A stretch of 64,000 nucleotides of DNA from Methanolinea sp. (GTDB taxonomy: Archaea; Halobacteriota; Methanomicrobia; Methanomicrobiales; Methanospirillaceae): NCBI GenBank assembly GCA_030055515.1, contig JASFYI010000001.1, positions 62,001 through 126,000 of the forward strand. The letters run 5' to 3'. The translations under genes were made by a program, and so were the position numbers. The notes beneath the pieces are model-generated. The model did no database searches. It saw only the letters and a list, made by a program, of their open reading frames with translations, and was not told the origin of the DNA. Of this stretch, positions 1-64,000 are shown in pieces (positions within the stretch are counted from its first letter, which is position 1; each line of letters begins with the position of its first letter).

Positions 1-136
1 GTCGGTGAAGGTCGCGGCACTGAACTTCTCCCGGTCGGCAGAGGAAAAGATCAGGGGAGCGAATGGCCAGTGCATGACAATCGAGGACCTGCTGCGGGAC
101 AACCCGAAGGGCAGCCGGGTCAGGATTCTTCGGTGA
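1..136 (+). CDS. rpl18e: 50S ribosomal protein L18e, C-terminal end (partial)
   Basis: The frame starting at base 2 reads 44 codons to a TGA at 134-136 and gives the usual L18e C-terminus (begins [10 protein letters not shown], ends RVRILR). The 5' part lies outside the window. L18e is a protein of the archaeal large subunit. It precedes L13 and S9 in the conserved archaeal rpoD-L18e-L13-S9-rpoN-rpoK string, which is exactly the order seen here. The L13 start lies 5 bases after its stop, so the two are probably co-transcribed and translationally coupled. Confidence 0.9.
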
Positions 137-141
137 GAGAG

Positions 142-564
142 ATGGTGACGGTCATCAACGGCGAAGGCCTCATCCTCGGGAGGATGGCGAGCATCGTCGC
201 GAAGAGAGCCCTCAACGGCGAGAGCATCGCGATCATTAACGCCGAGAAGGTGGTCATCTCGGGGAGCAAGGCGCGCGTCTTTGCGATGTACAGCAGGAAG
301 CGGAACCGCGGCTCCCGCGAGGGGGGACCGTTCTTCCCGCGGCGGCCCGACCACATCGTCCGGAGGACGATAAGGGGGATGCTCCCCTACAAGAGGGCCG
401 CGGGGAAGGAGGCGTTCAAGCGCGTCATGGTCTACGTGGGAACGCCGCCGGACCTCGCCGGGACCCCGGCAGAGACGATCGAGGAGGCCCACATGGACCG
501 GTTAAACACGCCGATGCACGTGACCGTGGGTGCAGTGAGCGGGTTCCTCGGTGCGAAGTTCTAG
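142..564 (+). CDS. rpl13: 50S ribosomal protein L13 (uL13)
   Basis: The 140-residue product matches archaeal L13 in length and sequence (starts [17 protein letters not shown]; basic Arg/Lys-rich middle; [11 protein letters not shown]). An in-frame ATG exists at 70, but it would overlap L18e by 67 bases and add an atypical N-terminus. The ATG at 142 follows an AGAGAG-type ribosome site and gives the family start. L13 is a structural protein of the large subunit. Second visible gene of the operon, 14 bases before rps9. Confidence 0.95.
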
Positions 565-578
565 GGAGGACTGAGAGA

Positions 579-980
579 GTGGCAAAGGTGATTAATACCA
601 GCGGGAAGAGGAAGACGGCCATCGCGAGGGCGACCATCAGGGCCGGGAAGGGGAGGATACGGATCAACTCCGTCCCCCTCGACCTCTACCCGAACGAGAT
701 GGCGCGGATGAAGATCATGGAACCCCTCCTCCTCGTGCCTGGGGCACTCGAGGGGGTGGACGTCACGGTCGACGTGAGGGGCGGCGGGATCATGGGCCAG
801 GCCGAGGCCATCCGCACGGCTCTCGCGAGGGGACTCCTGAAGTGGCACAACGATCCCAAGTTGAAGGACATCTTCCTCTCGTACGACAGGGCACTCCTCG
901 TGAACGACTCGCGGCAGAAGGAACCGAAGAAGCCCCACGGAAGGGGTGCGAGGAAGAAGTTCCAAAAGTCTTATCGTTGA
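579..980 (+). CDS. rps9: 30S ribosomal protein S9 (uS9)
   Basis: The 133-residue product starts with GTG (AKVINTSGKRKTAIARAT) and ends in the invariant basic tail GRGARKKFQKSYR, which in S9 reaches the P-site tRNA. GGGAGGA at 564-570 is a suitable ribosome site for the GTG. Length and motifs are standard for archaeal S9. Lies between rpl13 and rpoN in the canonical archaeal order. Confidence 0.96.
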   Translation: MAKVINTSGKRKTAIARATIRAGKGRIRINSVPLDLYPNEMARMKIMEPLLLVPGALEGVDVTVDVRGGGIMGQAEAIRTALARGLLKWHNDPKLKDIFLSYDRALLVNDSRQKEPKKPHGRGARKKFQKSYR

Positions 981-1012
981 GCTACTGAAATTAAATGGGA
1001 GATCATACCGGC

Positions 1013-1201
1013 ATGATACCCGTGCGGTGTTTCACGTGTGGGAAGGTCATCTCCCCTGCGTACGAGGAGTTCAAGCGCAGGAAGGAGGCCGGCGAGGATC
1101 CGAAGAGGATCCTCGACGACCTCGGGATGGAGAGGTACTGCTGCCGCAGGATGCTCCTCTCCCACAAAGAGATAATCGATGATATAAATCCGTACCAGTG
1201 A
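1013..1201 (+). CDS. rpoN: DNA-directed RNA polymerase subunit N
   Basis: RpoN is the small zinc-binding assembly-platform subunit of archaeal RNA polymerase (Rpb10 homologue). The product is 62 residues if started at the ATG of [11 protein letters not shown], the universal N-terminus of the family. An upstream in-frame ATG at 995 would add six residues. The 1013 start is preferred because GGGAGA at 997-1002 is well spaced from it. The zinc site is visible as CFTC near the N-terminus and adjacent CC in the YCCRRM segment. The TGA stop ends at the base before the tRNA-Pro. Confidence 0.95.
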
Positions 1202-1276
1202 GGGGTCGTGGGGTAGCCTGGACCATCCTATGGCGTTCGGGACGCTGTGACCTGAGTTCGAATCTCAGCGACCCCA
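1202..1276 (+). tRNA. tRNA-Pro (anticodon CGG)
   Basis: Complete 75-nt cloverleaf. Acceptor GGGGTCG (1202-1208) pairs with CGACCCC (1269-1275) with discriminator A at 1276. The D arm is GGGGTAGCCTGGA-like, as in archaeal tRNA-Pro. The anticodon loop is TTCGGGA with CGG at positions 34-36. The T arm is CTGAG-TTCGAAT-CTCAG. CCA is not encoded. It begins at the base after the rpoN stop codon and lies 32 nt before the rpoK start, so it is embedded in a protein operon and must be cut out of a mixed transcript. Confidence 0.93.
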
Positions 1277-1308
1277 TCCATTCCGCAGCATTGCGTTCTC
1301 GAGGGTAT

Positions 1309-1479
1309 ATGAAGGAAACCTATACTCGGTATGAGAGGGCAAGGATCATCGGGGCGAGGGCACTCCAGATATCCATGGGGGCACCGCTGCTCATCAAGAC
1401 AGACAAGATCGATCCCCTTGAGATAGCCCTCGAAGAATTCCAGGCCAATGTCATCCCAATCACGGTGAAGAGGAAGTAG
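1309..1479 (+). CDS. rpoK: DNA-directed RNA polymerase subunit K
   Basis: RpoK (omega/Rpb6 homologue) is a small archaeal RNA polymerase subunit. The 56-residue product starting [20 protein letters not shown] carries the diagnostic [19 protein letters not shown] and PLEIALEEF segments. The ATG at 1309 is preceded by GAGGGT. The open frame continues upstream to 1198, but that part is the tRNA-Pro gene, so the long version is rejected. Follows tRNA-Pro by 32 nt and precedes the small frame at 1482 by 2 nt. Confidence 0.94.
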
Positions 1480-1481
1480 AG

Positions 1482-1595
1482 ATGAAGTCGGAGATCCGCA
1501 GTTTTTCCCTGCGACCGATACTGGACCGGCCTGCCGGTGCAGTGTTCCGTCCGCGCGAACCTGCGAAGCGAAAGACGGAGTGGGAAAGGAACTGA
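1482..1595 (+). pseudogene. 37-codon ORF in the eno position; possible enolase N-terminal remnant
   Basis: ATG at 1482, two bases after the rpoK stop, opens a 37-codon frame that stops at 1593-1595, four bases before the rps2 ATG. Its start, [15 protein letters not shown], resembles the N-terminal strand of enolases (I..I..R.ILDSRGNP). The resemblance is lost right after ILD, where the invariant SRGNPTVE should follow. In many Euryarchaeota the order is rpoK-eno-rps2, so the position fits an enolase collapsed by internal deletion with its start context and operon spacing kept. It could also be a translated leader peptide whose 3' end carries the rps2 ribosome site. Homology is inferred by eye from about 15 residues. 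Confidence 0.35.
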
Positions 1596-1599
1596 GAGC

Positions 1600-2208
1600 A
1601 TGCCAGAAACAGAGATGGAAATCGAGCTGAAGGAACCCCTCGTGCCCGTGGAGGAGTACCTCGCCGCGGGCATCCACATCGGGACCCAGCAGAAGAGCAA
1701 GGACATGATGCGGTTCATCTACCGCGTGAGGGGAGATGGATTGTACATCCTCGACATCAGGGCGACCGACGAACGGATAAAGATCGCGGCGAAATTCCTG
1801 AACCAGTACGACCCGGCGGGTATCCTCGTGGTCACGTCCCGGCAGTACGGCCAGTACCCGGCGAGCAAGTTCGCGGAGGCGATCGGCGGGATGGCGGTGA
1901 CAGGCCGTTTCATCCCGGGGATGCTCACGAACCAGAACCTCGAGGGCTACATGGAGCCCGAGGTCCTCGTCGTCACCGACCCGATAGGGGATGCGCAGGC
2001 GGTCAGGGAGGCCGTCCAGTGCGGGATCCCCGTCGTCGCCCTCTGCGACACCAACAACATGACGAGCCTCGTCGATCTCGTCATCCCCACGAACAACAAG
2101 GGGAGAAAGGCCCTCTCGATGGTTTACTACCTCCTCACGAGGGAAGTGCTCCGGCTGAGGGGGATCGCGACATCGCTCACCCCCGAGGACTTCGAGACCG
2201 AGATCTGA
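1600..2208 (+). CDS. rps2: 30S ribosomal protein S2 (uS2)
   Basis: The 202-residue product is an archaeal-type S2 (about 200 residues), a structural small-subunit protein that binds near S1/S11 on the platform. Recognisable segments are [41 protein letters not shown] and [13 protein letters not shown] at 1600 gives [24 protein letters not shown]. The upstream ATG at 1537 lies inside the preceding small frame and is rejected. GGGAAAGGA at 1582-1590 can serve as the ribosome site. Followed 31 nt later by the MEMO-family gene, an order common in Euryarchaeota. Confidence 0.96.
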
Positions 2209-2239
2209 CGCGCGCGGGATTGCAGGAGAGGCAGGTCCT

Positions 2240-3031
2240 ATGAAGACCCGGAAGTGCGGGGTCGCGGGGATGTTCTACCCAAGGGACCCCTCCCACCTCG
2301 AGCAGCTCCTCGGGAAGTTCTTCGTGAACAAGGATCTGGGTCTCGACGCGATGGGGATAGTCTCGCCCCACGCGGGGTACCCGTACTCCGGCGAGGTATC
2401 CGCCGTCGCGTTCGGGGCGATACCGTCCTCGTTCACCGGGACCTTCATCGTGGTAGGCCCGAGCCACAGGGGTTTCTGCACGTGCGTCTCCCTCCTCCCG
2501 TGGGAAACGCCGCTCGGCATCGTCGACAACGACCAGAAGCTCGGCGCGGCCCTCGGGATAGAGGTGGACGAGGTCTCGCACCAGTACCAGGAGAACTCCA
2601 TCGAGGTCCAGGTACCGTTCATAAAGTACAGGTTCCCCCGTGCGAGGATCGTCCCCGTCCTGATGGGTGACCAGGGCCCGGAAGCCGCGGCAGACCTCGG
2701 GGAGAGGATCGCGTCCGCGATCGCGCGGTCGGGCCGCGACGACATACGGATAGTCGCCTCGAGCGATTTCTCGCACTACGTCCCTGCTCCCGTCGCGAGG
2801 GAGAACGACCTCTACGCCATCGAGCCACTCCGCAGACTCGACGTCGGGGAGTTCTACAGGAGGCTCGCGGAGAGGCGGGTGAGCGCCTGCGGGTATGGCC
2901 CGATAGCCGCCATGTGCCTCGCCTGCAGGGAACTTGGTGCAACGGAGGGGCGGCTGCTCCGCTACGCGACGAGCGGTGATGTGACCGGTGACCCCGAAGT
3001 GGTGGGTTACGCGGCCATCGCGGTGATGTAG
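2240..3031 (+). CDS. MEMO1 family protein (AmmeMemoRadiSam system protein B)
   Basis: The 263-residue product belongs to the MEMO/AmmeMemoRadiSam B family: CGVAGMFYPRDPSHLEQLL at the N-terminus, SPHAGYPYSGEVSAVAF near residue 42, VGPSHRG near residue 75, and SSDFSHY near residue 173. In this family the conserved His residues form an extradiol-dioxygenase-like metal site, but the archaeal function is not settled. In Euryarchaeota it is typically encoded between rps2 and mevalonate kinase, as here. It ends one base before the mvk GTG start. Family assignment is secure; biochemical role unknown. Confidence 0.88.
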   Translation: MKTRKCGVAGMFYPRDPSHLEQLLGKFFVNKDLGLDAMGIVSPHAGYPYSGEVSAVAFGAIPSSFTGTFIVVGPSHRGFCTCVSLLPWETPLGIVDNDQKLGAALGIEVDEVSHQYQENSIEVQVPFIKYRFPRARIVPVLMGDQGPEAAADLGERIASAIARSGRDDIRIVASSDFSHYVPAPVARENDLYAIEPLRRLDVGEFYRRLAERRVSACGYGPIAAMCLACRELGATEGRLLRYATSGDVTGDPEVVGYAAIAVM

Positions 3032-3032
3032 G

Positions 3033-3902
3033 GTGGCAACCTGGAGCGCGCCAGGCAAGGTCTTCCTCTTCGGTGAGCACGCCGTTGTCTACGGCAAACC
3101 CGGTGTCGCGATGGCGATACGCCCGCGGGTCTTCGTGACGGTCAGGAAGAGCAAGACCGCCCACCACGCGCGGTCACCCTACATCGACAGCTGCTTCGAC
3201 GAGATGGGCGTCAAGGGGAGCGTGTACGTGAACTCCCAGCTCCCGAGCTCGTCGGGCCTCGGGTCGTCGGCCGCGGTCACGGTGGCCACGCTCGCGGCAA
3301 TCAACGACGAGTTCAAGAAGAATCTCACGATGGAAGAGATCGCGGAGATGGCCTACCAGATAGAGAAGAAAGTCCAGAAGGGGAGGGCGAGCCCGACCGA
3401 CACGAGCGTCTCGACATTCGGGGGCATCGTCCTCGTCATCGGGACGCAGCGGCGGCGCCTCGCACCCCAGCAGATCCCCCTCGTCGTGGGAAACACCCTC
3501 GTCTCGCACAGCACGGCAAAGATGGTCGAGAAGGTCGCAGAATTCAAGAAGAAGCACCCGGACATCTGCGACCCGGTCCTCGAGGCGATAGGCGCGGTCT
3601 CGCTGTGCGCCATCCGTAACCTTGGGAACACGCAGGAGCTCGGCAGGCTGATGGACATCAACCAGGGCCTGCTCGAGGCACTCGGGACGGGCCACCCCGC
3701 GCTCTCGAGGCTCATCCTCGCCGCGAGGGCTGCCGGCGCGTACGGCGCGAAGCTGACGGGCGCGGGGGGCGGGGGGTGCATGATCGCCGTCTGCCCAAAG
3801 CACCTCAAGAGCAGGATCGCCGGTGCGATCGAGGCGTGCGACGCGAAGGCATTCGCGACCACCCTGGACACGGAAGGAGCGAGGAAGGAGAAGGATGCCT
3901 GA
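3033..3902 (+). CDS. mvk: Mevalonate kinase
   Basis: Phosphorylates mevalonate with ATP, the first kinase step towards isopentenyl units for archaeal lipids. GHMP kinase fold: N-terminal SAPGKVFLFGEHAVVYGKPG, the phosphate loop PSSSGLGSSA at residues 71-80, and the C-terminal GAGGGGC motif near residue 247. It starts with GTG at 3033. Length (289) is typical of archaeal mevalonate kinase. Its end overlaps ipk by 8 bases (ATGCCTGA). No phosphomevalonate kinase or decarboxylase is nearby, in keeping with the archaeal pathway that finishes with isopentenyl phosphate kinase. Confidence 0.95.
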   Translation: MATWSAPGKVFLFGEHAVVYGKPGVAMAIRPRVFVTVRKSKTAHHARSPYIDSCFDEMGVKGSVYVNSQLPSSSGLGSSAAVTVATLAAINDEFKKNLTMEEIAEMAYQIEKKVQKGRASPTDTSVSTFGGIVLVIGTQRRRLAPQQIPLVVGNTLVSHSTAKMVEKVAEFKKKHPDICDPVLEAIGAVSLCAIRNLGNTQELGRLMDINQGLLEALGTGHPALSRLILAARAAGAYGAKLTGAGGGGCMIAVCPKHLKSRIAGAIEACDAKAFATTLDTEGARKEKDA

Positions 3903-4680
3903 TCGGGTCCTCCTCAAGCTGGGAGGCAGCGTCCTCACGAAGAAGGACAGGGAGGGTGTCGCGGACAGGCAGTGCATCGCGCGCATCGCCCGCGAGATCT
4001 CGAGGCACACGCGCCGGAGGATCTGCATCGTGCACGGCGCGGGGTCGTTTGGGCACCCTGAGGCGCACAGGTACGGCCTTGCCCAGCCGGAGAAGGGCCG
4101 CGACGTTGCCGAGGGCGTCGCCCGGACGCACGGGGCGGTCTGCGCCCTCAACGCGATCCTCGTCGGGGCACTGAACGAGGCGGGGACCAATGCGGTCGGC
4201 ATCCACCCCCTCGGCTCGGCCGTCGCCCGGAACGGCCGGCTCGTGGCACTCGAGGTCCGGCCCGTGCGTGCCCTCATGGAGATGGGCGTGGTCCCGGTGG
4301 TGCACGGCGACGTCGTGGTGGACGAGGCGGCGGGAGTCTCCATCGTGTCGGGGGACCAGATCGTGAGGGTCCTCGCCGAGGAGATCCCGTTCTCCCGCGT
4401 CGGGCTTGCGACCGACGTCCCCGGCGTCCTCGATGCGAGCGGGAACGTCATCGCCGAGATCGGGCCGTCAGACAGCCCCGGAATCGCGGCCGGGGGGTCG
4501 CTCCACACCGACGTGACGGGCGGGATGAGGGGAAAGCTGAAGGAAATGCTCGCACTCGCGGAAAAGGGGATAGGATCCGAGATATTCCACGTCTCGAGGC
4601 TCGGCGATTTCATGGAAGGCCGGCCCCACGGGGGGACGAGGATCAGGGGAAGTACGACGGATGGACAAGCGAACGGATAA
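3895..4680 (+). CDS. ipk: Isopentenyl phosphate kinase
   Basis: Converts isopentenyl phosphate to isopentenyl diphosphate, the last kinase step of the archaeal mevalonate pathway. The 261-residue amino-acid-kinase fold starts MPDRVLLKLGGSVLTKKD. It contains HGAGSFGHPEAHRYGL near residues 47-62, where the His of SFGH corresponds to the catalytic His of archaeal IPKs. GLATDVPGVLD lies in the nucleotide-binding half. The start at 3895 overlaps the mvk stop; an upstream in-frame ATG at 3823 lies deep in mvk and is rejected. The 3' end overlaps fni by 20 bases. Confidence 0.94.
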   Translation: MPDRVLLKLGGSVLTKKDREGVADRQCIARIAREISRHTRRRICIVHGAGSFGHPEAHRYGLAQPEKGRDVAEGVARTHGAVCALNAILVGALNEAGTNAVGIHPLGSAVARNGRLVALEVRPVRALMEMGVVPVVHGDVVVDEAAGVSIVSGDQIVRVLAEEIPFSRVGLATDVPGVLDASGNVIAEIGPSDSPGIAAGGSLHTDVTGGMRGKLKEMLALAEKGIGSEIFHVSRLGDFMEGRPHGGTRIRGSTTDGQANG

Positions 4681-5770
4681 GATCCGCCTCACGTCGGGCA
4701 GGAAGCTCGACCACCTCCGCATCTGCGCCGACGAGGATATCGAGAGGGGTTTTCCGGGGTTCTCCGACGTCAGGCTCGTCCACTCGGCCCTCCCCGAGTG
4801 CGACCTCTCGCGCGTGGACCTCTCCGCGCGGTTCCTCGGGAGGAAATTCTCGTCCCCCCTCTTCATCGCGGCGATGACGGGCGGTCACCCCGAGACGACG
4901 GCGGTGAACGTCAGGCTCGCCCGCGCAGCCGAGAAGTTCGGCATCGGGATGTGCGTCGGCTCCCAGAGGGCGGCACTCGAGGATCCCGCGCTCGAGGAGA
5001 GTTTCAGGGTCGTGAGGGACGAGGCGCCGGGGGCGTTCCTAGTGGCGAACCTCGGGATAGTACAGCTCCGCGAACACGGCCCGGAGTGGGCCGAGAGGGC
5101 AGTAGAGATGATCGACGCGGACGCGATCGCGATCCACCTCAACTTCCTGCAGGAGGCGATCCAGCCGGAGGGCGACCACGATGCGACGGGGTGCCTCGAG
5201 GCGCTATCCACCCTCTGCAGGGAGAGCCGCGTCCCCGTGATCGTCAAGGAGACGGGGAGCGGTATATCTGCCGAGACCGCCCGGGCCTGCTGGGGAGCGG
5301 GCGTCAGCGCGATCGACATAGGCGGCTGGGGGGGCACCTCGTGGGCAGCGATCGAGGCCCTCCGGGCAGGAAAGTCAAGGGGCGATAGGGAATCGGGCCT
5401 TGCTGCCCTGGGCACGCTCTTCCAGGAATGGGGAATCCCGACGACGGTCAGCCTCATCGAGGTGGTGCGCACCGGGAGCCCAGTCATCGCGACGGGAGGA
5501 ATCAGGACAGGGCTCGATATGGCAAAGGCCCTCGCCCTCGGCGCGGACCTCTGCGGCCTCGCGCTCCCGCTGCTCCGCCCTGCCATGGAGAGCGAGGAGG
5601 CACTCTTCTCCCGCATCGAGAGCCTCCACAGGGAACTGCGGACAGCGATGTTCCTCTGCGGGGCCCAGAGGACGAGCGAGATGAGACGGACCCGGGTGTA
5701 TATCACGGGATTGACCCGGGAGATGGTTGGACAGATGGAAGGAGGAATAGAGAAATGGATATCGAAGTGA
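4661..5770 (+). CDS. fni: Type 2 isopentenyl-diphosphate delta-isomerase
   Basis: FMN- and NADPH-dependent isomerase interconverting IPP and DMAPP. The 369-residue product has the type 2 landmarks: RKLDHLRICADEDI at the N-terminus (archaeal members bind substrate with R-K-x-x-H), the FMN-site MTGG near residue 70, GSQRAAL, HLNFLQEAIQPEGD, KETGSGIS, GGWGGTSW and GGIRTGLDMAKALALGADLCG. Overlaps ipk upstream and RNase J downstream by 16 bases, so mvk-ipk-fni-RNase J form one tightly coupled unit. Confidence 0.95.
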   Translation: MDKRTDKIRLTSGRKLDHLRICADEDIERGFPGFSDVRLVHSALPECDLSRVDLSARFLGRKFSSPLFIAAMTGGHPETTAVNVRLARAAEKFGIGMCVGSQRAALEDPALEESFRVVRDEAPGAFLVANLGIVQLREHGPEWAERAVEMIDADAIAIHLNFLQEAIQPEGDHDATGCLEALSTLCRESRVPVIVKETGSGISAETARACWGAGVSAIDIGGWGGTSWAAIEALRAGKSRGDRESGLAALGTLFQEWGIPTTVSLIEVVRTGSPVIATGGIRTGLDMAKALALGADLCGLALPLLRPAMESEEALFSRIESLHRELRTAMFLCGAQRTSEMRRTRVYITGLTREMVGQMEGGIEKWISK

Positions 5771-7092
5771 TCGCGGTCGGCGGCTACGACGAGGTAGGGA
5801 GGAATATGACCGCCGTCCGTTGCGGAAAGGAGATCGTGATATTTGACATGGGTTTGCGGCTGGATCAGGTGATGATCCACGAGGAGGCCGAGGTGGAGAA
5901 CATGCACTCCCTCGACCTCATCCAGATGGGTGCCATCCCCGACGATACCCTCATGAACTCGGTGGACGGGACCGTCAAGGCAATTGTCTGTTCCCACGGG
6001 CACCTCGACCACATCGGCGCCATCCCGAAGCTCGCGCACAGGTACAACGCCCCCATCATCGGCACGCCCTATACCATCGAGCTCGTGAGGCAGCAGATCG
6101 CGGGGGAGCAGAAGTTCGGGGTCAATAACAAGCTCTTCGCCCTCAAGACCGGCCAGAAGTACACCCTCTCCCAGAACCTCGCGCTCGAGTTCGTGCGGAT
6201 GCAGCACAGCATCATCGACACGGCGACCGCGATCCTCCACACGCCGAAGGGGGCGATCGTCTACGCGTGCGACTACAAGCTCGACAGGACCCCCGTCATA
6301 GGAGAACCCCCCGACTTCGCGAGGCTCCGGCAGATCGGGAAAGAGGGGGTCCTCGGGCTGATTGTGGAGTGCACGTACATCGACAACAGGGGGAGGGCCC
6401 CGAGCGAGAGGATCGCGAGGGACATCGTGCGCGACACCATCACGAGCTACGAGGACGACAAGTCGGCGATCATCGTCTCGACGTTCTCCTCTCACATCGC
6501 GAGGGTCAAGACGATCGCCGAGTGCGCCCACGAGATCGGGAGGAAACCCGTCCTGCTCGGGCGGTCCATGGAGAAGTACGCGTCGACCGCCGAGCAGATG
6601 AAGCTCGTCGCGTTCCCCCAGACGATGAGCATGTTCGGGAACAGGCGCACGGTCGACAGGACGCTCCGGCGGATGATGAAGGCGGGGAAGGACAAGTTCC
6701 TCCCGATCATCACGGGGCACCAGGGCGAGCCGGGATCGATCCTCACGAGGATAGCCCTCGGGGACACCCCGTACAAGATCGAGAAGGGTGACAAGGTCAT
6801 ATTCAGCGCGAAGGTCATCCCAAACCCGATGAACATCGGCCAGAGGTACATGGTGGAGGCGCGGCTCACCCTCTCGGGGGCGCGCATCTTCCCCGACCTC
6901 CACGTGAGCGGCCACGCGTACAGGGAAGACCACTACGAGTTCATCCACATGCTGAACCCCCAGCACGTGATCCCTGCCCACGGGAACATCCGCATGTCAT
7001 CCGGGTACGCAGAGTTTTCCGAGTCGCTGGGGTATACCCTGCACAACGACGTGCACATCCTCTCGAACGGGCAGCGCGTGAAACTGAACTAG
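5755..7092 (+). CDS. rnj: Archaeal ribonuclease J
   Basis: Metallo-beta-lactamase/beta-CASP ribonuclease of the archaeal RNase J type, a 5'-3' exoribonuclease in RNA turnover. The 445-residue product carries the zinc motif SHGHLDH at residues 80-86, the downstream acidic metal ligand region ACDYKLD, ECTYID, the beta-CASP segment GRSMEKY, ITGHQGEPGS, and the C-terminal HVSGHAYREDHYEFIHMLNPQHVIPAHG. ATG at 5755 lies inside the fni end. The frame stays open far upstream (from 5428), but that part is the fni gene in another frame. Next gene begins 33 bases downstream. Confidence 0.92.
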   Translation: MDIEVIAVGGYDEVGRNMTAVRCGKEIVIFDMGLRLDQVMIHEEAEVENMHSLDLIQMGAIPDDTLMNSVDGTVKAIVCSHGHLDHIGAIPKLAHRYNAPIIGTPYTIELVRQQIAGEQKFGVNNKLFALKTGQKYTLSQNLALEFVRMQHSIIDTATAILHTPKGAIVYACDYKLDRTPVIGEPPDFARLRQIGKEGVLGLIVECTYIDNRGRAPSERIARDIVRDTITSYEDDKSAIIVSTFSSHIARVKTIAECAHEIGRKPVLLGRSMEKYASTAEQMKLVAFPQTMSMFGNRRTVDRTLRRMMKAGKDKFLPIITGHQGEPGSILTRIALGDTPYKIEKGDKVIFSAKVIPNPMNIGQRYMVEARLTLSGARIFPDLHVSGHAYREDHYEFIHMLNPQHVIPAHGNIRMSSGYAEFSESLGYTLHNDVHILSNGQRVKLN

Positions 7093-7125
7093 GAAACAAG
7101 AGGGAATGGAAAAAGGGAGGAGGAG

Positions 7126-8088
7126 ATGGAATTAAAAGAGTATCTGGAACAGACGGCAAAACAGGTGGACGCGCTCATCAACCGGTACTTCGGGTCGCCG
7201 TGCGACGAGCTCGGGAGGGCGAGCGCGCACCTGCTGCTCGCGGGGGGAAAGAGGCTGCGGCCTGCTCTCCTCCTCCTCGCGGCAGATGCCGTCAACAAGG
7301 GGAGCTCATCGGACGTGATGCCCGCGGCCCTCGCGCTCGAGCTCACGCACAGCTTCACCCTCATCCACGATGACATCATGGACGGCGACACGCAGCGGCG
7401 CGGAGTCCCGACCGTCCACACGATGTGGGACGAGCCGACCGCGATCCTCGCGGGGGACGTCCTCTTCGCGACGGCGTTCGAGTTCATCTGCCTCGCGGAC
7501 GTCCCCGACAACGCGAAGGTCCGCGCGACGTCGCTCCTTGCCCGTACATGCGTCGAGATATGCGAGGGGCAGCACATGGACATGTCCTTCGAGAAGCGGG
7601 ACGACGTCACCGAGGGCGACTACTTCAGGATGGTCGAGAAGAAGACGGGGGCACTCTACGCGGCTGCCGCGGGGATAGGGAGCATCCTCGCGCAGGGCAA
7701 CCCCGCCTACACCGAGGCCCTCTACTACTTCGGGAGGGGACTTGGGGTCGCATTCCAGATCCAGGACGACCTCATCGATCTCCTCGCCCCGCCGGGCGTG
7801 AGCGGCAAGGACCAGGGCTCGGACATCAGGGAGGGGAAAAAGACGCTCATCACCCTCAAGGCACGCGAGAAGGGCCTCGACCTCTCGCAGTACCGCGGGT
7901 CCCTTACGCCGGGAGAGATCGGGGAACTCGTCGCGAGGCTGGAGGAACTCGGCGTGATCTCGGAAGTCCGGAAGACCGCCGAAGACCTCGTGCGGACGGG
8001 CATCAGGAGGATCGCGGTCCTCCCCGAGAGCCCGGAAAAGGAACTCCTCGTGCAGCTGGGCGAGTACTTCGTCAGCCGGAGCCACTGA
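7126..8088 (+). CDS. Geranylgeranyl diphosphate synthase (short-chain polyprenyl synthase)
   Basis: Condenses IPP onto allylic diphosphates to make the C20 precursor of archaeal ether lipids. The 320-residue all-helical synthase has the first Asp-rich motif DDIMD at residues 82-86 and the second, DDLID, near residue 217. Phe77 sits five residues before the first motif, the chain-length position reported for Sulfolobus GGPP synthase, so C15-C20 products are likely. AGGAGG at 7118-7123 is a strong ribosome site. It closes the isoprenoid set mvk-ipk-fni and precedes gltX by 4 bases. Confidence 0.92.
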   Translation: MELKEYLEQTAKQVDALINRYFGSPCDELGRASAHLLLAGGKRLRPALLLLAADAVNKGSSSDVMPAALALELTHSFTLIHDDIMDGDTQRRGVPTVHTMWDEPTAILAGDVLFATAFEFICLADVPDNAKVRATSLLARTCVEICEGQHMDMSFEKRDDVTEGDYFRMVEKKTGALYAAAAGIGSILAQGNPAYTEALYYFGRGLGVAFQIQDDLIDLLAPPGVSGKDQGSDIREGKKTLITLKAREKGLDLSQYRGSLTPGEIGELVARLEELGVISEVRKTAEDLVRTGIRRIAVLPESPEKELLVQLGEYFVSRSH

Positions 8089-8092
8089 GAGG

Positions 8093-9796
8093 ATGGAAGG
8101 ACGAGGCGGAAGCGACCCTTTGAGGGAGGCACTCTTCCTCTTTGCCCTCCAGAACGCGGTCAGGTACAAGAGTCTCCCGCGGCCGGGGGCAGTCATCGGG
8201 ATGGTCATGGGGAAGTACCCGGAATTCCGCGGGAGGGCAAAGGATGCCTCGGCCCTCGTGGAGGAGGTCATCGCCGAGGTATCCTCGCTTTCCCCCGCGC
8301 AGCGGGAGGAGACCCTCCGGGAGCTCGCCCCCGATCTCGCGGAAGGGCTGTCGCGCCCGCGGGAGCACTCCCGTGGTCTCCCCCCGCTCGAGGGGGCGGA
8401 GAAAGGTGTCGTGATGAGGTTTGCCCCGAACCCGAGCGGCCCCCTCCACCTCGGCCACGCGCGCGCGGCCATCCTCAACGACGCGTACGTCCGCCAGTAC
8501 GGCGGGAAGTACATCCTCCGGATAGAGGACACGGACCCAAAGAGAATCGATCCCGCCGCCTACGCGATGGTACGGGAGGACGCCGAGTGGCTCGGACTCG
8601 CGATAAGTGACATCGTCTACCAGAGCGACCGCCTCGAGATCTACTATGCGCATGCCCGGAGACTGATAGAAATAGGGGGGGCGTACGTCTGCACCTGCGA
8701 GCCGGCCCGGTTCAAGGAGCTGAAGATGGCGGGAAGACCGTGCCCGTGCAGGGACCTCTCCCCCGAGGAGCACCTCGAGGCATTCGAAATGATGCTCTCC
8801 GGCGAGTTCGGGGAGGGCGAGGCGACCGTCAGGGTGAAGACCGATCTTGCCCACCCGGACCCCGCGATGAGGGATTTTCCGGCGATAAGGATACTCAAGA
8901 GCCCGCCGCACCCGCGGAAGGACGCGTTCGTGTACCCCCTCATGAACTTCTCCGTGGCGGTGGACGATCACCTCCTCGGGATCACGCACGTGATCCGGGG
9001 CAAGGACCACATCGCGAACACGCGGAGGCAGAGGTACATCTTCGAGTACTTCGGGTGGGAACAACCCGTGTACCGCCACTACGGGAGGATGGGGATCGAG
9101 GGCGTGGTGCTCTCCACGTCGCAGATGAGGGAGGGGATCGCGGCCGGTGCGTACAGCGGGTGGGACGACATCCGGCTCGGGACGCTCCGCGCGATCGCGC
9201 GGCGGGGAATCACCCCCGAGGCGGTGCGGCAGGCGATCATCGAGATAGGGATCGGCGAGACGGACATCTCGTTCTCGTGGGAGAACCTGTACGCGCACAA
9301 CAGGGACGTGGTCGACCCGGTCGCGAACCGGTACTTCTTCGTCCCCGACCCGCTCGAGGTTACGGTAGAGGGTGCACCGCGCCAGACTGCACGTGCCCTC
9401 CTCCACCCCACCCACCCCGAGAGGGGGTCAAGGGAACTCCGTTTCGAGGGAACGGCGCTGGTCCCGCGCCGCGAGCTTCCCGAGGGGGGCGGGATGGTGA
9501 GGTTGAAGGACCTCTTCAACGTGGAGGTGATCGGGGAGCCGGGTGGACCGCGGTTCTCCTACGCGGGGGACTCCCTCGCCGACGCCCGCAGGAAAAAGGC
9601 ACCGATCATCCAGTGGCTCCCCCCTGCCGATGCGATCCACTGCACGCTGGTCACGCCGCAGGGACCGGTTGAAGGCGCGTGTGAGAGGCGTGTTTCGGCT
9701 GAAGTGGGCAGGGTCGTCCAGTTCGAGCGCGTCTGCTTCGCGCGGGTCGACGCGGCGGGGAAAGAGGGGATAGTCGCGTACTTCGCGCACAGGTAG
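8093..9796 (+). CDS. gltX: Glutamyl-tRNA synthetase, archaeal (GlnRS-like) type
   Basis: Class I synthetase charging tRNA-Glu and, in archaea with GatDE, also tRNA-Gln. The 567-residue product has an N-terminal archaeal extension of about 100 residues, then the HIGH-type motif PNPSGPLHLGHARA near residue 111, and the KMSKS-equivalent in GVVLSTSQMREGI. The C-terminal part is an all-beta anticodon-binding domain, as in GlnRS, which marks the archaeal subtype. The start at 8093 lies 4 bases after the GGPP synthase stop. Last clear member of the operon. Confidence 0.94.
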   Translation: MEGRGGSDPLREALFLFALQNAVRYKSLPRPGAVIGMVMGKYPEFRGRAKDASALVEEVIAEVSSLSPAQREETLRELAPDLAEGLSRPREHSRGLPPLEGAEKGVVMRFAPNPSGPLHLGHARAAILNDAYVRQYGGKYILRIEDTDPKRIDPAAYAMVREDAEWLGLAISDIVYQSDRLEIYYAHARRLIEIGGAYVCTCEPARFKELKMAGRPCPCRDLSPEEHLEAFEMMLSGEFGEGEATVRVKTDLAHPDPAMRDFPAIRILKSPPHPRKDAFVYPLMNFSVAVDDHLLGITHVIRGKDHIANTRRQRYIFEYFGWEQPVYRHYGRMGIEGVVLSTSQMREGIAAGAYSGWDDIRLGTLRAIARRGITPEAVRQAIIEIGIGETDISFSWENLYAHNRDVVDPVANRYFFVPDPLEVTVEGAPRQTARALLHPTHPERGSRELRFEGTALVPRRELPEGGGMVRLKDLFNVEVIGEPGGPRFSYAGDSLADARRKKAPIIQWLPPADAIHCTLVTPQGPVEGACERRVSAEVGRVVQFERVCFARVDAAGKEGIVAYFAHR

Positions 9797-9832
9797 CTAC
9801 CGGGGGACGGGTTTCCAAGGGGATCCGGAAAG

Positions 9833-11482
9833 ATGGTCACGAAATTCAGGCGCTACTGGCAGATCGCGGACATCCTCTTCAAGTACGGGTTCGGCATCAT
9901 CGTCCAGCGGATGTTCCCCGGCGTGCACAGGTTCCGGTTCTGCAGGTCCTGCCCGGTCGAGTCGGCGGCGACGGAGTACGAGCGCATGCGGATGGCACTC
10001 GAGGAGCTCGGGCCGACCTACATCAAGTTCGGGCAGATCATGAGCACCCGGCAGGACATCCTCCCCCTCCCCCTCGTCCGGGAGCTGAAGAAGCTCCAGG
10101 ACCAGACGAGTCCCCTGCCGTTCTCGGAGATAAAGGAGGTCATCAGGGCGGAACTGCCGGACTACGAGGACCACTTCGCGTGGATCGAGGAGACCCCTCT
10201 CGCGTCCGCTTCGATCGCGCAGGTCCACCGCGCGCGTCTCCGGGACGGGACGCCCGTCGTCCTGAAGGTCCAGAGACCGGGAATCGAGGCGCTCATCGAG
10301 ACCGACATCCTCATCCTCGAGTCGTTCGCCCGGAGGGCGGAGCGCGCCTTCCCTGAGTGGAAGGTCTACAATCCCCGCGGGCTCGTCAAGGACTTCGCGA
10401 ACCAGATACGCAAGGAGCTCGATTTCATAAGGGACGGGACGAACGCGGACACGCTCAGGCACAACATGCGCGGCCTTCGGGGGGTGAAGGTCCCGAAGAT
10501 CTACTGGGACTACACGCGGCGGAGGCTCCTCGTGATGGAGTACGTCGAGGGCGTGAGGATCGACAACCTCGGCGCGATAAGGGAGTTTGGCCTCAATCCA
10601 AAGAGGCTCGCGCAGAACGGGTTCGTCGCCTACATGACCCAGATATTCGAGGACGGGTTCTTCCACGGCGATCCCCACCCCGGCAACCTGCTCGTGACGC
10701 GCGACGGGGAGATCGTCTTCCTCGACTTCGGGATCGTGGGGATCATCCGGCCGGAGAGGCGATTCTGGTTCATCCAGCTCATCAACGGCATGGTCGAGAA
10801 GGACGCCGGCCTGATGGTGAAGGCACTCGAGGGGCTCTCGGTGAAGATCCCCGAACAGTCGAGGGAGGGCCTCCGCGACGAGATCTACAGCGCGATCGTG
10901 GAGGCAGAGGGAACGTCGATAGGCCAGTTCAACTTCTCGAGCATGACGAACGCATTCACGACGATCCTCCGGGATTACCGTATCGTCGTCCCGCAGAACC
11001 TCATGCTCATGCTCAAGGTGATCGTGATGGTCCTCGACGTGGGGGTCACGCTCGACCCGGACTTCCGCTTCAGGGAGGAGGCAGAGAAGTTCATGAGCCG
11101 GTTCAGCAAGCGGGAGTCCCTCATCGCCCAGATCGCGGAGAGGGCGAGGGGTTCGACCCTCGAGACGCTGGACGGGCTCCTCGACATGCCGAGGAACGTG
11201 AACCAGATGCTGCGGCAGCTCTCGACCGGCACGGTCAGGATCGACATCGTGGATACTGACATCCGGAGGCTCCAGCTCTCGCTCGACAGGACGAGCAACA
11301 AGATCCTGATCGGCCTGATCGTCTCGGGGATGGTCATCGGGTCGTCTTTCATCATCAGGGAATCGGGTGTCAGGCTCCCCGAGGCCGTCTCCTACATCGC
11401 GATACTCTCGTATGTCGTCGCGATCGCGATCGGTTTCTACGCGATATACCGCGTCCTCCTGCCCGGGGGCGAAGAGGAATAA
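9833..11482 (+). CDS. AarF/UbiB (ABC1/ADCK) family atypical protein kinase
   Basis: The 549-residue membrane-anchored protein of the UbiB family, linked in other organisms to isoprenoid quinone and lipid metabolism. Visible are ELGPTYIKFGQIMSTR, the Ala-rich loop ASASIAQVHRARL near residue 124, the Lys of VVLKVQRPG, HGDPHPGNLLV (catalytic Asp) and LDFGIVG (metal-binding DFG). Two C-terminal transmembrane helices are predicted by eye (about residues 482-500 and 513-540). Methanogens of this group lack ubiquinone, so the substrate is unknown. Ends in a short convergent gap with purQ. Confidence 0.9.
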   Translation: MVTKFRRYWQIADILFKYGFGIIVQRMFPGVHRFRFCRSCPVESAATEYERMRMALEELGPTYIKFGQIMSTRQDILPLPLVRELKKLQDQTSPLPFSEIKEVIRAELPDYEDHFAWIEETPLASASIAQVHRARLRDGTPVVLKVQRPGIEALIETDILILESFARRAERAFPEWKVYNPRGLVKDFANQIRKELDFIRDGTNADTLRHNMRGLRGVKVPKIYWDYTRRRLLVMEYVEGVRIDNLGAIREFGLNPKRLAQNGFVAYMTQIFEDGFFHGDPHPGNLLVTRDGEIVFLDFGIVGIIRPERRFWFIQLINGMVEKDAGLMVKALEGLSVKIPEQSREGLRDEIYSAIVEAEGTSIGQFNFSSMTNAFTTILRDYRIVVPQNLMLMLKVIVMVLDVGVTLDPDFRFREEAEKFMSRFSKRESLIAQIAERARGSTLETLDGLLDMPRNVNQMLRQLSTGTVRIDIVDTDIRRLQLSLDRTSNKILIGLIVSGMVIGSSFIIRESGVRLPEAVSYIAILSYVVAIAIGFYAIYRVLLPGGEEE

Positions 11483-11520
11483 AAATCGGGACTCTTTTTT
11501 TTAGAGGATCTCCCGCGGGC
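11483..11520. terminator. Convergent terminator between the AarF-family gene and purQ
   Basis: The 38-bp gap has a T8 run at 11495-11502 for + strand transcripts. On the other strand the A-run just after the AarF stop (11481-11485) becomes a T5 run. Archaeal transcription stops at oligo-T without needing a hairpin, so this short segment can end both transcripts. Confidence 0.6.
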
Positions 11521-12216
11521 TCAGCAGTTCTCCACGATGTACTCTGCCATCGAGAGGAACACGCGCTTGCCGCCCGTCGACCCGAGGATCTCCTCGGATG
11601 CCCTCTCGGGGTGGGGCATCATCGCGAGGACGTTCCCCCTCTCCGAGAGGACACCCGTGATGTTCCCGTGGGACCCGTTGGGATTGCTCCCCGCGGTGAC
11701 GTTGCCGTGCGCGTCGCAGAAGCGGAACGCGACCCTCTCCTCGAGATCCCCGCTGCCCATGGACGCGGGGGGGATGTACCTCCCCTCCCTGTGGGCGATG
11801 GGAATCTCCACGACCTCGCCCTGACCGTAGAGGCGGGTGAAAGGGGTGTCGTTCCTCTCCACGCGGAGGAACGCGGGCCTGCAGATGAACCGCGGGTACG
11901 CGTTCACGGTGAAGACGCCGGGAACGAGCCCGCTCTCGGCGAGGATCTGCGCACCGTTGCATATCCCGAGGACGAGGCCGTCACCCCTCGCGATGCGCCG
12001 CACGTCGTCCATCACGCGGGTCCTCGCCGCGATCGCCCCCGCGCGCAGGTAGTCCCCGTACGAGAAACCGCCGGGCAGGACGACCGCGTCGTAGGCACGG
12101 GAGAGACCTTCCTTGTACCACACGAGGTCGGTATCGATCCCGCACACCTCGGAGAGGACCCTCGCGACGTCGCGGTCGCAGTTGCTCCCCCCGAACTGGA
12201 CCACCGCGAACCTCAT
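11521..12216 (-). CDS. purQ: Phosphoribosylformylglycinamidine synthase subunit PurQ
   Basis: Glutaminase subunit of FGAM synthase, step 4 of purine synthesis. The 231-residue class I glutamine amidotransferase starts MRFAVVQFGGSNCDRDV. The nucleophile Cys is in LVLGICNGAQILAESGL, and the His/Glu of the triad are in MMPHPERAS near the C-terminus. A longer frame to 12273 exists, but the internal ATG at 12216 gives the family start and overlaps the purS stop by ATGA. Works with PurS (next gene) and a PurL not in this window. Last gene of cofG-purC-purS-purQ. Confidence 0.94.
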   Translation of the reverse strand: MRFAVVQFGGSNCDRDVARVLSEVCGIDTDLVWYKEGLSRAYDAVVLPGGFSYGDYLRAGAIAARTRVMDDVRRIARGDGLVLGICNGAQILAESGLVPGVFTVNAYPRFICRPAFLRVERNDTPFTRLYGQGEVVEIPIAHREGRYIPPASMGSGDLEERVAFRFCDAHGNVTAGSNPNGSHGNITGVLSERGNVLAMMPHPERASEEILGSTGGKRVFLSMAEYIVENC

Positions 12217-12461
12217 CGCAGGACCTCGACCTCGTACTGGTGGATGACGGGGTTCGCAAGGAGCCTCTCGCACATCGCGGTGGCCCGGGACCTTGCCTCC
12301 TCCGCGCTCCCCGCGTCGAGGCGGACCGTGAACTGGCGCGAGGTCTTCAGGTCGAGGGTGGGAAACCCGAGGTCTGCGAGGGCGCGCCTGATGGTCGAAG
12401 CCTCGGGGTCGAGGATGCCCTCCTTGAGGGATATCGTGATCCTGACGGTGTACGCGGTCAT
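12213..12461 (-). CDS. purS: Phosphoribosylformylglycinamidine synthase subunit PurS
   Basis: The 82-residue small subunit bridges PurQ and the small-type PurL in archaea and many bacteria. Family features are YTVRITISLKEGILDPEA at the N-terminus, ALADLGFPTLDLKTSRQFTV in the middle, and ANPVIHQYEVEVL at the end. Overlaps purQ by 4 bases and purC by 4 bases. Confidence 0.94.
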   Translation of the reverse strand: MTAYTVRITISLKEGILDPEASTIRRALADLGFPTLDLKTSRQFTVRLDAGSAEEARSRATAMCERLLANPVIHQYEVEVLR

Positions 12462-13186
12462 GCCCTTGCCCGCCCCTTCCCCGCGCAGATCTTCTCCGCG
12501 ACGCGGGAGTATACCGCTCCCACGTCGCCCTTCGAGAACCGGTACACGTCCTTGTCGAGCGACTCGCCCGTCGAGAGTTCCCAGAGGCGCATCGAGTCCA
12601 TGCTTATCTCGTCGCCGAGGAGTATCCTCCCGTCCCGCGACCTCCCGAACTCGAGCTTGAAGTCCACGAGGACGATGCCGAGCGAGGCGAAGAAGTCCTT
12701 GAGGACGGAGTTCACGCGGAGGGCAGTCTCCTTGACCGCGGCGAGTTCCTCGCGGGAGAGCAGGCCGAGGGCGACGACGAGGTCATCGTTGAGCATCGGG
12801 TCGTGGCGCGCATCGTCCTTGTAGTCGATCACGATGACGGGTGGATCGAGCACGGTCCCCTCCTTGATGGGGTACTGGCGGGCCATCGACCCCGCCGCGA
12901 TGTTCCGCACGATCACCTCTATCGGGATCATCTCGAGGGCCTTCACGCGCATGTGGGTCTCGTCCGGCATGTCGATGAAGTGCGTCGGGATCCCGTTCTC
13001 CTCGAGCAGCCTGAAGAGGTACGCCGAGACCTGTGCATTCAGCCTGCCCTTCGAGGGGATGACGTCTTTCTTCCCGCCGTCAAACGCGGTGATGTCGTCG
13101 CGGAACTCGACGAGGAGGACGCCATCCTCGTCCGTCCTGTAGAGTGACTTTGCCTTGCCCTTGTAGAGAAATTCACCCTTCTGCAC
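12458..13186 (-). CDS. purC: Phosphoribosylaminoimidazole-succinocarboxamide synthase
   Basis: SAICAR synthase joins CAIR and aspartate with ATP in purine synthesis. The 242-residue product shows KGKAKSLYRTDEDGVLLVEFRDDITAFDGGKKD (nucleotide-binding N-lobe), ALEMIPIEVIVRNIAAGS, and the C-terminal LVDFKLEFGRSRDGRILLGDEISMDSMRLW. Length is standard. Its 5' end overlaps the cofG 3' end by 14 bases, so purine genes are translated from the same message as an F420 gene. Confidence 0.95.
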   Translation of the reverse strand: MQKGEFLYKGKAKSLYRTDEDGVLLVEFRDDITAFDGGKKDVIPSKGRLNAQVSAYLFRLLEENGIPTHFIDMPDETHMRVKALEMIPIEVIVRNIAAGSMARQYPIKEGTVLDPPVIVIDYKDDARHDPMLNDDLVVALGLLSREELAAVKETALRVNSVLKDFFASLGIVLVDFKLEFGRSRDGRILLGDEISMDSMRLWELSTGESLDKDVYRFSKGDVGAVYSRVAEKICAGKGRARA

Positions 13187-14228
13187 AGGCCTTGCTCCTG
13201 TCCTGAATTACTTTGTGGAGCCGGGTAATAAGGGGTTTGAGTCTCTCCGGGTACCACCCCTTCTCGATGAACCGGGGGTAGATGCAGAGCCTCTCGACGA
13301 GGCAGTACCCCTCGAGCTGGCGCCGGAGCTCGTCGAGCCGCGGCCAGCTGTGCTCGGGGTTCACGTAGTCGATGGTGAGCGGGGAGATCCCGCCGAGGTC
13401 GTCGGCACCGCAGGGCACGAGAACACGCACGTCGGCGAGGTTCGGCGGGACCTGCACTGCGACCTCGCGGGGGAGGATCTCGCGTGCCATCCTGATGGTC
13501 TCGCACATCTCCTGGGTGCTGACAGGCCGGTGGCGCGCCATCGGGGTCCCCTCCTTCGGGCAGAAGTTCTGGACGATGACCTCCTGTATGTGGCCGTAGC
13601 GCCTGTGGATGTCCCGGATGGTGGTGAGGGATTCCTCCCTGTCGCGCACGCTCTCCCCTATCCCGAGGAGGATCCCCGTCGTGAAGGGAATCCTGAGCTT
13701 CCCCGCGTTCTCGATCACCTCGATGCGGACGGCGGGGTCTTTCCCGGGGGAGTTCTCGTGGGCCGGGACCCGCGCGGTCGTCTCGAGCATGAGCCCCATG
13801 CTCGCGTTCACCCCGGAGAGCCACTCCATCTCCTCCAAGGTCAGGATGCCCGCGTTCGTGTGGGGGAGGAGCCCGAAGTCGATCGCCCTCTCGGCCATCT
13901 CGTAGCAGTACCCGAGGATGTCGCTGTACCCGAGGCGCGAGAGGTGCGCGCGGAACCCCGGCTCGAGCCCGGGCCGCTCGCCGAAGGTGAAGAGGGCCTC
14001 GGTACAGCCGAGGCGCGATCCCTCCCGCAGCGTCGCGGTGACCTCGCCGGGGGGCATCACGCACCCCTCGCGGACGGGGGTCCGGAACGAGCAGTACCCG
14101 CACCTGTTGTGGCATACGGTCGTGAGGGGGAGGAATACGTTCCGCGAGAACGTGATGACGCGGGACTGCATGGTAACCCGCCTGTACATGCGTTCCGAGA
14201 GGTCATTAAGCGTCGCAATCTCCTGCAC
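13173..14228 (-). CDS. cofG: FO synthase subunit 1 (7,8-didemethyl-8-hydroxy-5-deazariboflavin synthase)
   Basis: Radical SAM enzyme that with CofH makes FO, the chromophore of coenzyme F420. The 351-residue protein has the CX3CX2C cluster motif CHNRCGYC at residues 39-46, preceded by RNVFLPLTTV and followed by SFRTPVREG, as in CofG. An HTNAGIL-type segment follows near residue 125. No cofH is visible in the window. First gene of the leftward operon with purC, purS and purQ; divergent from cofC across 89 bp. Confidence 0.93.
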   Translation of the reverse strand: MQEIATLNDLSERMYRRVTMQSRVITFSRNVFLPLTTVCHNRCGYCSFRTPVREGCVMPPGEVTATLREGSRLGCTEALFTFGERPGLEPGFRAHLSRLGYSDILGYCYEMAERAIDFGLLPHTNAGILTLEEMEWLSGVNASMGLMLETTARVPAHENSPGKDPAVRIEVIENAGKLRIPFTTGILLGIGESVRDREESLTTIRDIHRRYGHIQEVIVQNFCPKEGTPMARHRPVSTQEMCETIRMAREILPREVAVQVPPNLADVRVLVPCGADDLGGISPLTIDYVNPEHSWPRLDELRRQLEGYCLVERLCIYPRFIEKGWYPERLKPLITRLHKVIQDRSKACAEG

Positions 14229-14317
14229 GGCCGGCGCGCGGCCGCCGTGGGAACCGGGGTGCCGCGCCGGACCACCGGGTATTTGGGTTGCGGGACCAAA
14301 ACGAAAGAGTGACAGAC

Positions 14318-14974
14318 ATGGGAGTCCAGGCCCTCATCCCCTTCAAGCCGGAGAACCCGAAGACCCGCCTCTCCTGCGTCCTCTCCCCGCCGGAGAGGGA
14401 ACAGTTCGCGCGTGCGATGCTCTCCGACGTGGTCGGCGCGGTCCTCGGCGCGGGGTGCAGCCCCCGCGTCATCTCCACGGCACCGTTCGGGTTCGCTGGG
14501 TGCCCCGTCGAGGTCATCCCCTCGGGGCTGAACGAGGCGCTCAACGGCGTCCTGTCCGGGATGGACGGCCCCGTCCTCGTCATCATGGCCGACCTCCCGC
14601 TCGCGGACGCCCCGGCGGTGAGGAGGCTCCTTGAGACCGGAATGGACGTGGCGATCGTCCCCGGGAGAGGGGGCGGGACGAACGCAATCTACCTGTCCCG
14701 CGGCAGTTCGTTCCGCGTCGACTACTACGGCGCGAGTTTCCTCAAGCACGTCCGCATCGCCCGGGAGAGGGGGCTCTCCTGCGAGGTCGTGGACTCGTTC
14801 CGGCTCCACACGGACGTCGACGAGGAAGAGGACCTCGTCGAGCTCCTGATCCACGGGGAAGGGTCGAGCAGGCAGTTCCTCGTCGAACGCGGCTTCGAGC
14901 TCGCGATCGACAGGGGGCGGGTCGGGATAAAGAGGGTGCAGGCGGGAGGGCGAGAGCACCCCGAGTCCCCGTGA
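14318..14974 (+). CDS. cofC: 2-phospho-L-lactate guanylyltransferase
   Basis: CofC activates 2-phospholactate (or PEP) with GTP to form the lactyl donor for F420-0. The 218-residue product starts MGVQALIPFKPENPKTRLSC, with the nucleotidyltransferase signature of the family (IPFK..NPKTRLS). Further on are VIMADLPLADAPAV and VPGRGGGTNAIYL. A longer frame from 14288 is possible, but the ATG at 14318 gives the family start. Divergent from cofG, so two F420 genes face the same intergenic region. Convergent with the cofE-like gene, 15 bases apart. Confidence 0.92.
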   Translation: MGVQALIPFKPENPKTRLSCVLSPPEREQFARAMLSDVVGAVLGAGCSPRVISTAPFGFAGCPVEVIPSGLNEALNGVLSGMDGPVLVIMADLPLADAPAVRRLLETGMDVAIVPGRGGGTNAIYLSRGSSFRVDYYGASFLKHVRIARERGLSCEVVDSFRLHTDVDEEEDLVELLIHGEGSSRQFLVERGFELAIDRGRVGIKRVQAGGREHPESP

Positions 14975-14989
14975 CGCGGGGGAGGGGGA

Positions 14990-15817
14990 TCACCCGGATT
15001 CGCCACTTTCTTTCCGCGTGGCAGTCTCCCGCGGACCGGGTGGGCCGGTCTCCCTTCGCCCGAGGATGCCCATGAAGAGGCAATCGGACGCGGGGATGGA
15101 CTCCATCCCGCACGATTGGGTGATGGTCAGGCTGAGCCCCCTCACGATCGCCGCGGGCATAGACTCGTCCGCCTCCCCCATCACGACCTCTGCCGCGGAG
15201 GCGAGGTTGTCCGCGAGGGCCTGCCTCGTGACGTGGAGTCTCCTGCCGTAGAGGTCCTTGCGCCCGCGCGCGTCGATCACGCCGGGGATCCCCGCGCACC
15301 CTATCGCGACACCGCTGCACCCCACGCGCATGGGGTGCGTCCTGCTGTCGGCGATGATGACACCGACACGCGCACCCGTGCGCCTCCCGATCTCCTCCTT
15401 GATCCGGAGGGCACTCCCGTGGGGATCCCTCGGGAGGGGCGTCACGCACCCCGGCGGGGCATTCGACTCGTCGATCCCCGCGTTCGGGAGGAGGGTCCCG
15501 TGCTTCATGCAGAGGAGGAAACCGGGAATCCCGCCCACTATCTCGTCGCTCTCCTCCCGTATGCACTGGACGAGCCGGGGATCGATGGAGTATTCCTCCC
15601 CGAGGCGGACGGACTCCTCGTCCGGGACGATCTCCCGAAGCGCGATGACATTCCCCTCTGCCGTGGAGACGGCGGTCTCCGCCACCACGAGGACGTCCCC
15701 GTCGCGGAACCCCCCGGCACCGGACCGTGACGCCGCCTCGACGAGGATGCTGGCGAGGTCCGATCCCGGGGTGATCAGAGGGGTCCGGAGCCCAAACACG
15801 GTGTACGAGGATGTCAT
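14990..15817 (-). CDS. CofE-like gamma-glutamyl ligase (COG1478), divergent; F420-0 or folate-type substrate
   Basis: The 275-residue product is clearly of the coenzyme F420-0:gamma-glutamyl ligase family: DGDVLVVAETAVSTAEGN, LPNAGIDESN, LPRDPHGSALRIKEEIG, ARGRKDLYGRRLHVTRQALADNLASAAEVVMGE. It departs from classical CofE at two sites. Where CofE usually has KIVSKAEG it has TAVSTAEG, and where CofE has DTxGRPxR it has DSRTHPMR. It overlaps folP by 4 bases in the glyA-folD-folP operon. A COG1478 member is known to replace folylpolyglutamate synthase in Chlamydia, so a folate or methanopterin side-chain ligase is a real alternative to F420 synthesis. Family sure, substrate not. Confidence 0.8.
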   Translation of the reverse strand: MTSSYTVFGLRTPLITPGSDLASILVEAASRSGAGGFRDGDVLVVAETAVSTAEGNVIALREIVPDEESVRLGEEYSIDPRLVQCIREESDEIVGGIPGFLLCMKHGTLLPNAGIDESNAPPGCVTPLPRDPHGSALRIKEEIGRRTGARVGVIIADSRTHPMRVGCSGVAIGCAGIPGVIDARGRKDLYGRRLHVTRQALADNLASAAEVVMGEADESMPAAIVRGLSLTITQSCGMESIPASDCLFMGILGRRETGPPGPRETATRKESGESG

Positions 15818-16626
15818 GCGGACTGCCTGATCCTCTCGGCGACGCGGACGGCATCGCGGGTCGCGGCGACGTCGTGTGTCCTCACGATGTCGGCACCCCG
15901 CTCGACGAGGAGGGCAGCCATCGCGAGGGAAGAGGCGAGCCTCCCCTCCGGGGGGCGGTCCCCCACCTGCCCAAGGAAAGTCTTTCGCGAGACCGCGGCG
16001 AGGAGGGGGCGCTCGTACGCGGTGAATTCACCGAACCGCCGGCAGATCTCCCAGTCGAGGTCGGGCGTCCTCCCCGGCGTCCAGAGGCCCACCCCCGGGT
16101 CGAGGATGAATTCCGTAACACCGGCGGCATCGGCCCGCGTCTCCACCACCGAGACTGCGCGGTGGACCTCTTCCAGCGTCACCGGGTCGCCAGGGGCCCG
16201 CACCGATGCCATGAGGACGGCGGGAAGGCCTGCTTCCGCGACGCGCGACGCGTAGGCAGGGTCGAGGAAGCCGGAGATGTCGTTCACGAGCGCGATGTCA
16301 AAACCGAGGCAGACCTCGAGGACCTCCCTGTCCGTCGTGTCGACAGAGACGCGGATGCCCGACCCGTCGAGGGACGAGAGCGCCTCCCTCATCCGCGAGA
16401 TCTCCTCGCGCGGGTCGAGGGGCGGTGCGCGGGGAGCGGTGCTCCGGGCCCCGATGTCGACGATGTCTGCGCCCTCCTCGACGAGATGGCATGCCCGCGA
16501 GTGGACCGCGGCCGGCGGGGTGTAGGACCCCTGGAAGAAGGACTCGGGACTGCAGTTGATGACCCCCATGATCCTGACCGGCGCGCCCCCGCCGACAGGG
16601 AGCCCCCTCACCGTGCACCTTTGCAT
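15814..16626 (-). CDS. folP: Dihydropteroate synthase family protein
   Basis: The 270-residue TIM-barrel protein of the DHPS family joins a pterin pyrophosphate to an arylamine. Seen are [17 protein letters not shown] (equivalent of MGVxNVTPDSFSDGG), [36 protein letters not shown] and [12 protein letters not shown]. The start at 16626 overlaps folD by 19 bases. The open frame running on to 17301 is folD in another frame. In methanogens DHPS homologues may serve tetrahydromethanopterin or tetrahydrofolate; the folD and glyA neighbours favour the latter. Confidence 0.85.
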
Positions 16627-17450
16627 GACTGGATCCGCGCCGCGAGGAACGTGTTCTCCATGAGGGTCGCGATCGTCATCGGGCCGACGCCGCCCGGGAC
16701 CGGCGTGATGGCGCCTGCCACGTCCTTTACCCTCTCGAAGTCGACGTCCCCGCAGAGAATCCCGTCGACCCTGTGGGTCCCGACGTCCACGACGGTCGCA
16801 CCCTCCCTGACCATCTTCGGGCCTACGAACCGCGGTTTCCCGACGGCGACGACGAGGATGTCTGCCTCGCGGGTCACGGAGGGGAGGTTGCGCGTCCTGC
16901 TGTGGCAGATGGTGACGGTCGCGTGGGCATTGAGGAGGAGCGCGGCCATGGGGCGGCCGACCTCGATGCTCCGGCCGAGCACGACCGCGCGGGTCCCCTC
17001 CGTCTCGACGCCGTAGTGCGCGAGAAGTGACATGATCCCCGCCGGCGTGCAGGGGGCAAAGACAGGCGACCCCTGGAACAGGCAGCCCATGTTGTAGGGG
17101 TGGAACCCGTCGACGTCCTTGCGCGGGTCGACGGATTCGACGACCTGCGACGTGTCGACGTGCGGGGGGAGGGGGAGCTGGACGAGGATTCCGTTGACGC
17201 CCGGGTCCTTGTTGAGCCGGTCGATCGCGTCCACTACATCCCTCGTGGATGCTTCGGCCGGGAGTTCGACCCCCACCGACCGGATACCGACGGTCCCGCA
17301 CGCCCTGTGCTTCATGCGGACGTACATCTGGGACGCGGGGTCCGTCCCCACGATCACCGTCGCGAGCGACGGGGAGAGGCCGGAGCGCTCTATCTCCTCC
17401 TTCAGGATCGCGAGGCGCTCCTCGGAGAGTCTCTTTCCGTCAAGTATCAT
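16608..17450 (-). CDS. folD: Methylenetetrahydrofolate dehydrogenase / methenyl-H4F cyclohydrolase
   Basis: Bifunctional one-carbon enzyme interconverting methylene-, methenyl- and formyl-tetrahydrofolate. The 280-residue product shows the FolD signatures [14 protein letters not shown] (catalytic Lys), [34 protein letters not shown] and [14 protein letters not shown] (NAD(P) site). The ending [34 protein letters not shown] is classical. It lies one base after glyA and overlaps folP. FolD in a methanogen implies an H4F pool next to tetrahydromethanopterin. Confidence 0.95.
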
Positions 17451-17451
17451 G

Positions 17452-18690
17452 TCACTCGGGGTACAGCGGGAACCGGGAGGCCATCGCCCGTACCTCCTCC
17501 CCTATTTCCCTGATTTTGTTCTCGTCGCGGATGTCCCTGAGGATTGTCCCGATCCACTCGCCGATCTGGCGCATCTCCTCCTCCTTCATTCCCCTGCTCG
17601 TCACCGCGGGAGTCCCGACCCGCAGGCCGCTCGTGATGAACGGGCTCCTCTGCTCGTTGGGGATCGTGTTCTTGTTCACCGTGATGTGGGCACGCCCCAG
17701 CGCCTGCTCTGCCTCGAGCCCCGTGATGCCGAGGTCCGTCAGGTCGATGAGCATCAGGTGGTTGTCCGTGCCCCCCGAGACGAGGCGGAGTCCCTGTTCC
17801 ATGAGCGATTCCGCGAGCACCTTCGCGTTCTTCACAATCTGCCTGTTGTATTCCTTGAAGGAGGGACGGAGCGCCTCCTTGAAACAGACGGCCTTCGCCG
17901 CGATGGTGTGCATGAGGGGCCCCCCCTGCATCCCCGGGAACACGGCCCTGTCGATGAGCGCCGCGTTCTCCGCGCCGCACATGATCGCGCCACCCCGGGG
18001 CCCGCGGAGCGTCTTGTGGGTCGTGGTCGTCGTGAAGTCGGTCACCCCTACGGACGTGGGGTGGAACCCCGTTGCCACGAGCCCCGCGATGTGGGCGATG
18101 TCGGCCATGCAGTACGCGTCCACGCCCTCCGCGATCTCCTGGAACGCGCGGAAATCGATCGTCCTAGGATAGGCGCTCGCGCCGCACACGATGACCGAGG
18201 GGCGCTCCCTCCGGGCGATCTCCTCGACGACGCCGTAATCGATGGTCTCGGTCACGGGGTCGACGCCGTACTGGGCAACCCTGTAGAACTGGCCTGTGAA
18301 GCTGACAGGCGACCCGTGGGAGAGGTGCCCTCCTTGCGAGAGCTTCATGGAGAGCATGAGGTCTCCCGGCTTCATGGTGGCGAAGTATACCGCCATGTTC
18401 GCCTGCGTTCCGGAGTGGGGCTGGACATTCGCGTGCTCGGCTCCGAAGAGCTGTTTCAGTCTCTCCCTCGCGAGATTCTCGGCCACGTCGTGGAACTCGC
18501 ACCCGCCGTAGTACCTCTTCCCGGGGTACCCCTCGGCGTACTTGTTCGTCATGATCGAGCCCATGGCCTCGAGGACGGCCCTGCTCACCACGTTCTCCGA
18601 CGCGATCAGCTCGAGGCCGTTCTTCTGCCTCTCCATCTCGTTTGCGATGACAGCCGCGATCTCCGGATCGGTTCTGGCCAGGTAAGACAT
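17452..18690 (-). CDS. glyA: Serine hydroxymethyltransferase
   Basis: PLP enzyme interconverting serine and glycine with a pterin one-carbon carrier. The 412-residue product has [31 protein letters not shown], the PLP-lysine motif [14 protein letters not shown] near residue 225, and VLWRxD-type C-terminal order. First gene of the leftward glyA-folD-folP-cofE-like operon. An A/T-rich box read leftwards (AAAACGTATTT, 18716-18726) would place the transcript start within a few bases of the ATG. Confidence 0.96.
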
Positions 18691-19000
18691 GTACAGGATG
18701 GTTGGCCCCGATCAGAAATACGTTTTCTCTTCCCGACGGACCGGAAAAATCCGCCGGAAGGAGTATTGCCGGGCATTTGGGGGGATCCAGCGGTCCTGCG
18801 CGGCAGGACCGCACGGGTCGCCTCTCCGGCGAGACGAGTATCGGGGGGAATTCCCCAAAATCGCCGGGAAAATGCACCCAACGGGCAGCATAATTATTAT
18901 ACGTGAACAATTCATGATTAACAATGAGGACTACTCTCCGAAAGACCGTTTCCCGTCTCGCAGGAGGTTGACAGGAGAGGACGAGCCCGAGGAGAAGGAC
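18691..19000. promoter_or_regulatory. Divergent control region glyA / coiled-coil-smc operon, with two palindromes
   Basis: Between the glyA start and the preferred start at 19001 I see four elements. A leftward A/T-rich box for glyA lies at 18716-18726. A perfect 10-bp inverted repeat with a 3-nt centre (GCGGTCCTGC/GCAGGACCGC) spans 18790-18812. A 12-bp palindrome GGGGAATTCCCC lies at 18845-18856. A strong TATA-like box TAATTATTATAC lies at 18891-18902 for the smc side. Initiation about 25 bases after the last box falls near 18920-18928. No protein-coding frame is convincing here. Confidence 0.55.
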
Positions 19001-19501
19001 ATGGAAATAATCAAGGACAGGGATCTGGGACAGTCACCCCTCGACGAGAGGGTCGCTGCCCTCGAGAGGAAGGCGAGGGAGATAGAGGCCCTCGTGAAGG
19101 GACTCACCGAGGAGCTCCTCGACCTCAAGTCGGTCGTCATGAAGCTCTCGAAGGCGAGCGAGGAGAGGGCAAGGGCCGAGATGAAGCTCACCCGGCCCGT
19201 GCAGGGGGGCCAGGGCCAGCCGCAGGCACCCATCATCGTCCCGCAGAAGAACAGGCCGCAGGTATCGATCCAGAAACCGGTGCAGGTGCAGGCCCAGCAG
19301 GCCGCGCAGCCGGAGACCGAGAAGACAGAGATGATCATGCAGCTTGACGGCCAGCTCCGGCCGGAGAAGAGGAAGAACAGCGATTACATCATCGCGTCGG
19401 CAGGATTCTCGAAGAAGAAGCAGAACATGCCGGGATCAGGGAAGAAGAACGATCTCATCGTCGCCGAGGAAGAAGAGTGTGAACGACCTGAGAAGAAATA
19501 A
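19001..19501 (+). CDS. Uncharacterised coiled-coil protein upstream of smc
   Basis: The 166-residue hydrophilic protein is of no family I recognise. Residues 15-70 (DERVAALERKAREIEALVKGLTEELLDLKSVVMKLSKASEE) form a clear heptad coiled coil. Residues 70-110 are Gln/Pro-rich (PVQGGQGQPQAP, QVQAQQAAQPE). The C-terminal part is charged with a conserved-looking KKNDLIVAEEEE end. The start at 19001 has GGAGAAGG just upstream and lies after the predicted transcript start; an in-frame ATG at 18914 is the alternative. It precedes smc by 14 bases, so a chromosome-organisation role is possible but unproven. Confidence 0.7.
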   Translation: MEIIKDRDLGQSPLDERVAALERKAREIEALVKGLTEELLDLKSVVMKLSKASEERARAEMKLTRPVQGGQGQPQAPIIVPQKNRPQVSIQKPVQVQAQQAAQPETEKTEMIMQLDGQLRPEKRKNSDYIIASAGFSKKKQNMPGSGKKNDLIVAEEEECERPEKK

Positions 19502-19515
19502 CGGGGCACTGTTCC

Positions 19516-22500
19516 TTGCACATCACCGAACTCGAGATCGATAATTTCAAGTCATTCACAAAAAAGACCAAAATTCCTTTTTACGAGGGCTTCTCCGTCA
19601 TATCGGGGCCGAACGGGTCTGGCAAGAGCAACATCATCGACGCGATCCTCTTCGCCCTCGCCCTCTCGAGCTCCCGGTCGCTCCGCGCGGAAAAGCTGAC
19701 CGACCTCATCAACCTCAATTCCGGGAAGAACAGTGCGGAAGTGACGCTCACGTTCTCCGACGGCACGAAGATCCGGCGTCGCATCAAGCGGAGCCCGACG
19801 GGGTACTACAGCTACACCTACCTGAACAACCGCCTGTGCAAGCAGTCCGAGGTGAACGACCTCCTCGCGAAGCACGGCATCAAGCCCCACGGGTACAACG
19901 TGGTGATGCAGGGCGACATCACGCGGATCATCGAGATGAGCGACTTCGAGCGGCGGAAGATTATCGACGAGATCGCAGGTGTCGCGGAGTTCGACCAGAA
20001 GAAGGCCCAGGCCCTCTCGGAGCTCGAGATCGTGAGGGAACGCATAGAAAGGGAAGAACTCGTCCTCCGCGAGCTCGCGACGAGGCTCGAGGAACTGGGG
20101 AGGGAGAGGGAGCAGGCCCTCCTCTACCGGAAGTGGCAGGAGACCCTCGAGAGACTCGAGGGGATGCGGGCCGCGGCCACTCTCCACGCGAGGGAGCGTG
20201 ACCTTGCCGCCCTCTCGCGCGCGATCGAGGACGAAAGGATCGCACTCGAGAGAGTCATTTCGGACCGGAGCCTCGAGGAGAACGAGATCGCGTACCTGAA
20301 AAGGGACCTCGAGGAGATAGATTCCCAGATCAACCAGAAGAGCGGCGCGGAGTACCTGAAGCTCATCGCGGACCTCGAGGAGGCAAAGGCAACCATCCGC
20401 CTCGCGGAACAGGCGATCGCGAGGGCGAAGAGGGAGAAAGAGGCGAGCCTCGAGGCCCTCTCGCGGACGTTCATGGACCAAAAAAGGGCCGAGGCGCGGA
20501 TCGCGGAGTGCACCCAGGCAATCAGGGAGATGACGGTCGACCGGACCAACCTCGCGATGGAGGTCGCGACGCTCGGTGCCCAGATCGAGAAGATAGAGGA
20601 GGAGATAAGGTCCCAGAGCCGCGATGCCGAGGGAGCGCGCGACGAGCTCTTCTCCCTCATGCAGTCCGTCGAGGCAAAGAAGGGGGAGCGTTCGACCCTC
20701 CTCCACCAGAAGGACATGCTCCTTGAGCGGAGCAGGATGAGGACGGGCGAGAGGGAACGGCTCGAGGAGCGTCGTTCTGCCCTCGCCGCGGAATCGGCGC
20801 GAGTGGAGGAGGAGGCGAGGAAGTACCTCCGGGAGAAGGAGGAGAGGGAGAGGGAGAAGGCAGCCCTCGAGAGGGACCTCGCGGACAGGGAGAGCACGGT
20901 CTTTGCGAAGCGGTCGACCCTCGAGCGCCTGCGCGAGGAATACCGGGAGCTCGAGAGGGAGGTCGTCAGGCTGGAAGCCCTCCAGCAGGCGAAGGGCGAG
21001 GCGTGGGGAAAGGCACTCGAGACGGTGCTCAAAATGGAGGGGGTGCACGGGACGATCGCGCAGCTTGGACGGGCACCGCCCGAGTACGCGACCGCACTCA
21101 ACGTCGCAGCCGGCCAGAAACTCCACTACGTCGTGGTGCAGGACGACGCGGTGGCCGCGAGGGCCATCGAGGTCCTCAAGGCACAGAACCTCGGGAGGGT
21201 GACGTTCCTCCCCCTCTCGAAGCTGAATCCCCCCCACCTCGCGCCGGTGAAGGAGCCAGGCGTGATCGGGTACGCGGTGGACATGCTCGAGTACCCCCCG
21301 GAGTTCGCACCGGCGTTCCGCGTCGTCTTCGGGGGCACCGTGATCGTGGAATCGCTCGCGCGGGCAAGGAAGCTCATCGGGAAGTTTCGCATGGTGACCC
21401 CGGAAGGCGAGCTCTTCGAGAAGAGCGGCGCGATCACGGGCGGGTCGTTCAGGAAACCCCTGAAGGGTTTCGGCGCGGCAGTCGACGACGAGGTCGCGAG
21501 GCTGCGGTCCCGCATGGAGGCCCTCTCCGGGGAGATACAGGGATTCGCGGCGGAAGTCGCTGCCGGCACGCGGGAGATCGAGCAGCTGAGGACGAGGAGG
21601 ATAGAGCTCGACGCGGAGGTGTCGAGGCTCGCCGCACTCGCAGGCGATGCCGCGCGGAGGAACGAGGCGCTCGGGAGGGAAAGGGCACAGGTAGAGGAGG
21701 CCCTCTCTGCCCTCGAGGGGGAGATGAGGTCGGGGACCGCGGAACTCGCGGCAGTGGAGGCCGCCCTCGACGGGATCACCGAGGCAATCGCCCAGCTCCA
21801 GAGGAAGATCGAGCAGGTCAAGAAGAGGCTCGAGGATACCACGATCCCTGCTCTCTCCGACCAGCTCGAGAAGAAGAAGAGGGAGAGGGACGACGCGGAG
21901 AGGCGCCTGCGGAACAAGGAGTCCGACATCAACGAGCTCGCGAGGGAACGCCAGCACTTCTCCTCGCGGCTGGGCGAATTGAAAGGAGAAGCCGAGAAGA
22001 TACAGGCGAGGATAGGAGAGCTCGACAGGGAAGTGGAGACATCCGAGAGGCAGATCGAGGAGGGGAAGGCCCGGATCGCGGGAATCGAGGAGAGGCAGAA
22101 GCAGTTCTCGAGCGAACTAGAGGAGCTGCGCGACCAGCGGGACCGGGTCTCCGCGGCCATCAAGGAATCGGGGGAGAAACTCCTCGCGCTCGATGCGGCA
22201 GCCGAGCGCCACAGGGTCCAGCTCGAGGCACTCAACGAGCGGTTCTCGTCCCTCTCGAGGGAGGTAGAGGAACTGCGCAAGTCGGCCGGGGACCGGGAGT
22301 GCGACATGACCCTCGAGGAGATCGAGGACGGGATCGCCCGCGCGGGCCTCGAGATACGGAAGCTCGGCGCGGTCAACATGCGCGCCATCGAGGAGTACGA
22401 CCGCGTGCAGGCGAGGATATCGGAGAGGACCGAGAAGAAGGAGGTGCTCTCGAGGGAGAGGGCAACGCTCCTCGAACGGATAGAACGGTTCGAGAAGATG

Positions 22501-22956
22501 AAGTACGACTCCTTCATGACGGCATTCCGCGCGATCGATGCCAACTTCCGCGAGATATTCGCGCGGCTCACGAGCGGGAACGGGCACCTCGTCCTCGAAA
22601 ACGAGGAAGACCCGTTCAGCGGCGGACTCTCCTTTGCCGTCCAGCCCAAGGACAAGCCGGTCCATCTCCTCTCCGCCCTCTCCGGCGGCGAGAAGTCACT
22701 CATCACCCTTGCGTTCATCTTCGCCATCCAGAAGTACATCCCCGCGCCTTTCTACGCGTTCGACGAGGTGGACATGTCCCTCGACGGGTCGAACATCGAG
22801 AGGATCGCCGAGATGATACGGGAACTCTCGCGGACCTCGCAGTTCATCATCGTCTCCCTGCGCAAACCCATGATCGAGGGTGCGGACCGCATCATCGGTG
22901 TCACGCTCCTCCCGGACAAGAGCAGCTATGTTACAGGCATCAAGGCCCGTGCCTGA
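19516..22956 (+). CDS. smc: Chromosome segregation protein SMC
   Basis: ATPase of the condensin-like SMC-kleisin complex. The 1146-residue product starts with TTG at 19516 (HITELEIDNFKSFTKKTKI). Walker A is GPNGSGKSN near residues 33-41. Two long coiled-coil arms occupy about 165-500 and 660-1000. They flank a hinge at about 510-640 (KMEGVHGTIAQLG, AGQKLHYVVVQDD, RVVFGGTVIV, ITGGSFRK). The C-terminal head has the signature LSGGEKSLITLAF and the Walker B FYAFDEVDMSLDGSN. The 3' end overlaps scpA by 29 bases. No scpB is visible. Confidence 0.97.
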   Translation: MHITELEIDNFKSFTKKTKIPFYEGFSVISGPNGSGKSNIIDAILFALALSSSRSLRAEKLTDLINLNSGKNSAEVTLTFSDGTKIRRRIKRSPTGYYSYTYLNNRLCKQSEVNDLLAKHGIKPHGYNVVMQGDITRIIEMSDFERRKIIDEIAGVAEFDQKKAQALSELEIVRERIEREELVLRELATRLEELGREREQALLYRKWQETLERLEGMRAAATLHARERDLAALSRAIEDERIALERVISDRSLEENEIAYLKRDLEEIDSQINQKSGAEYLKLIADLEEAKATIRLAEQAIARAKREKEASLEALSRTFMDQKRAEARIAECTQAIREMTVDRTNLAMEVATLGAQIEKIEEEIRSQSRDAEGARDELFSLMQSVEAKKGERSTLLHQKDMLLERSRMRTGERERLEERRSALAAESARVEEEARKYLREKEEREREKAALERDLADRESTVFAKRSTLERLREEYRELEREVVRLEALQQAKGEAWGKALETVLKMEGVHGTIAQLGRAPPEYATALNVAAGQKLHYVVVQDDAVAARAIEVLKAQNLGRVTFLPLSKLNPPHLAPVKEPGVIGYAVDMLEYPPEFAPAFRVVFGGTVIVESLARARKLIGKFRMVTPEGELFEKSGAITGGSFRKPLKGFGAAVDDEVARLRSRMEALSGEIQGFAAEVAAGTREIEQLRTRRIELDAEVSRLAALAGDAARRNEALGRERAQVEEALSALEGEMRSGTAELAAVEAALDGITEAIAQLQRKIEQVKKRLEDTTIPALSDQLEKKKRERDDAERRLRNKESDINELARERQHFSSRLGELKGEAEKIQARIGELDREVETSERQIEEGKARIAGIEERQKQFSSELEELRDQRDRVSAAIKESGEKLLALDAAAERHRVQLEALNERFSSLSREVEELRKSAGDRECDMTLEEIEDGIARAGLEIRKLGAVNMRAIEEYDRVQARISERTEKKEVLSRERATLLERIERFEKMKYDSFMTAFRAIDANFREIFARLTSGNGHLVLENEEDPFSGGLSFAVQPKDKPVHLLSALSGGEKSLITLAFIFAIQKYIPAPFYAFDEVDMSLDGSNIERIAEMIRELSRTSQFIIVSLRKPMIEGADRIIGVTLLPDKSSYVTGIKARA

Positions 22957-23680
22957 GGAACCGGTCGAGATCCTCGTCCAGATGGCGGAGAGGGGGGAGA
23001 TCGACCCCTGGAACATCGACATCGTCCAGGTGACGGACAGGTTCCTCGAGGAACTCGAGCGCCGCAAGGAGCTCGACCTGCGCATCTCGGGCAGAACGCT
23101 CTTCTACGCGGCACTCCTCCTGCGCATGAAGTCCGAGTACCTCGCTGCGGCGGGACACGACGGCGAGGAAGAGTGCGGGGACGAGGAATTTGGGGAAGGG
23201 GTAATCTTCGATATCGGAGGCGTCTGTGAGACCGGCGGGGAGGGTCTAGGGCCCATAGAACTCCTCGAGAGGGAGATAAAGCGGAGGCTGGACAGGAAGT
23301 ACCTCAGGAAACCACCAACGACGCTCTTTGAGCTCATCCTCGAGCTCCGGGCAGCCGAGAGGGAGCAGAGGCGACGACAGCGGTACATGCAGGGGTTCGA
23401 CGCTGCCCTCATCGTGGTCGAGGACATCGTGGACATCGCCCACGACGAGGGGTACCGCGATGCCGCGCAAGCCATCCTCTGCCAGTGCGGGGAGAAGATC
23501 GCGTCGGAGGGGATCGTGACACTCCGGGAGATAGCCTCCATGATGGGAAAGGACGTGGTGGACGTGTACATCCCCCTCCTCTACCTCATGTTCGAGGAGA
23601 AGATCCTCATCTGGCAGGAGGAATTCTTCGGGGAGGTCTTCGTGGGGGCGCCGGAGGGCCCTGGCGGTCCCTTCGCCTGA
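22928..23680 (+). CDS. scpA: Segregation and condensation protein A (kleisin ScpA)
   Basis: The kleisin bridges the SMC heads. The 250-residue product begins MLQASRPVPEEPVEILVQMAERGEIDPWNIDIVQVTDRFLEELE. The ILVQMAERGEIDPWNIDI segment is the typical ScpA N-domain. RISGRTLFYAALLLRMKSEYL follows near residue 55. The C-terminal winged-helix part is VTLREIASMMGKDVVDVYIPLLYLMFEEKILIWQEEFFGEVFV. The ATG at 22928 lies within the smc end. It is followed by the rRNA promoter region. Confidence 0.9.
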   Translation: MLQASRPVPEEPVEILVQMAERGEIDPWNIDIVQVTDRFLEELERRKELDLRISGRTLFYAALLLRMKSEYLAAAGHDGEEECGDEEFGEGVIFDIGGVCETGGEGLGPIELLEREIKRRLDRKYLRKPPTTLFELILELRAAEREQRRRQRYMQGFDAALIVVEDIVDIAHDEGYRDAAQAILCQCGEKIASEGIVTLREIASMMGKDVVDVYIPLLYLMFEEKILIWQEEFFGEVFVGAPEGPGGPFA

Positions 23681-24145
23681 CATACGGGACGGGACTGCTC
23701 CCCGTGCACTCCGGCCCGGGGTGCCTCCCCTGTCCCGCGGTAATGGATGATGGAAAAAATTTATGATGGATCGAGTATCACATGTTATCCCTCACGTGTC
23801 AGTGACGAACGGGAAGGCGGGGACGTTCCCGTTCCGAGCGGTGTGACCCGGGAACCACGCGTCTGCGGGTGAGGGCAGACACGAAACACGGGCGTGGACG
23901 CCCCGGGAATGGGTGGGAGTTCATCGTGATCCAACCGGGTTCCGGTTGGCGCGCCGGGATCGCATCCCGGTGAAAAAAATTAAATAGAAAAAACACCCAT
24001 ATTGTTACCCTCTGCGATGGAGAACCAAGTACGGCAGCTGCGGTGCTGACCATTGGTTCTGACGTTGGTACCGGCAATGCGGAAATCTGTGTGGTAACCG
24101 CCAGATTCCCGATGCGAGCGACATTAGTGTGCACAATCACCGAGA
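23681..24145 (+). promoter_or_regulatory. rRNA operon promoter and leader region with two TATA-like boxes and tandem hairpins
   Basis: This 465-bp stretch has no gene. P1 candidate: AAAAAATTTATGAT at 23754-23767. P2 candidate: AATTAAATAGAAAA at about 23979-23992. Between them are three inverted repeats. GAACGGGAA/TTCCCGTTC is at 23807-23815/23826-23834. CCAACCGG-GTT-CCGGTTGG is at 23931-23949. CCGGGAT-CGC-ATCCCGG is at 23954-23970. The last two are perfect, have 3-nt centres and sit directly upstream of the P2 box. After P2 lies about 130 nt of leader containing the 5' half of the 16S processing stem. Confidence 0.6.
24064..24102 (+). other. 16S rRNA processing stem, 5' strand
   Basis: GTTGGTACCGGCAAT (24064-24078) and CTGTGTGGTAACCGCC (24087-24102) are complementary, with G-U pairs, to ATTGCCGGTGCCGAC (25653-25667) and GGCGGTTGCCAGACAG (25629-25644) after the 16S gene. 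The two helices are separated by 8 nt on each side. This matches the long 16S processing stem cut by the archaeal splicing endonuclease at a bulge-helix-bulge. The exact bulges were not folded. Confidence 0.75.
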
Positions 24146-25612
<1,467 letters not shown>

Positions 25613-25628
25613 AACGATTATTCGGGGA

Positions 25629-25667
25629 GGCGGTTGCCAGACAGACTGCACAATTGCCGGTGCCGAC
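25629..25667 (+). other. 16S rRNA processing stem, 3' strand
   Basis: GGCGGTTGCCAGACAG (25629-25644) and ATTGCCGGTGCCGAC (25653-25667) pair with the two leader segments at 24087-24102 and 24064-24078. The element ends 9 nt before tRNA-Ala. Confidence 0.75.
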
Positions 25668-25676
25668 AAGGACAGA

Positions 25677-25749
25677 GGGCTCATAGCTCAGCTGGAAGAG
25701 CGCGGCGTTTGCAACGCCGAGGCCATGGGTTCGAATCCCATTGAGTCCA
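25677..25749 (+). tRNA. tRNA-Ala (anticodon TGC)
   Basis: A 73-nt tRNA in the 16S-23S spacer. Acceptor GGGCTCA (25677-25683) pairs with TGAGTCC (25742-25748), including the G3-U70 pair that is the alanine identity element; discriminator A. The anticodon loop TTTGCAA gives TGC. The T arm is ATGGG-TTCGAAT-CCCAT. A spacer tRNA-Ala is typical of Euryarchaeota. Confidence 0.96.
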
Positions 25750-25857
25750 CTGCCGTGAAGGAAAGCCCTCGCAGGGCGCCTTCGCGGGGAAGATGCACCT
25801 GGAGATGCGAGTCACCAGGGAAGGGCTGAAGGTCATGCTGACCTGAAGAGGCCGTGT

Positions 25858-25893
25858 ACAGGTTTGCACCAAGGACGTTACATGGGTTTGACG
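25858..25893 (+). other. 23S rRNA processing stem, 5' strand
   Basis: CAGGTTTGCACCAAGGAC and then GGGTTTGACG upstream of the 23S gene are complementary to the segment after 23S (about 28817-28853, CGTCAGACCC and ATCCTTGCGTGCAAACC). This long helix encloses the whole 23S rRNA and should carry its bulge-helix-bulge cleavage sites. Confidence 0.7.
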
Positions 25894-28813
<2,920 letters not shown>

Positions 28814-28816
28814 GTA

Positions 28817-28891
28817 CTCGTCAGACCCAGACGAAATCCTTGCGTGCAAACCAACAAGCCTTATGTACTATCCGGACGTATATCATAAGGC
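28817..28891 (+). other. 23S processing stem 3' strand and spacer hairpin before tRNA-Cys
   Basis: About 28817-28853 pairs with 25858-25893 to close the 23S processing stem. A separate perfect hairpin follows, GCCTTATG (28858-28865) with CATAAGGC (28884-28891) and inner TAC/GTA pairing. The loop side contains GTATATCAT, which could alternatively act as a TATA box for the tRNA-Cys/5S segment. Confidence 0.55.
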
Positions 28892-28902
28892 ACTACACGG
28901 CT

Positions 28903-28974
28903 GCCAAGGTGGCGGAGCGGCTACGCGGTTGACTGCAGATCAACTACACTCCGGTTCAAATCCGGACCTTGGCT
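28903..28974 (+). tRNA. tRNA-Cys (anticodon GCA)
   Basis: A 72-nt tRNA. Acceptor GCCAAGG (28903-28909) pairs with CCTTGGC (28967-28973), and the discriminator is T at 28974, the cysteine identity base U73. The anticodon stem GTTGA/TCAAC encloses CTGCAGA, so the anticodon is GCA. The T arm is CTCCGG-TTCAAAT-CCGGAC-like. It lies between 23S and 5S, two bases before the 5S gene. Confidence 0.94.
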
Positions 28975-28976
28975 TT

Positions 28977-29104
28977 GGGTGATAGCGGCCACAGCAGTCG
29001 GGAAACACCTGGACCCATCCCGAACCCAGCAGTTAAGCCGACTCACGTGGGTTGTTGTACTGAGGTACGCGAGTCCTCGGGAAGCACCCTCGCTGCCATC
29101 ACCC
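28977..29104 (+). rRNA. 5S ribosomal RNA
   Basis: About 128 nt. The terminal helix GGGTGATAGCGGC (5') pairs with GCTGCCATCACCC (3'). The internal conserved block CCATCCCGAACCC.GCAGTTAAGCC is present near 29015-29040. It is the last RNA of the rRNA operon. No strong oligo-T terminator follows; TTCTT at 29105-29109 is the only nearby T-rich tract. Confidence 0.95.
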
Positions 29105-29212
29105 TTCTTGGAAGAAAATGAACTCTCCGTTTCTCACGAGAATCGATCGAAGAGCGGATGCCATCGTCGTTGGCAGTTTACCGGAACACGGAAGACAATA
29201 CCCCACGCGGCG

Positions 29213-29896
29213 TCACACCTCCCGCGGCGAGACGAGGGGAGAGGCAGGGGGCGACCCTCCCGTGAACATCTCGAGGTACTCCGCGCAGAGGCGGAATGCC
29301 CCGGCAACCAATTCGCGCGGGACACCCGGCGCGCCGCAGGAGACGATGTGGACATTCTCCGTCTCCCTCGTCACCTTTGTCCCGTCCGAATCGCGGTACG
29401 GGTACACGGCGACGATGCTCTCCCCGTCAACAACGACGAGCTGGTTCCGGCGGAGCACGAGGGGCTTTTCCATCCCTATCCCGAGGAACAGCTCCCCGTC
29501 CCGGGCAAACCTCATCGAGAGCTCTCCCTCCAGCCTGTCGGCATCGAACGCGGCAATCGGAACCCCGCTCTCCGCTGACACGATGTTGTAGATGTCAACG
29601 ACGGGGTTGATCTCGGGCAGGCCTTTCCCCGAGAGGATCCTCCGGACCAGCGCTTCCGAGGCAGGGCGGACCTTCGTCGGGTCGACGCCGACGCTCCAGA
29701 AAAAATCGCGGTATGCCCTGAAGACAGGGTCGTCCTTCACCTCTTCGAGGGTGAAGCGCGCGCGTATCCTCTTTTCAGCCTCCTCCCTGAACGCGACGAG
29801 GCCGGGAATGTCCCTCCTGTTGTCGATGGACCTGACCGTGCCCTCGACGACGGAGAGGCCGGGAAACCTCTCCAGTACTTCCCGAGAGAACTCCAT
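29213..29896 (-). CDS. B3/B4 (phenylalanyl-tRNA synthetase beta-like) domain protein
   Basis: The 227-residue product has the B3/B4 tRNA-binding domain as a stand-alone protein: RDFFWSVGVDPTKVRPASEALVRRIL, LPEINPVVDIYNIVSAESGVPIAAFD, MEKPLVLRRNQLVVVDGESIVAVYPYRDSDGTKVT. In full-length PheRS beta the domain helps edit mischarged tRNA. Free-standing versions are common in archaea and bacteria and may proofread or act on other substrates. It faces the 5S end and appears monocistronic. Function beyond the domain is not known. Confidence 0.85.
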   Translation of the reverse strand: MEFSREVLERFPGLSVVEGTVRSIDNRRDIPGLVAFREEAEKRIRARFTLEEVKDDPVFRAYRDFFWSVGVDPTKVRPASEALVRRILSGKGLPEINPVVDIYNIVSAESGVPIAAFDADRLEGELSMRFARDGELFLGIGMEKPLVLRRNQLVVVDGESIVAVYPYRDSDGTKVTRETENVHIVSCGAPGVPRELVAGAFRLCAEYLEMFTGGSPPASPLVSPREV

Positions 29897-30076
29897 GCAT
29901 TCCCATTACGGGCGGAAAGAGAAATACCGTTCCATCCGGAAACGGGAGTGGACGGGCGGGGGAGAGAGTGGAGTTTCCCTCTCAAGGCCCGGGTCCCCAG
30001 CGGACCCCGGATTCCCCGGTATATTTCCCGCTTTGTATCTCTGTCCTGTCCCGCCCGAGTGCTGCCCCCCCGGCGG

Positions 30077-30089
30077 AAAATATTTTTAT
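30077..30089 (+). promoter_or_regulatory. TATA box of the YHS-domain gene
   Basis: AAAATATTTTTAT stands out in GC-rich sequence and predicts transcript start near 30112, about 26 nt before the GTG start at 30138. GGGGGTGA at 30122-30129 can serve as the ribosome site. Confidence 0.6.
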
Positions 30090-30137
30090 GTCCGCGTCCC
30101 GATCACGCACTGTCCACGAAGTGGGGGTGAGCGAAGA

Positions 30138-30320
30138 GTGCCGACCGACCCGGTCTGCTACACGGTTATCGACGAGAACGAGGCATCGTTCCGGAGCACG
30201 TACGGCGGGCAGGAGTTCTTCTTCTGCTCGGATTTCTGCAGGAGGAAATTCGAGGAAAATCCCGCGCGCTACGCGAAACTGGCCCGGTCGATGGACATCG
30301 GGCCGGACATCAGCTGCTGA
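30138..30320 (+). CDS. Small YHS/TRASH-type metal-binding protein
   Basis: The 60-residue product starts with GTG at 30138 (PTDPVCYTVIDENEASF). It is a free-standing YHS domain: DPVC near residue 4, then FFFCSDFCRRKFEENPARYAKL. Cys at about 6, 29 and 33 plus a late Cys60 suggest a metal site. YHS domains occur in copper ATPases and metal chaperones, and here one stands alone. Longer frames upstream (from 29592) are antisense to the B3/B4 gene and are rejected. Followed by a hairpin that may end its transcript. Confidence 0.75.
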   Translation: MPTDPVCYTVIDENEASFRSTYGGQEFFFCSDFCRRKFEENPARYAKLARSMDIGPDISC

Positions 30321-30329
30321 AGGGATCAC

Positions 30330-30361
30330 GTCCCGCGGGGCATTGGCTTCTTCCGCGGGAC
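30330..30361 (+). terminator. Hairpin after the YHS gene
   Basis: Perfect 9-bp inverted repeat GTCCCGCGG (30330-30338) / CCGCGGGAC (30353-30361) with a 14-nt loop, 10 bases after the YHS stop. No T-run follows, so it may be an RNA 3'-end structure and not a classical terminator. Confidence 0.4.
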
Positions 30362-30499
30362 ATCTGTTACTTGCTGATCGGGATCCCGCTCCCGTCCTCT
30401 ATCTTAACCTTCCGTGAGAGACCCGGTGTGAGTTACTTCCCGGGAGCCGTGTCGCCATCCCCACGATCCTGTTCTCCCCTCCCCCAAAGACTGGGAAAA

Positions 30500-30531
30500 A
30501 TTTCGCACTTATCGCCACGTTTATGCGAAAT
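30500..30531 (+). promoter_or_regulatory. Serpin promoter with inverted repeat around the TATA box
   Basis: ATTTCGCA (30500-30507) and TGCGAAAT (30524-30531) form a perfect inverted repeat with a 16-nt spacer. It brackets the TATA-like ACGTTTATG (30518-30526), about 30 bases before the serpin ATG. The arrangement is that of a dimeric repressor site over the core promoter. Confidence 0.5.
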
Positions 30532-30550
30532 CGGTGAGAAGGTTGGATTC

Positions 30551-31858
30551 ATGCGTGGGAGAAACCCCCTTGGTATCCTGCTCGCCGTGGCCGTTATCGG
30601 CGCAGTTCTCGCGGCGGGCTGCACGGGACCCGCCAGGCAACCCGGCCAGATCCCTTCCGGCGAAGCATCCCCTTCCCCGCCGGCACCGCAAGTCGTGGGA
30701 CCGGAGGAGACCGTCGTCGAGGCGAACAACAGGTTCGCGTTCGACCTCTTCGCGAGACTGGCAAACGACGGCGAGTACAGGGACCGGAACATCTTCTTCT
30801 CCCCGTTCTCGCTCTCCTCTGCACTCGCGATCACGTACGAGGGGGCGAGGGGGGAGACCGCGGACGAGATCCGCTCGGTATTCCATTTCCCGGAGAACAG
30901 GAGTGCGATGAGGGCCGGTTTCGCGAGGATCAACGCGGCACTCAACGCGCGGCCGGCCGCGTACACCCTCCGGACAGCAAACGCCCTCTGGGCGGAGAAG
31001 ACATACGCATTTCTCCCGGATTATATTGACACAGCGGAGAGGTATTACGGTGCCCGGACGACGAACCTCGACTTCGGCAACTCGCCGGAGGAATCGCGGG
31101 CCACGATAAACGGGTGGGTCGAGGAACAGACCGAAAACCGCATCCGCGACCTCGTCCCGAGGGGAGCAATCGACCATAACACGATCCTCGTGGTCACGAA
31201 TGCCATTTTCTTCAAGGGGACGTGGAGGAAGCAGTTCGACAAAGAGATGACGGCAGACGCGGAATTCCGCATGGCCGACGGGAGGACCGTCCTCGTCCCG
31301 ATGATGCAGAGGACCGACGAGAACGCGACGTTCGGGTACCTCGAGACGGACACGTTCCAGGCTCTCTCGCTGCCCTACGAGTCGGGCGGCGGGAGGGATC
31401 TCGCGATGCTCCTCGTCCTCCCCAAGGGCGAATCGCTCGCGGAGATCGGGCGCGGCCTCGACGCCGGGATGTACAGGGACATCTGCAGCAACCTCGTGGA
31501 GAGGAGGGTGAAGGTCTTCGTGCCCCGGTTCTCCCTCGAGACGAAGTACTTCCTGCCTCAGGTCCTCTCCGCGATGGGGATGCCACGCGCATTCTCGCCC
31601 CGCGCGGATTTTTCGGGCATGGACGGGCGCGGGGGGTTATTCATCTCGAACGTCATCCACCAGGCGTTCCTCGAGGTGAACGAGGAAGGGACCGAGGCTG
31701 CCGCCGCGACCGCGGTCGTCATCTCGAAGGGAGCAATCCTGCCCCCCGCGGAGATCCCCGTCTTCAGGGCTGACCACCCGTTCCTCGTGATCATCCACGA
31801 GAGAGAGAGCGGGACGATCCTCTTCATGGGCCGGGTCGCCGATCCTTCTCCCAAATAG
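30551..31858 (+). CDS. Serpin family serine protease inhibitor, predicted lipoprotein
   Basis: The 435-residue product starts at ATG 30551. An N-terminal signal with lipobox LAAGC (Cys near residue 24) is followed by a Pro/Ser linker, so the protein is probably lipid-anchored outside the membrane. The serpin fold is clear: NIFFSPFSLSSALAITYEGARGETADEI, VTNAIFFKGTWRKQF, YESGGGRDLAMLLVLP, and the hinge EVNEEGTEAAAATAVV near residues 375-390, whose small residues predict an inhibitory serpin. The reactive loop continues VVISKGAIL; the C-terminal HPFLVIIHERESGTILFMGRV is canonical. Serpins are uncommon in archaea. Target protease unknown. Confidence 0.93.
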   Translation: MRGRNPLGILLAVAVIGAVLAAGCTGPARQPGQIPSGEASPSPPAPQVVGPEETVVEANNRFAFDLFARLANDGEYRDRNIFFSPFSLSSALAITYEGARGETADEIRSVFHFPENRSAMRAGFARINAALNARPAAYTLRTANALWAEKTYAFLPDYIDTAERYYGARTTNLDFGNSPEESRATINGWVEEQTENRIRDLVPRGAIDHNTILVVTNAIFFKGTWRKQFDKEMTADAEFRMADGRTVLVPMMQRTDENATFGYLETDTFQALSLPYESGGGRDLAMLLVLPKGESLAEIGRGLDAGMYRDICSNLVERRVKVFVPRFSLETKYFLPQVLSAMGMPRAFSPRADFSGMDGRGGLFISNVIHQAFLEVNEEGTEAAAATAVVISKGAILPPAEIPVFRADHPFLVIIHERESGTILFMGRVADPSPK

Positions 31859-31863
31859 CTTCC

Positions 31864-31869
31864 TTTTTT
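31864..31869 (+). terminator. Oligo-T terminator of the serpin gene
   Basis: T6 run starting 6 bases after the serpin stop codon; there is no hairpin. The stretch from here to 32059 holds no gene I can support. Confidence 0.45.
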
Positions 31870-32059
31870 GCAGGGTGATGGAGCGGGCACGCATCCGGGA
31901 CCTGTCCATGCAGTCCGGTGATTTCCACGGTGAGTGGAAGGGAGAAGGGATCGTCGGTTCCTGCAGGGATACTCGCACTTGCATTGCGGAACGGGAGGTT
32001 CACTCGGACCCAGGGTTACCCGGGGGCCATTGGTCCGCGTCCTCCCCGATCTACCCCGC

Positions 32060-32070
32060 GTTTATTTCTA
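32060..32070 (+). promoter_or_regulatory. TATA box of the RNB-domain gene
   Basis: GTTTATTTCTA lies about 35 bases before the ATG at 32099 and predicts a transcript with only about 9 nt of leader. Confidence 0.45.
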
Positions 32071-32098
32071 CCCGGCGGTCGATTCCTCCCCTGTTGAC

Positions 32099-33574
32099 AT
32101 GAACGACAGCCGCATCGACCTCAAGGCCATCGCCCGCCGTGCAATGGAGAAGTATGGATTCGAACCCGATTTTCCCCCAGCGGTGACGAGGGAAGTCAAT
32201 GCACTCCACGAGGAAGTCCCGATCGATCCGAATGCATCTACCCGGGACTTGAGGGATCTCCCCTGGTCGTCGATCGACAACAGCGATTCCTTGGACCTCG
32301 ACCAGCTCGAGTTCTGCGAAAAACTGTCCGGTGGGGAGATACGCGTCCTCGTTGCCATCGCAGACGTGGATCACTTCGTGAGGCAGGGTTCGCACACCGA
32401 TCGCCACGCGGCCTTCAACGGGACCTCGGTCTACCTGGGGGTAGAGACGTTCCCCATGCTCCCCGATCGCCTCTCCAAAGGCATCTCTTCCCTCCTCCCC
32501 GGGAGGGACCGGAGGGCAGTCGTCATCGGGTACACCGTCCTCCCTGACGGTACCGTGAAGGACGGGGCAGTCTTTCGCGCGGTCGTGAGGAACCGTGCAA
32601 GGCTCGTGTACGAGGAGGTCGGGGACTGGCTGGAGGGGAAGGCACCCGTTCCCACGGGTGTTTCCCGCATTCCAGGACTCGAGGAACAGGTCAGGCTCCA
32701 GGGAGAGGTCGCCCGGCGGCTGCGTTCCCGCAGGATGCAGCGGGGAGCCCTTGACCTTGAGACGGTCGAGGCGCAACCCGTGGTGGAGGGGGGGACCGTC
32801 AGGGGACTCGTTGTCCAGCAACAGAACGCGGCAAGGCGTATCATCGAGGAGTTCATGGTGGCCGCGAACAGGACGATGGTGCAGTTCCTCGGGGCTGCGG
32901 GTGTCCCGATGGTACAGCGGGTCGTGAGGGTCCCGAAGAACTGGGATGGCATCGTCGAGACCGCCGCCCGGTACGGGTTCCGGCTGCCCCGCGACCCGGA
33001 CTCAAGGGCCCTCGCAAGATTCCTCGACCAAAGGAGGCGTGCCGACCCGGAACGGTTTGCCGACCTCTCCCTCGCGATCGTGAAGCTCGTGGGACCGGGA
33101 GAGTACGTCCCCTTCGTCCCGGGAGAAATACCCGTCGGGCATTTTGCCCTCGCAGTGCGCGATTATACCCACTCCACTGCGCCGAACCGGCGGTACGTGG
33201 ATATCGTCAACCAGCGGATCCTGAAGGCAGTGCTGGATGGAAAGCCAGTGCCGTATCCGGCCCGCGAACTGGAAAGGCTCGCCGAACACCTGACCGACAG
33301 GGACAAGGCCGCGGAGAAGGCTGCCCGTTTCATGCGGAAAGTGGCTGCAGCTATCCTCCTCGCTGACCGGGTTGGCAGGACATTCGACGCCATCGTGACC
33401 GGTGCTGCCGACAAGGGCACGTACGTCCGTCTCCTCGACCCTCCCGCGGAGGGAAGGGTCGTCGAGGGTGAGAGGGGGCTCTCCGTGGGAGACAAGGTCA
33501 AGGTGAGGCTGGTCCGGACAGACCCGGAAAACGGGTTCGTTGACTTTTCCCTCGTGGCAGTTCTGGATCGGTAA
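32099..33574 (+). CDS. RNB-domain 3'-5' exoribonuclease (RNase II/R family)
   Basis: The 491-residue product has the RNB catalytic motif WSSIDNSDSLDLDQLEF near residues 58-74, with Asp residues for metal binding in the form seen in Deinococcus-type RNB enzymes. It continues VLVAIADVDHFV, TSVYLGVETFPMLPDRLSKGISSLLPGRDR, and RDYTHSTAPNRRYVDIVNQRIL, the conserved Y/S-TAPNRRY substrate motif. The C-terminus (about residues 415-490) is an S1-like beta domain (VEGERGLSVGDKVKVRLVRTDPENGFVDF). RNB enzymes are not universal in methanogens, so transfer is possible. No partner gene is nearby. Confidence 0.88.
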   Translation: MNDSRIDLKAIARRAMEKYGFEPDFPPAVTREVNALHEEVPIDPNASTRDLRDLPWSSIDNSDSLDLDQLEFCEKLSGGEIRVLVAIADVDHFVRQGSHTDRHAAFNGTSVYLGVETFPMLPDRLSKGISSLLPGRDRRAVVIGYTVLPDGTVKDGAVFRAVVRNRARLVYEEVGDWLEGKAPVPTGVSRIPGLEEQVRLQGEVARRLRSRRMQRGALDLETVEAQPVVEGGTVRGLVVQQQNAARRIIEEFMVAANRTMVQFLGAAGVPMVQRVVRVPKNWDGIVETAARYGFRLPRDPDSRALARFLDQRRRADPERFADLSLAIVKLVGPGEYVPFVPGEIPVGHFALAVRDYTHSTAPNRRYVDIVNQRILKAVLDGKPVPYPARELERLAEHLTDRDKAAEKAARFMRKVAAAILLADRVGRTFDAIVTGAADKGTYVRLLDPPAEGRVVEGERGLSVGDKVKVRLVRTDPENGFVDFSLVAVLDR

Positions 33575-33614
33575 GGGCACAACGTTCATCCCCTGCCGCG
33601 CCCAACAACCGGTC

Positions 33615-34439
33615 ATGCGGGGACCCGTCGTTCTCGTCACCGGCTCGACCGATGGGATAGGGAAGGCCACCGCCCGGGCACTCGCAGGGGAGGACGCCGA
33701 GGTCATCCTCCACGGGAGGGATGGCGGTAAGGGGAAGGAGGTCTTGAAGGAGATAAAACAGCACGTGTGGAACAGGAACCTCGACCTCGTCATTGCGGAC
33801 TTCGCGGTGATGGGAGAGGTCAGGCGGATGGCCGAGGAGATAAAGTCCCGGTACGACCGGCTCTCCGTCCTCGTCAACAATGCGGGGACGTACGAGAGGA
33901 ACCGGCTCGTGACCGTGGACGGGATCGAGCGCACGCTCGCGGTGAACTACGTCGCGCCGTTCATCCTCACCCGCGAACTCCTCTCCCTCCTCTCCAAGGG
34001 AGCGCCGTCCCGGATCGTGAATGTCGCGTCCATCGCCCACCGGGACGTGCGGCACGTCGACTGGGATAACCTCCACGGCGAGAAACACTACGACCCGTTC
34101 TTTGCGTATGCCCTCTCCAAGTTCGCCGACATCACGTTCACCTACGTCCTCGCGGGGATGATCGCGGAAAAGGGTGTGACGGCAAACTGCCTCCACCCCG
34201 GCGTCATCGGGACGAAGTTGCTCCGCGCGGGATTCCCGGGGATAAGGGGGAAACCGCCGGCGGAGGGCGCAAGGATCCCCGTCTACCTCGCCCTCTCCCC
34301 AGAGGTCGAGGGTGTCACGGGGAAGTACTTCGAGGAGAGCACGCGCCCCTGCCCGTCCTCTCCCCTCACATACGACAGGGTGACGCAGGAACGCCTCTGG
34401 GAGGTCGCAGAGGAGCTCTCAAACCCGCGGACGGCCTGA
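33615..34439 (+). CDS. Short-chain dehydrogenase/reductase (retinol dehydrogenase-like)
   Basis: The 274-residue SDR starts MRGPVVLVTGSTDGIGKATA. The cofactor loop TGSTDGIG is at residues 8-15, NNAG lies near residue 95, and NVASIAHRDVRH and YALSK (the YxxxK catalytic pair) near residues 169-173. FFAYALSKFADITFTYVLA and NCLHPGVIGTKLLR are typical of retinol-dehydrogenase-like SDRs. Arg after the first strand (LHGRD) suggests NADP preference. The upstream in-frame ATG at 33540 lies inside the RNB gene and is rejected. Substrate unknown. Confidence 0.88.
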   Translation: MRGPVVLVTGSTDGIGKATARALAGEDAEVILHGRDGGKGKEVLKEIKQHVWNRNLDLVIADFAVMGEVRRMAEEIKSRYDRLSVLVNNAGTYERNRLVTVDGIERTLAVNYVAPFILTRELLSLLSKGAPSRIVNVASIAHRDVRHVDWDNLHGEKHYDPFFAYALSKFADITFTYVLAGMIAEKGVTANCLHPGVIGTKLLRAGFPGIRGKPPAEGARIPVYLALSPEVEGVTGKYFEESTRPCPSSPLTYDRVTQERLWEVAEELSNPRTA

Positions 34440-34451
34440 TTTTCAGGCCGT
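34431..34451 (+). terminator. Hairpin overlapping the SDR stop codon
   Basis: Perfect 9-bp inverted repeat ACGGCCTGA / TCAGGCCGT with a TTT loop. The SDR stop codon TGA lies in the first arm. It may protect or end the SDR transcript. The following 119 bp to the PPK2 start hold no gene. Confidence 0.45.
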
Positions 34452-34570
34452 TTGCGAAAGAAAAAGCCCGTCTCTCGGATCCCAAAGCACCACGTCGCCC
34501 GCCGGAAAGACGGGGAGAGAAACACAATCTTTTTGGTTGGGCGCCCGGCAACACGTTCTCCGGGTGTACA

Positions 34571-36052
34571 ATGGGGTTGCTCGAGAAGATCGACCTGTCC
34601 CAGAGGGTCGAGGAGAAGGAATACAGGAAGAAGATCGCACCCCTCTACGAGCGGCTCGGCGCCATCCAGAGGGCATTCTGGGACGACCGTATTCCCGTTA
34701 TCATCGTCGTGGAAGGGTGGAATGCGTCCGGGATCACGATGGTCATCAGTGAGCTCATAAGGTACCTCGACCCGAGGGGTTATGTCCTCCACTCCATCGG
34801 GTCCCCGGCGGACGAGGAGAGGACACGCCCCCTCCTCTGGCGTTTCTGGACGAGGATTCCCCAAAAGGGGCGCATCGCGATCTTTGCCCGGAGCTGGTAT
34901 TCGCGGTCCCTCGCGGAGCAGGCGTCCGGGATCACGTGGAAAACGCGGGTGGAACGATCCATCAGGGAGATAAAGAATTTCGAGAGGCAGCTTTCCGACG
35001 ACGGCACTGTCATCATCAAGTTCTTCCTCCACATCAGCAAGGAAGAGCAGAAGAGGCGCCTCAACGAGAGGGAGCGGAGCACGCTCACCTCGTGGATGAT
35101 CACGCAGGGCGACTGGGACTTCCACCGGCACTACGACGAGTACCTGCCCGTCATAGAGGAATACATCAGGCAGACAGACACGCCCCACGCGCCGTGGACC
35201 ATCGTCGGCGCAACGGACCCGAATTACACGCGGCTCAAGGTATACTCGAAGTTGATCAGCAGGCTGGAGAAGGACCTCGAGCAGAGGCGGGCGAATGGAG
35301 GGAAGAAAACTGCCGGGCCAATCGAAAAGCCGCCCCGCCGCAGTGTCCGGAGGGACCCAAGGCCTCCCCTGAAGTACTCCCGCGAGGAATATGAAACCCT
35401 CCTCGAGGAGTACCAGGAGAGGATCCGCGAAGCGCAGTACCTCCTCTACAAGCGGAAGATCCCGCTCATCATCGTGTACGAGGGGTGGGACGCGGCGGGC
35501 AAGGGGGGGAACATCATGAGGCTCGTGCACACCATGAACCCGCGCGGGTTCAGCGTCGTCCCCGTCGGGCGACCGGACGAGACCGAGCTCTCCCACCACT
35601 ACCTCTGGCGGTTCTACAGGAGGTTTCCGGCCGCGGGACACGTCGCGGTATTTGACCGGAGCTGGTACGGGCGCGTCCTCGTCGAGAGGGTGGAAGGGTT
35701 GTGCACGGCGGAGGAGTGGAAACGTGCGTACCGGGAGATCAACGAGATGGAGGAGGCGTGGGTGGAGAACGGCGGGGGGCTCGTCAAGTTCTGGCTCGAG
35801 ATAGACAAGGACGAGCAGTACGAGAGGTTCATCGCCCGGCAGAACGACCCGAGGAAGCAGTGGAAGATCACCGACGAGGACTGGAGGAACAGGGAGAAAT
35901 GGGACCTCTACGAGGAGGCGGTGGACGAGATGCTCGGGAGGACGAGCACGCGGGTCGCCCCGTGGACGGTCGTCGAATCGAACGACAAGTACTACGCGCG
36001 GATAAAGACGCTCCGCACCGTCATCGATTACGCCGAGACCCTCACGGGGTGA
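34571..36052 (+). CDS. Two-domain polyphosphate kinase 2 (polyphosphate:AMP phosphotransferase type)
   Basis: The 493-residue protein has two tandem PPK2 domains. The C-terminal domain (about 275-493) is intact: Walker A GWDAAGKGG near residue 303, the lid/Walker B region VAVFDRSWYGRVLVERVEG, and WKITDEDWRNREKWDLYEEAVDEML. The N-terminal domain (about 1-245) keeps the fold (ARSWYSRSL, GDWDFHRHYDEY), but its loop reads GWNASGIT (residues 49-56), without the Walker Lys. This matches class II PPK2 enzymes, where one domain is catalytically degenerate. Expected reaction: AMP + polyP to ADP. No PPK1 is nearby. Confidence 0.9.
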   Translation: MGLLEKIDLSQRVEEKEYRKKIAPLYERLGAIQRAFWDDRIPVIIVVEGWNASGITMVISELIRYLDPRGYVLHSIGSPADEERTRPLLWRFWTRIPQKGRIAIFARSWYSRSLAEQASGITWKTRVERSIREIKNFERQLSDDGTVIIKFFLHISKEEQKRRLNERERSTLTSWMITQGDWDFHRHYDEYLPVIEEYIRQTDTPHAPWTIVGATDPNYTRLKVYSKLISRLEKDLEQRRANGGKKTAGPIEKPPRRSVRRDPRPPLKYSREEYETLLEEYQERIREAQYLLYKRKIPLIIVYEGWDAAGKGGNIMRLVHTMNPRGFSVVPVGRPDETELSHHYLWRFYRRFPAAGHVAVFDRSWYGRVLVERVEGLCTAEEWKRAYREINEMEEAWVENGGGLVKFWLEIDKDEQYERFIARQNDPRKQWKITDEDWRNREKWDLYEEAVDEMLGRTSTRVAPWTVVESNDKYYARIKTLRTVIDYAETLTG

Positions 36053-36137
36053 ATCCCCGTCCCCGCGGCGCGGGCCTCTCCCCGGAGGGCTTATCCCCGT
36101 CGCGGACGCCGGGGATGCCCTTGGCCGGGGGATCGTG

Positions 36138-36821
36138 TCACGTGCCCCCGAGGATCTCCCTCATCGTCCTCGCGTTCTCGAGCATCGAGTGGTCGTTGTT
36201 GAAGAACACGAAGACCCGCTTGGGGGAATGCGCGAGGATTGCCCTCGCGGTCTCCTCGAGCTCCGCGCGGGAGTAATCGTGGCTGTACCAGCCGGTCCTC
36301 CCGTGCATCCGGAGGTAGATTGCTTCCCCGCCGAATATCCTGTTCCGCGCGGCAGGTGAATCCACGGAGACGAGCGTCACGTGCTCTGAAAGCCTCCGGC
36401 ACGCGGAGTCGTCCGAAAGGAGGGATGGGTTCCTGATCTCGAGTGCGAAACGGCGTCCAAGGCCGCAGCACGTCGCAAATTCAATCGCGCGTTCCACGTC
36501 GGTGAAACGGGGGTGGGCCTGGAAGAGGTAAAACTCCACCACCGGGTCGAGCGGGAGGAATGCGTCGCGGAACCTCTCCCAGACCTCGAGGGCCTCCCCG
36601 GAGAACCGGTGCGTGTGGGTTACGCCGCGGTGGACCTTTACTGCCCACGCGAGCGTGCGACCCTTCCGCGACCAGCCGAGGATCTGGTTCTTGTAGGGAA
36701 ACCTGTAGAAACTCGCGTTCAGCTCGACGGCATCGAGACCGGAGTGCGAGACGTACCAGTCGAGGTTTCCCCCCTCGTTCCAGTCGTAGGCCCAGCCGCT
36801 CGTCCCCACGTGGATTTCCAT
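36138..36821 (-). CDS. DUF72 family protein
   Basis: The 227-residue product starts MEIHVGTSGWAYDW, the hallmark GTSGW of DUF72 (YecE-like TIM-barrel proteins). Further on are GLDAVELNASFYRFP, AVKVHRGVTH, EFYLFQAHPRF, ALEIRNPS, and YLRMHGRTGWYSHDYS followed by FVFFNNDHS. Biochemical function is unknown in the family. The ATG at 36821 is chosen because the frame upstream (to 36944) adds an atypical extension. Divergent from the ZIP transporter. Confidence 0.88.
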   Translation of the reverse strand: MEIHVGTSGWAYDWNEGGNLDWYVSHSGLDAVELNASFYRFPYKNQILGWSRKGRTLAWAVKVHRGVTHTHRFSGEALEVWERFRDAFLPLDPVVEFYLFQAHPRFTDVERAIEFATCCGLGRRFALEIRNPSLLSDDSACRRLSEHVTLVSVDSPAARNRIFGGEAIYLRMHGRTGWYSHDYSRAELEETARAILAHSPKRVFVFFNNDHSMLENARTMREILGGT

Positions 36822-36976
36822 GGTCAGGGATACTCGCCGGGGACGGATAATCGTTTGCAACGCCGCCGGTTTCGACGGGAGGGGATGCGACAGCCCGATT
36901 CCGGGTGCGGTTCCCCGCGGGGACCGGGATCCTACCGGTAGCATTTTTTTCCCGCCGGCAACAGTACCACACAGGC

Positions 36977-37789
36977 GTGTTCGAGAGTTTCACGTCGCTT
37001 GACCCGCTCTCGCAGGCATTCATCGCCGGGTGCGTCACCTGGGCGGTGACCTTGCTCGGCGCGGCGACGGTATTCCTCGCGCGGGGGTATTCCCAGCCCG
37101 TCATGGACGGGATGCTGGGTTTTGCCGGTGGCGTGATGATCGCTGCGAGTTTCTGGTCGCTCCTTCTCCCGTCGCTCGAGATGACGGGTGGGCTGGGGTA
37201 TTTCTCGTGGGTCCCCGCGGCCGCCGGATTTGCCGCGGGCTGGGTTTTCCTCACGGTGCTCGACCTCGTCATCCCCCACGTCCACGTCGGTCTCCCCACC
37301 GGCAGGGCCGAGGGTATCCCGTCGCACCTCGGGAGGCCGACGCTGCTTGCCCTCGCGGTCACCATCCACAACATCCCCGAGGGTCTCGCGGTCGGCGTCG
37401 CGTTCGGGGGAGCGGCGGCGGGAATCCCCGAGGCGACTTTCGCGGGGGCGGTCGCGCTCACTGCGGGAATCGCAGTCCAGAACTTCCCGGAGGGTATCGC
37501 GGTAGCTTTCCCACTGTACCGGGGCGGGGTATCCCGGAGGGGGAGCTTCCTCATAGGAGCCCTGTCTGCGGCGGTAGAGCCCGTTTCCGCGCTCGCCGGT
37601 GCGGCCGTCGTCTTCTTTGCCCGTTTTCTCCTCCCCCTCGCCCTCGCGTTCGCTGCGGGTGCCATGATCTTCGTCGTCATCGAGGAGGTCATGCCGGAGT
37701 CACTCCGCCACGGGTACGAGATGATTTCCCTCTGGGGATTCCTCGCGGGGTTCCTCTCCATGATGGCGCTCGACGTGGGGTTCGGGTAG
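36977..37789 (+). CDS. ZIP family metal transporter
   Basis: The 270-residue integral membrane protein has about eight transmembrane segments. It starts with GTG at 36977 (FESFTSLDPLSQAFIAG). The transport-site helices carry HNIPEGLAVGVAFGG near residue 133 and QNFPEGIAVAF near residue 170, which is the H-N/E motif of ZIP transporters (ZupT/GufA branch). The cytoplasmic loop between segments has HVHVGLPTGRAEG. Imports zinc or related divalent ions. Near CorA and a CaCA exchanger, so several cation transporters cluster here without sharing an operon. Confidence 0.9.
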   Translation: MFESFTSLDPLSQAFIAGCVTWAVTLLGAATVFLARGYSQPVMDGMLGFAGGVMIAASFWSLLLPSLEMTGGLGYFSWVPAAAGFAAGWVFLTVLDLVIPHVHVGLPTGRAEGIPSHLGRPTLLALAVTIHNIPEGLAVGVAFGGAAAGIPEATFAGAVALTAGIAVQNFPEGIAVAFPLYRGGVSRRGSFLIGALSAAVEPVSALAGAAVVFFARFLLPLALAFAAGAMIFVVIEEVMPESLRHGYEMISLWGFLAGFLSMMALDVGFG

Positions 37790-37865
37790 GCGGGGGAGAT
37801 CCGCACTGTTCGGTGCCGTGCACTGAGTGAAAGATTCATGGAATACTCCGCGCAAAGAGAGGATC

Positions 37866-38063
37866 ATGATGCGCGAGATCGTTGCGACGAGGAGGATGGA
37901 GAACGGGATTGCATGTTACTACGGCGAGAAGGGGCAGGAGAAGTTCGAGAGCTTCAACTTCGGCGAGCTCATCGACATGAAGATAAACGCGCTCGACCTC
38001 CTGAACAACCCCCGCGGGTACATGGTGGACCCGGACACCCACCGGATCGCCATGAAGAAGTGA
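37866..38063 (+). CDS. Small hypothetical protein
   Basis: The 65-residue protein starts MMREIVATRRMENGIACYYGEKGQEKF and ends DPDTHRIAMKK. It is soluble and charged, with one Cys. GAGAGGAT just before the ATG is a plausible ribosome site. An earlier in-frame ATG at 37827 is possible. I do not recognise the family. Coding potential is supported by start context, sensible composition and lack of a competing frame. Confidence 0.55.
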   Translation: MMREIVATRRMENGIACYYGEKGQEKFESFNFGELIDMKINALDLLNNPRGYMVDPDTHRIAMKK

Positions 38064-38166
38064 CGCGGATCCCTCCACCCCATTTCCCCATTTCCGCCCG
38101 GAACGGACTAAACGGCAGTTTTCCCCGCGCGGTGACCATTCCCAGGACCCCTGTTTTCCCCGTCGT

Positions 38167-39093
38167 TCACGCCACGAAAAGGGCCGCGAGTATGTACACC
38201 AGGTAGGCAGATAGCACGCAGGTACCCCACAACCTGTTTATCCCCACTTTCCCCGCGGCCGGGACGACCGCCGCGCACGAAAACCCGAGGAGGAGGGCGA
38301 GTACGGCGGGATCTGGCGGCGGGAGGGAGAAGAAGAGGGAGTTTGCCCCGAGCACGAAGAGGAGGTTGAAGATGTTCGACCCGAGGATGTTCCCGGTCGC
38401 GATCCCGCCCTCCCCCTTCAGGATCGCCGAGATACTGGTCGCGAGTTCCGGGAGGGACGTCCCCACGGCAACGAGTGTGAAACCGGTGAACCACTCCGGG
38501 ATGGAGAAGAGGCGCGCGATGCCGAGGGAGCCCGAGAGGAAGAGGTGGGAACCCGCGATCACCGCGAGGAGCGCGGCGACCGTCACGAGGAACAGGTACA
38601 GGGGGCCGGGGAGAGGTGGCCCTCCGGCAGGATCGTCGTCTACCAGTCGCGGGACGAGGGTGAACACCGCGAGGAAACAGGCGAGGGAGACTGCCCCGGA
38701 GATTGCATCGAGGGCCGGCCTCATCGAGAGGACTGAAAAGAGGACCGTCGAGGCCACCATGAATACGGAGTACTTCACGAGGTCGCCGCGGCGATTCCCC
38801 CTTACAAGCCCCGCAGGACGGAGGATCGCGCAAAGGCCGAGTATGAGGGCGATGTTCGCGATGTTGCTCCCGACGATGTTCCCCATCCCGACGGCGGTCT
38901 CGCTGCGGGTGAATGCTTCCGTCGTCACCGCGAGCTCGGGGAGCGAGGTCCCGAACGCGATGACCGTTGACCCGACGAAGATGGGAGAGACGCCTGCCCG
39001 CCGGGCGAGGGCGGATGCCTTCGACGTGGCGATGTCTGCGCCTTTCACGAGCAGGAAGAGACCGGCGGCAAAGGAGAGGAGGGGAATGACCAT
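38167..39093 (-). CDS. Calcium/sodium exchanger, CaCA family (YrbG-like)
   Basis: The 308-residue membrane protein has about ten transmembrane helices in two inverted halves. Each half carries an alpha-repeat: STVIAFGTSLPELAVTT (residues about 42-58) with GNIVGSNIANIALILG, and LVAVGTSLPELATSISAI with ATGNILGSNIFNLLFVLG. The acidic residues of the two GTSLPE motifs bind the ions. The start at 39093 is preferred over 39120 because MVIPLLSFAAGLFLLVKGAD is the usual N-terminus. Divergent from CorA. Confidence 0.93.
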   Translation of the reverse strand: MVIPLLSFAAGLFLLVKGADIATSKASALARRAGVSPIFVGSTVIAFGTSLPELAVTTEAFTRSETAVGMGNIVGSNIANIALILGLCAILRPAGLVRGNRRGDLVKYSVFMVASTVLFSVLSMRPALDAISGAVSLACFLAVFTLVPRLVDDDPAGGPPLPGPLYLFLVTVAALLAVIAGSHLFLSGSLGIARLFSIPEWFTGFTLVAVGTSLPELATSISAILKGEGGIATGNILGSNIFNLLFVLGANSLFFSLPPPDPAVLALLLGFSCAAVVPAAGKVGINRLWGTCVLSAYLVYILAALFVA

Positions 39094-39234
39094 CGCGAAC
39101 AATGGAGTGTGAAGGCACACCGCACTATTGAACGTTGCGGGAGTGACGCGGCGGGTGCACCCGCACGGTCAAATAGGGGGGACCACACTACAGCTATGGG
39201 AGGGAGGGCGGTATTTCCCCCTGCCCTGCGCTGT

Positions 39235-40296
39235 ATGCCACGACGTTTCAGGAGACCCTTCCGCCCGGGGCTCTCCCCCGGTACGCTCGCGATCGACGGC
39301 ATGCATACCCGCGGCCCGGTACGCATCACCGTGATGGACTACGACGCGGTGCAGTTCTCCGAGAAGACGGTCTCGGCCGTCGAGGAGTGCTTCCCGTACA
39401 GGGACACGGCGACGGTGACGTGGATCAATGTCGACGGCCTCGAGAACACCGAGGTGATCGAGAAGCTCGGGACCCACTACAATATCCACCCGCTCATCCT
39501 CGAGGACGTCCTGAACACAGGGCAGAGGCCGAAACTGGAGGACCTCGAGGATTACATCTACGTCACGCTCAAGATGATAATGTATGACCCCTCCCGAAGC
39601 GACATCCAGATCGAGCACGTCAGTATCATTTTCGGGAAGAATTTCCTCATATCCTTCCAGGAGGCCACGGGGGGAGACGTCTTTGACCCCGTGAGGGCCC
39701 GGATCCGGAAAGAAGGGCGCATAAGGAGGTTCGGGCCGGATTACCTCGCTTACGCGCTCATCGACGTCATCGTGGACAACTACTTCCTCGTCATCGAGCA
39801 CCTCGAGGAGGTCGTGGAGAACCTCGAGGAGAAACTCGTGGGAAATCCGGGCCCGGGGCTCATCCACGAGATAACGGCCCTCAAGAAGAAGATAATCACG
39901 CTCCGGAAATCCGTCTGGCCGCTCCGGGAGGTCGCGGGCGCGCTGGAGAGGTCAGAATCCCCCCTCATCAACGAGAACACGCGGATATACCTGCGCGACG
40001 TGTACGACCACGTCATCCAGGTGATGGACACTCTTGAGACGCTCCGGGAGATGGTGACCGGGATGATAGACATCTACCTCTCGAGCCTCTCGTACCGGAT
40101 GAACGAGATCATGAAGGTCCTCACGCTGATCGCGACCATATTCATCCCGCTCACCTTCGTCGCGGGGGTCTACGGGATGAACTTCGAGTACATGCCGGAA
40201 CTCACGTGGGAATACGGGTACTTCGCGGTCTGGGGGGTGATGATCCTCATCGCGGTCACCATGCTCGCGTACTTCCGGAAGAGGCAGTGGGTGTAG
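39235..40296 (+). CDS. corA: Magnesium/cobalt transporter CorA
   Basis: The 353-residue CorA family channel has a large cytoplasmic N-domain (about 1-290, including the long stalk helix VEHLEEVVENLEEKL) and two C-terminal transmembrane helices. The signature GMN is in VAGVYGMNFEYMPEL near residue 314, at the pore mouth. The exact start is uncertain: ATG 39235 gives an Arg-rich leader, while an internal ATG at 39301 (MHTRGPVRITVMDYD) would give a shorter protein. Supplies Mg2+. Confidence 0.92.
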   Translation: MPRRFRRPFRPGLSPGTLAIDGMHTRGPVRITVMDYDAVQFSEKTVSAVEECFPYRDTATVTWINVDGLENTEVIEKLGTHYNIHPLILEDVLNTGQRPKLEDLEDYIYVTLKMIMYDPSRSDIQIEHVSIIFGKNFLISFQEATGGDVFDPVRARIRKEGRIRRFGPDYLAYALIDVIVDNYFLVIEHLEEVVENLEEKLVGNPGPGLIHEITALKKKIITLRKSVWPLREVAGALERSESPLINENTRIYLRDVYDHVIQVMDTLETLREMVTGMIDIYLSSLSYRMNEIMKVLTLIATIFIPLTFVAGVYGMNFEYMPELTWEYGYFAVWGVMILIAVTMLAYFRKRQWV

Positions 40297-40335
40297 GGTG
40301 GCAGATCGCGGGTAACACGGGGGGAATCCCAGCCG

Positions 40336-41013
40336 ATGGACACGATCATCGCCATCCTCCTCGGCATCGCGCCGGGGATATTCTGGCTCCTGTTCTTCTA
40401 CTCCCGGGACACGCGCGACCCCGAGCCGCCCGTGTGGATCGTCCTCGTCTTCCTCCTCGGCGCCGCTGTCAGCGTCCCCGTCGGATTCATCGAGGCAGTC
40501 TTCCTCGATTACGCGGGGACATTCCTCGTCGCGGTGGTCCTCGCTCCCGTCGCCGAGGAGGTCGCGAAGTTCTGGGTGGTCGAGAAGACCGTGTACAGGA
40601 CCCGCGTCTTTGACGAGCCGATCGACGGGATCGTCTACGCGGCGGCGGCAGGACTCGGGTTCGCGACGCTCGAGAACATCCTCTACGTTCTCGATGCCCT
40701 CGACCTCTCGGTGTTCCACGCGCTCGAGGTCGCCGCGGTCAGGGCAGTCCTCTCGGTCCCGGCCCACGTCCTCTTCTCCACCATGTGGGGATTCTCACTG
40801 GGGATCTCGCAAGTATTCCCTTCGGGACGTGGATTGCTCGTCGCGGGGGGACTCTTCCTCGCCGTGTCCGCCCACGGGCTCTTCAATTTCCTCGTCCTCG
40901 CCGGGTACGGGATGCCTGTCCTCGTCCTCGTCCTCGTCCCGCTCCTCTGGGGGGTGGCGATGAACCACGTCCGGGTTGCGCGTGCCCTCCGCCCGGTCCG
41001 CGGGCGCCCCTGA
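40336..41013 (+). CDS. PrsW family intramembrane metalloprotease-like protein
   Basis: The 225-residue polytopic membrane protein has about seven transmembrane segments. It shows the PrsW/CPBP-like pattern: APVAEEVAKFWVVEK with the Glu pair at residues 74-75, EPIDGIVYAAAAGLGFATLENILYV, and two further conserved segments with His, VPAHVLFSTMWG and SAHGLFNFL. In Bacillus, PrsW cleaves an anti-sigma factor; archaeal targets are unknown. It lies 39 bases after corA. Its 3' 219 bp are overlapped antisense by the open frame of the methyltransferase. Confidence 0.82.
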   Translation: MDTIIAILLGIAPGIFWLLFFYSRDTRDPEPPVWIVLVFLLGAAVSVPVGFIEAVFLDYAGTFLVAVVLAPVAEEVAKFWVVEKTVYRTRVFDEPIDGIVYAAAAGLGFATLENILYVLDALDLSVFHALEVAAVRAVLSVPAHVLFSTMWGFSLGISQVFPSGRGLLVAGGLFLAVSAHGLFNFLVLAGYGMPVLVLVLVPLLWGVAMNHVRVARALRPVRGRP

Positions 41014-41661
41014 TGCGGCGGAATCCCCCGTGTCCCGGCCCGCCGGCGCGCCCGCCCGCTCGATGACGAGGATCTCGACGGGGATGTCGACGGCGTCCTT
41101 CCTGTGGAAGGAAAACGACCTCTCCACGACGAGCGTCCCGTGGATAGCCCCGGTGATCCTCGCCCTCCCCGCGAGGTACCTCCTGTAGAACGGGAGACTC
41201 CCGCGGTTGAATATCCCGTAGACGACCGGCGCGATTTTGACCGCCACGTCCACGAAGGCCCGGTCCGCGTGGGGATTCTGGGCGCCGAAGGGCGGGTTCA
41301 TGACGACCGTGTCCGCCTCCCCGACCCGGGCCACGATCCCCGCGTCACTGATGTCTGCGCGGATGAAAGTGGGGGATACGCCCATCTTCTCCGCGTTTCT
41401 CCGCGCGACAGCGATCGCGTCGGCGTCGACGTCGATGCCCGTGACGCGGGACGCGCCGAGGAGCGCGGCACCGACCGCGAGGATCCCCGTCCCGCACCCG
41501 AGATCGCAGACGCGCCTGCCCCCGATGTCGCCCCTCACCCACGCGTGGTAGAGGAGGCGGGCCGCGAGGTCGGGGGAGGTGACGTACTGTTCCAGCCGGG
41601 GGGAAGGACTCGCGAACCCTTCGAGCCTCGAGAGTTCCCTTGCAAGGTGCCGGAGCTTCAT
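40795..41661 (-). CDS. METTL5-like N6-adenine RNA/DNA methyltransferase with antisense-encoded tail
   Basis: SAM-dependent methyltransferase. Residues 1-202 hold the catalytic domain: VCDLGCGTGILAVGAALLGA (SAM loop, 52-71), GIDVDADAI, and NPPFG at 122-126, the N6-adenine motif. FNRGSLPFYRR and VDIPVEILVIER close the domain, as in archaeal METTL5-like proteins. The frame then runs on for 86 residues of low-complexity Asp/Glu/Arg/Pro sequence to a stop at 40795. That tail lies across the convergent PrsW-like gene for 219 bp. It may be real, read-through or a lost stop. Starts 7 bases after dph2 ends. Confidence 0.8.
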   Translation of the reverse strand: MKLRHLARELSRLEGFASPSPRLEQYVTSPDLAARLLYHAWVRGDIGGRRVCDLGCGTGILAVGAALLGASRVTGIDVDADAIAVARRNAEKMGVSPTFIRADISDAGIVARVGEADTVVMNPPFGAQNPHADRAFVDVAVKIAPVVYGIFNRGSLPFYRRYLAGRARITGAIHGTLVVERSFSFHRKDAVDIPVEILVIERAGAPAGRDTGDSAASGAPADRAEGTRNPDVVHRHPPEERDEDEDEDRHPVPGEDEEIEEPVGGHGEEESPRDEQSTSRREYLRDPQ

Positions 41662-41668
41662 GAAATTG

Positions 41669-42616
41669 TCAGGGCATCTCGTCGATCTCGTACGAGGAGA
41701 AGTCCCTCTCCCCGAGGAGGATCTCGAATTCGCACGGGGAGAGGACGGGGGCGGGGAACCTCGACTGGTCATCGTACGCGAGGCGGGGGCAGGCGAAGTT
41801 CACGTAGGCGGGAAAACCGAGGTTGAGGAGCTCGTCGGGGTCCACTTCGCGCATCGCGACGACGACCGCGTTCCTGCAGCGCGATGCGAGCTTCTGCGCG
41901 AGGGCGAGCCTGCACTGCCCCGTCTTCGTGCTCACGATGAGGCCGAAGAGACGCGCGGACCGGGCCCTCTCGACGAGGCCGAACCTCTGCCGCAGGAACC
42001 TCTCCTCGTCCACCTCGCGGGCGGTCCCCGCGAGGGGATCGAGCGCGACCACCCTCTTTTTCGTCGCGAGCCTGACCCCGGTCGGATGGAAGAGGCCGGT
42101 GCCGACGAAGAGGATCTCCTCGACATCCGGGATGTGGGCGGCACCGAACGCGCACCCGAGGACCTGCCCCTCGCCACAGCCCCGCGAACCCCTGCGCGTC
42201 ACCGCAACTACCCCGAGTTCCCGAAGCTTTTGAACCATTCCCGGGACGAGGTGCACGTGCTGCGCGGTGGTCACGAGGCCGACCCTGCGCTGTTTAAGGA
42301 GGGGGACAGCCTCCTTTAGGACGTCGGGGTCGAAGTCGATGGGATACGTCTCGAAGATGACCTTCTCGTCTTCCCCGCCCACGGGCGTGTGGCCGAAGTG
42401 GACGAGTGCATCGACGTGGGGGATGACGTCGGAGGCAAGGTCGCAGGCCCCGTAGCAAGGGTCCCCGCAGACGACGACGGAGAACCCCTCCCCTTTCAGG
42501 AAGAGGGCGATCTCCCCTGCCCTCCTCTTCAGCCCTTCGGGGAACTGGAGCGCGACGGACCGCGCGTTGCGCCTGCGGAGTTCCTCGGCGAGATCAGAAT
42601 ATCCTCTCAACCACAC
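41669..42616 (-). CDS. dph2: Diphthamide synthesis protein Dph2 (2-(3-amino-3-carboxypropyl)histidine synthase)
   Basis: [4Fe-4S] enzyme that transfers the aminocarboxypropyl group of SAM to a histidine of elongation factor 2. The 315-residue archaeal Dph2 shows [11 protein letters not shown], then three Cys-bearing segments, one per domain: [22 protein letters not shown] and SPCEFEIL. Their Cys residues bind the cluster. ALVHFGHTP is also typical. Overlaps the hpt end by 23 bases. Confidence 0.92.
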
Positions 42617-43151
42617 GCACCCTGTCGGTGACCTCCACGGTCACCAGAGACTTGTAATCTCTCCCTATGTCCGGGTTGCCCCTCTTTATCACGAAGCAGA
42701 CGTCCACGACGGTCGTCCCCGCCTGGTCGAGGGCCCAGAGGAGGGCGCGGGCAGTACCCCCCGTGCTGATCACGTCGTCGACGATCACGACTCGGTCGCC
42801 CTTCCTCACGCCGTTGAGGTAGATCTGGCCCTTCGAGTAGCCCGTTGCCTGGTGCACCGCGATCTCCCCCGGGAGCCGGTACTCGCGCTTCCGGACGATG
42901 TTCATGGGGATGTCTGTCGCGAGCGAGAGGGCCGTCCCGATGGGGATTGCCATCGCCTCGGTCGCGATGATCCGGTCGACCCCATCGAGGTCGAGGACTT
43001 TCACGAGGGCGGTGCACACCTCGCGGAGGAGGGCGGGCTCGACTTCCGGCACGCCGTCCGTGATCGGGTGGATGAAGTAGTTGTACTCTCCCCTCTTCAC
43101 GATGGGAGCCTTCTCGAGAGAAGAGACAAGGCGCTCAAGCATTGCATTCAC
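42594..43151 (-). CDS. hpt: Hypoxanthine/guanine (adenine-type) phosphoribosyltransferase
   Basis: The 185-residue purine PRTase salvages hypoxanthine or guanine with PRPP. The PRPP loop [16 protein letters not shown] lies near residues 121-136. It is close to archaeal HGPRTases that resemble adenine PRTases ([28 protein letters not shown]-like). Two starts are possible: 43151 (MNAMLERL) or 43142 (MLERL). The first overlaps the mfnA end by 17 bases. Confidence 0.87.
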
Positions 43152-44232
43152 CTATGTCCCTCAGGAACGCCTCCACCGTGTCGGCGTGCACGTGCGGCAT
43201 GCACACGATCCGGAGGTGGCCCCGCCGCGTCCACGAGACCCGCCACGGCGGGGGCACGGGGGTGTTCTCGAACGTCGCGACGTTCACGTCCGGGGTGACG
43301 GCCCGCGCGATCCCGAAGGCTTCCATCCCGTCGATGAGGCGCCGCGTGTTCTTCATGCACCCGGTGACGATGTCGCGCATGCCCTCGCGGCCGAGGTACT
43401 CGAGGACCGCGAAAGCGGCCGCGACCGGTCCGCCGGGGCGCGTCCCGGAGAGCGTAAACTCCTGCTTGACGGAGAGGTAGGGGGTGTCGACCGCGAGGGA
43501 CTGGAGCGCCTCCCTGTCCCTGAGGAGGAGGACCCCCGCGGGGATCGTGCTCATCCCCATCTTGTGGGGGTCGACCGCGATGCTGCTCACCCCCGGGAGG
43601 GAGAAGTCAAACGGCGGGGCCCCGTCGAGGAACGGGAGGACGAGCCCCCCGAACGCGGCGTCGACGTGGAGGAAGAGGCCGAAATCCTCGGCGATCGCGG
43701 AGAGATCGCTGATTGGGTCCACGACCCCGTACTCCGTCGTCCCCGCGATCCCCACGAGGGCACAGGTATCCCTGTCGATGAACTCGGGGACCCTGTCTGC
43801 GTCGACGCGGAAACTCCCGTCGAGGGGGACGGCCCTCATCTCGAGCCCGAGCATGTCGCACGCCTTCTTGAAGGAAAAGTGGGCCGATTCGGGGAGGACG
43901 ACGTTGGGCCGGGGGGATCTCGAGAGCTTCCTCGCGATGCGCAGTGCCTGGATATTCGACTCTGTCCCGCCCGATGTCGCGTACCCAAAGGCCCCCGGGA
44001 GCGAGAAGAGGGAGCCGAGCCTCTCCACGAGGAGGGACTCGAGGGTTGCAGTCCCCGGGAAGAGACCGGGGTCGCCGAGGTTCGTCTCGAGGAAGAGGTG
44101 GTGGGCCCGCACGGCCACGGGGTGGGGGACGGTGCACATGGAGCTCAAGATGTGGTCGTGCCTGACATCCCTTTCCCTCTCTGCCTCGAGGAAAGAGAAG
44201 AGTTCGTCGATGGACTGCCCTTTCTCACGCAT
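43135..44232 (-). CDS. mfnA: L-tyrosine decarboxylase (methanofuran biosynthesis)
   Basis: PLP-dependent group II decarboxylase making tyramine for methanofuran. Some archaeal homologues also decarboxylate aspartate for CoA. The 365-residue product shows [19 protein letters not shown], the PLP lysine in [23 protein letters not shown] near residue 227, [10 protein letters not shown] (Asp for the pyridine N), and [15 protein letters not shown]. Starts within the ppsA end (8-bp overlap) in the leftward operon. Confidence 0.92.
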
Positions 44233-46498
44233 TGAGTGATCTCGCGCTCTCGAGGATTATCTTCTGCTCCGTTCGCGCGACGGTCTCCCGGATCTTCGCG
44301 ATCGCGTCGATGTTTGCCGAGACGCTCGTGATCCCGTGCTCGACGAGCCACCTGACCACGCGGGGCTCGGACCCTGCTTGGCCGCAGATGGAAACCTCCA
44401 CGCCGTGCTTCCTGCAGCACTTTATCGCAGAATCGATGAGGGCGAGCACCGCGGGGTGCATCGGGTCGTACATCCACGCGACGTTCTGGTTGTTCCGGTC
44501 GATCGCGAGGGTGTACTGGACGAGGTCATTCGTCCCGAACGAGGCGAACCTGATCCCCGCCCGGATGAAATCCTCTATCAGGATCGCGCTGCTCGGGATC
44601 TCGATCATGATGCCGAGGGTGGCCTTCTCCACGTCCACCCCCCACGCCCGCATCATCTCGCGGGCCCGGACGAACTCGGAGGGGTGCGAGACCATCGGGA
44701 ACATGATCCCGAGGTTGTCGTACCCCTGTGCCCACAGCCTCTTGAAGGCCTCGACCTGGAGGCGGAACTGGTCAGGGGACTGGAGGTCGCGGCGTATCCC
44801 GCGCCAGCCGAGCATCGGGTTGTGCTCGTGCGGCTCGTTCTCCCCGCCGGCCATGTTCCTGAACTCGTCGGTGGGTGCATCGAGGGTCCTCACCCACACG
44901 GGTTTCCCGTAGAACGCGTCGAGGACGACCTTGATGCCCTTCTCGAGTTCCTCGATGAATTCCTCCTCGCGGCCGTTCGCGATGAACCACCCGGGAGTCC
45001 TGTTCAGCCCGAGGATGAGGTGCTCGATCCGGAGCAGGCCCACGCCGTCTGCACCCGTCGCCGCGGCGCGTTCGGCGGCCTCGGGCATGGAGACGTTCAC
45101 CTTGACGCTCGTCGCGGTGATCAGGGGTGCGGAGACACCGCCGGCCGGAACCTGTACCTTCTCCCTCGGGACCTCGATCTCCCCCTCGTAGATGAAGCCC
45201 TTCTCGCCGTCCACCGTGACGACCTGACCCTGACGGAGGACCTGCGTCGCGGTCTTCGTCCCGACGACCGCCGGTGTCCCCAGCTCCCTGCTCACTATTG
45301 CCGCGTGGCACGTCATGCCCCCCTCGTCCGTGACGATCGCGGCGACCCTCCGCATCGCGGGCACCATGTCGGGATTCGTCATCCGCGTCACGAGGATGTC
45401 GCCCTCCCTGACCTTGCCCGCCTCCTTCGCGTCGTGGATGATGACGACCCTCCCGCTCGCGACACCCGGCGAGGCACCCTGCCCCTTCAGGATGATCGTC
45501 CCCGCGGCCCCCGCGGGCTTCTCCGCCGGCCCCCTGGAGGCACGGATCGTCGTGATGGGCCGCGACTGGAGGATGAAGATGTCCTTGCCGACGATCGCCC
45601 ACTCCACGTCCTGGGGGACACCGTAGTGGTTCTCCGCGATCTTCCCGAACCGAGCGAGCCTCTCCACCTCCTCGTCGGAGAGGAGCGGGGCGTCCTGGAG
45701 CTCTTTCGGGACCTCCACGGTCCTCGTCCCGTTGCTCCCGTCCGGGACGATCTGGAACCTCTTGTGAGCGATGAGGCGGTCGACCACCCTGCCGGTCCGC
45801 ATGTCGTAGACGTACTTGTCGGGGGAGACGGATCCTGAGACAACCGCCTCGCCCAGTCCCCACGAACCCTCGATGATCGAGATGTCCTCCCCTGTCACGG
45901 GGTGGGAGGTGAACATGACCCCCGCCTTCTCGGCATTGACGAGCTGCTGGACGACGACGGCGATGTTGACGCTCCTGTGGTCAAACCCGTGCTTCACGCG
46001 GTAGTATATCGCCCTCGCGCCGTAGAGGGACGCCCAGCACCTCTGGACCGCGTCGAGGAGGTTCTTCTCCCCGCGGATGTTGAGGTACGTCTCCTGCTGC
46101 CCGGCGAAACTCGCGTCCGGCAGGTCCTCGGCGGTCGCGCTCGACCGCACGGCAACGACCATCTCGCCGTTGTCCATCCTCCTGTACGCGTCCTTTATCT
46201 TTTCCCTGATCGGTGCGGGCATCTTCGCCGCGAGGACGGCCCGTTTTGCCTTCTCCGCCGCACTCTCAAGCTGCCTGCTGTCCTCGACGTCGATGCCCTC
46301 GAGGTCCTGGAATAAAGTCTTCTCGAGTCCCGTTTCTATCAGGAACTGTCGGAACGCGTGGCTCGTGACGACAAAGGCCCTTGGAACCGGGAGGCCGATC
46401 GCCGACATCTCCCCAAGGGACGCACCTTTCCCCCCCACCGCGGAAATATCTTCCTTGCGTATCTCCTCGAGCCAGAGAATATCAGGCATCTCTCTCAT
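44225..46498 (-). CDS. ppsA: Phosphoenolpyruvate synthase
   Basis: Converts pyruvate, ATP and water to PEP, AMP and phosphate, the entry to gluconeogenesis in methanogens. The 757-residue product has an N-terminal ATP-binding domain (GGKGASLGEM at about 23; VRSSATAEDLPDASFAGQQETYLN near 115). The phosphohistidine domain is GGMTCHAAIVSRELGTPAVVG near 395. The C-terminal PEP/pyruvate barrel contains GFPMVSH-like and ICGQAGSEPRVV near 705. A second start, MPDILWLEE, lies three codons later. Read leftwards, TATTAAAAAGG at about 46531-46541 is a possible TATA box. Confidence 0.96.
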   Translation of the reverse strand: MREMPDILWLEEIRKEDISAVGGKGASLGEMSAIGLPVPRAFVVTSHAFRQFLIETGLEKTLFQDLEGIDVEDSRQLESAAEKAKRAVLAAKMPAPIREKIKDAYRRMDNGEMVVAVRSSATAEDLPDASFAGQQETYLNIRGEKNLLDAVQRCWASLYGARAIYYRVKHGFDHRSVNIAVVVQQLVNAEKAGVMFTSHPVTGEDISIIEGSWGLGEAVVSGSVSPDKYVYDMRTGRVVDRLIAHKRFQIVPDGSNGTRTVEVPKELQDAPLLSDEEVERLARFGKIAENHYGVPQDVEWAIVGKDIFILQSRPITTIRASRGPAEKPAGAAGTIILKGQGASPGVASGRVVIIHDAKEAGKVREGDILVTRMTNPDMVPAMRRVAAIVTDEGGMTCHAAIVSRELGTPAVVGTKTATQVLRQGQVVTVDGEKGFIYEGEIEVPREKVQVPAGGVSAPLITATSVKVNVSMPEAAERAAATGADGVGLLRIEHLILGLNRTPGWFIANGREEEFIEELEKGIKVVLDAFYGKPVWVRTLDAPTDEFRNMAGGENEPHEHNPMLGWRGIRRDLQSPDQFRLQVEAFKRLWAQGYDNLGIMFPMVSHPSEFVRAREMMRAWGVDVEKATLGIMIEIPSSAILIEDFIRAGIRFASFGTNDLVQYTLAIDRNNQNVAWMYDPMHPAVLALIDSAIKCCRKHGVEVSICGQAGSEPRVVRWLVEHGITSVSANIDAIAKIRETVARTEQKIILESARSLNA

Positions 46499-46623
46499 TC
46501 GCGCACCACTATTATTCTTGGTCCCTCCTTTTTAATAGGTTCTCATTGCCCGCGGGTTGGATCCGAGCCCAGCCCGCGGGACAATCATCAATAGGTATTA
46601 AGCCGATACTAGAGGGGGAATTT
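46499..46623. promoter_or_regulatory. ppsA/serA divergent promoter region with paired CCCGCGGG palindromes
   Basis: The gap contains a leftward A/T-rich box for ppsA (46531-46541) and two identical 8-bp self-palindromes CCCGCGGG at 46549-46556 and 46573-46580. The palindromes are 24 bp apart centre to centre, with symmetric flanks ATTG.../...CAAT. A weak AATAGGTATTAAG lies on the serA side near 46589-46601. The palindromes sit between the two promoters and could bind one regulator of both genes. Confidence 0.45.
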
Positions 46624-48228
46624 ATGGCAGGTTTCAAAATACTGGTCAGCGATCCCCTCGCCGAGGAGGGCCTCGAGATCCTGCGCCGGGAATGCACCGT
46701 CGACGTCCGGACGGACCTCACGGAGGACCAACTCGTGGACATCATCGGCGACTACGATGCCCTGCTCGTGAGGAGCGGGACAGAGGTGACCGCACGCGTC
46801 ATCGAGGCGGGGAAGAAGCTCCGGTTCATCGGCCGTGCGGGGGCGGGGGTCGACAATATCGACATGGAGGCCGCGACGAAGAAGGGGATCATCGTCGCGA
46901 ACGCGCCCGAGGGCAACACGCTCGCGGCCACGGAACACACCGTCGCGATGATGCTCTCCCTCGCACGGAACATCCCCCAGGCGAACGCCTCCCTCAAGAA
47001 GGGGGAGTGGAAGAGATCGAAGTTCATGGGGGTCGAGCTGAACGAGAAGACCCTCGGCATCATCGGCCTCGGGAGGATAGGCAGGGAGGTCGCAAAGAGG
47101 GCTCAGGCACTGGGGATGCACACCGTCGGGTACGATCCCTTCATCACGAAGGAGAGGGCAGCCCAGATGGGCGTCGAGTCGGTCTCCCTCGAGGAGCTCT
47201 TCGCCGTTTCTGACATCATCACCGTCCACACCCCTCTCATCAAGGAGACCCGCCACATGATCAACGCGAGGGCGATTGCCATGATGAAGGACGGCGTGCG
47301 CATCATCAACTGCGCGAGGGGTGGGATCGTGGACGAAAAGGCCCTCTACGAGGGGCTCAAGTCAGGGAAGGTCGCGGGCGCCGCCCTCGACGTCTTCGAG
47401 GAGGAACCCCCCGTGAACTCGCCCCTGCTCGGGTTGGATCAGGTCATCGTGACACCGCACCTCGGCGCGAGCACCGTGGAGGCCCAGAAGAACGTCGCCG
47501 TCTCGATCGCCAAGCAGTGCATCTCCGTCCTGAAGGGCGGTTCCGCGAAGTACGTGGTGAACGCCCCCATGGTCCCCCCCGAGCACGCGGACACCATCGA
47601 GCCATTCGCAATCCTCGCGGAGAAGATGGGCAGGCTCCTCACGCAGATAGTGAGCGGGAGGATGGAGAAGGTCGAGATGATCTACGGCGGTGAGCTCGCG
47701 TCCCTCGGGAACAACACGCGGTTCATCACCCTCATGGCCCTCAAGGGGCTCCTCGACCCCATCCTCCAGGTCCCGGTCAACATCGTGAACGCGGAGTTCA
47801 TCGCGAAGGAGAGGGGCATCACCATCTCGGAGACGGTGACGCAGGATTCGGGGGGATTCAAGAGCATCGTCTCGGTCAGGGTAAAGACCGACCAGATGGA
47901 GGAGACGGTGAGCGGGACGGTCTTCATGAAGGGCAGGTCGCGCATCGTCTCGATAGGTGGCTACACGATGGACATGGTCCCCGAGGGGTACGTCATCGTC
48001 TCGCGCCACCTCGACAAGCCCGGCGTGATAGGCCGCGTGGCGACGATCCTCGGGAGGGGCAACGTGAACATCGCGGGGATGCAGGTCGGGAGGATTAGGC
48101 CCGGGGAGGAGGCGATCATGGTCCTGAACGTCGACTCCGAGGTCCCGCCGGAGATGATGGCAGAGATCCGGTCCCAGCCGGGGATATTCACGGCGGTGTT
48201 CGCGAAGATCTCCGACACCCTGATCTGA
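46624..48228 (+). CDS. serA: D-3-phosphoglycerate dehydrogenase
   Basis: First enzyme of serine synthesis. The 534-residue long-type SerA: substrate/nucleotide domain with IGRAGAGVDNIDMEAATKKGI, GIIGLGRIGREVAKRAQALGM (NAD loop near 145-165), NCARGGIVDE and GAALDVFEEEP. An ASB domain follows (about 320-450; NIVNAEFIAKERGI). The C-terminal ACT domain (YVIVSRHLDKPGVIGRVATILGRGNVNIAGMQVGR) is for feedback by serine. ATG at 46624 has GAGGGGGA before it. Serine made here can feed glyA. Confidence 0.96.
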   Translation: MAGFKILVSDPLAEEGLEILRRECTVDVRTDLTEDQLVDIIGDYDALLVRSGTEVTARVIEAGKKLRFIGRAGAGVDNIDMEAATKKGIIVANAPEGNTLAATEHTVAMMLSLARNIPQANASLKKGEWKRSKFMGVELNEKTLGIIGLGRIGREVAKRAQALGMHTVGYDPFITKERAAQMGVESVSLEELFAVSDIITVHTPLIKETRHMINARAIAMMKDGVRIINCARGGIVDEKALYEGLKSGKVAGAALDVFEEEPPVNSPLLGLDQVIVTPHLGASTVEAQKNVAVSIAKQCISVLKGGSAKYVVNAPMVPPEHADTIEPFAILAEKMGRLLTQIVSGRMEKVEMIYGGELASLGNNTRFITLMALKGLLDPILQVPVNIVNAEFIAKERGITISETVTQDSGGFKSIVSVRVKTDQMEETVSGTVFMKGRSRIVSIGGYTMDMVPEGYVIVSRHLDKPGVIGRVATILGRGNVNIAGMQVGRIRPGEEAIMVLNVDSEVPPEMMAEIRSQPGIFTAVFAKISDTLI

Positions 48229-48342
48229 AAGACCGTCTCCCGTGCTTTTCCCGGGGAGGGGGAGGGTGGGCAAAGGGCCTCACCCCCCGGTCGCCCGTCC
48301 CCCCATTTCGCGCGGGAAGAGCACCCCCGCGAGAAAGAGAAC

Positions 48343-48353
48343 AATTTTATACT
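48343..48353 (+). promoter_or_regulatory. TATA box of tRNA-Val
   Basis: AATTTTATACT, about 50 bases upstream of the tRNA 5' end, is the best promoter-like sequence in the gap after serA. It predicts a start near 48377, leaving a short 5' leader for RNase P. Confidence 0.6.
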
Positions 48354-48394
48354 GTGTTCACCCACATTTCTCCGCACAACAGACCGGCAATCCC

Positions 48395-48468
48395 GGGCTC
48401 GTGGTCTAGTTGGTTATGACGTCGCCTTGACATGGCGGAGGTCAGGAGTTCGAATCTCCTCGAGCCCA
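48395..48468 (+). tRNA. tRNA-Val (anticodon GAC)
   Basis: A 74-nt tRNA. Acceptor GGGCTCG (48395-48401) pairs with CGAGCCC (48461-48467), discriminator A. The anticodon stem TCGCC/GGCGG encloses TTGACAT, anticodon GAC. The T arm is AGGAG-TTCGAAT-CTCCT. CCA is not encoded. T-rich tracts after it (TTTTT at 48471-48475, TTTT runs to 48499) can end transcription. Confidence 0.95.
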
Positions 48469-48495
48469 TGTTTTTCCTCCCACGTTTTCCCGTCT

Positions 48496-48536
48496 TTTCC
48501 CCGCGCAGATGGGATTTCTGCGCGGGCGGGGAAAAA
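48496..48536 (+). terminator. Hairpin downstream of tRNA-Val
   Basis: CCGCGCAG (48501-48508) and CTGCGCGG (48518-48525) form a perfect 8-bp stem with a 9-nt loop. Outer TTTTCC / GGAAAA segments extend the pairing. With the preceding T-tracts it likely marks the end of the tRNA transcript. The rest of the 217-bp gap to 48685 has only a TATA-like AAATTAAAGA at 48641-48650. Confidence 0.45.
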
Positions 48537-48685
48537 CTGTCCCCGTCGCGTGCGGCGCGCTGTACCGTCACTTCGGAGCACGTGCGGGTGCGAGACCGCG
48601 GGGGTCAACGGTCACACGGGCACACCGTGGCGCGAAGGGAAAATTAAAGAAGAATCGCGAGAGTATTGTCCTTGTTCCATTTCAC

Positions 48686-49099
48686 ATGTACGAGGAATCG
48701 GCCCTGAGGAAGTGGTTCTCGCGCGAGGCGCGGAGGATCAACGAGGGGATAGTCGATCCCCGCATCCCCCTGCGCGATCTCCTCGAGATGGAAAGGCCGG
48801 TAGGGTTCACGAGGGGCGGGCAGGAATACGCGTTCGACAAGGCGGTGCTCGGGGAGATCGCGTCCCGGCTCCCCCGGGATCTCTGGAGGAAGCTCCGGCT
48901 GCCGGTGGTATTCCACTACGACATGGACGTGCCGTCGAGCTGCTCCCTCTCGGACAGCACCGCGCTCGAAGCACTCCAGGAGCTCGGGGAGCTCTCGCGA
49001 GAACGCGTGATGGTTGGCGGGAAGGTGTTCGTGGGGAGGGCGATTGTCTTTTCCATCATGCGCACCTACCCGACCGCGTTCCAGATCATGGTGGGCTAG
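48686..49099 (+). CDS. UPF0216 (DUF61) family protein
   Basis: The 137-residue archaeal protein of the UPF0216/DUF61 family: LRKWFSREARRINEGIVDPRIPLRDLLEMERP near the N-terminus and DLWRKLRLPVVFHYDMDVPSSCSLSDSTALEALQELGE in the second half. It is conserved across Euryarchaeota with no known function. The start MYEESALRKWF is preferred; the frame open to 48509 has an atypical basic leader lying upstream of the probable TATA box at 48641. Confidence 0.8.
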   Translation: MYEESALRKWFSREARRINEGIVDPRIPLRDLLEMERPVGFTRGGQEYAFDKAVLGEIASRLPRDLWRKLRLPVVFHYDMDVPSSCSLSDSTALEALQELGELSRERVMVGGKVFVGRAIVFSIMRTYPTAFQIMVG

Positions 49100-49127
49100 T
49101 TGCCGCGGGGGGTATCACCGCATCCAG

Positions 49128-49140
49128 TATTTATTTATAG
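49128..49140 (+). promoter_or_regulatory. TATA box of the receiver-domain gene
   Basis: TATTTATTTATAG, 48 bases before the ATG at 49188, is the strongest TATA-like run between 48650 and 54600. It predicts a leader of about 28 nt. Confidence 0.6.
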
Positions 49141-49187
49141 GGAGATATCGATGTCTATCTGGATAGAATAGGGGGTTTCCGGCTGGA

Positions 49188-49571
49188 ATGACAGGGAAAA
49201 GTTCCATCCTCATCGTCGAGGATGATCCCATTATCAGCCAGCTGATCCAGTGGAGGCTGGAAAAGCTCGGCTACCACGTGAGCGGGAGGGCACCGACCGC
49301 GGAAGAAGCCCTCGAGAAGATGAGGAAAGACCTGCCCGACCTCGTCCTCATTGACATCAACCTCCCGGGGAGCATGGACGGGACCGACCTCGCGCGGAGG
49401 GTCCGGGAGGAGTTCCACGTTCCTTTCGTGTACCTCACCGCGTTCTCGGACGACGAGACCATCTCGCGGGTCCTCGACACAAGGCCAGCCGGGTACCTCC
49501 TGAAACCCTTCAAGGACGAGGAGCTCAAGGTGACGATCGAGATCGCCCTCCGCCAGCCGAAGGGAACGTGA
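49188..49571 (+). CDS. Single-domain response regulator (CheY-like receiver)
   Basis: The 127-residue receiver domain has no output domain. Acidic pocket EDD at residues 11-13, phospho-acceptor Asp56 in VLIDINLPG, the Thr of YLTAF near residue 83, and Lys of LLKPF near residue 105 are all present, so it should be phosphorylated. No histidine kinase, chemotaxis gene or output partner lies nearby. The strong TATA box and monocistronic setting suggest separate control. The next 132 bp hold nothing I recognise. Confidence 0.9.
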   Translation: MTGKSSILIVEDDPIISQLIQWRLEKLGYHVSGRAPTAEEALEKMRKDLPDLVLIDINLPGSMDGTDLARRVREEFHVPFVYLTAFSDDETISRVLDTRPAGYLLKPFKDEELKVTIEIALRQPKGT

Positions 49572-49703
49572 CCCCCTCCAAAGGACGCGGGGAGGCAGGG
49601 TCATGGGAAACCCCATTACCGTTGGCCGGGCCGGGGCGCGGGCTTCCGTGAACAGTATCGCCCGCTGTGCCGGGGATCCCCACCCGGGCATTCCGCGCGC
49701 GGG

Positions 49704-50249
49704 GTGAGCCGTGTGGGCGGGATTCCGCGGGTCATCCTCGTCACCGGGCGCCCGGGCTGCGGGAAGACGACGCTCGTCCGGGAGATCCTCCCCGACCTCG
49801 CGGGCCTCCATCCCGCGGGTTTCTACACGGAGGAGATCCGCGAGGGGGGATCGAGGGTCGGGTTCCGCGTCGTCTCGCTCGACGGGAGGACGTTCCTCCT
49901 CGCCCACGAGAGATTTCCCCCGGCGTTCCGCGTGGGGAAGTACGGGGTCGACATCGCGTCGTTCGACGCGTACCTCGCGACCGTCCCGTTCGGCGAGGCG
50001 AAAATCGCGGTGATCGACGAGATCGGGAAGATGGAGTGCCTCTCGGCGCGTTTCTGCGAGTTGGTGGACGGGATCTTCTCCTCCGGGAGGCACGCGATCG
50101 CCACGATCGCGCAGAAGGGGACTCCCTTCATCGAGTCCCTCAAGGGGAGGGAGGGCGTGAAGGTGTACACCCTCGGGCAGGGAAACAGGGCCGACATCAT
50201 GGACAGGATCAGGGAATGGGTATCGTACCTGAAGGGGGGTGGCCGGTAG
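49704..50249 (+). CDS. Nucleoside-triphosphatase, THEP1 family
   Basis: The 181-residue P-loop NTPase has Walker A GRPGCGKTT at residues 15-23, GFYTEEIREGGSRVGFRV, and Walker B IAVIDEIGKMECLS near residue 107. QKGTPFIESLKGREGVKVY closes the fold. THEP1 enzymes hydrolyse ATP, GTP and others slowly in vitro; the biological role is unclear. Starts with GTG at 49704. It lies 82 bases before the mannose-1-P guanylyltransferase gene. Confidence 0.87.
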   Translation: MSRVGGIPRVILVTGRPGCGKTTLVREILPDLAGLHPAGFYTEEIREGGSRVGFRVVSLDGRTFLLAHERFPPAFRVGKYGVDIASFDAYLATVPFGEAKIAVIDEIGKMECLSARFCELVDGIFSSGRHAIATIAQKGTPFIESLKGREGVKVYTLGQGNRADIMDRIREWVSYLKGGGR

Positions 50250-50331
50250 GCATTGCGCTCTTGTCCCCTCCTCACCCGGGCGACAGGGGAAGCGATATGT
50301 GGGAAAAGGGGGAAAAAATCAGGTAACCAAC

Positions 50332-51690
50332 ATGGAATCCATCGTTTCCGTCATCCTCGCGGGGGGCGTGGGGACGAGGCTCTGGCCCCTCTCCCGGACG
50401 TACAATCCAAAGCAGTTCCTCAAGCTGGACGGGACGTCCCTCTTCCAGGAGACCTACCGGAGGGCATGCCAGATCTCGCGCCCCGAGCAGATCTACGTCG
50501 TCACGCACATGCACCACCACTACCTCGCCGCAAACCAGCTCGAGGAGCTGAAGGTGGCCGTCCCCGAGGGGAGGATACTCTCCGAGCCCGAGGGGAGGAA
50601 CACCCTCCCCGCGATCACGTGGGCGATGCTCGAGGTCGAGAGGGAATTCGGCGATTCCCTCGTCGCGATCTTCCCGAGCGACCATTACCTCGGGCAGGGC
50701 GCGATGGACGAGGTCGCATCTGCCCGCGGCATCGCGGACGACTACCTCGTGACGTTCGGTGTGCCGCCGACGCACCCACACACCGGGTACGGGTACATCT
50801 CGCCGGGGGACCCGCTCCCCGTGGGGTTCAGGGTGCAGAAGTTCCGGGAGAAACCCGACTGGGAGACGGCGAAGATATTCGTGGACGCGGGGTACCTGTG
50901 GAACAGCGGGATGTTCCTCTTCTCGACGAAGGTGTTCTTCGAGGAGATGGAGAGGTACCAGCCGGGGCTCCTTGCGGCCATGAGGGAGAAGGGGGTATCC
51001 TCGTACCCGGAGATCTCCCCCCTGTCGGTCGACTACGGCCTGCTCGAGCTCTCCGGGAGGGTCGCGGTCGTCCCCCTCACGTCCGGCTGGACGGACCTCG
51101 GGACGTTCCGCGCGTGGTACGATTTCAAGCCCCACGATCCCCGCGGGAACGTGGGCGACGCGGATTTCGTCGACGCGGAGCGGAATTTCGTCCATGCACC
51201 CGGGAAGCGCGTGGCGCTGATCGGGGTCAATGACCTCGCCCTCGTGGACACGGGCGACGCCCTCCTCGCGTGCCGGCTGGACATGGCGGAGAGCGTCGGC
51301 GATCTCGTGAAGGTTCTCAGGGAGAGGGGCGACCCCATCGTGGACTACCACCTCCAGGTCCACCGCCCGTGGGGATCCTACACGGAGCTCGAGAAGTCCC
51401 GGTTCTTCCGCATCAAGAGGGTCACCGTCAAGCCCGGGAAGAAGCTCTCCCTCCAGATGCACCACCACCGCAGCGAGCACTGGATCGTCGTCAGCGGCAT
51501 GGCCGACGTGATCCTCGGGGACAAGACCATCCACCTGCGGCAGGGCGAGAGCACGTTCGTCCCGGCGGGAATCAAGCACCGGCTCGCGAACACGGGGAAG
51601 ATCCCCCTCGAGGTGATCGAGGTGCAGATCGGCGAGTACCTCGAGGAGGACGATATCACGCGCTTCGCCGACGAGTACAACCGCGCGTGA
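50332..51690 (+). CDS. Mannose-1-phosphate guanylyltransferase / mannose-6-phosphate isomerase
   Basis: The 452-residue two-part enzyme is of the ManC/XanB/AlgA family, making GDP-mannose for glycans. The N-terminal pyrophosphorylase begins SIVSVILAGGVGTRLWPLSRTYNPKQFLKLDG and has VAIFPSDHYL and FREKPDWETA. The C-terminal cupin isomerase domain (about 345-452) shows VHRPWGSYTELEK, KPGKKLSLQMHHHRSEHWIVVSG with metal-binding His, and FVPAGIKHRLANTG. ATG at 50332 gives the family N-terminus. Could feed surface glycosylation together with the GT2 gene at the right edge. Confidence 0.93.
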   Translation: MESIVSVILAGGVGTRLWPLSRTYNPKQFLKLDGTSLFQETYRRACQISRPEQIYVVTHMHHHYLAANQLEELKVAVPEGRILSEPEGRNTLPAITWAMLEVEREFGDSLVAIFPSDHYLGQGAMDEVASARGIADDYLVTFGVPPTHPHTGYGYISPGDPLPVGFRVQKFREKPDWETAKIFVDAGYLWNSGMFLFSTKVFFEEMERYQPGLLAAMREKGVSSYPEISPLSVDYGLLELSGRVAVVPLTSGWTDLGTFRAWYDFKPHDPRGNVGDADFVDAERNFVHAPGKRVALIGVNDLALVDTGDALLACRLDMAESVGDLVKVLRERGDPIVDYHLQVHRPWGSYTELEKSRFFRIKRVTVKPGKKLSLQMHHHRSEHWIVVSGMADVILGDKTIHLRQGESTFVPAGIKHRLANTGKIPLEVIEVQIGEYLEEDDITRFADEYNRA

Positions 51691-51709
51691 CTCCACCGCG
51701 GGGGTCGGG

Positions 51710-52756
51710 ATGTCACCACCACTCGAAGACGCGGTGATGGTCGTCCACGGCGCGGAGATATTCGACGCTGGGGATGCTGCCCGCCTCCACTCCCTCCTGC
51801 GCCCGCGCCGGCTCGTCGTCGCGGGGATCATGGCGCGGGTGGCTGCCGAGGAGTCCGGCCTCCCCTGCGAGTTCGCGGACGTGCCGCCGAGCACGGTGCT
51901 CCGCGGCCTCGAATACCCCTTCTTCCTCGCCAACAGGGGGAAGACGCCCGAGTCCGGCCGGATATTCGGGGAGATCGTGGCCGGGAGGGTCGGGGGGGAC
52001 GGGATCGTCCACGTCGAGTGCGCGTCGGGGGAAGTGATCTGCTGGGACAGGGACCCTGACGACCTCGCGAGGGAGATAGCCCGCGCGACCGGCTACACCA
52101 TTGTTCCCGCAATTTCCCGCCGCGCCGCGACACCCCCCGGGGTCAGGGTGATCCGGGGGTGCATCCCCGGCGAGCCTGTCTTCGTGAACGGGACGGTGAT
52201 CGGCATCGCGACCGCGCCGGAAGTGGTCCTCGGGACGGACGGGCAGGGGATGCTCGAACCACTGGCCGGGATCGAGGTCAAGGGCCACGGCCTCGAGAAG
52301 CTCGCGAGGGCCGGACCGGTCGACCCCGCGACGGCGTGGTGCAAGAGCGGGCGGATCAGGTCGCGGGGACCGGTGACCGAGCGGCGCGCCGCGGGGAGGG
52401 GCCGGGTCGTCTTCATCGACCACTGCGGCCACCTCGTCTACCGGACGATCGCGAGGGACGGCGTGTGCGGGATCGTGAGCGTCGGCGACGACACGACCGC
52501 GGTCTGCGGGCACATCGGGGCACACCTGGGGATCCCCGTCTTTGGGATCGTGGACGGCGACACCGATGGCATCGTTCCCACCCGTTACGCAGGGGGCTCC
52601 GTGATCGCGGTCGCGGACGGCATCTCCGACGACGCGCTGGGCAAGGAAGTGGTAGGGTTGATCCCGCGCGGCGACGTGGAGTGGGAGGAGTTCGTCCGGG
52701 CCCTCGTGGAGCGCATCGGGGACAGGGCGAGGATCCTCAGGCCCGGCTCGCCGTGA
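51710..52756 (+). CDS. DUF2117 family protein (methanogen-specific)
   Basis: The 348-residue product resembles DUF2117 proteins found in methanogens: MVVHGAEIFDAGDAARLHSLLRP near the start, RPRRLVVAGIMARVAAEESG, RGLEYPFFLANRGKTPESGRIFGEIVAGRV, and the C-terminal FIDHCGHLVYRTIARDGV with GVDDTTAVCGHIGAHLGIPVFGIVDGDTDG-type sequence. The last segment looks like a nucleotide- or metal-binding fold (Asp/His rich). No experimental function is known to me. Follows the guanylyltransferase by 19 bases and converges on the DNA ligase gene, 10 bases away. Confidence 0.75.
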   Translation: MSPPLEDAVMVVHGAEIFDAGDAARLHSLLRPRRLVVAGIMARVAAEESGLPCEFADVPPSTVLRGLEYPFFLANRGKTPESGRIFGEIVAGRVGGDGIVHVECASGEVICWDRDPDDLAREIARATGYTIVPAISRRAATPPGVRVIRGCIPGEPVFVNGTVIGIATAPEVVLGTDGQGMLEPLAGIEVKGHGLEKLARAGPVDPATAWCKSGRIRSRGPVTERRAAGRGRVVFIDHCGHLVYRTIARDGVCGIVSVGDDTTAVCGHIGAHLGIPVFGIVDGDTDGIVPTRYAGGSVIAVADGISDDALGKEVVGLIPRGDVEWEEFVRALVERIGDRARILRPGSP

Positions 52757-52766
52757 GCAGGACCGC

Positions 52767-54452
52767 TCAGCCGCCGGAGGGCGTCTCCTTCGAGGACTGC
52801 CGCTCGAACCGTTCCCTCACGCTCTCGAGCGTCTCGATGTCCGAGATGGCCTTGTCGTCCCTCACCCTCACGAAGCGCGGGAACCGGAGGGCGTAGCCGC
52901 TCTCGTAGTTCGGGCTCTTCTGGATCTCGGCGTATCCCACCTCGAAGACGAGGAATGGCTCGAGCTGGACCTCCTTGCCGGTCTCGGTGATCACGTGGTC
53001 GCGCAGCATCTCGAAGACCTCCTGCAGCTGCTCCTCGGAGAACCCCGTGGCGACCTTCCCGACGGGGAGGAGGTCGTCGCCGTCACGGCAGGCGAGGAGG
53101 AATGACCCAAAGAGGTGTGCCCTCTTCCCCTCGCCCCACTCGGCCCCGATGACCGCGAGATCCATGGTGTCCACGCCGGGCTTGACCTTGAGCCAGTTCT
53201 TCCCCCTGATTCCCGGAGTGTACGCGGAGGAGAGGACCTTCAGCATCAGCCCCTCGTGCCCGGCCTCGAGGCTCTCCCTGTACACCCTCTCGATCGCCTC
53301 GATGTCGTCGCTCACCGTCTGCGGCGCGATGCAGCCAGAGAGCGCGGACTCGAGGTACTTCCGCCTCTCGCTCAGGGGGAGGTCGATGAGCGTCTTCCCG
53401 TCGAGGTACAGGATGTCAAAGACGTAGGGCTGCATCGCGATCTCTTTTTGCATCGCCTCGATGTCGTACTTCCTCCTGAACCTCCGCAGGACGGTCTGGA
53501 AGGGAAGCGGCCTCCCGTCCCTCGTCGCGATCACCTCGCCGTCGAGGATGACGTCGTGCGCCGTCGCATTCCGGAGCGTCTCCACCACCTCGGGGAGGGC
53601 GCCCGTCACGTCCTCGAGCTTCCGGGAGTACATCCTCACGGTGTTCCCCTGCTTGTGGAACTGGAACCTGCTCCCGTCGTACTTGAATTCGGCCGCGACC
53701 GCGCCGTTCTCCGCGATCGCCTCGGCGATCGAGCCCTGCTGGGCGAGCATCATCTTGACGGGGTGGAACGGCATGATGTGCACGTCCGCGAGCGCTTCCC
53801 TCCCCATCCGTGCCTTCCTCGCGACCTCCCCGAGGTCGTTTAAGGCCTGGTACGCGTGCTCGACGAGAGAGGGCTCGACAGAGAAGGCGAGCGCGATCGC
53901 GTCCCTCATCGTCCCCTCCCCCACGCCGATGCGCAGGTCCTCGAGGATGAGCCTCGCGAGGTACTTTGCCTCGAGCGGGGAGGCGTTCTGGAAGAGATTC
54001 TGGACGAGCGAGAGCTTTTCTGCCTGTGAGGCGCGTCCTTCGAGGCGAGAGATCCTCTCGAGATCGGAATACACCGATGCGAGGTCGAGTTCCTGCGAAA
54101 AAAGCGCGGTCTGGAACGTCGCGGCCCTCTTCCGCCTCCCCGACGTCACCTTCCTCTCGAGTATGGACTGGACGGCGATTCCCACGTCCCCCTTCCTGTT
54201 GATCTCCGAGATGATCTCCTCCCTGCTGAGGTCGACCACGTGGGTGAGCGCGTCGAAGAGGAGGTTGGGGCCGATCCCGATCTTCTCCGGGCTCCAGTCC
54301 GGGAATATCTTGCCCGTGAGGAACTGGGTAAAGAGGGGGAGGTCCGTCTCGTCGAGGCGCCGGAGGATCTCGGCGATCTTCTGCGTCACCTCGAGTCTCC
54401 CGCTGATTCGCGCGAGGTCTTCGCATATCCGCGCAAATTCGAGGAATTTCAT
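52767..54452 (-). CDS. lig: ATP-dependent DNA ligase
   Basis: Joins DNA nicks in replication and repair. The 561-residue archaeal ligase has an N-terminal DNA-binding domain (about 1-225). Motif I follows in [13 protein letters not shown] near residue 255 (adenylated Lys). Next are [66 protein letters not shown], and the OB-fold C-terminus with [12 protein letters not shown]. The start at 54452 gives [16 protein letters not shown]; the longer frame to 54614 is rejected as non-homologous. Confidence 0.96.
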
Positions 54453-54656
54453 CGTGATCCTGCAGAGTAGAACCTCTGCGCCCGTGAAAATAAGGGTTCC
54501 CCCACCCCGGTCACACGGCGGGGCGACCGGGTCTCTCCCACGGGATTTGCGGCACGGGAGGGGGAAAGTTGTTGTTACCCGTTCCGATCGTCGTAATACT
54601 CCCGTTTTTGCCACGTCTCAAGGTTCTTATATTCACGCAGGAAATTCCTGTGTACC
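54453..54656. promoter_or_regulatory. Divergent promoter region of lig and the 54.66 kb gene, with inverted repeats
   Basis: On the lig side, read leftwards, a TATA-like CTTATTTTCAC lies at 54484-54494, and GCAGAG-N6-CTCTGC at 54462-54479 sits at the predicted transcript start. On the right side TTCTTATATT at 54624-54633 is followed by the palindrome CAGGAAATTCCTG at 54638-54650. The ATG at 54657 would fall at or next to the transcript start, so that mRNA is probably leaderless. Confidence 0.5.
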
Positions 54657-55850
54657 ATGCCGGCGGAGTGGGTGCCCGATGCACTCGTCGAGCAGAAACT
54701 GGCGCAGGCGAAGCGGGAGATGATGGAGTACATCGAGAAGAACTCCGAGAAGATCGACTCGAATCTCCCCGTGTTCTTCGGCCACGTCGTCTCCATGCTC
54801 GAGAACAACTTCCCGGACATCCCGGACCAGGTCTACGACAGGTTCATCGACGACGTGACCGTCAAGGTCCTCGAGGAGAGCAAGCGGTCGACGGACGTCG
54901 AGTACATCGAGAAGCTGTTCCGCAACGCGACGAGGGTCAAGAGGAAATACACCGGCAGGGCACTCTTCGATATCGTCCTCGGTCTCAAGCTCATCGACAT
55001 CGGGAAGTACAGGGACGCGATCGACATCCTCATGAAGTACAGGACGGTCGACGCGATCGTCTGCACCGCGATCGCGTTCTGCTACTACGAGCTCTCGGCC
55101 CTCGAACTCCCCCCCGACCAGAGGCCCGACAAGAGCACGACGAGCAGCATGGCACTCTCGGCCCGCGAGCAGATGATCGAGCTCGCCCGCCTCAAGCCGC
55201 CGGTCAACAGGTTGCGGTTCCCCCAGGTGATACAGGAGCTGAGGGTCAACAAGATATTCTGGTTCATGATAAAGCTCGCGATAGACTGGTTCCCGGACCA
55301 GCCAGACTACCTGAAGATCGGCCTTGAAAAGGCAAAAAAGGACCAGAATAAGGAGATGAGGGGGGAACTCCTCAAGATAGCGGCAGAGCGTTACTACAGC
55401 GACATGTTCTTCCTCCGCGACCTGTACCACTTCAAGCGCGAGGCGAGGGACGCCGCGGGGGCGACGGCGGTCGTGCGCCAGATGATGCAGCAGCACCCCG
55501 ACGAGCTCGAACCCCTCTACTACGGGCTGCAGCTCTCGATCATGTCCTCGCAGGAAACGGCGTACCAGAAGTTCAGGAGCACCGCGATATCGAAGAAGAT
55601 GCCCGCCCACGTCATCCTCCTCCTCGACCTCGCGTTCCTCCTCATCAGCGGGCGGAGGTCGGACGCGGAGGCGATGTTCGAGGAGATGGAGAAGAAACTC
55701 CCCGCGCTCGGGTACTACCTCGCGGCCCTCGAGTACATCATCAAGGATATCTTCTCCGAGGACGAGAAGAGGTCGAAGGCGGCGAAGAAGGCATTCTTGG
55801 ATTCGATCGACCAGTATTGCCTGAAGCTCATCGGGATGAAGGAAGACTAG
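54657..55850 (+). CDS. Uncharacterised helical protein, probably a methanogen family
   Basis: The 397-residue soluble, largely alpha-helical protein has no signal peptide or membrane segment. I do not recognise a named domain. Helical hairpins rich in Tyr/Leu (FDIVLGLKLIDIGKYRDAIDILMKY; AIAFCYYELSALELPPDQRP; LLDLAFLLISGRRSDAEAMFEEMEKKLPALGYYLAALEYI) look like TPR-type repeats. Residues 135-150 include DQRPDKSTTSS. A strong TATA box and leaderless start suggest good expression. Possibly a scaffold protein. Confidence 0.75.
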   Translation: MPAEWVPDALVEQKLAQAKREMMEYIEKNSEKIDSNLPVFFGHVVSMLENNFPDIPDQVYDRFIDDVTVKVLEESKRSTDVEYIEKLFRNATRVKRKYTGRALFDIVLGLKLIDIGKYRDAIDILMKYRTVDAIVCTAIAFCYYELSALELPPDQRPDKSTTSSMALSAREQMIELARLKPPVNRLRFPQVIQELRVNKIFWFMIKLAIDWFPDQPDYLKIGLEKAKKDQNKEMRGELLKIAAERYYSDMFFLRDLYHFKREARDAAGATAVVRQMMQQHPDELEPLYYGLQLSIMSSQETAYQKFRSTAISKKMPAHVILLLDLAFLLISGRRSDAEAMFEEMEKKLPALGYYLAALEYIIKDIFSEDEKRSKAAKKAFLDSIDQYCLKLIGMKED

Positions 55851-55871
55851 AGGGGAAGACCCGCGGACCCT

Positions 55872-56660
55872 TCAGAGGCGGATTCCCCGCGGCCAGCCCG
55901 CGGGCGATCCCACGTTCGTCGCGACCGTGATCTCGAGCCCGTGGGAGAACAGCCCCGCCCCCTCCCTCGCGCACGCGAGCGCCTTCTCCGGCGTGTTGTT
56001 CACCTCGCTTAAGTGCGCGAGCATGACGGAGTGGAGGTGCGCGCAGAGGCCATTGATGCATGCCGCCGCGTCGTTGTTCGAGAGGTGGCCGCGCTTGGAC
56101 CTTATCCGCCGCTTGAGCGACTCGGGGTAGGGCCCGTCCTTGAGCATCCGGGGGCAGTGGTTGCTCTCGAGGACGAGCCCGTCGGCGGCCGAGAGGATCT
56201 CCCTCATCCTGTCCGTCACGGTGCCCGTGTCGGTGCAGCAGGCGAGGACAACATCCCCTTCCCGGATGAGGAACCCGCAGGGCTCGCGCGCGTCGTGGGA
56301 GACGGGAAAGGCCGATATCGAGAAGTCCCCCACGGAAAAGACCTCCCCGTAATCGACCTTGACGGCGCGCACGGGGTCGCGACGCCGCCCGCCCGCGTCG
56401 AGGAGGTCGATGAGCGTGCCACCCGTCGCGTAGACGGGGATGCGGAGCTCGCGGGCGAGGGGCATGACCGCGGCGACGTGATCCACGTGCTCGTGGGTGA
56501 CGAGTATCGCGGAGATACCCTCCGCGCTCTTTCCCGCGGCGTGGAGCCGCGCGAGGATCTCCCGGCGCGTGAGGCCCGCGTCGACGAGGAGGGCGGTGGT
56601 ATCCCCCTCGACGAGGAGGCAGTTCCCCTTACTCCCGCTCGCAAGGGAGGTGCAGCGCAT
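55872..56660 (-). CDS. Metallo-beta-lactamase fold hydrolase (YycJ/WalJ-like)
   Basis: The 262-residue MBL-fold protein starts MRCTSLASGSKGNCLLVEGDTT, the typical SLASGSKGN of the YycJ/PhnP-like group. The zinc motif THEHVDH lies near residues 58-64, with further ligands in FPVSHDAREPCGF, CCTDTG, LESNH and HLSNNDA. HLSEVNNTPEKAL is characteristic of YycJ. These are probable phosphodiesterases or exonucleases; substrate unknown. The ATG at 56660 is preferred over 56687. Confidence 0.87.
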   Translation of the reverse strand: MRCTSLASGSKGNCLLVEGDTTALLVDAGLTRREILARLHAAGKSAEGISAILVTHEHVDHVAAVMPLARELRIPVYATGGTLIDLLDAGGRRRDPVRAVKVDYGEVFSVGDFSISAFPVSHDAREPCGFLIREGDVVLACCTDTGTVTDRMREILSAADGLVLESNHCPRMLKDGPYPESLKRRIRSKRGHLSNNDAAACINGLCAHLHSVMLAHLSEVNNTPEKALACAREGAGLFSHGLEITVATNVGSPAGWPRGIRL

Positions 56661-56734
56661 CGCAGGTGTATGGGAGCTTCCCGGCATTAAAATCCGCGGG
56701 TGTGCCCCTTACGCGGGGCGGGAGGGCCACGGGT

Positions 56735-57844
56735 TCATCCGTTCCTTTCCGAATCCTCGTCACTCCCGGGGGCGGGCACGACGTGGACGGCGTTTGCCTT
56801 GAAAGAGACGGAAACGACCTTTCCCGCGGAGAGTCCGAGCTCGCTGCAGGACTGGCGCGTGACGAGGGCAGCGATAGGGATCCCGGCGTCCAGTGCCAGT
56901 CTCGCGTTGGGACCGCACGCGACGACGCGGGTGATCGTGGCCGGGAGGACGTTCCGCGCGCTGCTCCGCCCTCCGTCCGCCCCCGTCGAGACAGTGACAT
57001 CTGCCGCGCGCAGGAAGAGGTGCACGCGTGTCCCCGGCGGAAATTCGCAGGGTGCGTGGACGTGGACGCCCGAGACGTCGATCCTCGCGAGTCCCCCCTC
57101 GTTCCCCACCACCACCCCCGCGAAGATATTCTCTATCCCGACCATGCGGGCCACCTCCCGGGATCCCGGCCGCGAGAAGACCTGGAAGGGATCCCCTAGC
57201 TCGCGCATCTTCCTCCCGAGGACGACGCCCACGCGCGTCGCGAGCCTCTGTCCCTGTGCCATGTCGTGGGTGGAGAAGATGACAGTCGTGTTCTCCTCGC
57301 GGTTGAGGGTAGAGATCAGGTCCTCGATCTCCTCGGTCGCGACGGGGTCGAGGTTGGCGGTCGGCTCGTCGAGGAGGAGGAGCCGCGGCCGCGGCGCGAT
57401 TGCCCGCGCGATGGCCACGCGCTGGAGTTCTCCCCCCGAGAGCGAGGCCGCACTCGCCCTCTCCAGGCCACGGAGCCCCACGAGCGCGAGGACTTCCGAG
57501 ACCCTCCGGGAGATCTCGGCCGGGGGGTAACCCCTGAATTTCAGGCCGAGCGCGACGTTCTCGTGCACGCTCCCCCGCAGGACGGAGGGTTTCTGGAAGA
57601 CCATCCCCATCTGGCGGCGGAGGAAGACGCGTTCCTGCTCGGGGACCCGCGTGTCCCTGCCCATGAACGTGATCCTCCCCGCGGTGGGATCCTCGAGCAT
57701 CGCGATCAACCGCAGGATGGTCGTCTTCCCCGTCCCGCTCGGGCCGATGAGCGCGAAGATCTCCCCCTCGTCCACGCCGAACGAGATGCCGTCCAGCACC
57801 TCCCTCTCGCCGTACCTCTTCGAGACGTTCTCGAACGCGATCAT
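56735..57844 (-). CDS. tupC: Tungstate ABC transporter, ATP-binding protein
   Basis: The 369-residue ATPase has Walker A GPSGTGKTT at residues 34-42, the Q-loop VFQKPSVLRGSV, signature LSGGELQR near 136, and Walker B LLLLDEPTANLD near 155. The H-loop is FSTHDMAQGQ. Residues about 245-350 form a C-terminal TOBE/MOP-like regulatory domain (VGNEGGLARIDVSGVHVHAP; LPATITRVVACGPNARLALDAGIPIAALVTRQSCSELGL), typical of oxyanion transporters. Overlaps tupB by 4 bases. Confidence 0.92.
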   Translation of the reverse strand: MIAFENVSKRYGEREVLDGISFGVDEGEIFALIGPSGTGKTTILRLIAMLEDPTAGRITFMGRDTRVPEQERVFLRRQMGMVFQKPSVLRGSVHENVALGLKFRGYPPAEISRRVSEVLALVGLRGLERASAASLSGGELQRVAIARAIAPRPRLLLLDEPTANLDPVATEEIEDLISTLNREENTTVIFSTHDMAQGQRLATRVGVVLGRKMRELGDPFQVFSRPGSREVARMVGIENIFAGVVVGNEGGLARIDVSGVHVHAPCEFPPGTRVHLFLRAADVTVSTGADGGRSSARNVLPATITRVVACGPNARLALDAGIPIAALVTRQSCSELGLSAGKVVSVSFKANAVHVVPAPGSDEDSERNG

Positions 57845-58533
57845 CCTTTCCGCTCCTGGAAGAAGGAGAGGGCGAGCGTCACGGCCAGGGAGATCCAAAG
57901 GAGGATGATGCCGAGCGCGATGGAGAGCGCGATGTTCCCGGCCGAGGTCTCGAGCGCGATTGCCGTCGTGAGGACGCGGGTGTACCCGCGGATGTTCCCG
58001 CCGATGATCATGGCAACCCCCACCTCCGAGATCGCGCGCCCGAATCCGAGGATGACTCCGCCGACGATCGCGTACCGGGCCTCCCCGAGGAGCGTCATGG
58101 TCGCCTGGAGTCTCGTTGCCCCCATCGCGCGGATCTCGTCCGAAAGGGACCTTTTCACCCCGGAGAGCGCGAGGACCGTCATCCCGAGGAGGACGGGGAC
58201 GATGAGGATCGCCTGGCCCACCACCATGCCCGCGGGTGTGAACAGGAGGCCGAGGAACCCGAAAGGCCCCGACCGGGAGAGGAGCAGGAAGACGAACAGG
58301 CCGACCACGACCGTCGGGAGGGCGTAGAGCGCCTGGATCACCGTCACGATGCCGCGCTTCCCCCGGAACTCCGAGAAGTGCAGGAGCCCGCCGGCGGGGA
58401 CCGCGACGAGGGCCGCGATGGCGGTCGCCGCGAGGGATATCCCGAGCGACCGCCCCGTGATCTCGACGATCTCCGGGTCGAGGGTGACGATCAGGCGGAA
58501 TGCCTCGGTGCACCCCTCGAGTATCTCGTTCAT
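57841..58533 (-). CDS. tupB: Tungstate ABC transporter, permease
   Basis: The 230-residue permease has about five to six transmembrane helices. The ABC inner-membrane signature is seen in MGATRLQATMTLLGEARYAIVGGVILGFGRAISEVGVAMIIGGNI (EAA loop). AVPAGGLLHFSEFRGKRGIV and YALPTVVVGLFVFLLLSRSGPFG are characteristic of TupB/WtpB-type permeases. It forms the channel for tungstate uptake. Lies 24 bases after tupA and overlaps tupC by 4 bases. Confidence 0.92.
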   Translation of the reverse strand: MNEILEGCTEAFRLIVTLDPEIVEITGRSLGISLAATAIAALVAVPAGGLLHFSEFRGKRGIVTVIQALYALPTVVVGLFVFLLLSRSGPFGFLGLLFTPAGMVVGQAILIVPVLLGMTVLALSGVKRSLSDEIRAMGATRLQATMTLLGEARYAIVGGVILGFGRAISEVGVAMIIGGNIRGYTRVLTTAIALETSAGNIALSIALGIILLWISLAVTLALSFFQERKG

Positions 58534-58557
58534 GGGTGTCTCCCATTCAGGCGGCCC

Positions 58558-59532
58558 TCACGCGGGGCGCGGCGGCGTGCCCGGCGGGGATGCAGGCCCC
58601 GCGCAATCGCACCCAAGTTCCCCGCACCTGTCTCCCACGAGGGAAAAAAGGTTCGTCCCGTACTCTTCCAGCCCGTATTCCCCGATCTTTTCCTGGATCT
58701 CCGGGGAGAGGAGGAAATGTGCAAATTCCTCTGCCATCCTCTGCCTCTCCGGCGACCCGTTCCTCGGGGTGACCGTGATGACGCTGTACACGTTGGCCGG
58801 GATGTCCGCCCCCTCCACGAGCGGGACGAGGTTTCCCCTCCCGCGGAACACGAGGAACGTGGCCGTGTCCGAGAGGGTGTACGCCCCCTTCTCCGCCGCG
58901 AGCTGGAGGGTCTCTCCCATCCCCCTCCCGGTCTCCACGTACCACGGCCCCGATCTTCGTATTTCGTTCGTGTAGTTATATCCTGCAGATTCCCAGATGG
59001 ATTTTTCCACGGTGTGGGTCCCGGACCCGTCCCCCCGCGAGACGAATGTGACGCCCGGACGGCCTGCCATGCCCGCCGCCGCGATCCTCCTGAAGGCCTC
59101 GGTCGCACCCGCGCCGCGGATGCCTGCCGGGTCTCCCACGGGTCCGGCAATGACAAACCGGTTATACGCGAAGCAGCGGCGGGAGGTCCCGTGGCCCGCC
59201 GCGATGAATGCCCTCTCCTCCTCCGGGGAGTGCACGATGATCACGTCGCAGTCACCCCTCCTCGCGAGCTCGAATGCCTTTCCCGTCCCCTGCGAGGTGA
59301 CGAGGAGGTCGATCCCGTGCCGCTCCTCGAAGAGGGGTTCGAGGACGTCAAGGAGGCCGGAGTCGTACATGCTCGTGGTCGTGGCGAGGACGAGCCGAGG
59401 GGAGCCGTGGGACGGTTGCGCAGGCCCCCGGTCCACGGCAACGCACCCGCCGAGGAGCAGGAAGGCGAAGAGGGACGCGAACGCGAGCGCGTGGAGGGCG
59501 TGGCACCCGTCCCCGGGAGGCGAAATGTCCAT
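58558..59532 (-). CDS. tupA: Tungstate ABC transporter, substrate-binding lipoprotein
   Basis: The 324-residue protein has a lipoprotein signal (FASLFAFLLLGGC, Cys near residue 30). The mature part begins RLVLATTTSMYDSGLLDVLEPLFEERHGI, the TupA signature TTTSxYDTGLLD. VTSQGTGKAFELARRGDCDVIIVHSPEEE and SRGDGSGTHTVEKSIWESAG follow. Start 59532 (MDISPPGDG) is preferred over 59565, because the longer start lies inside the operator and before the predicted transcript start. Methanogens need tungsten for formylmethanofuran and formate dehydrogenases. Confidence 0.93.
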   Translation of the reverse strand: MDISPPGDGCHALHALAFASLFAFLLLGGCVAVDRGPAQPSHGSPRLVLATTTSMYDSGLLDVLEPLFEERHGIDLLVTSQGTGKAFELARRGDCDVIIVHSPEEERAFIAAGHGTSRRCFAYNRFVIAGPVGDPAGIRGAGATEAFRRIAAAGMAGRPGVTFVSRGDGSGTHTVEKSIWESAGYNYTNEIRRSGPWYVETGRGMGETLQLAAEKGAYTLSDTATFLVFRGRGNLVPLVEGADIPANVYSVITVTPRNGSPERQRMAEEFAHFLLSPEIQEKIGEYGLEEYGTNLFSLVGDRCGELGCDCAGPASPPGTPPRPA

Positions 59533-59564
59533 GGCACGTACTGCGGCGACCGGGGAGATAATCA

Positions 59565-59592
59565 TTTCCCATTTACAATGGGAAATTTTTAA
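59565..59592 (-). promoter_or_regulatory. tupABC promoter and palindromic operator
   Basis: TTTCCCATT-TAC-AATGGGAAA at 59565-59585 is a perfect 9-bp inverted repeat with a 3-nt centre. Read leftwards, a TATA-like TTAAAAATT (59583-59591) abuts it, so the palindrome lies between the TATA box and the predicted start near 59560. A repressor bound here would block initiation. By context it should sense tungstate or molybdate. Confidence 0.7.
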
Positions 59593-59650
59593 CCGGTTAT
59601 TCTTAACACCGGGCGGGTGCCGGCCGGTGCGCTGCCGGAATTTCCGCGGG

Positions 59651-60205
59651 TCAGGAGACCCGTTGCCTCCTCCACAGCACGATGGAGATCCCCGCGGTCA
59701 GGCCGAGGAACACGGAGGGACCAAAGCCAGGGATGTTTCTCGCGGGGGGTTTCCGGAAAGTGAGCTCCGTGGAACAGACCGCGATGCTGTCGGTGTCCGT
59801 GAGCCGCTCGAGATTCAGGGGAACGTTCACGACGTAAATCCGGTACGTCCCGGGGACGAGGTTGCCGGCGATGAAAGACGTGTCCCAGTCGTAGATGAAC
59901 GATCCGTCCGGGTTGACGAACGCAGAAGTGAAGTATCCTTGGCCCGCCTTGAGATTCACGTTCTCGAGCGTGACGCCGGCCCTGTCGAGGCCGGGTCCCG
60001 TCACGAAGAGGAAGACGGCGAGCAGGTTCTTCCCGTCGGTCGTCCCGTTGATGTGGATGCGATCGCCGATGTGCGCGTCGCGGGGAGTGGCATCGATGGA
60101 TATACCGGCGGTTCCCGCACCCGTGAGGAGAGCGAGGACGAGGAGCGAGAGGATCACCCAGCGGGCCATGCGTTTTCGTAAATATGGGAGGGATGGAGTC
60201 ATCAT
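59651..60205 (-). CDS. Secreted surface protein with PGF-CTERM sorting signal
   Basis: The 184-residue protein has an N-terminal signal segment (KRMARWVILSLLVLALLTGAG). An all-beta domain follows (ISIDATPRDAHIGDRIHINGTTDG; GYFTSAFVNPDGSFIYDWDTSFIAGNLVPGTYRIYVV), as in Methanomicrobiales surface proteins. The C-terminus is PGFGPSVFLGLTAGISIVLWRRQR, matching the archaeal PGF-CTERM motif (PGFG, hydrophobic helix, Arg cluster). Archaeosortase A is known to process such tails, so the protein is likely lipid-anchored. Start could also be 60169 or 60256. Two N-glycosylation-type NGT sites lie in the beta domain. Confidence 0.75.
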   Translation of the reverse strand: MMTPSLPYLRKRMARWVILSLLVLALLTGAGTAGISIDATPRDAHIGDRIHINGTTDGKNLLAVFLFVTGPGLDRAGVTLENVNLKAGQGYFTSAFVNPDGSFIYDWDTSFIAGNLVPGTYRIYVVNVPLNLERLTDTDSIAVCSTELTFRKPPARNIPGFGPSVFLGLTAGISIVLWRRQRVS

Positions 60206-60305
60206 GGTTCTGGTGCCGCCACGCGCCCGTTCCCGGGGAGGTGTGGAAGCGGGCACCCTCTCTCCCCGCGGCCGGAAGCGCGCGCCTCTCCACGGCGTCG
60301 CCGCT

Positions 60306-61610
60306 TCAGAATTCGACGACCATGACCGCCTCTTCCTCCTCCCGGAGTTCCCCCTTGAGGTGTCCCGCGTCGAACCGGTACTGTTCCGAGGGATTGTAGT
60401 CCTCGTAGAGCTCGCACTTGTCGAGGACGTCGATGAACTCCTTGAGGAATATCCGGGGGATCACGTCGACCCTCCCGCCGAACTTCTCGGTCACCCGCGA
60501 GATCATCGCGCGGATGAAGCGGTGCGACACCCTGCTCCGGTCCACGTCCGAGTACGCCTCCCCGTAGATCTCCATCACCTTCAGGGCGACCTGCTCGAGT
60601 TTCCTCGCGTCGAACTTCGCGAGCGCGATCTGGGGCTGGCGCGGGTTCCTGAATCCTTCCTCGGGCTTGACGATGCATATCCTGTCGTAGAGGGGAGGAA
60701 GCGTCCTTATTCCCCTCGGGCCGTCGAAGAACGCGGGCGTGCCCGTGAAGAGGAAGTACGCGTGCGAGAGGTCTCCCCTGTCGAGCGACTCGACGATGGC
60801 CTGGAGCACGTGGTAACTCTTCTCCCGCTGGTTGCGGGGGAGGGACTGCGTCGTCTCGAGCTCGTCGAGGGCGACGGCAAGGCCCTTGTATCCCGCGCTC
60901 ACGATGATCCTCACGAGTCCGCGGAGGAACGTGAATGCAGACGCCTCGTCGATCTCCCCCCGGATCCCGGCCTTCTGCTTGAAGTCCCGGCCCACGTTCG
61001 TCTCCGCGCAGATCCACCCGATCGCGGACTGGGCGGTCTGGAAATCCCCCTCGTTGCCCGCGCGGTAGTACGTGCGGAGCGCGGCGGCAAGCGAGCTGTT
61101 CAGCTCGGATATCCCGGCAAGGGCGGTCTCTATCTCGGCGAGCGTGGCCTTCTCGAGGACATCCTCGGGGATGGTCCTATCGCTCACCCTGAGGATCCTC
61201 TCCTCTATTCCAAAGAGCCACGTGTCGACGATGGACTTGAGCGCGTGCTCTTCCTCGCGGGTCCGGAGGGTTCCGCATATCTGGCGGTAAACCTCCCGGA
61301 ACTTGTGGAGGGGGCAGGTGGGTGAGACCACGACGTGCGCCGTCACGAAGCCCATCTCCCGCGCGATCTCGAGCGACCGGGCGACGAGGAACGTCTTGCC
61401 GCTCCCGTACTCGCCCCTGACGAACTTGAGGTCGCCCCCGCCCTGCGAGACGTAGTCCAGCTGCGCCCTGATCGTGTTCTCCTCCATCTCGAGCCCGACG
61501 GCGATCCGCTCGAGGCCGCTCCCGGGGACAGTCCCCCTCCGCAGGGCATTGATGATGTTCTGGCTCTCGAGCTTCCGGCTCCCCGCCACTTCAGGCACCC
61601 TTGTAGGCAT
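60306..61610 (-). CDS. BrxD-like (DUF2791) P-loop ATPase
   Basis: The 434-residue ATPase resembles the BREX ATP-binding protein BrxD/DUF2791. N-terminal RKLESQNIINALRRGTVPGSGLERIAVG, Walker A GEYGSGKT at residues 66-73, Walker B GLAVALDELETTQ near residue 240, and YFLFTGTPAFFD (sensor-like). The C-terminal part is winged-helix-like (GGRVDVIPRIFLKEFIDVLDKCELYEDY). No other BREX gene (PglX, PglZ, BrxC, BrxL) is visible. The start at 61610 lies inside the TPR gene end (20-bp overlap), so the two products probably work together. Confidence 0.78.
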   Translation of the reverse strand: MPTRVPEVAGSRKLESQNIINALRRGTVPGSGLERIAVGLEMEENTIRAQLDYVSQGGGDLKFVRGEYGSGKTFLVARSLEIAREMGFVTAHVVVSPTCPLHKFREVYRQICGTLRTREEEHALKSIVDTWLFGIEERILRVSDRTIPEDVLEKATLAEIETALAGISELNSSLAAALRTYYRAGNEGDFQTAQSAIGWICAETNVGRDFKQKAGIRGEIDEASAFTFLRGLVRIIVSAGYKGLAVALDELETTQSLPRNQREKSYHVLQAIVESLDRGDLSHAYFLFTGTPAFFDGPRGIRTLPPLYDRICIVKPEEGFRNPRQPQIALAKFDARKLEQVALKVMEIYGEAYSDVDRSRVSHRFIRAMISRVTEKFGGRVDVIPRIFLKEFIDVLDKCELYEDYNPSEQYRFDAGHLKGELREEEEAVMVVEF

Positions 61611-63408
61611 ATATCTCCCCGTTCTTTCCAAATCCTCTCTTCTCTATCAGTACGACCCCTTTACTTGACATTTTCTGCACGAGCCGGTTGACCATCCCCG
61701 CGACCCTCCGCGAGCCGAGCAGTGCCCGCAGCTCCATCTCGCTCGCCTGCCCGCGGTCCCTGAGGAACTCGATTATTTTCCTCTCGTTCTCGTCGAGGTC
61801 AAGCCCCGCGAGGAGGGCATCGGGGGACTCGGCGGGAACGTGCCCGCCCTGCAGCGTGCCCTTCAGGACAGGGACCTCGGAGAGGGCCTTCTCCTTGCAT
61901 TCCGAAAGGAGGGCGAGGAAATCTCCCGGCCTCACATCCCTTGCCCACGCGGGGACGACGTCCAACCCTGACAGGCATGCCCTCTTGCACGACAGCCAGT
62001 CCCGCTGCGCGAGCGCGAGCGTCCCGGAGAGCAGGTGGAGCGCCGCGAGGAGTTCCAGCCCCCTCGAGGGGAGAACCTCGGAGAATCCATCAAGCTTTGT
62101 CCTGAGAGCCTCTAGCAGCCTCGGCATCCGGAGGAGGGCCTCCCTCTGCCCGAGCGAGAACTCCGCGATTCGCACGAGATCCTGAACCTTCCTCGCGGAA
62201 GAAACGACGTGCATCATGACCTTCTCGGCCTCCCTCACGTCGCCGCCCGCCGCGCAGAACCGGGCGTAGTGCGGGCCCCCCTCGAGGGAATCGCTCCTGT
62301 ACGCCCTGTAGTACCATGCCCGCGCCTCCTTCAGGTCCCCCGCCTCCTCGTAGAACTGCGCGACCGAAAGGAGCGAGAACGGGTCAGTCCTCATCGCGAG
62401 CGCCTCGCGCAGGATGCGCTCGGCATCCCCGTGCGGGAAGTACGTCTGCAGGAATACCCTGAATGCGCGGAGGATCTCCCTCGCGAGGGCGGGATCTTCC
62501 ATCGAGTCGAGTTCCTGCTCGAGGAGGCTCCTGTAGCAATCCCGGGCCTCTTCCCGCCGCTGCGCGAGAGCGAGGAGCCCGCACCCGGTGAGGCGGAACC
62601 TCCCTTCAGGCATTCTTTCCGAGAGCAGGGGGCCGAGCGCGGAGAGAGCCCTCCCGTAATCCCCGCCCTCTTTCAGGAAGAGAACGTAATCGTGCCGTAG
62701 ATCCCTGTCTCCCGTCAGCTCCACGAGCCGGGGGTACTCCTCGCCCGCCCTCTCCCTGTCGACGCGCGCGAGCGCTCCCATGGAGAGCCTCGCGTAGAGG
62801 GGATCGCGGGTCTTCTCGAACAGGTCGCGCGCGCACTCCGCGGCCTCCCTGAACTTCCCGCACGCGGAGAGGATGGAGACGTACACGTCGTCGGGAGGGA
62901 GCCTGCCCCCCGGGGCACCCTCCCACGCCACGAGTGCCTCGGCCGGCCTCCCGGCGAGGAAGAGGGCCACCGAGAGCTGGCGCGCGTCGTCCGGCCTATG
63001 GGACTGCGAGAGGAGGTGCGAGTAGGCCGGGATTGCCTTCCATGGATCGCCTGACCGGAGGACGTACGCCGCGAAGTTCCGCAGGGCATCGGTGTTCCCA
63101 GGGTCGAGCGCGACTGCCCGCGCGTACTCGGCGAGTGCGCCCTCTTCCCCCCTCGCCTCGAGGATGCGCCCGAGGTAGCCGTGCACGTGCGATGCACCGG
63201 GGAGGATGTGGGCGAGGTCGCGGAAGTGCGCCTCTGCCTCCTCGAGCCTCCCGAGATGAAAGAGGTTGGCGGCGAGGAGGACCGCGACCGAGGGGTCGCC
63301 CCGGCCCTCCCCTAGCTCCCTGCAGACCGCGAGAGACCGCTCGTACTCGCCGCGCTCAAAGAGGGTGAACGCCTCCTCCCTGCGGGTTTCCCGGTCCTCC
63401 GCGGTCAA
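61591..63408 (-). CDS. TPR-repeat protein with C-terminal winged-helix domain
   Basis: The 605-residue protein starts with TTG at 63408, overlapping the GT2 stop as TTGA. Tandem TPR-like helix pairs fill residues 1-520 (EEAFTLFERGEYERSLAVCRELG; AANLFHLGRLEEAEAHFRDLA; YLGRILEARGEEGALAEYARAVALDPGNTDALRN; AQFYEEAGDLKEARAWYYRAY). The last 70 residues (ENERKIIEFLRDRGQASEMELRALLGSRRVAGMVNRLVQKMSSKGVVLIEKRGFGK) form a MarR/TrmB-like winged helix. A frame running on to the window edge is antisense-like to GT2 and is rejected. It likely scaffolds or targets the downstream ATPase. Confidence 0.82.
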   Translation of the reverse strand: MTAEDRETRREEAFTLFERGEYERSLAVCRELGEGRGDPSVAVLLAANLFHLGRLEEAEAHFRDLAHILPGASHVHGYLGRILEARGEEGALAEYARAVALDPGNTDALRNFAAYVLRSGDPWKAIPAYSHLLSQSHRPDDARQLSVALFLAGRPAEALVAWEGAPGGRLPPDDVYVSILSACGKFREAAECARDLFEKTRDPLYARLSMGALARVDRERAGEEYPRLVELTGDRDLRHDYVLFLKEGGDYGRALSALGPLLSERMPEGRFRLTGCGLLALAQRREEARDCYRSLLEQELDSMEDPALAREILRAFRVFLQTYFPHGDAERILREALAMRTDPFSLLSVAQFYEEAGDLKEARAWYYRAYRSDSLEGGPHYARFCAAGGDVREAEKVMMHVVSSARKVQDLVRIAEFSLGQREALLRMPRLLEALRTKLDGFSEVLPSRGLELLAALHLLSGTLALAQRDWLSCKRACLSGLDVVPAWARDVRPGDFLALLSECKEKALSEVPVLKGTLQGGHVPAESPDALLAGLDLDENERKIIEFLRDRGQASEMELRALLGSRRVAGMVNRLVQKMSSKGVVLIEKRGFGKNGEIYAYKGA

Positions 63409-64000
63409 CGGCGCACCACCTGCCTGACCCTGAGCCGGAGGAGCCGAGAGAGCATCTTCAGGCCATCCGTTCCCCTGACATGCGAGCTGCGCGTGTCGCA
63501 CCACGCGATCGGGTGTTCCCTCACGGAAAAACCCTTCTCCTTGAGCCGCCAGAGGAGTTCCACGTCGAACTCGAACCCCGTGGAGACCATCTCCCCGATG
63601 ACGGCGTCGATCGCCTGCTTCTTGAATACCTTCGCCCCGCACTGCGTGTCCCTGAAGGGAAGTCCGAAGAGGAGTCGCACGATACCGTTGAAGATCCGAC
63701 TCTCGAGGCGCCTGAGTAACCCCTGCCGCCGCTCGATGACGGCACCGGGTACCCAGCGGGACCCGATGACCGCGTCCGCGTCGCCGAGGAGGGAGAAGAG
63801 CTCCACCATCTGGGAGAAGGAGGTCGACGCGTCCGCGTCCACGTAGCCGACGAGGCGGCCGCTCGCCCTGCGCATCCCCTCGGTTATGGCGCCCCCCTTC
63901 CCGAGCCTCCCTTGACGGTGGACGCACGTGATGTTCATCCCGGGGTGGGCGCGGGCGAAGCGGTTGACGATCTCCGGGGTCCCGTCCTCTCCCTCGCACA
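63405..64000 (-). CDS. GT2 family glycosyltransferase, dolichyl-phosphate glucosyl/mannosyl type (5' end missing)
   Basis: The partial frame (about 198 codons in view) runs off the right edge. It carries GTPEIVNRFARAHPGMNI, GKGGAITEGMRRASGRLVGYVDADAS (donor loop and DxD-type DADAS), VIGSRW and RDTQCGAKVFKKQAI. FDVELLWRLKEKGFSVREHPIAW follows. This is the Alg5/DPM1-like pattern, loading a sugar onto a polyprenyl phosphate at the membrane for N-glycosylation. First visible gene of the leftward GT2-TPR-ATPase operon. Confidence 0.85.
   Translation of the reverse strand, partial: CEGEDGTPEIVNRFARAHPGMNITCVHRQGRLGKGGAITEGMRRASGRLVGYVDADASTSFSQMVELFSLLGDADAVIGSRWVPGAVIERRQGLLRRLESRIFNGIVRLLFGLPFRDTQCGAKVFKKQAIDAVIGEMVSTGFEFDVELLWRLKEKGFSVREHPIAWCDTRSSHVRGTDGLKMLSRLLRLRVRQVVRR

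Follow-up and report, generated by a model that had tools for sequence, protein, structure and literature searches.

Is the perfect palindrome in the core promoter of the putative tungstate-uptake operon tupABC an operator, and would it serve this operon alone or a wider regulon? We addressed this question in the window, meaning the whole 64-kb stretch of DNA analyzed here, in the source genome (1.757 Mb, 5 contigs, 99.1% complete), and in genomes of the same order, family, and genus. The locus contains the following features, in window coordinates.

59564 to 59586, no strand: perfect inverted repeat, operator candidate (sequence and repeat scan)
59583 to 59592, minus strand: TATA-like stretch TTAAAAATTT of the tupA promoter (sequence; putative function)
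59590 to 59599, no strand: another perfect palindrome, a short one, TAACCGGTTA, immediately upstream of the TATA-like stretch (sequence)
58558 to 59532, minus strand: tupA from its alignment-supported start codon (alignment with relatives, profile and structure matches)
57841 to 58533, minus strand: tupB-like permease gene (profile match)
56735 to 57844, minus strand: tupC-like ATPase gene with a TOBE domain at 56780 to 56965 (profile and domain match)

A sequence check showed that positions 59565–59585 form a 21-mer, TTTCCCATTTACAATGGGAAA, that is palindromic with zero mismatches. The outer pair A59564/T59586 matches as well, and the perfect inverted repeat, ATTTCCCATT-TAC-AATGGGAAAT, with 10-bp arms and a 3-nt center, therefore spans 59564–59586. 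The initial annotation, which described a perfect 21-bp operator at 59565–59592, was right about the repeat, 2 bp of length aside, but its end at 59592 took in the TATA-like stretch. The palindrome has a GC content of 0.30, compared to 0.42 for 59540–59610 and 0.64 for the window, and is thus AT-richer than its surroundings, as had been proposed. It lies between tupA and the TATA-like stretch, which shares 4 bp with its outer end.

The TupA-like open frame covers 58558–59565, with its first in-frame ATG at 59565. Among its relatives of solved structure are 5my5 (E 2.6e-54) and 3lr1 (E 1.4e-48), a tungstate-binding protein, and it scored 160.7 bits against NCBIfam model NF041772, under the cut-off of 400. 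The promoters of the nearest relatives, G085 and G125 (first tupA copy), give a gap-free alignment between the palindrome and a common CCATG. This alignment favors 59532 over 59565 as the tupA start codon, 32 nt from the end of the palindrome. Archaeal TATA boxes lie at a usual distance from the start of transcription, and this spacing, applied to the TATA-like stretch, would put the start of the tupABC transcript at ~59562, just past the palindrome. The position of the palindrome between the TATA-like stretch and this likely start agrees with the "geometry of repression" suggested earlier and would suit steric repression of tupABC, with the start site itself a prediction from spacing. Upstream of tupA, on the minus strand, are genes for a 201-aa protein (59651–60256) that partially matches a model for S-layer glycoproteins (54.8 bits against a cut-off of 600), for a BrxD-like ATPase (60306–61631; NF033438, 407 bits, cut-off 350) that also precedes tupA in L007, and for an adjoining repeat-rich protein (61591 onward).

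Our preferred explanation, tentative and at a little under an even chance, is that the palindrome serves the tupABC core promoter as an operator that is specific to this species and has a single target. We infer that a dimeric helix-turn-helix protein, neither ModE nor the tup-linked protein described below, would bind both 10-bp arms, that the bound protein would keep RNA polymerase off by sitting between the TATA box and the start site, and that the signal would probably be tungstate sufficiency; this operator would serve one target and no regulon. No candidate protein binding the palindrome was found. About equally likely, although placed second, is that the palindrome is neutral, having arisen by chance or been perfected by one template switch (quasi-palindrome correction) in a promoter that had lost its ancestral control.

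Two kinds of evidence bear on both of these explanations. The first is chance expectation. Perfect inverted repeats with 10-bp arms and a gap of 0–10 occurred three times in the whole window and 3, 3, 3, 1, 3, 1, 3, and 0 times in eight dinucleotide shuffles of it, as expected for a neutral repeat. The two others, at 18790–18812 and 48500–48526, are both GC-rich. Within the local 121 bp, by contrast, only 30 of 20,000 shuffles reached a 10-bp arm, a figure that stands before correction for the number of promoters that could have been chosen. The repeat is unremarkable for a 64-kb window and notable for the tupA promoter. Given the many promoters open to selection, its local rarity is modest evidence for an operator and against neutrality. 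Its exact placement also argues against neutrality, since genes for metal uptake, whose core promoter it occupies here, are usually regulated.

The second is conservation. TupA was found in 103 of 120 genomes of the order, 64 of 71 of the family, and 12 of 13 of the genus, and the palindrome was absent from every tupA promoter of a relative that we read, which counts against an operator and is expected of a neutral repeat. The site is alignable in the nearest relatives, where the arms pair at 5 of 10 positions in G085 and 4 of 10 in the first copy of G125. Compared to G085, the left arm is identical at 9 of 10 positions and the right arm at 6 of 10, a pattern resembling a right arm copied from the left one; the corresponding values for G125 are 6 of 10 and 7 of 10. 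From these alignments, the repeat would have been either perfected in the source lineage or decayed in both relatives. Perfection in the source lineage, while the flanking promoter remained alignable, would favor an operator.

An RNA role is improbable, whether the repeat were to form a hairpin within leader or read-through RNA or to serve as a terminator. Minus-strand RNA from 59555–59600 is predicted to fold at −12 kcal/mol (z −2.8), but every DNA palindrome folds as RNA, and transcription directed by the TATA-like stretch, if it is in use, would begin downstream of the repeat. Moreover, 59000–60500 contained no terminator-like sites (a GC-rich stem followed by a T run), and 57000–62000 gave no Rfam match.

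The initial annotation also suggested that the palindrome marks a tungstate- or molybdate-responsive regulon that includes tungsten enzymes, and it proposed a genome-wide search for the motif. At up to 3 mismatches in 18 positions, we found no second copy in the source genome, and the motif occurred only at tupABC, one of the outcomes that the initial annotation had named as counting against its proposal; not all of the moa/moe genes were located. This single copy, which a neutral repeat would also give, leaves no sign of the site at a regulator's own promoter. Allowing 3 mismatches in 16 positions gave six other sites, compared to two for a reversed-pattern control; by reading, their contexts were within or between unrelated genes and shared no theme. 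The sole site near a molybdenum or tungsten gene is a weak one (L093:1501–1519, 3 of 16 mismatches) that precedes a gene read as moaB-like by ~0.47 kb, and we judge it to be a chance match. The genome has fwd-like genes, identified by reading, on which the assignment of the organism as a methanogen is based, and in three stretches around molybdopterin oxidoreductase matches (fwd/fdh) the best sites had 5–7 mismatches; single shuffles reached 6–7, and these best sites look like chance. Across the order, sites with up to 2 mismatches occurred in 8 of 120 genomes, including the source genome, compared to four genomes for the reversed control, and the contexts that we read appear unrelated. Exact copies in an 84,980-species collection, from which the window's own and near records may be omitted, comprised 10 stretches, all bacterial by title.

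For the regulator, the initial annotation suggested a tungstate- or molybdate-responsive repressor and proposed gel shifts with ModE-like proteins, but the ModE profile TIGR00637 matched in none of the 13 genus genomes and the only TOBE domain found in the source genome is that of TupC; for these reasons, a ModE- or TOBE-type sensor in the source genome is unlikely. Thus, despite the palindrome at the tup promoter and the weak site near the moaB-like gene, a tungstate/molybdate regulon extending to tungsten enzymes is very improbable.

The relatives' tupA promoters carry a different element. At many family tupA promoters, CANNTG hexamers occur in series, as in CACCTGGTATATTCAGTTGATGATGCAACTGATTAA, with a spacing of 10–14 bp (L070–L077, L079, L082–L087, L066), and some forms of the array are perfect 10–11-bp inverted repeats (L107, L110, L012). 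With up to 3 mismatches, the family array pattern matched 23 sites in 22 of 71 family genomes, compared to two matches for the reversed control, and 16 of the 23 sites, including all 12 with up to 2 mismatches, are directly upstream of tupA. At least two chained CANNTG hexamers were present in 37 of 47 family tupA upstream regions, whereas the source genome, G085, and the first copy of G125 had none and G077 had one. The family pattern was unmatched anywhere in the source genome at up to 3 mismatches. One further match (L088:1501–1523 in G155, 3 mismatches) lies 0.18 kb upstream of a gene that reads as a metal-chelate-type substrate-binding protein, possibly another metal uptake system sharing tup-type control. 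Because the source tupA promoter is without the usual family element, another control would be needed there, if there is any, a point in favor of the operator.

Directly upstream of tupA, two genera have an open frame of ~115 codons (e.g. L019:880–1221, plus strand, with relatives in L010, L016, L020, L022, and L118–L137); where the gene is tup-linked, it either precedes tupA or follows tupC. Relatives of the ~115-aa protein were found in 57 of 71 family genomes by sequence search and in 75 of 120 order genomes with a 29-row profile, and single-sequence and profile searches both found it absent from the source genome. Both the protein and tupA are present in 72 order genomes, on one contig in 63 and within 8 kb in 51; in nine the two genes are on different contigs, and in 12 they are >8 kb apart, four of these >400 kb. 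Using only strong matches in the family set, 51 genomes have both, 35 on the same contig and 29 within 6 kb. The protein contains the strongly conserved block PTTRRLAEFLxVPHYYVLPYFAMMExExLVTRAERVGI and has no match in Pfam or NCBIfam. Its predicted fold (pLDDT 92.5) is a winged helix by the order of helices and strands, and the best structural matches are DtxR, IdeR, and MntR (best Foldseek E 2.0e-3). The match to the DtxR group reached a VIA Z of 7.9 over 77 residues with an rmsd of 2.6; because values of Z<8 may reflect only a common arrangement, we do not claim membership of the DtxR/MntR group. The tup linkage and predicted fold make this protein a good candidate tungstate regulator in the relatives.

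We compiled the presence of array and protein by hand for 44 genomes, counting genomes with two copies (G121 and G125) once by the better copy and dropping G126, where the protein was not searched. Both were present in 34 genomes, the protein alone in three (G085, G130, and G132), the array alone in one (G148, 65% complete), and neither in six (G000, G077, G101, G123, G064, and G139). From these counts, array and protein appear mostly to co-occur, and above chance, although the association is weaker than its Fisher p of 7.8e-5 looks. The genomes are related, and four of the six with neither belong to one genus. G101, scored as having no array, matches the family pattern at 1 mismatch, and G123 has a PWM score of 33.4. 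G085 and one G125 copy have no array though the protein is encoded. That the palindrome is a degenerate or rearranged site of this winged-helix protein is very unlikely: its CCATT/AATGG half-sites resemble family sites such as CCATTTG-N8-CAAATGG (L012), but the array PWM scored at best −11.9 in the source tupA promoter, compared to 25.9–51.8 at family sites, the promoter is without any CANNTG, and the source genome is without the protein.

Returning to the single-target operator, a broader scenario, which we regard as rather unlikely, is a regulatory swap. The methanogens of the order would regulate tungstate uptake through the undescribed ~115-aa DtxR-like protein together with a phased CANNTG array at tupA, the source species and a few relatives would have lost this pair, and a small number of base changes or a single template switch would have created in the core promoter a new operator, bound by an unrelated regulator. 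If this were true, the protein that was lost would represent a novel type of tungstate regulator in archaea, one that has no TOBE domain; the literature covered, mostly without subscription papers, named no tungstate regulator for archaea that are without ModE. The palindrome alone would have little importance beyond one operon. The better lead is the array and the tup-linked protein, which constitute a concrete, testable pair in the relatives, mostly co-occurring there and both missing in the source species.

Compared to known systems, the palindrome shares with the family CANNTG array its position upstream of tupA and, for some forms of the array, the form of a perfect 10–11-bp inverted repeat, but the array differs from it in sequence and spacing and has no match in the source genome. 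According to one account, modABC of Methanosarcinales is controlled by ModE and Methanococcales are without ModE (PMC9765008). As for ModE in E. coli and Methanosarcinales, the target here would be the promoter of a metal-oxyanion uptake operon. The source lineage differs in that the 13 genus genomes are without a ModE profile match and the source genome is without a TOBE protein besides TupC. TunR of sulfate-reducing bacteria, with which the likeness would be tungstate control of tupABC, carries TOBE-type domains, whereas the source genome has none outside TupC. Operators of the NrpR type in archaea sit between the TATA box and the start, and the NrpR site is GGAA-N6-TTCC. The palindrome is not of this sequence, is single copy, and is without a known binding protein, but it resembles these operators in being an inverted repeat in the core promoter, a placement suited to blocking polymerase.

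What the first reader, a model, noticed from the sequence alone, without database searches (positions are those of the whole stretch)
60306..64000. GT2 - TPR/winged-helix - BrxD-like ATPase operon: candidate undescribed system
The three genes overlap (TTGA between GT2 and TPR; 20 bp between TPR and ATPase), so co-translation is likely. A BrxD-type ATPase without other visible BREX genes, coupled to a DNA-binding-capable TPR scaffold, could be a minimal defence or regulatory ATPase module. The link to a membrane sugar-lipid transferase is unexpected and may point to surface modification in response to a signal such as phage.
Basis: partly seen in the sequence, partly recalled or inferred. Interest (0 to 1): 0.7.

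Follow-up and report, generated by a model that had tools for sequence, protein, structure and literature searches.

The report
Domesticated BrxD ATPase–TPR pair, unlinked helicase
A group of methane-producing archaea permanently carries a motor protein from a bacterial anti-virus system, paired with a new scaffold protein and with its old helicase partner moved elsewhere in the genome, which suggests an immune helicase machine turned into a regular cell component whose job can now be tested.

Summary
The TPR/winged-helix and BrxD-like ATPase genes are real and overlap by 20 bp. The GT2 gene is only a chromosomal neighbour. The pair is a vertically inherited, single-copy unit of some Methanomicrobiales: of 393 phylum genomes, 55 have the ATPase, the same 55 have the TPR protein, always adjacent. 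GT2 is absent from 10 of 42 carriers and present in 11 of 19 non-carriers. The ATPase clade is sister to most bacterial type-2 BREX BrxD. Sampled BrxD relatives outside it nearly always sit with a BrxHI/SngC-type helicase (52/53 bacterial, 16/16 archaeal loci); here none does (0/59). That helicase was not lost: a distinct BrxHI-like clade is encoded elsewhere (in this genome on another contig), again in exactly the same 55 genomes, and its divergence tracks the ATPase beyond species divergence. One genome lacks the pair at a clean empty site while its congener keeps it. The genome has no PglZ and only one BrxC/BrxD-family gene. Best reading: a domesticated BrxD–BrxHI helicase-loader module with a DNA-binding TPR adaptor, probably for genome maintenance. 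Function is inferred; stand-alone antiviral immunity remains possible. Co-occurrence rests on about two independent evolutionary events.

The parts
60306..61610 (-). BrxD-like AAA+ ATPase (434 aa, ATG start)
   Evidence: PF10923 E 1e-129, NF033438 BREX_BrxD 407 bits > 350 cut-off, PADLOC BrxD 414 bits vs SngB 162; AF2 pLDDT 80; fold closest to archaeal Orc/Cdc6, Z 17
61392..61415 (-). Walker A motif GEYGSGKT of the ATPase (residues 66-73)
   Evidence: G66, G69, G71 and K72 invariant in orthologs and paralogs
60861..60872 (-). Walker B motif ALDE of the ATPase (residues 247-250)
   Evidence: D249 and E250 invariant in orthologs and paralogs
61591..63408 (-). TPR-superhelix protein with C-terminal winged helix (605 aa, TTG start)
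   Evidence: Pfam TPR families; AF2 pLDDT 91 with about 30 helices then a helix-helix-helix-strand-strand domain; ortholog adjacent to the ATPase in 55/55 genomes
61594..61827 (-). predicted winged-helix domain of the TPR protein (residues 528-605)
   Evidence: AF2 secondary structure; nine residues of the domain invariant in 24 orthologs; only weak HTH hits in Pfam
61591..61610 (-). 20-bp overlap of TPR 3' end and ATPase 5' end, likely translational coupling
   Evidence: sequence; exactly 20 bp in most of 27 orthologous loci
63405..64000 (-). GT2 family glycosyltransferase (continues outside the window to G000:C1:126109); neighbour, judged not part of the module
   Evidence: Pfam Glycos_transf_2 E 9e-17; presence not linked to the pair

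Best explanation
The pair is two thirds of a dispersed three-protein module: a BrxD-like AAA+ ATPase, a TPR/winged-helix adaptor co-translated with it, and a BrxHI-like SF2 helicase encoded elsewhere (in this genome G000:C2:200399-202531). The ATPase and helicase correspond to the BrxD-BrxHI dyad of type-2 BREX. In part of the Methanomicrobiales they were separated from the methylase/PglZ functions and fixed as vertically inherited core genes. Proposed mechanism (inferred): the ATPase, an Orc/Cdc6-type fold whose model ends without that family's C-terminal DNA-binding winged helix, gets DNA binding and targeting in trans from the TPR protein, and uses ATP to load or license the helicase on particular DNA structures such as blocked forks or damage. 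This would serve chromosome maintenance rather than phage restriction. Shown: gene identity, pairing, co-occurrence, unlinked helicase, vertical inheritance, purifying selection, intact motifs. Inferred: physical complex, helicase loading, DNA target, housekeeping role.
For: ATPase, TPR protein and helicase occur in exactly the same 55 of 393 genomes. TPR and ATPase adjoin on one strand in 55/55. The other sampled BrxD-family genes have a BrxHI/SngC-like helicase in the same locus: 52/53 bacterial and 16/16 archaeal loci, 0/59 in this clade. The unlinked helicase is one clade (SH-aLRT 100), separate from aLhr, SngC and bacterial BrxHI, and matches PADLOC BrxHI full length, 518 bits. ATPase and helicase distances correlate beyond pyrG (partial r 0.77, 20 genomes; 0.68 without the two fastest), above the controls GT2 0.25 and HisD 0.12. 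Clean empty site in G034, whose congener G023 has the pair. Vertical inheritance: Mantel r 0.85 with pyrG. ATPase dN/dS 0.04 in a close pair. Fold Orc/Cdc6, Z 17. Published proposal that BrxD loads BrxHI (PMC12839542).
Against: No complex could be predicted or tested. The named relatives are defence components. The presence pattern needs only about two changes on a pyrG tree, so co-occurrence has few independent events. The module is absent from whole families and from G034, so it is not essential to the order. The rate-covariation contrast is weaker against purF (0.77 vs 0.61, 11 genomes). The winged helix is net negative in some orthologs, so DNA binding is not assured. The helicase was not found in carriers G004 and G032, and G025 has it without the pair; these genomes are 67-86% complete.
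Confidence: 0.55

Rival explanations
1. Stand-alone innate immunity: ATPase, TPR adaptor and unlinked helicase form a constitutive anti-virus or anti-plasmid complex, like a BREX or Shango remnant that restricts without methylation.
For: Closest relatives are type-2 BREX BrxD; PglZ profile matches in 49/53 of those bacterial loci. The helicase belongs to a group that one study describes as a potentially distinct SF2 clade defined by immune functions, including SngC and BrxHI (PMC12278908). The TPR protein evolves fast (dN/dS 0.18 vs 0.04 for the ATPase in one pair), as a sensor might.
Against: No nuclease, methylase or PglZ in the locus; fixed housekeeping synteny, single copy, vertical inheritance, one module per genome in all 55 carriers; the helicase is unlinked, which is unusual for defence systems.
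Confidence: 0.27
2. Split STAND/MalT-like regulator: the ATPase is a signal-gated switch and the TPR/winged-helix protein its sensor and transcription factor; the helicase co-occurrence is incidental.
For: TPR superhelix plus C-terminal winged helix beside an AAA+/STAND-like ATPase; in f4 genomes a multi-PAS histidine kinase lies directly upstream of the TPR gene.
Against: The ATPase is firmly BrxD by profile and closest to Orc/Cdc6 by fold; the same 55 genomes hold the helicase and its divergence tracks the ATPase.
Confidence: 0.12
3. GT2-TPR-ATPase form a signal-responsive surface-modification operon.
For: Overlapping genes in this genome and many relatives.
Against: GT2 and pair presence are dissociated; GT2 stays in place when the pair is absent; little ATPase-GT2 rate covariation (0.25).
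Confidence: 0.03

Closest known systems
BrxD-BrxHI dyad of type-2 BREX (Pgl)
   Same: ATPase passes the BREX_BrxD equivalog cut-off and is sister to most bacterial BrxD (SH-aLRT 99); helicase matches BrxHI full length
   Different: No PglZ in the genome, no second BrxC/BrxD-family gene; ATPase and helicase unlinked; new TPR/winged-helix partner; vertical core genes instead of mobile defence loci
Shango (SngA-SngB-SngC)
   Same: SngB is a BrxD-family ATPase beside an SF2 helicase related to this one
   Different: Window ATPase scores 162 bits to SngB vs 414 to BrxD; true SngB/SngC-like pairs occur separately in relatives, e.g. L054, L056, L058
Archaeal Orc1/Cdc6 initiator and helicase loader
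   Same: AAA+ fold (Z 17 to A. pernix ORC2) and a proposed helicase-loading logic
   Different: Own C-terminal winged helix not seen; a winged helix is on the partner protein; not named Orc1/Cdc6 by sequence
Canonical archaeal Lhr helicase (aLhr)
   Same: Related SF2 helicase
   Different: A separate ~920-aa clade (SH-aLRT 100) present also in non-carriers; the module's helicase is ~720 aa and lacks the DEAD_assoc domain

Membership tests
BREX type 2 | BrxD ATPase | tested here: met
   NF033438 407 bits > 350 cut-off; all 26 aligned orthologs match that model
BREX type 2 | PglZ | tested here: not met
   no PF08665 match in G000; none beside the core loci by profile
BREX type 2 | BrxC ATPase | tested here: not met
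   only the window gene matches PF10923 over the cut-off in G000
BREX type 2 | BrxHI helicase adjacent to BrxD | tested here: not met
   0 of 59 core loci; a BrxHI-like helicase exists elsewhere, G000:C2:200399-202531
BREX type 2 | PglX methyltransferase and PglW | not tested
Shango | SngB-type ATPase | tested here: not met
   PADLOC BrxD 414 bits vs SngB 162; separate clade from SngB rows in the tree
Shango | SngC helicase adjacent | tested here: not met
   no helicase of this type in 59 core loci
Shango | SngA protein | not tested
   not searched genome-wide
Orc1/Cdc6 | AAA+ domain of the ORC/Cdc6 type | tested here: met
   VIA Z 17.0, 266 residues aligned, rmsd 3.6, to 1w5t_A
Orc1/Cdc6 | C-terminal winged helix in the same chain | tested here: inconclusive
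   best alignments to archaeal Orc/Cdc6 stop near chain residue 300 of about 390 and the model shows no strand-containing C-terminal domain
Dispersed BrxD-TPR-BrxHI module proposed here | all three genes in the same genomes | tested here: met
   identical set of 55 of 393 genomes
Dispersed BrxD-TPR-BrxHI module proposed here | physical complex of the three proteins | not testable with these tools
   no complex prediction available

The most novel reading that the evidence does not exclude
A previously undescribed archaeal genome-maintenance machine: an ATP-driven BrxD-family loader with a TPR/winged-helix targeting adaptor and a dedicated BrxHI-like helicase encoded elsewhere, showing that the BrxD-BrxHI pair works as a helicase-loading unit independent of BREX methylation and restriction, either domesticated from immunity or representing the ancestral cellular function.
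Probability: 0.4. Interest if true: 0.8.

Novelty: new variant of a known kind. Interest (0 to 1): 0.62.

Why it matters
The role of BrxD in BREX is uncharacterised; helicase loading has been proposed but not shown (PMC12839542). A conserved BrxD–helicase pair that persists without the rest of BREX, with a single new adaptor, is a natural minimal system in which to test that idea. It would also be a documented case of an immune ATPase–helicase pair becoming a core cellular component in archaea. Databases would currently name this protein 'BREX system ATP-binding protein BrxD', which misleads for these methanogens.

Tried and rejected
GT2 as part of the system: rejected by presence/absence, empty site and rate covariation. 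Hidden BREX locus next door: no; the right flank is pyrG, guaA, argD, SOD, hisC, and there is no PglZ in the genome. Shango: rejected by profile score and tree. 'Helicase lost and replaced by TPR': my first reading, overturned. The unlinked helicase as the ordinary archaeal Lhr: rejected by the tree. Foldseek with the TPR model gave only generic superhelical TPR proteins; winged-helix profile searches of Pfam and PDB gave nothing convincing. A paper search for DUF2791 found none, and the papers holding both Methanomicrobiales and BREX did not describe this pair in the passages shown.
Full report
WHAT IS THERE. The window is G000:C1:62001-126000 of a 1.76-Mb, 99% complete genome. On the minus strand lie, in order of transcription, a conserved 75-aa ORF, a GT2 glycosyltransferase (234 aa), a TPR/winged-helix protein (605 aa, 61591-63408) and a BrxD-like ATPase (434 aa, 60306-61610). 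The overlap is exactly 20 bp in most of 27 orthologous loci. The divergent neighbours are pyrG, guaA and argD; downstream is a predicted secreted protein and a tungstate-type ABC transporter (named from sequence, not searched).

THE ATPASE. It matches Pfam BrxC_BrxD (433 bits) and passes the NCBIfam BREX_BrxD equivalog cut-off (407 vs 350); PADLOC gives BrxD 414 and SngB 162 bits. Walker A (GEYGSGKT) and Walker B (DE) residues are invariant across orthologs and paralogs. The AlphaFold model (pLDDT 80) is closest to archaeal Orc/Cdc6 proteins, Z 17, with RdrA and BrxC also among the Foldseek matches. The best alignments stop before the Orc/Cdc6 C-terminal winged helix.

THE PARTNER. The TPR protein is a long TPR superhelix ending in a compact winged helix (pLDDT 91). 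The winged helix has nine invariant residues in 24 orthologs but no curated Pfam or PDB relative at convincing scores. It is basic in the Methanolinea protein (pI 9.5) but acidic in some families.

PAIRING. In a sample of 393 genomes of the phylum, 55 have an ATPase ortholog (at least 664 bits; the next group is at most 238 bits), the same 55 have the TPR protein, and in all 55 the two are adjacent on one strand. All belong to three of the families sampled in this order. In the 61-genome sample, 42 have both and 19 neither. GT2 behaves differently: 10 of the 42 carriers lack it at the threshold used and 11 of 19 non-carriers have it. The pair is the unit and GT2 is a neighbour.

EMPTY SITE. 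In genome G034 (3,544,738 bases, from memory the size of Methanospirillum hungatei JF-1) GT2 is followed directly by hisD, whereas its congener G023 reads hisD – ATPase – TPR – GT2 – pyrG. In families f2 and f5 the order is GT2 – HD/OB-fold gene with no pair.

ORIGIN. A tree of 97 ATPases places the archaeal clade (SH-aLRT 99) as sister to most bacterial BrxD (99), inside a group that also holds Virgibacillus and Fusobacteriaceae BrxD; SngB-type and other archaeal paralogs fall outside. The bacterial loci are BREX: a profile built from one PglZ matches in 49/53, and PF08665 coordinates fall inside 43 of 45 contig ranges, contig identity assumed. In 52/53 bacterial loci and 16/16 archaeal paralog loci a BrxHI/SngC-like helicase gene lies within the fetched locus; in 0 of 59 core loci. 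The direction (immunity to core, or the reverse) is suggested by the ATPase tree but not by the helicase tree, where the bacterial BrxHI form their own clade.

THE MISSING HELICASE. Searching relatives with a BrxHI protein revealed a ~720-aa homolog elsewhere in the genome, in G000 at C2:200399-202531. It matches PADLOC BrxHI over its full length (518 bits), has invariant helicase motifs, and forms one clade (SH-aLRT 100) separate from the ~920-aa archaeal Lhr clade, from SngC and from bacterial BrxHI. In 393 genomes it occurs in exactly the same 55 as the pair (at least 594 bits). In many families it sits near purF and a thioredoxin-like gene (named from sequence), not in a defence-like cluster. 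ATPase–helicase distances correlate after removing the pyrG signal (partial r 0.77, 0 of 2000 permutations; 0.68 without the two fastest genomes). With controls the values are 0.85 for ATPase–helicase vs 0.25 for ATPase–GT2 (14 genomes), 0.84 vs 0.12 for HisD (13), but 0.77 vs 0.61 for purF (11). ATPase–TPR covariation beyond pyrG disappears without the two fastest genomes (0.53 to 0.09), so that particular test supports the pair less than its adjacency does.

CAUTIONS. On a pyrG tree the presence pattern needs only two changes, so the perfect co-occurrence is far less than 55 independent observations; the key independent case is G034, which lacks the pair and whose best listed helicase hits are Lhr-type or weak, while G023 keeps all three. 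The 61-genome set has three imperfect cases (G004, G032 pair without helicase; G025 helicase without pair), all in genomes 67-86% complete. Permutation tests do not fully remove phylogenetic dependence.

MECHANISM. Type-2 BREX BrxD has been proposed to load or activate BrxHI (PMC12839542). Here the same two enzyme families persist without PglZ or a second BrxC/BrxD-family gene (PglX and PglW untested). The most economical model is an ATP-driven loader (BrxD-like), a DNA-binding or targeting adaptor in trans (TPR/winged helix) and a helicase. Housekeeping is favoured by single copy, fixed synteny among biosynthetic genes, vertical inheritance (Mantel r 0.85 with pyrG) and strong purifying selection on the ATPase (dN/dS 0.04 in a close pair). 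Immunity is not excluded. A transcription-regulator reading is weaker, and the glycosyltransferase link is contradicted.

NOVELTY. The components belong to known families; the combination (BREX-free BrxD, TPR/winged-helix partner, separately encoded BrxHI-like helicase, core and vertically inherited) was not found described in the papers I could search. I rate it a new variant of a known kind.

Noticed in passing
L003:10148-10372 (-), G000:C1:126148-126372, just right of the window: A 75-aa ORF conserved at 59-83% identity across Methanomicrobiales near pyrG and GT2, also present in genomes without the pair; no Pfam or NCBIfam hit.
   Followed up: partly
L049:9897-15479 (-), L051, L060, L062: In f4 genomes a 1,680-1,860-aa multi-PAS histidine kinase/response-regulator hybrid replaces GT2 directly upstream of the TPR gene, a possible sensory input.
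   Followed up: partly
L054, L055, L056, L057, L058, L155-L159: SngB-type ATPases beside SngC-like helicases (Shango-like) scattered in Methanomicrobiales and other archaea, separate from the core module; the three tested score as SngB.
   Followed up: partly
L152, L153, L154 (family f12 of the same phylum): A divergent archaeal BrxD/helicase pair scoring between BrxD and SngB (220 vs 194 bits for L153), the highest-scoring relatives of both core proteins outside the order within the phylum sample; context not studied.
   Followed up: no
G018 (L047, L187) and G023 (L043, L188): All three module proteins are unusually divergent in this lineage, whose relative G034 lacks the pair: a possible picture of relaxed constraint before loss.
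   Followed up: partly
L063:8430-9323, L042, L048, L050, L053, L064: A second, separate TPR-repeat gene often lies close to the pair or to pyrG; not part of the 55/55 pattern tested.
   Followed up: no
window 59651-60256 (-): A 201-aa predicted secreted or membrane protein downstream of the ATPase, conserved in several relatives; no Pfam hit.
   Followed up: no
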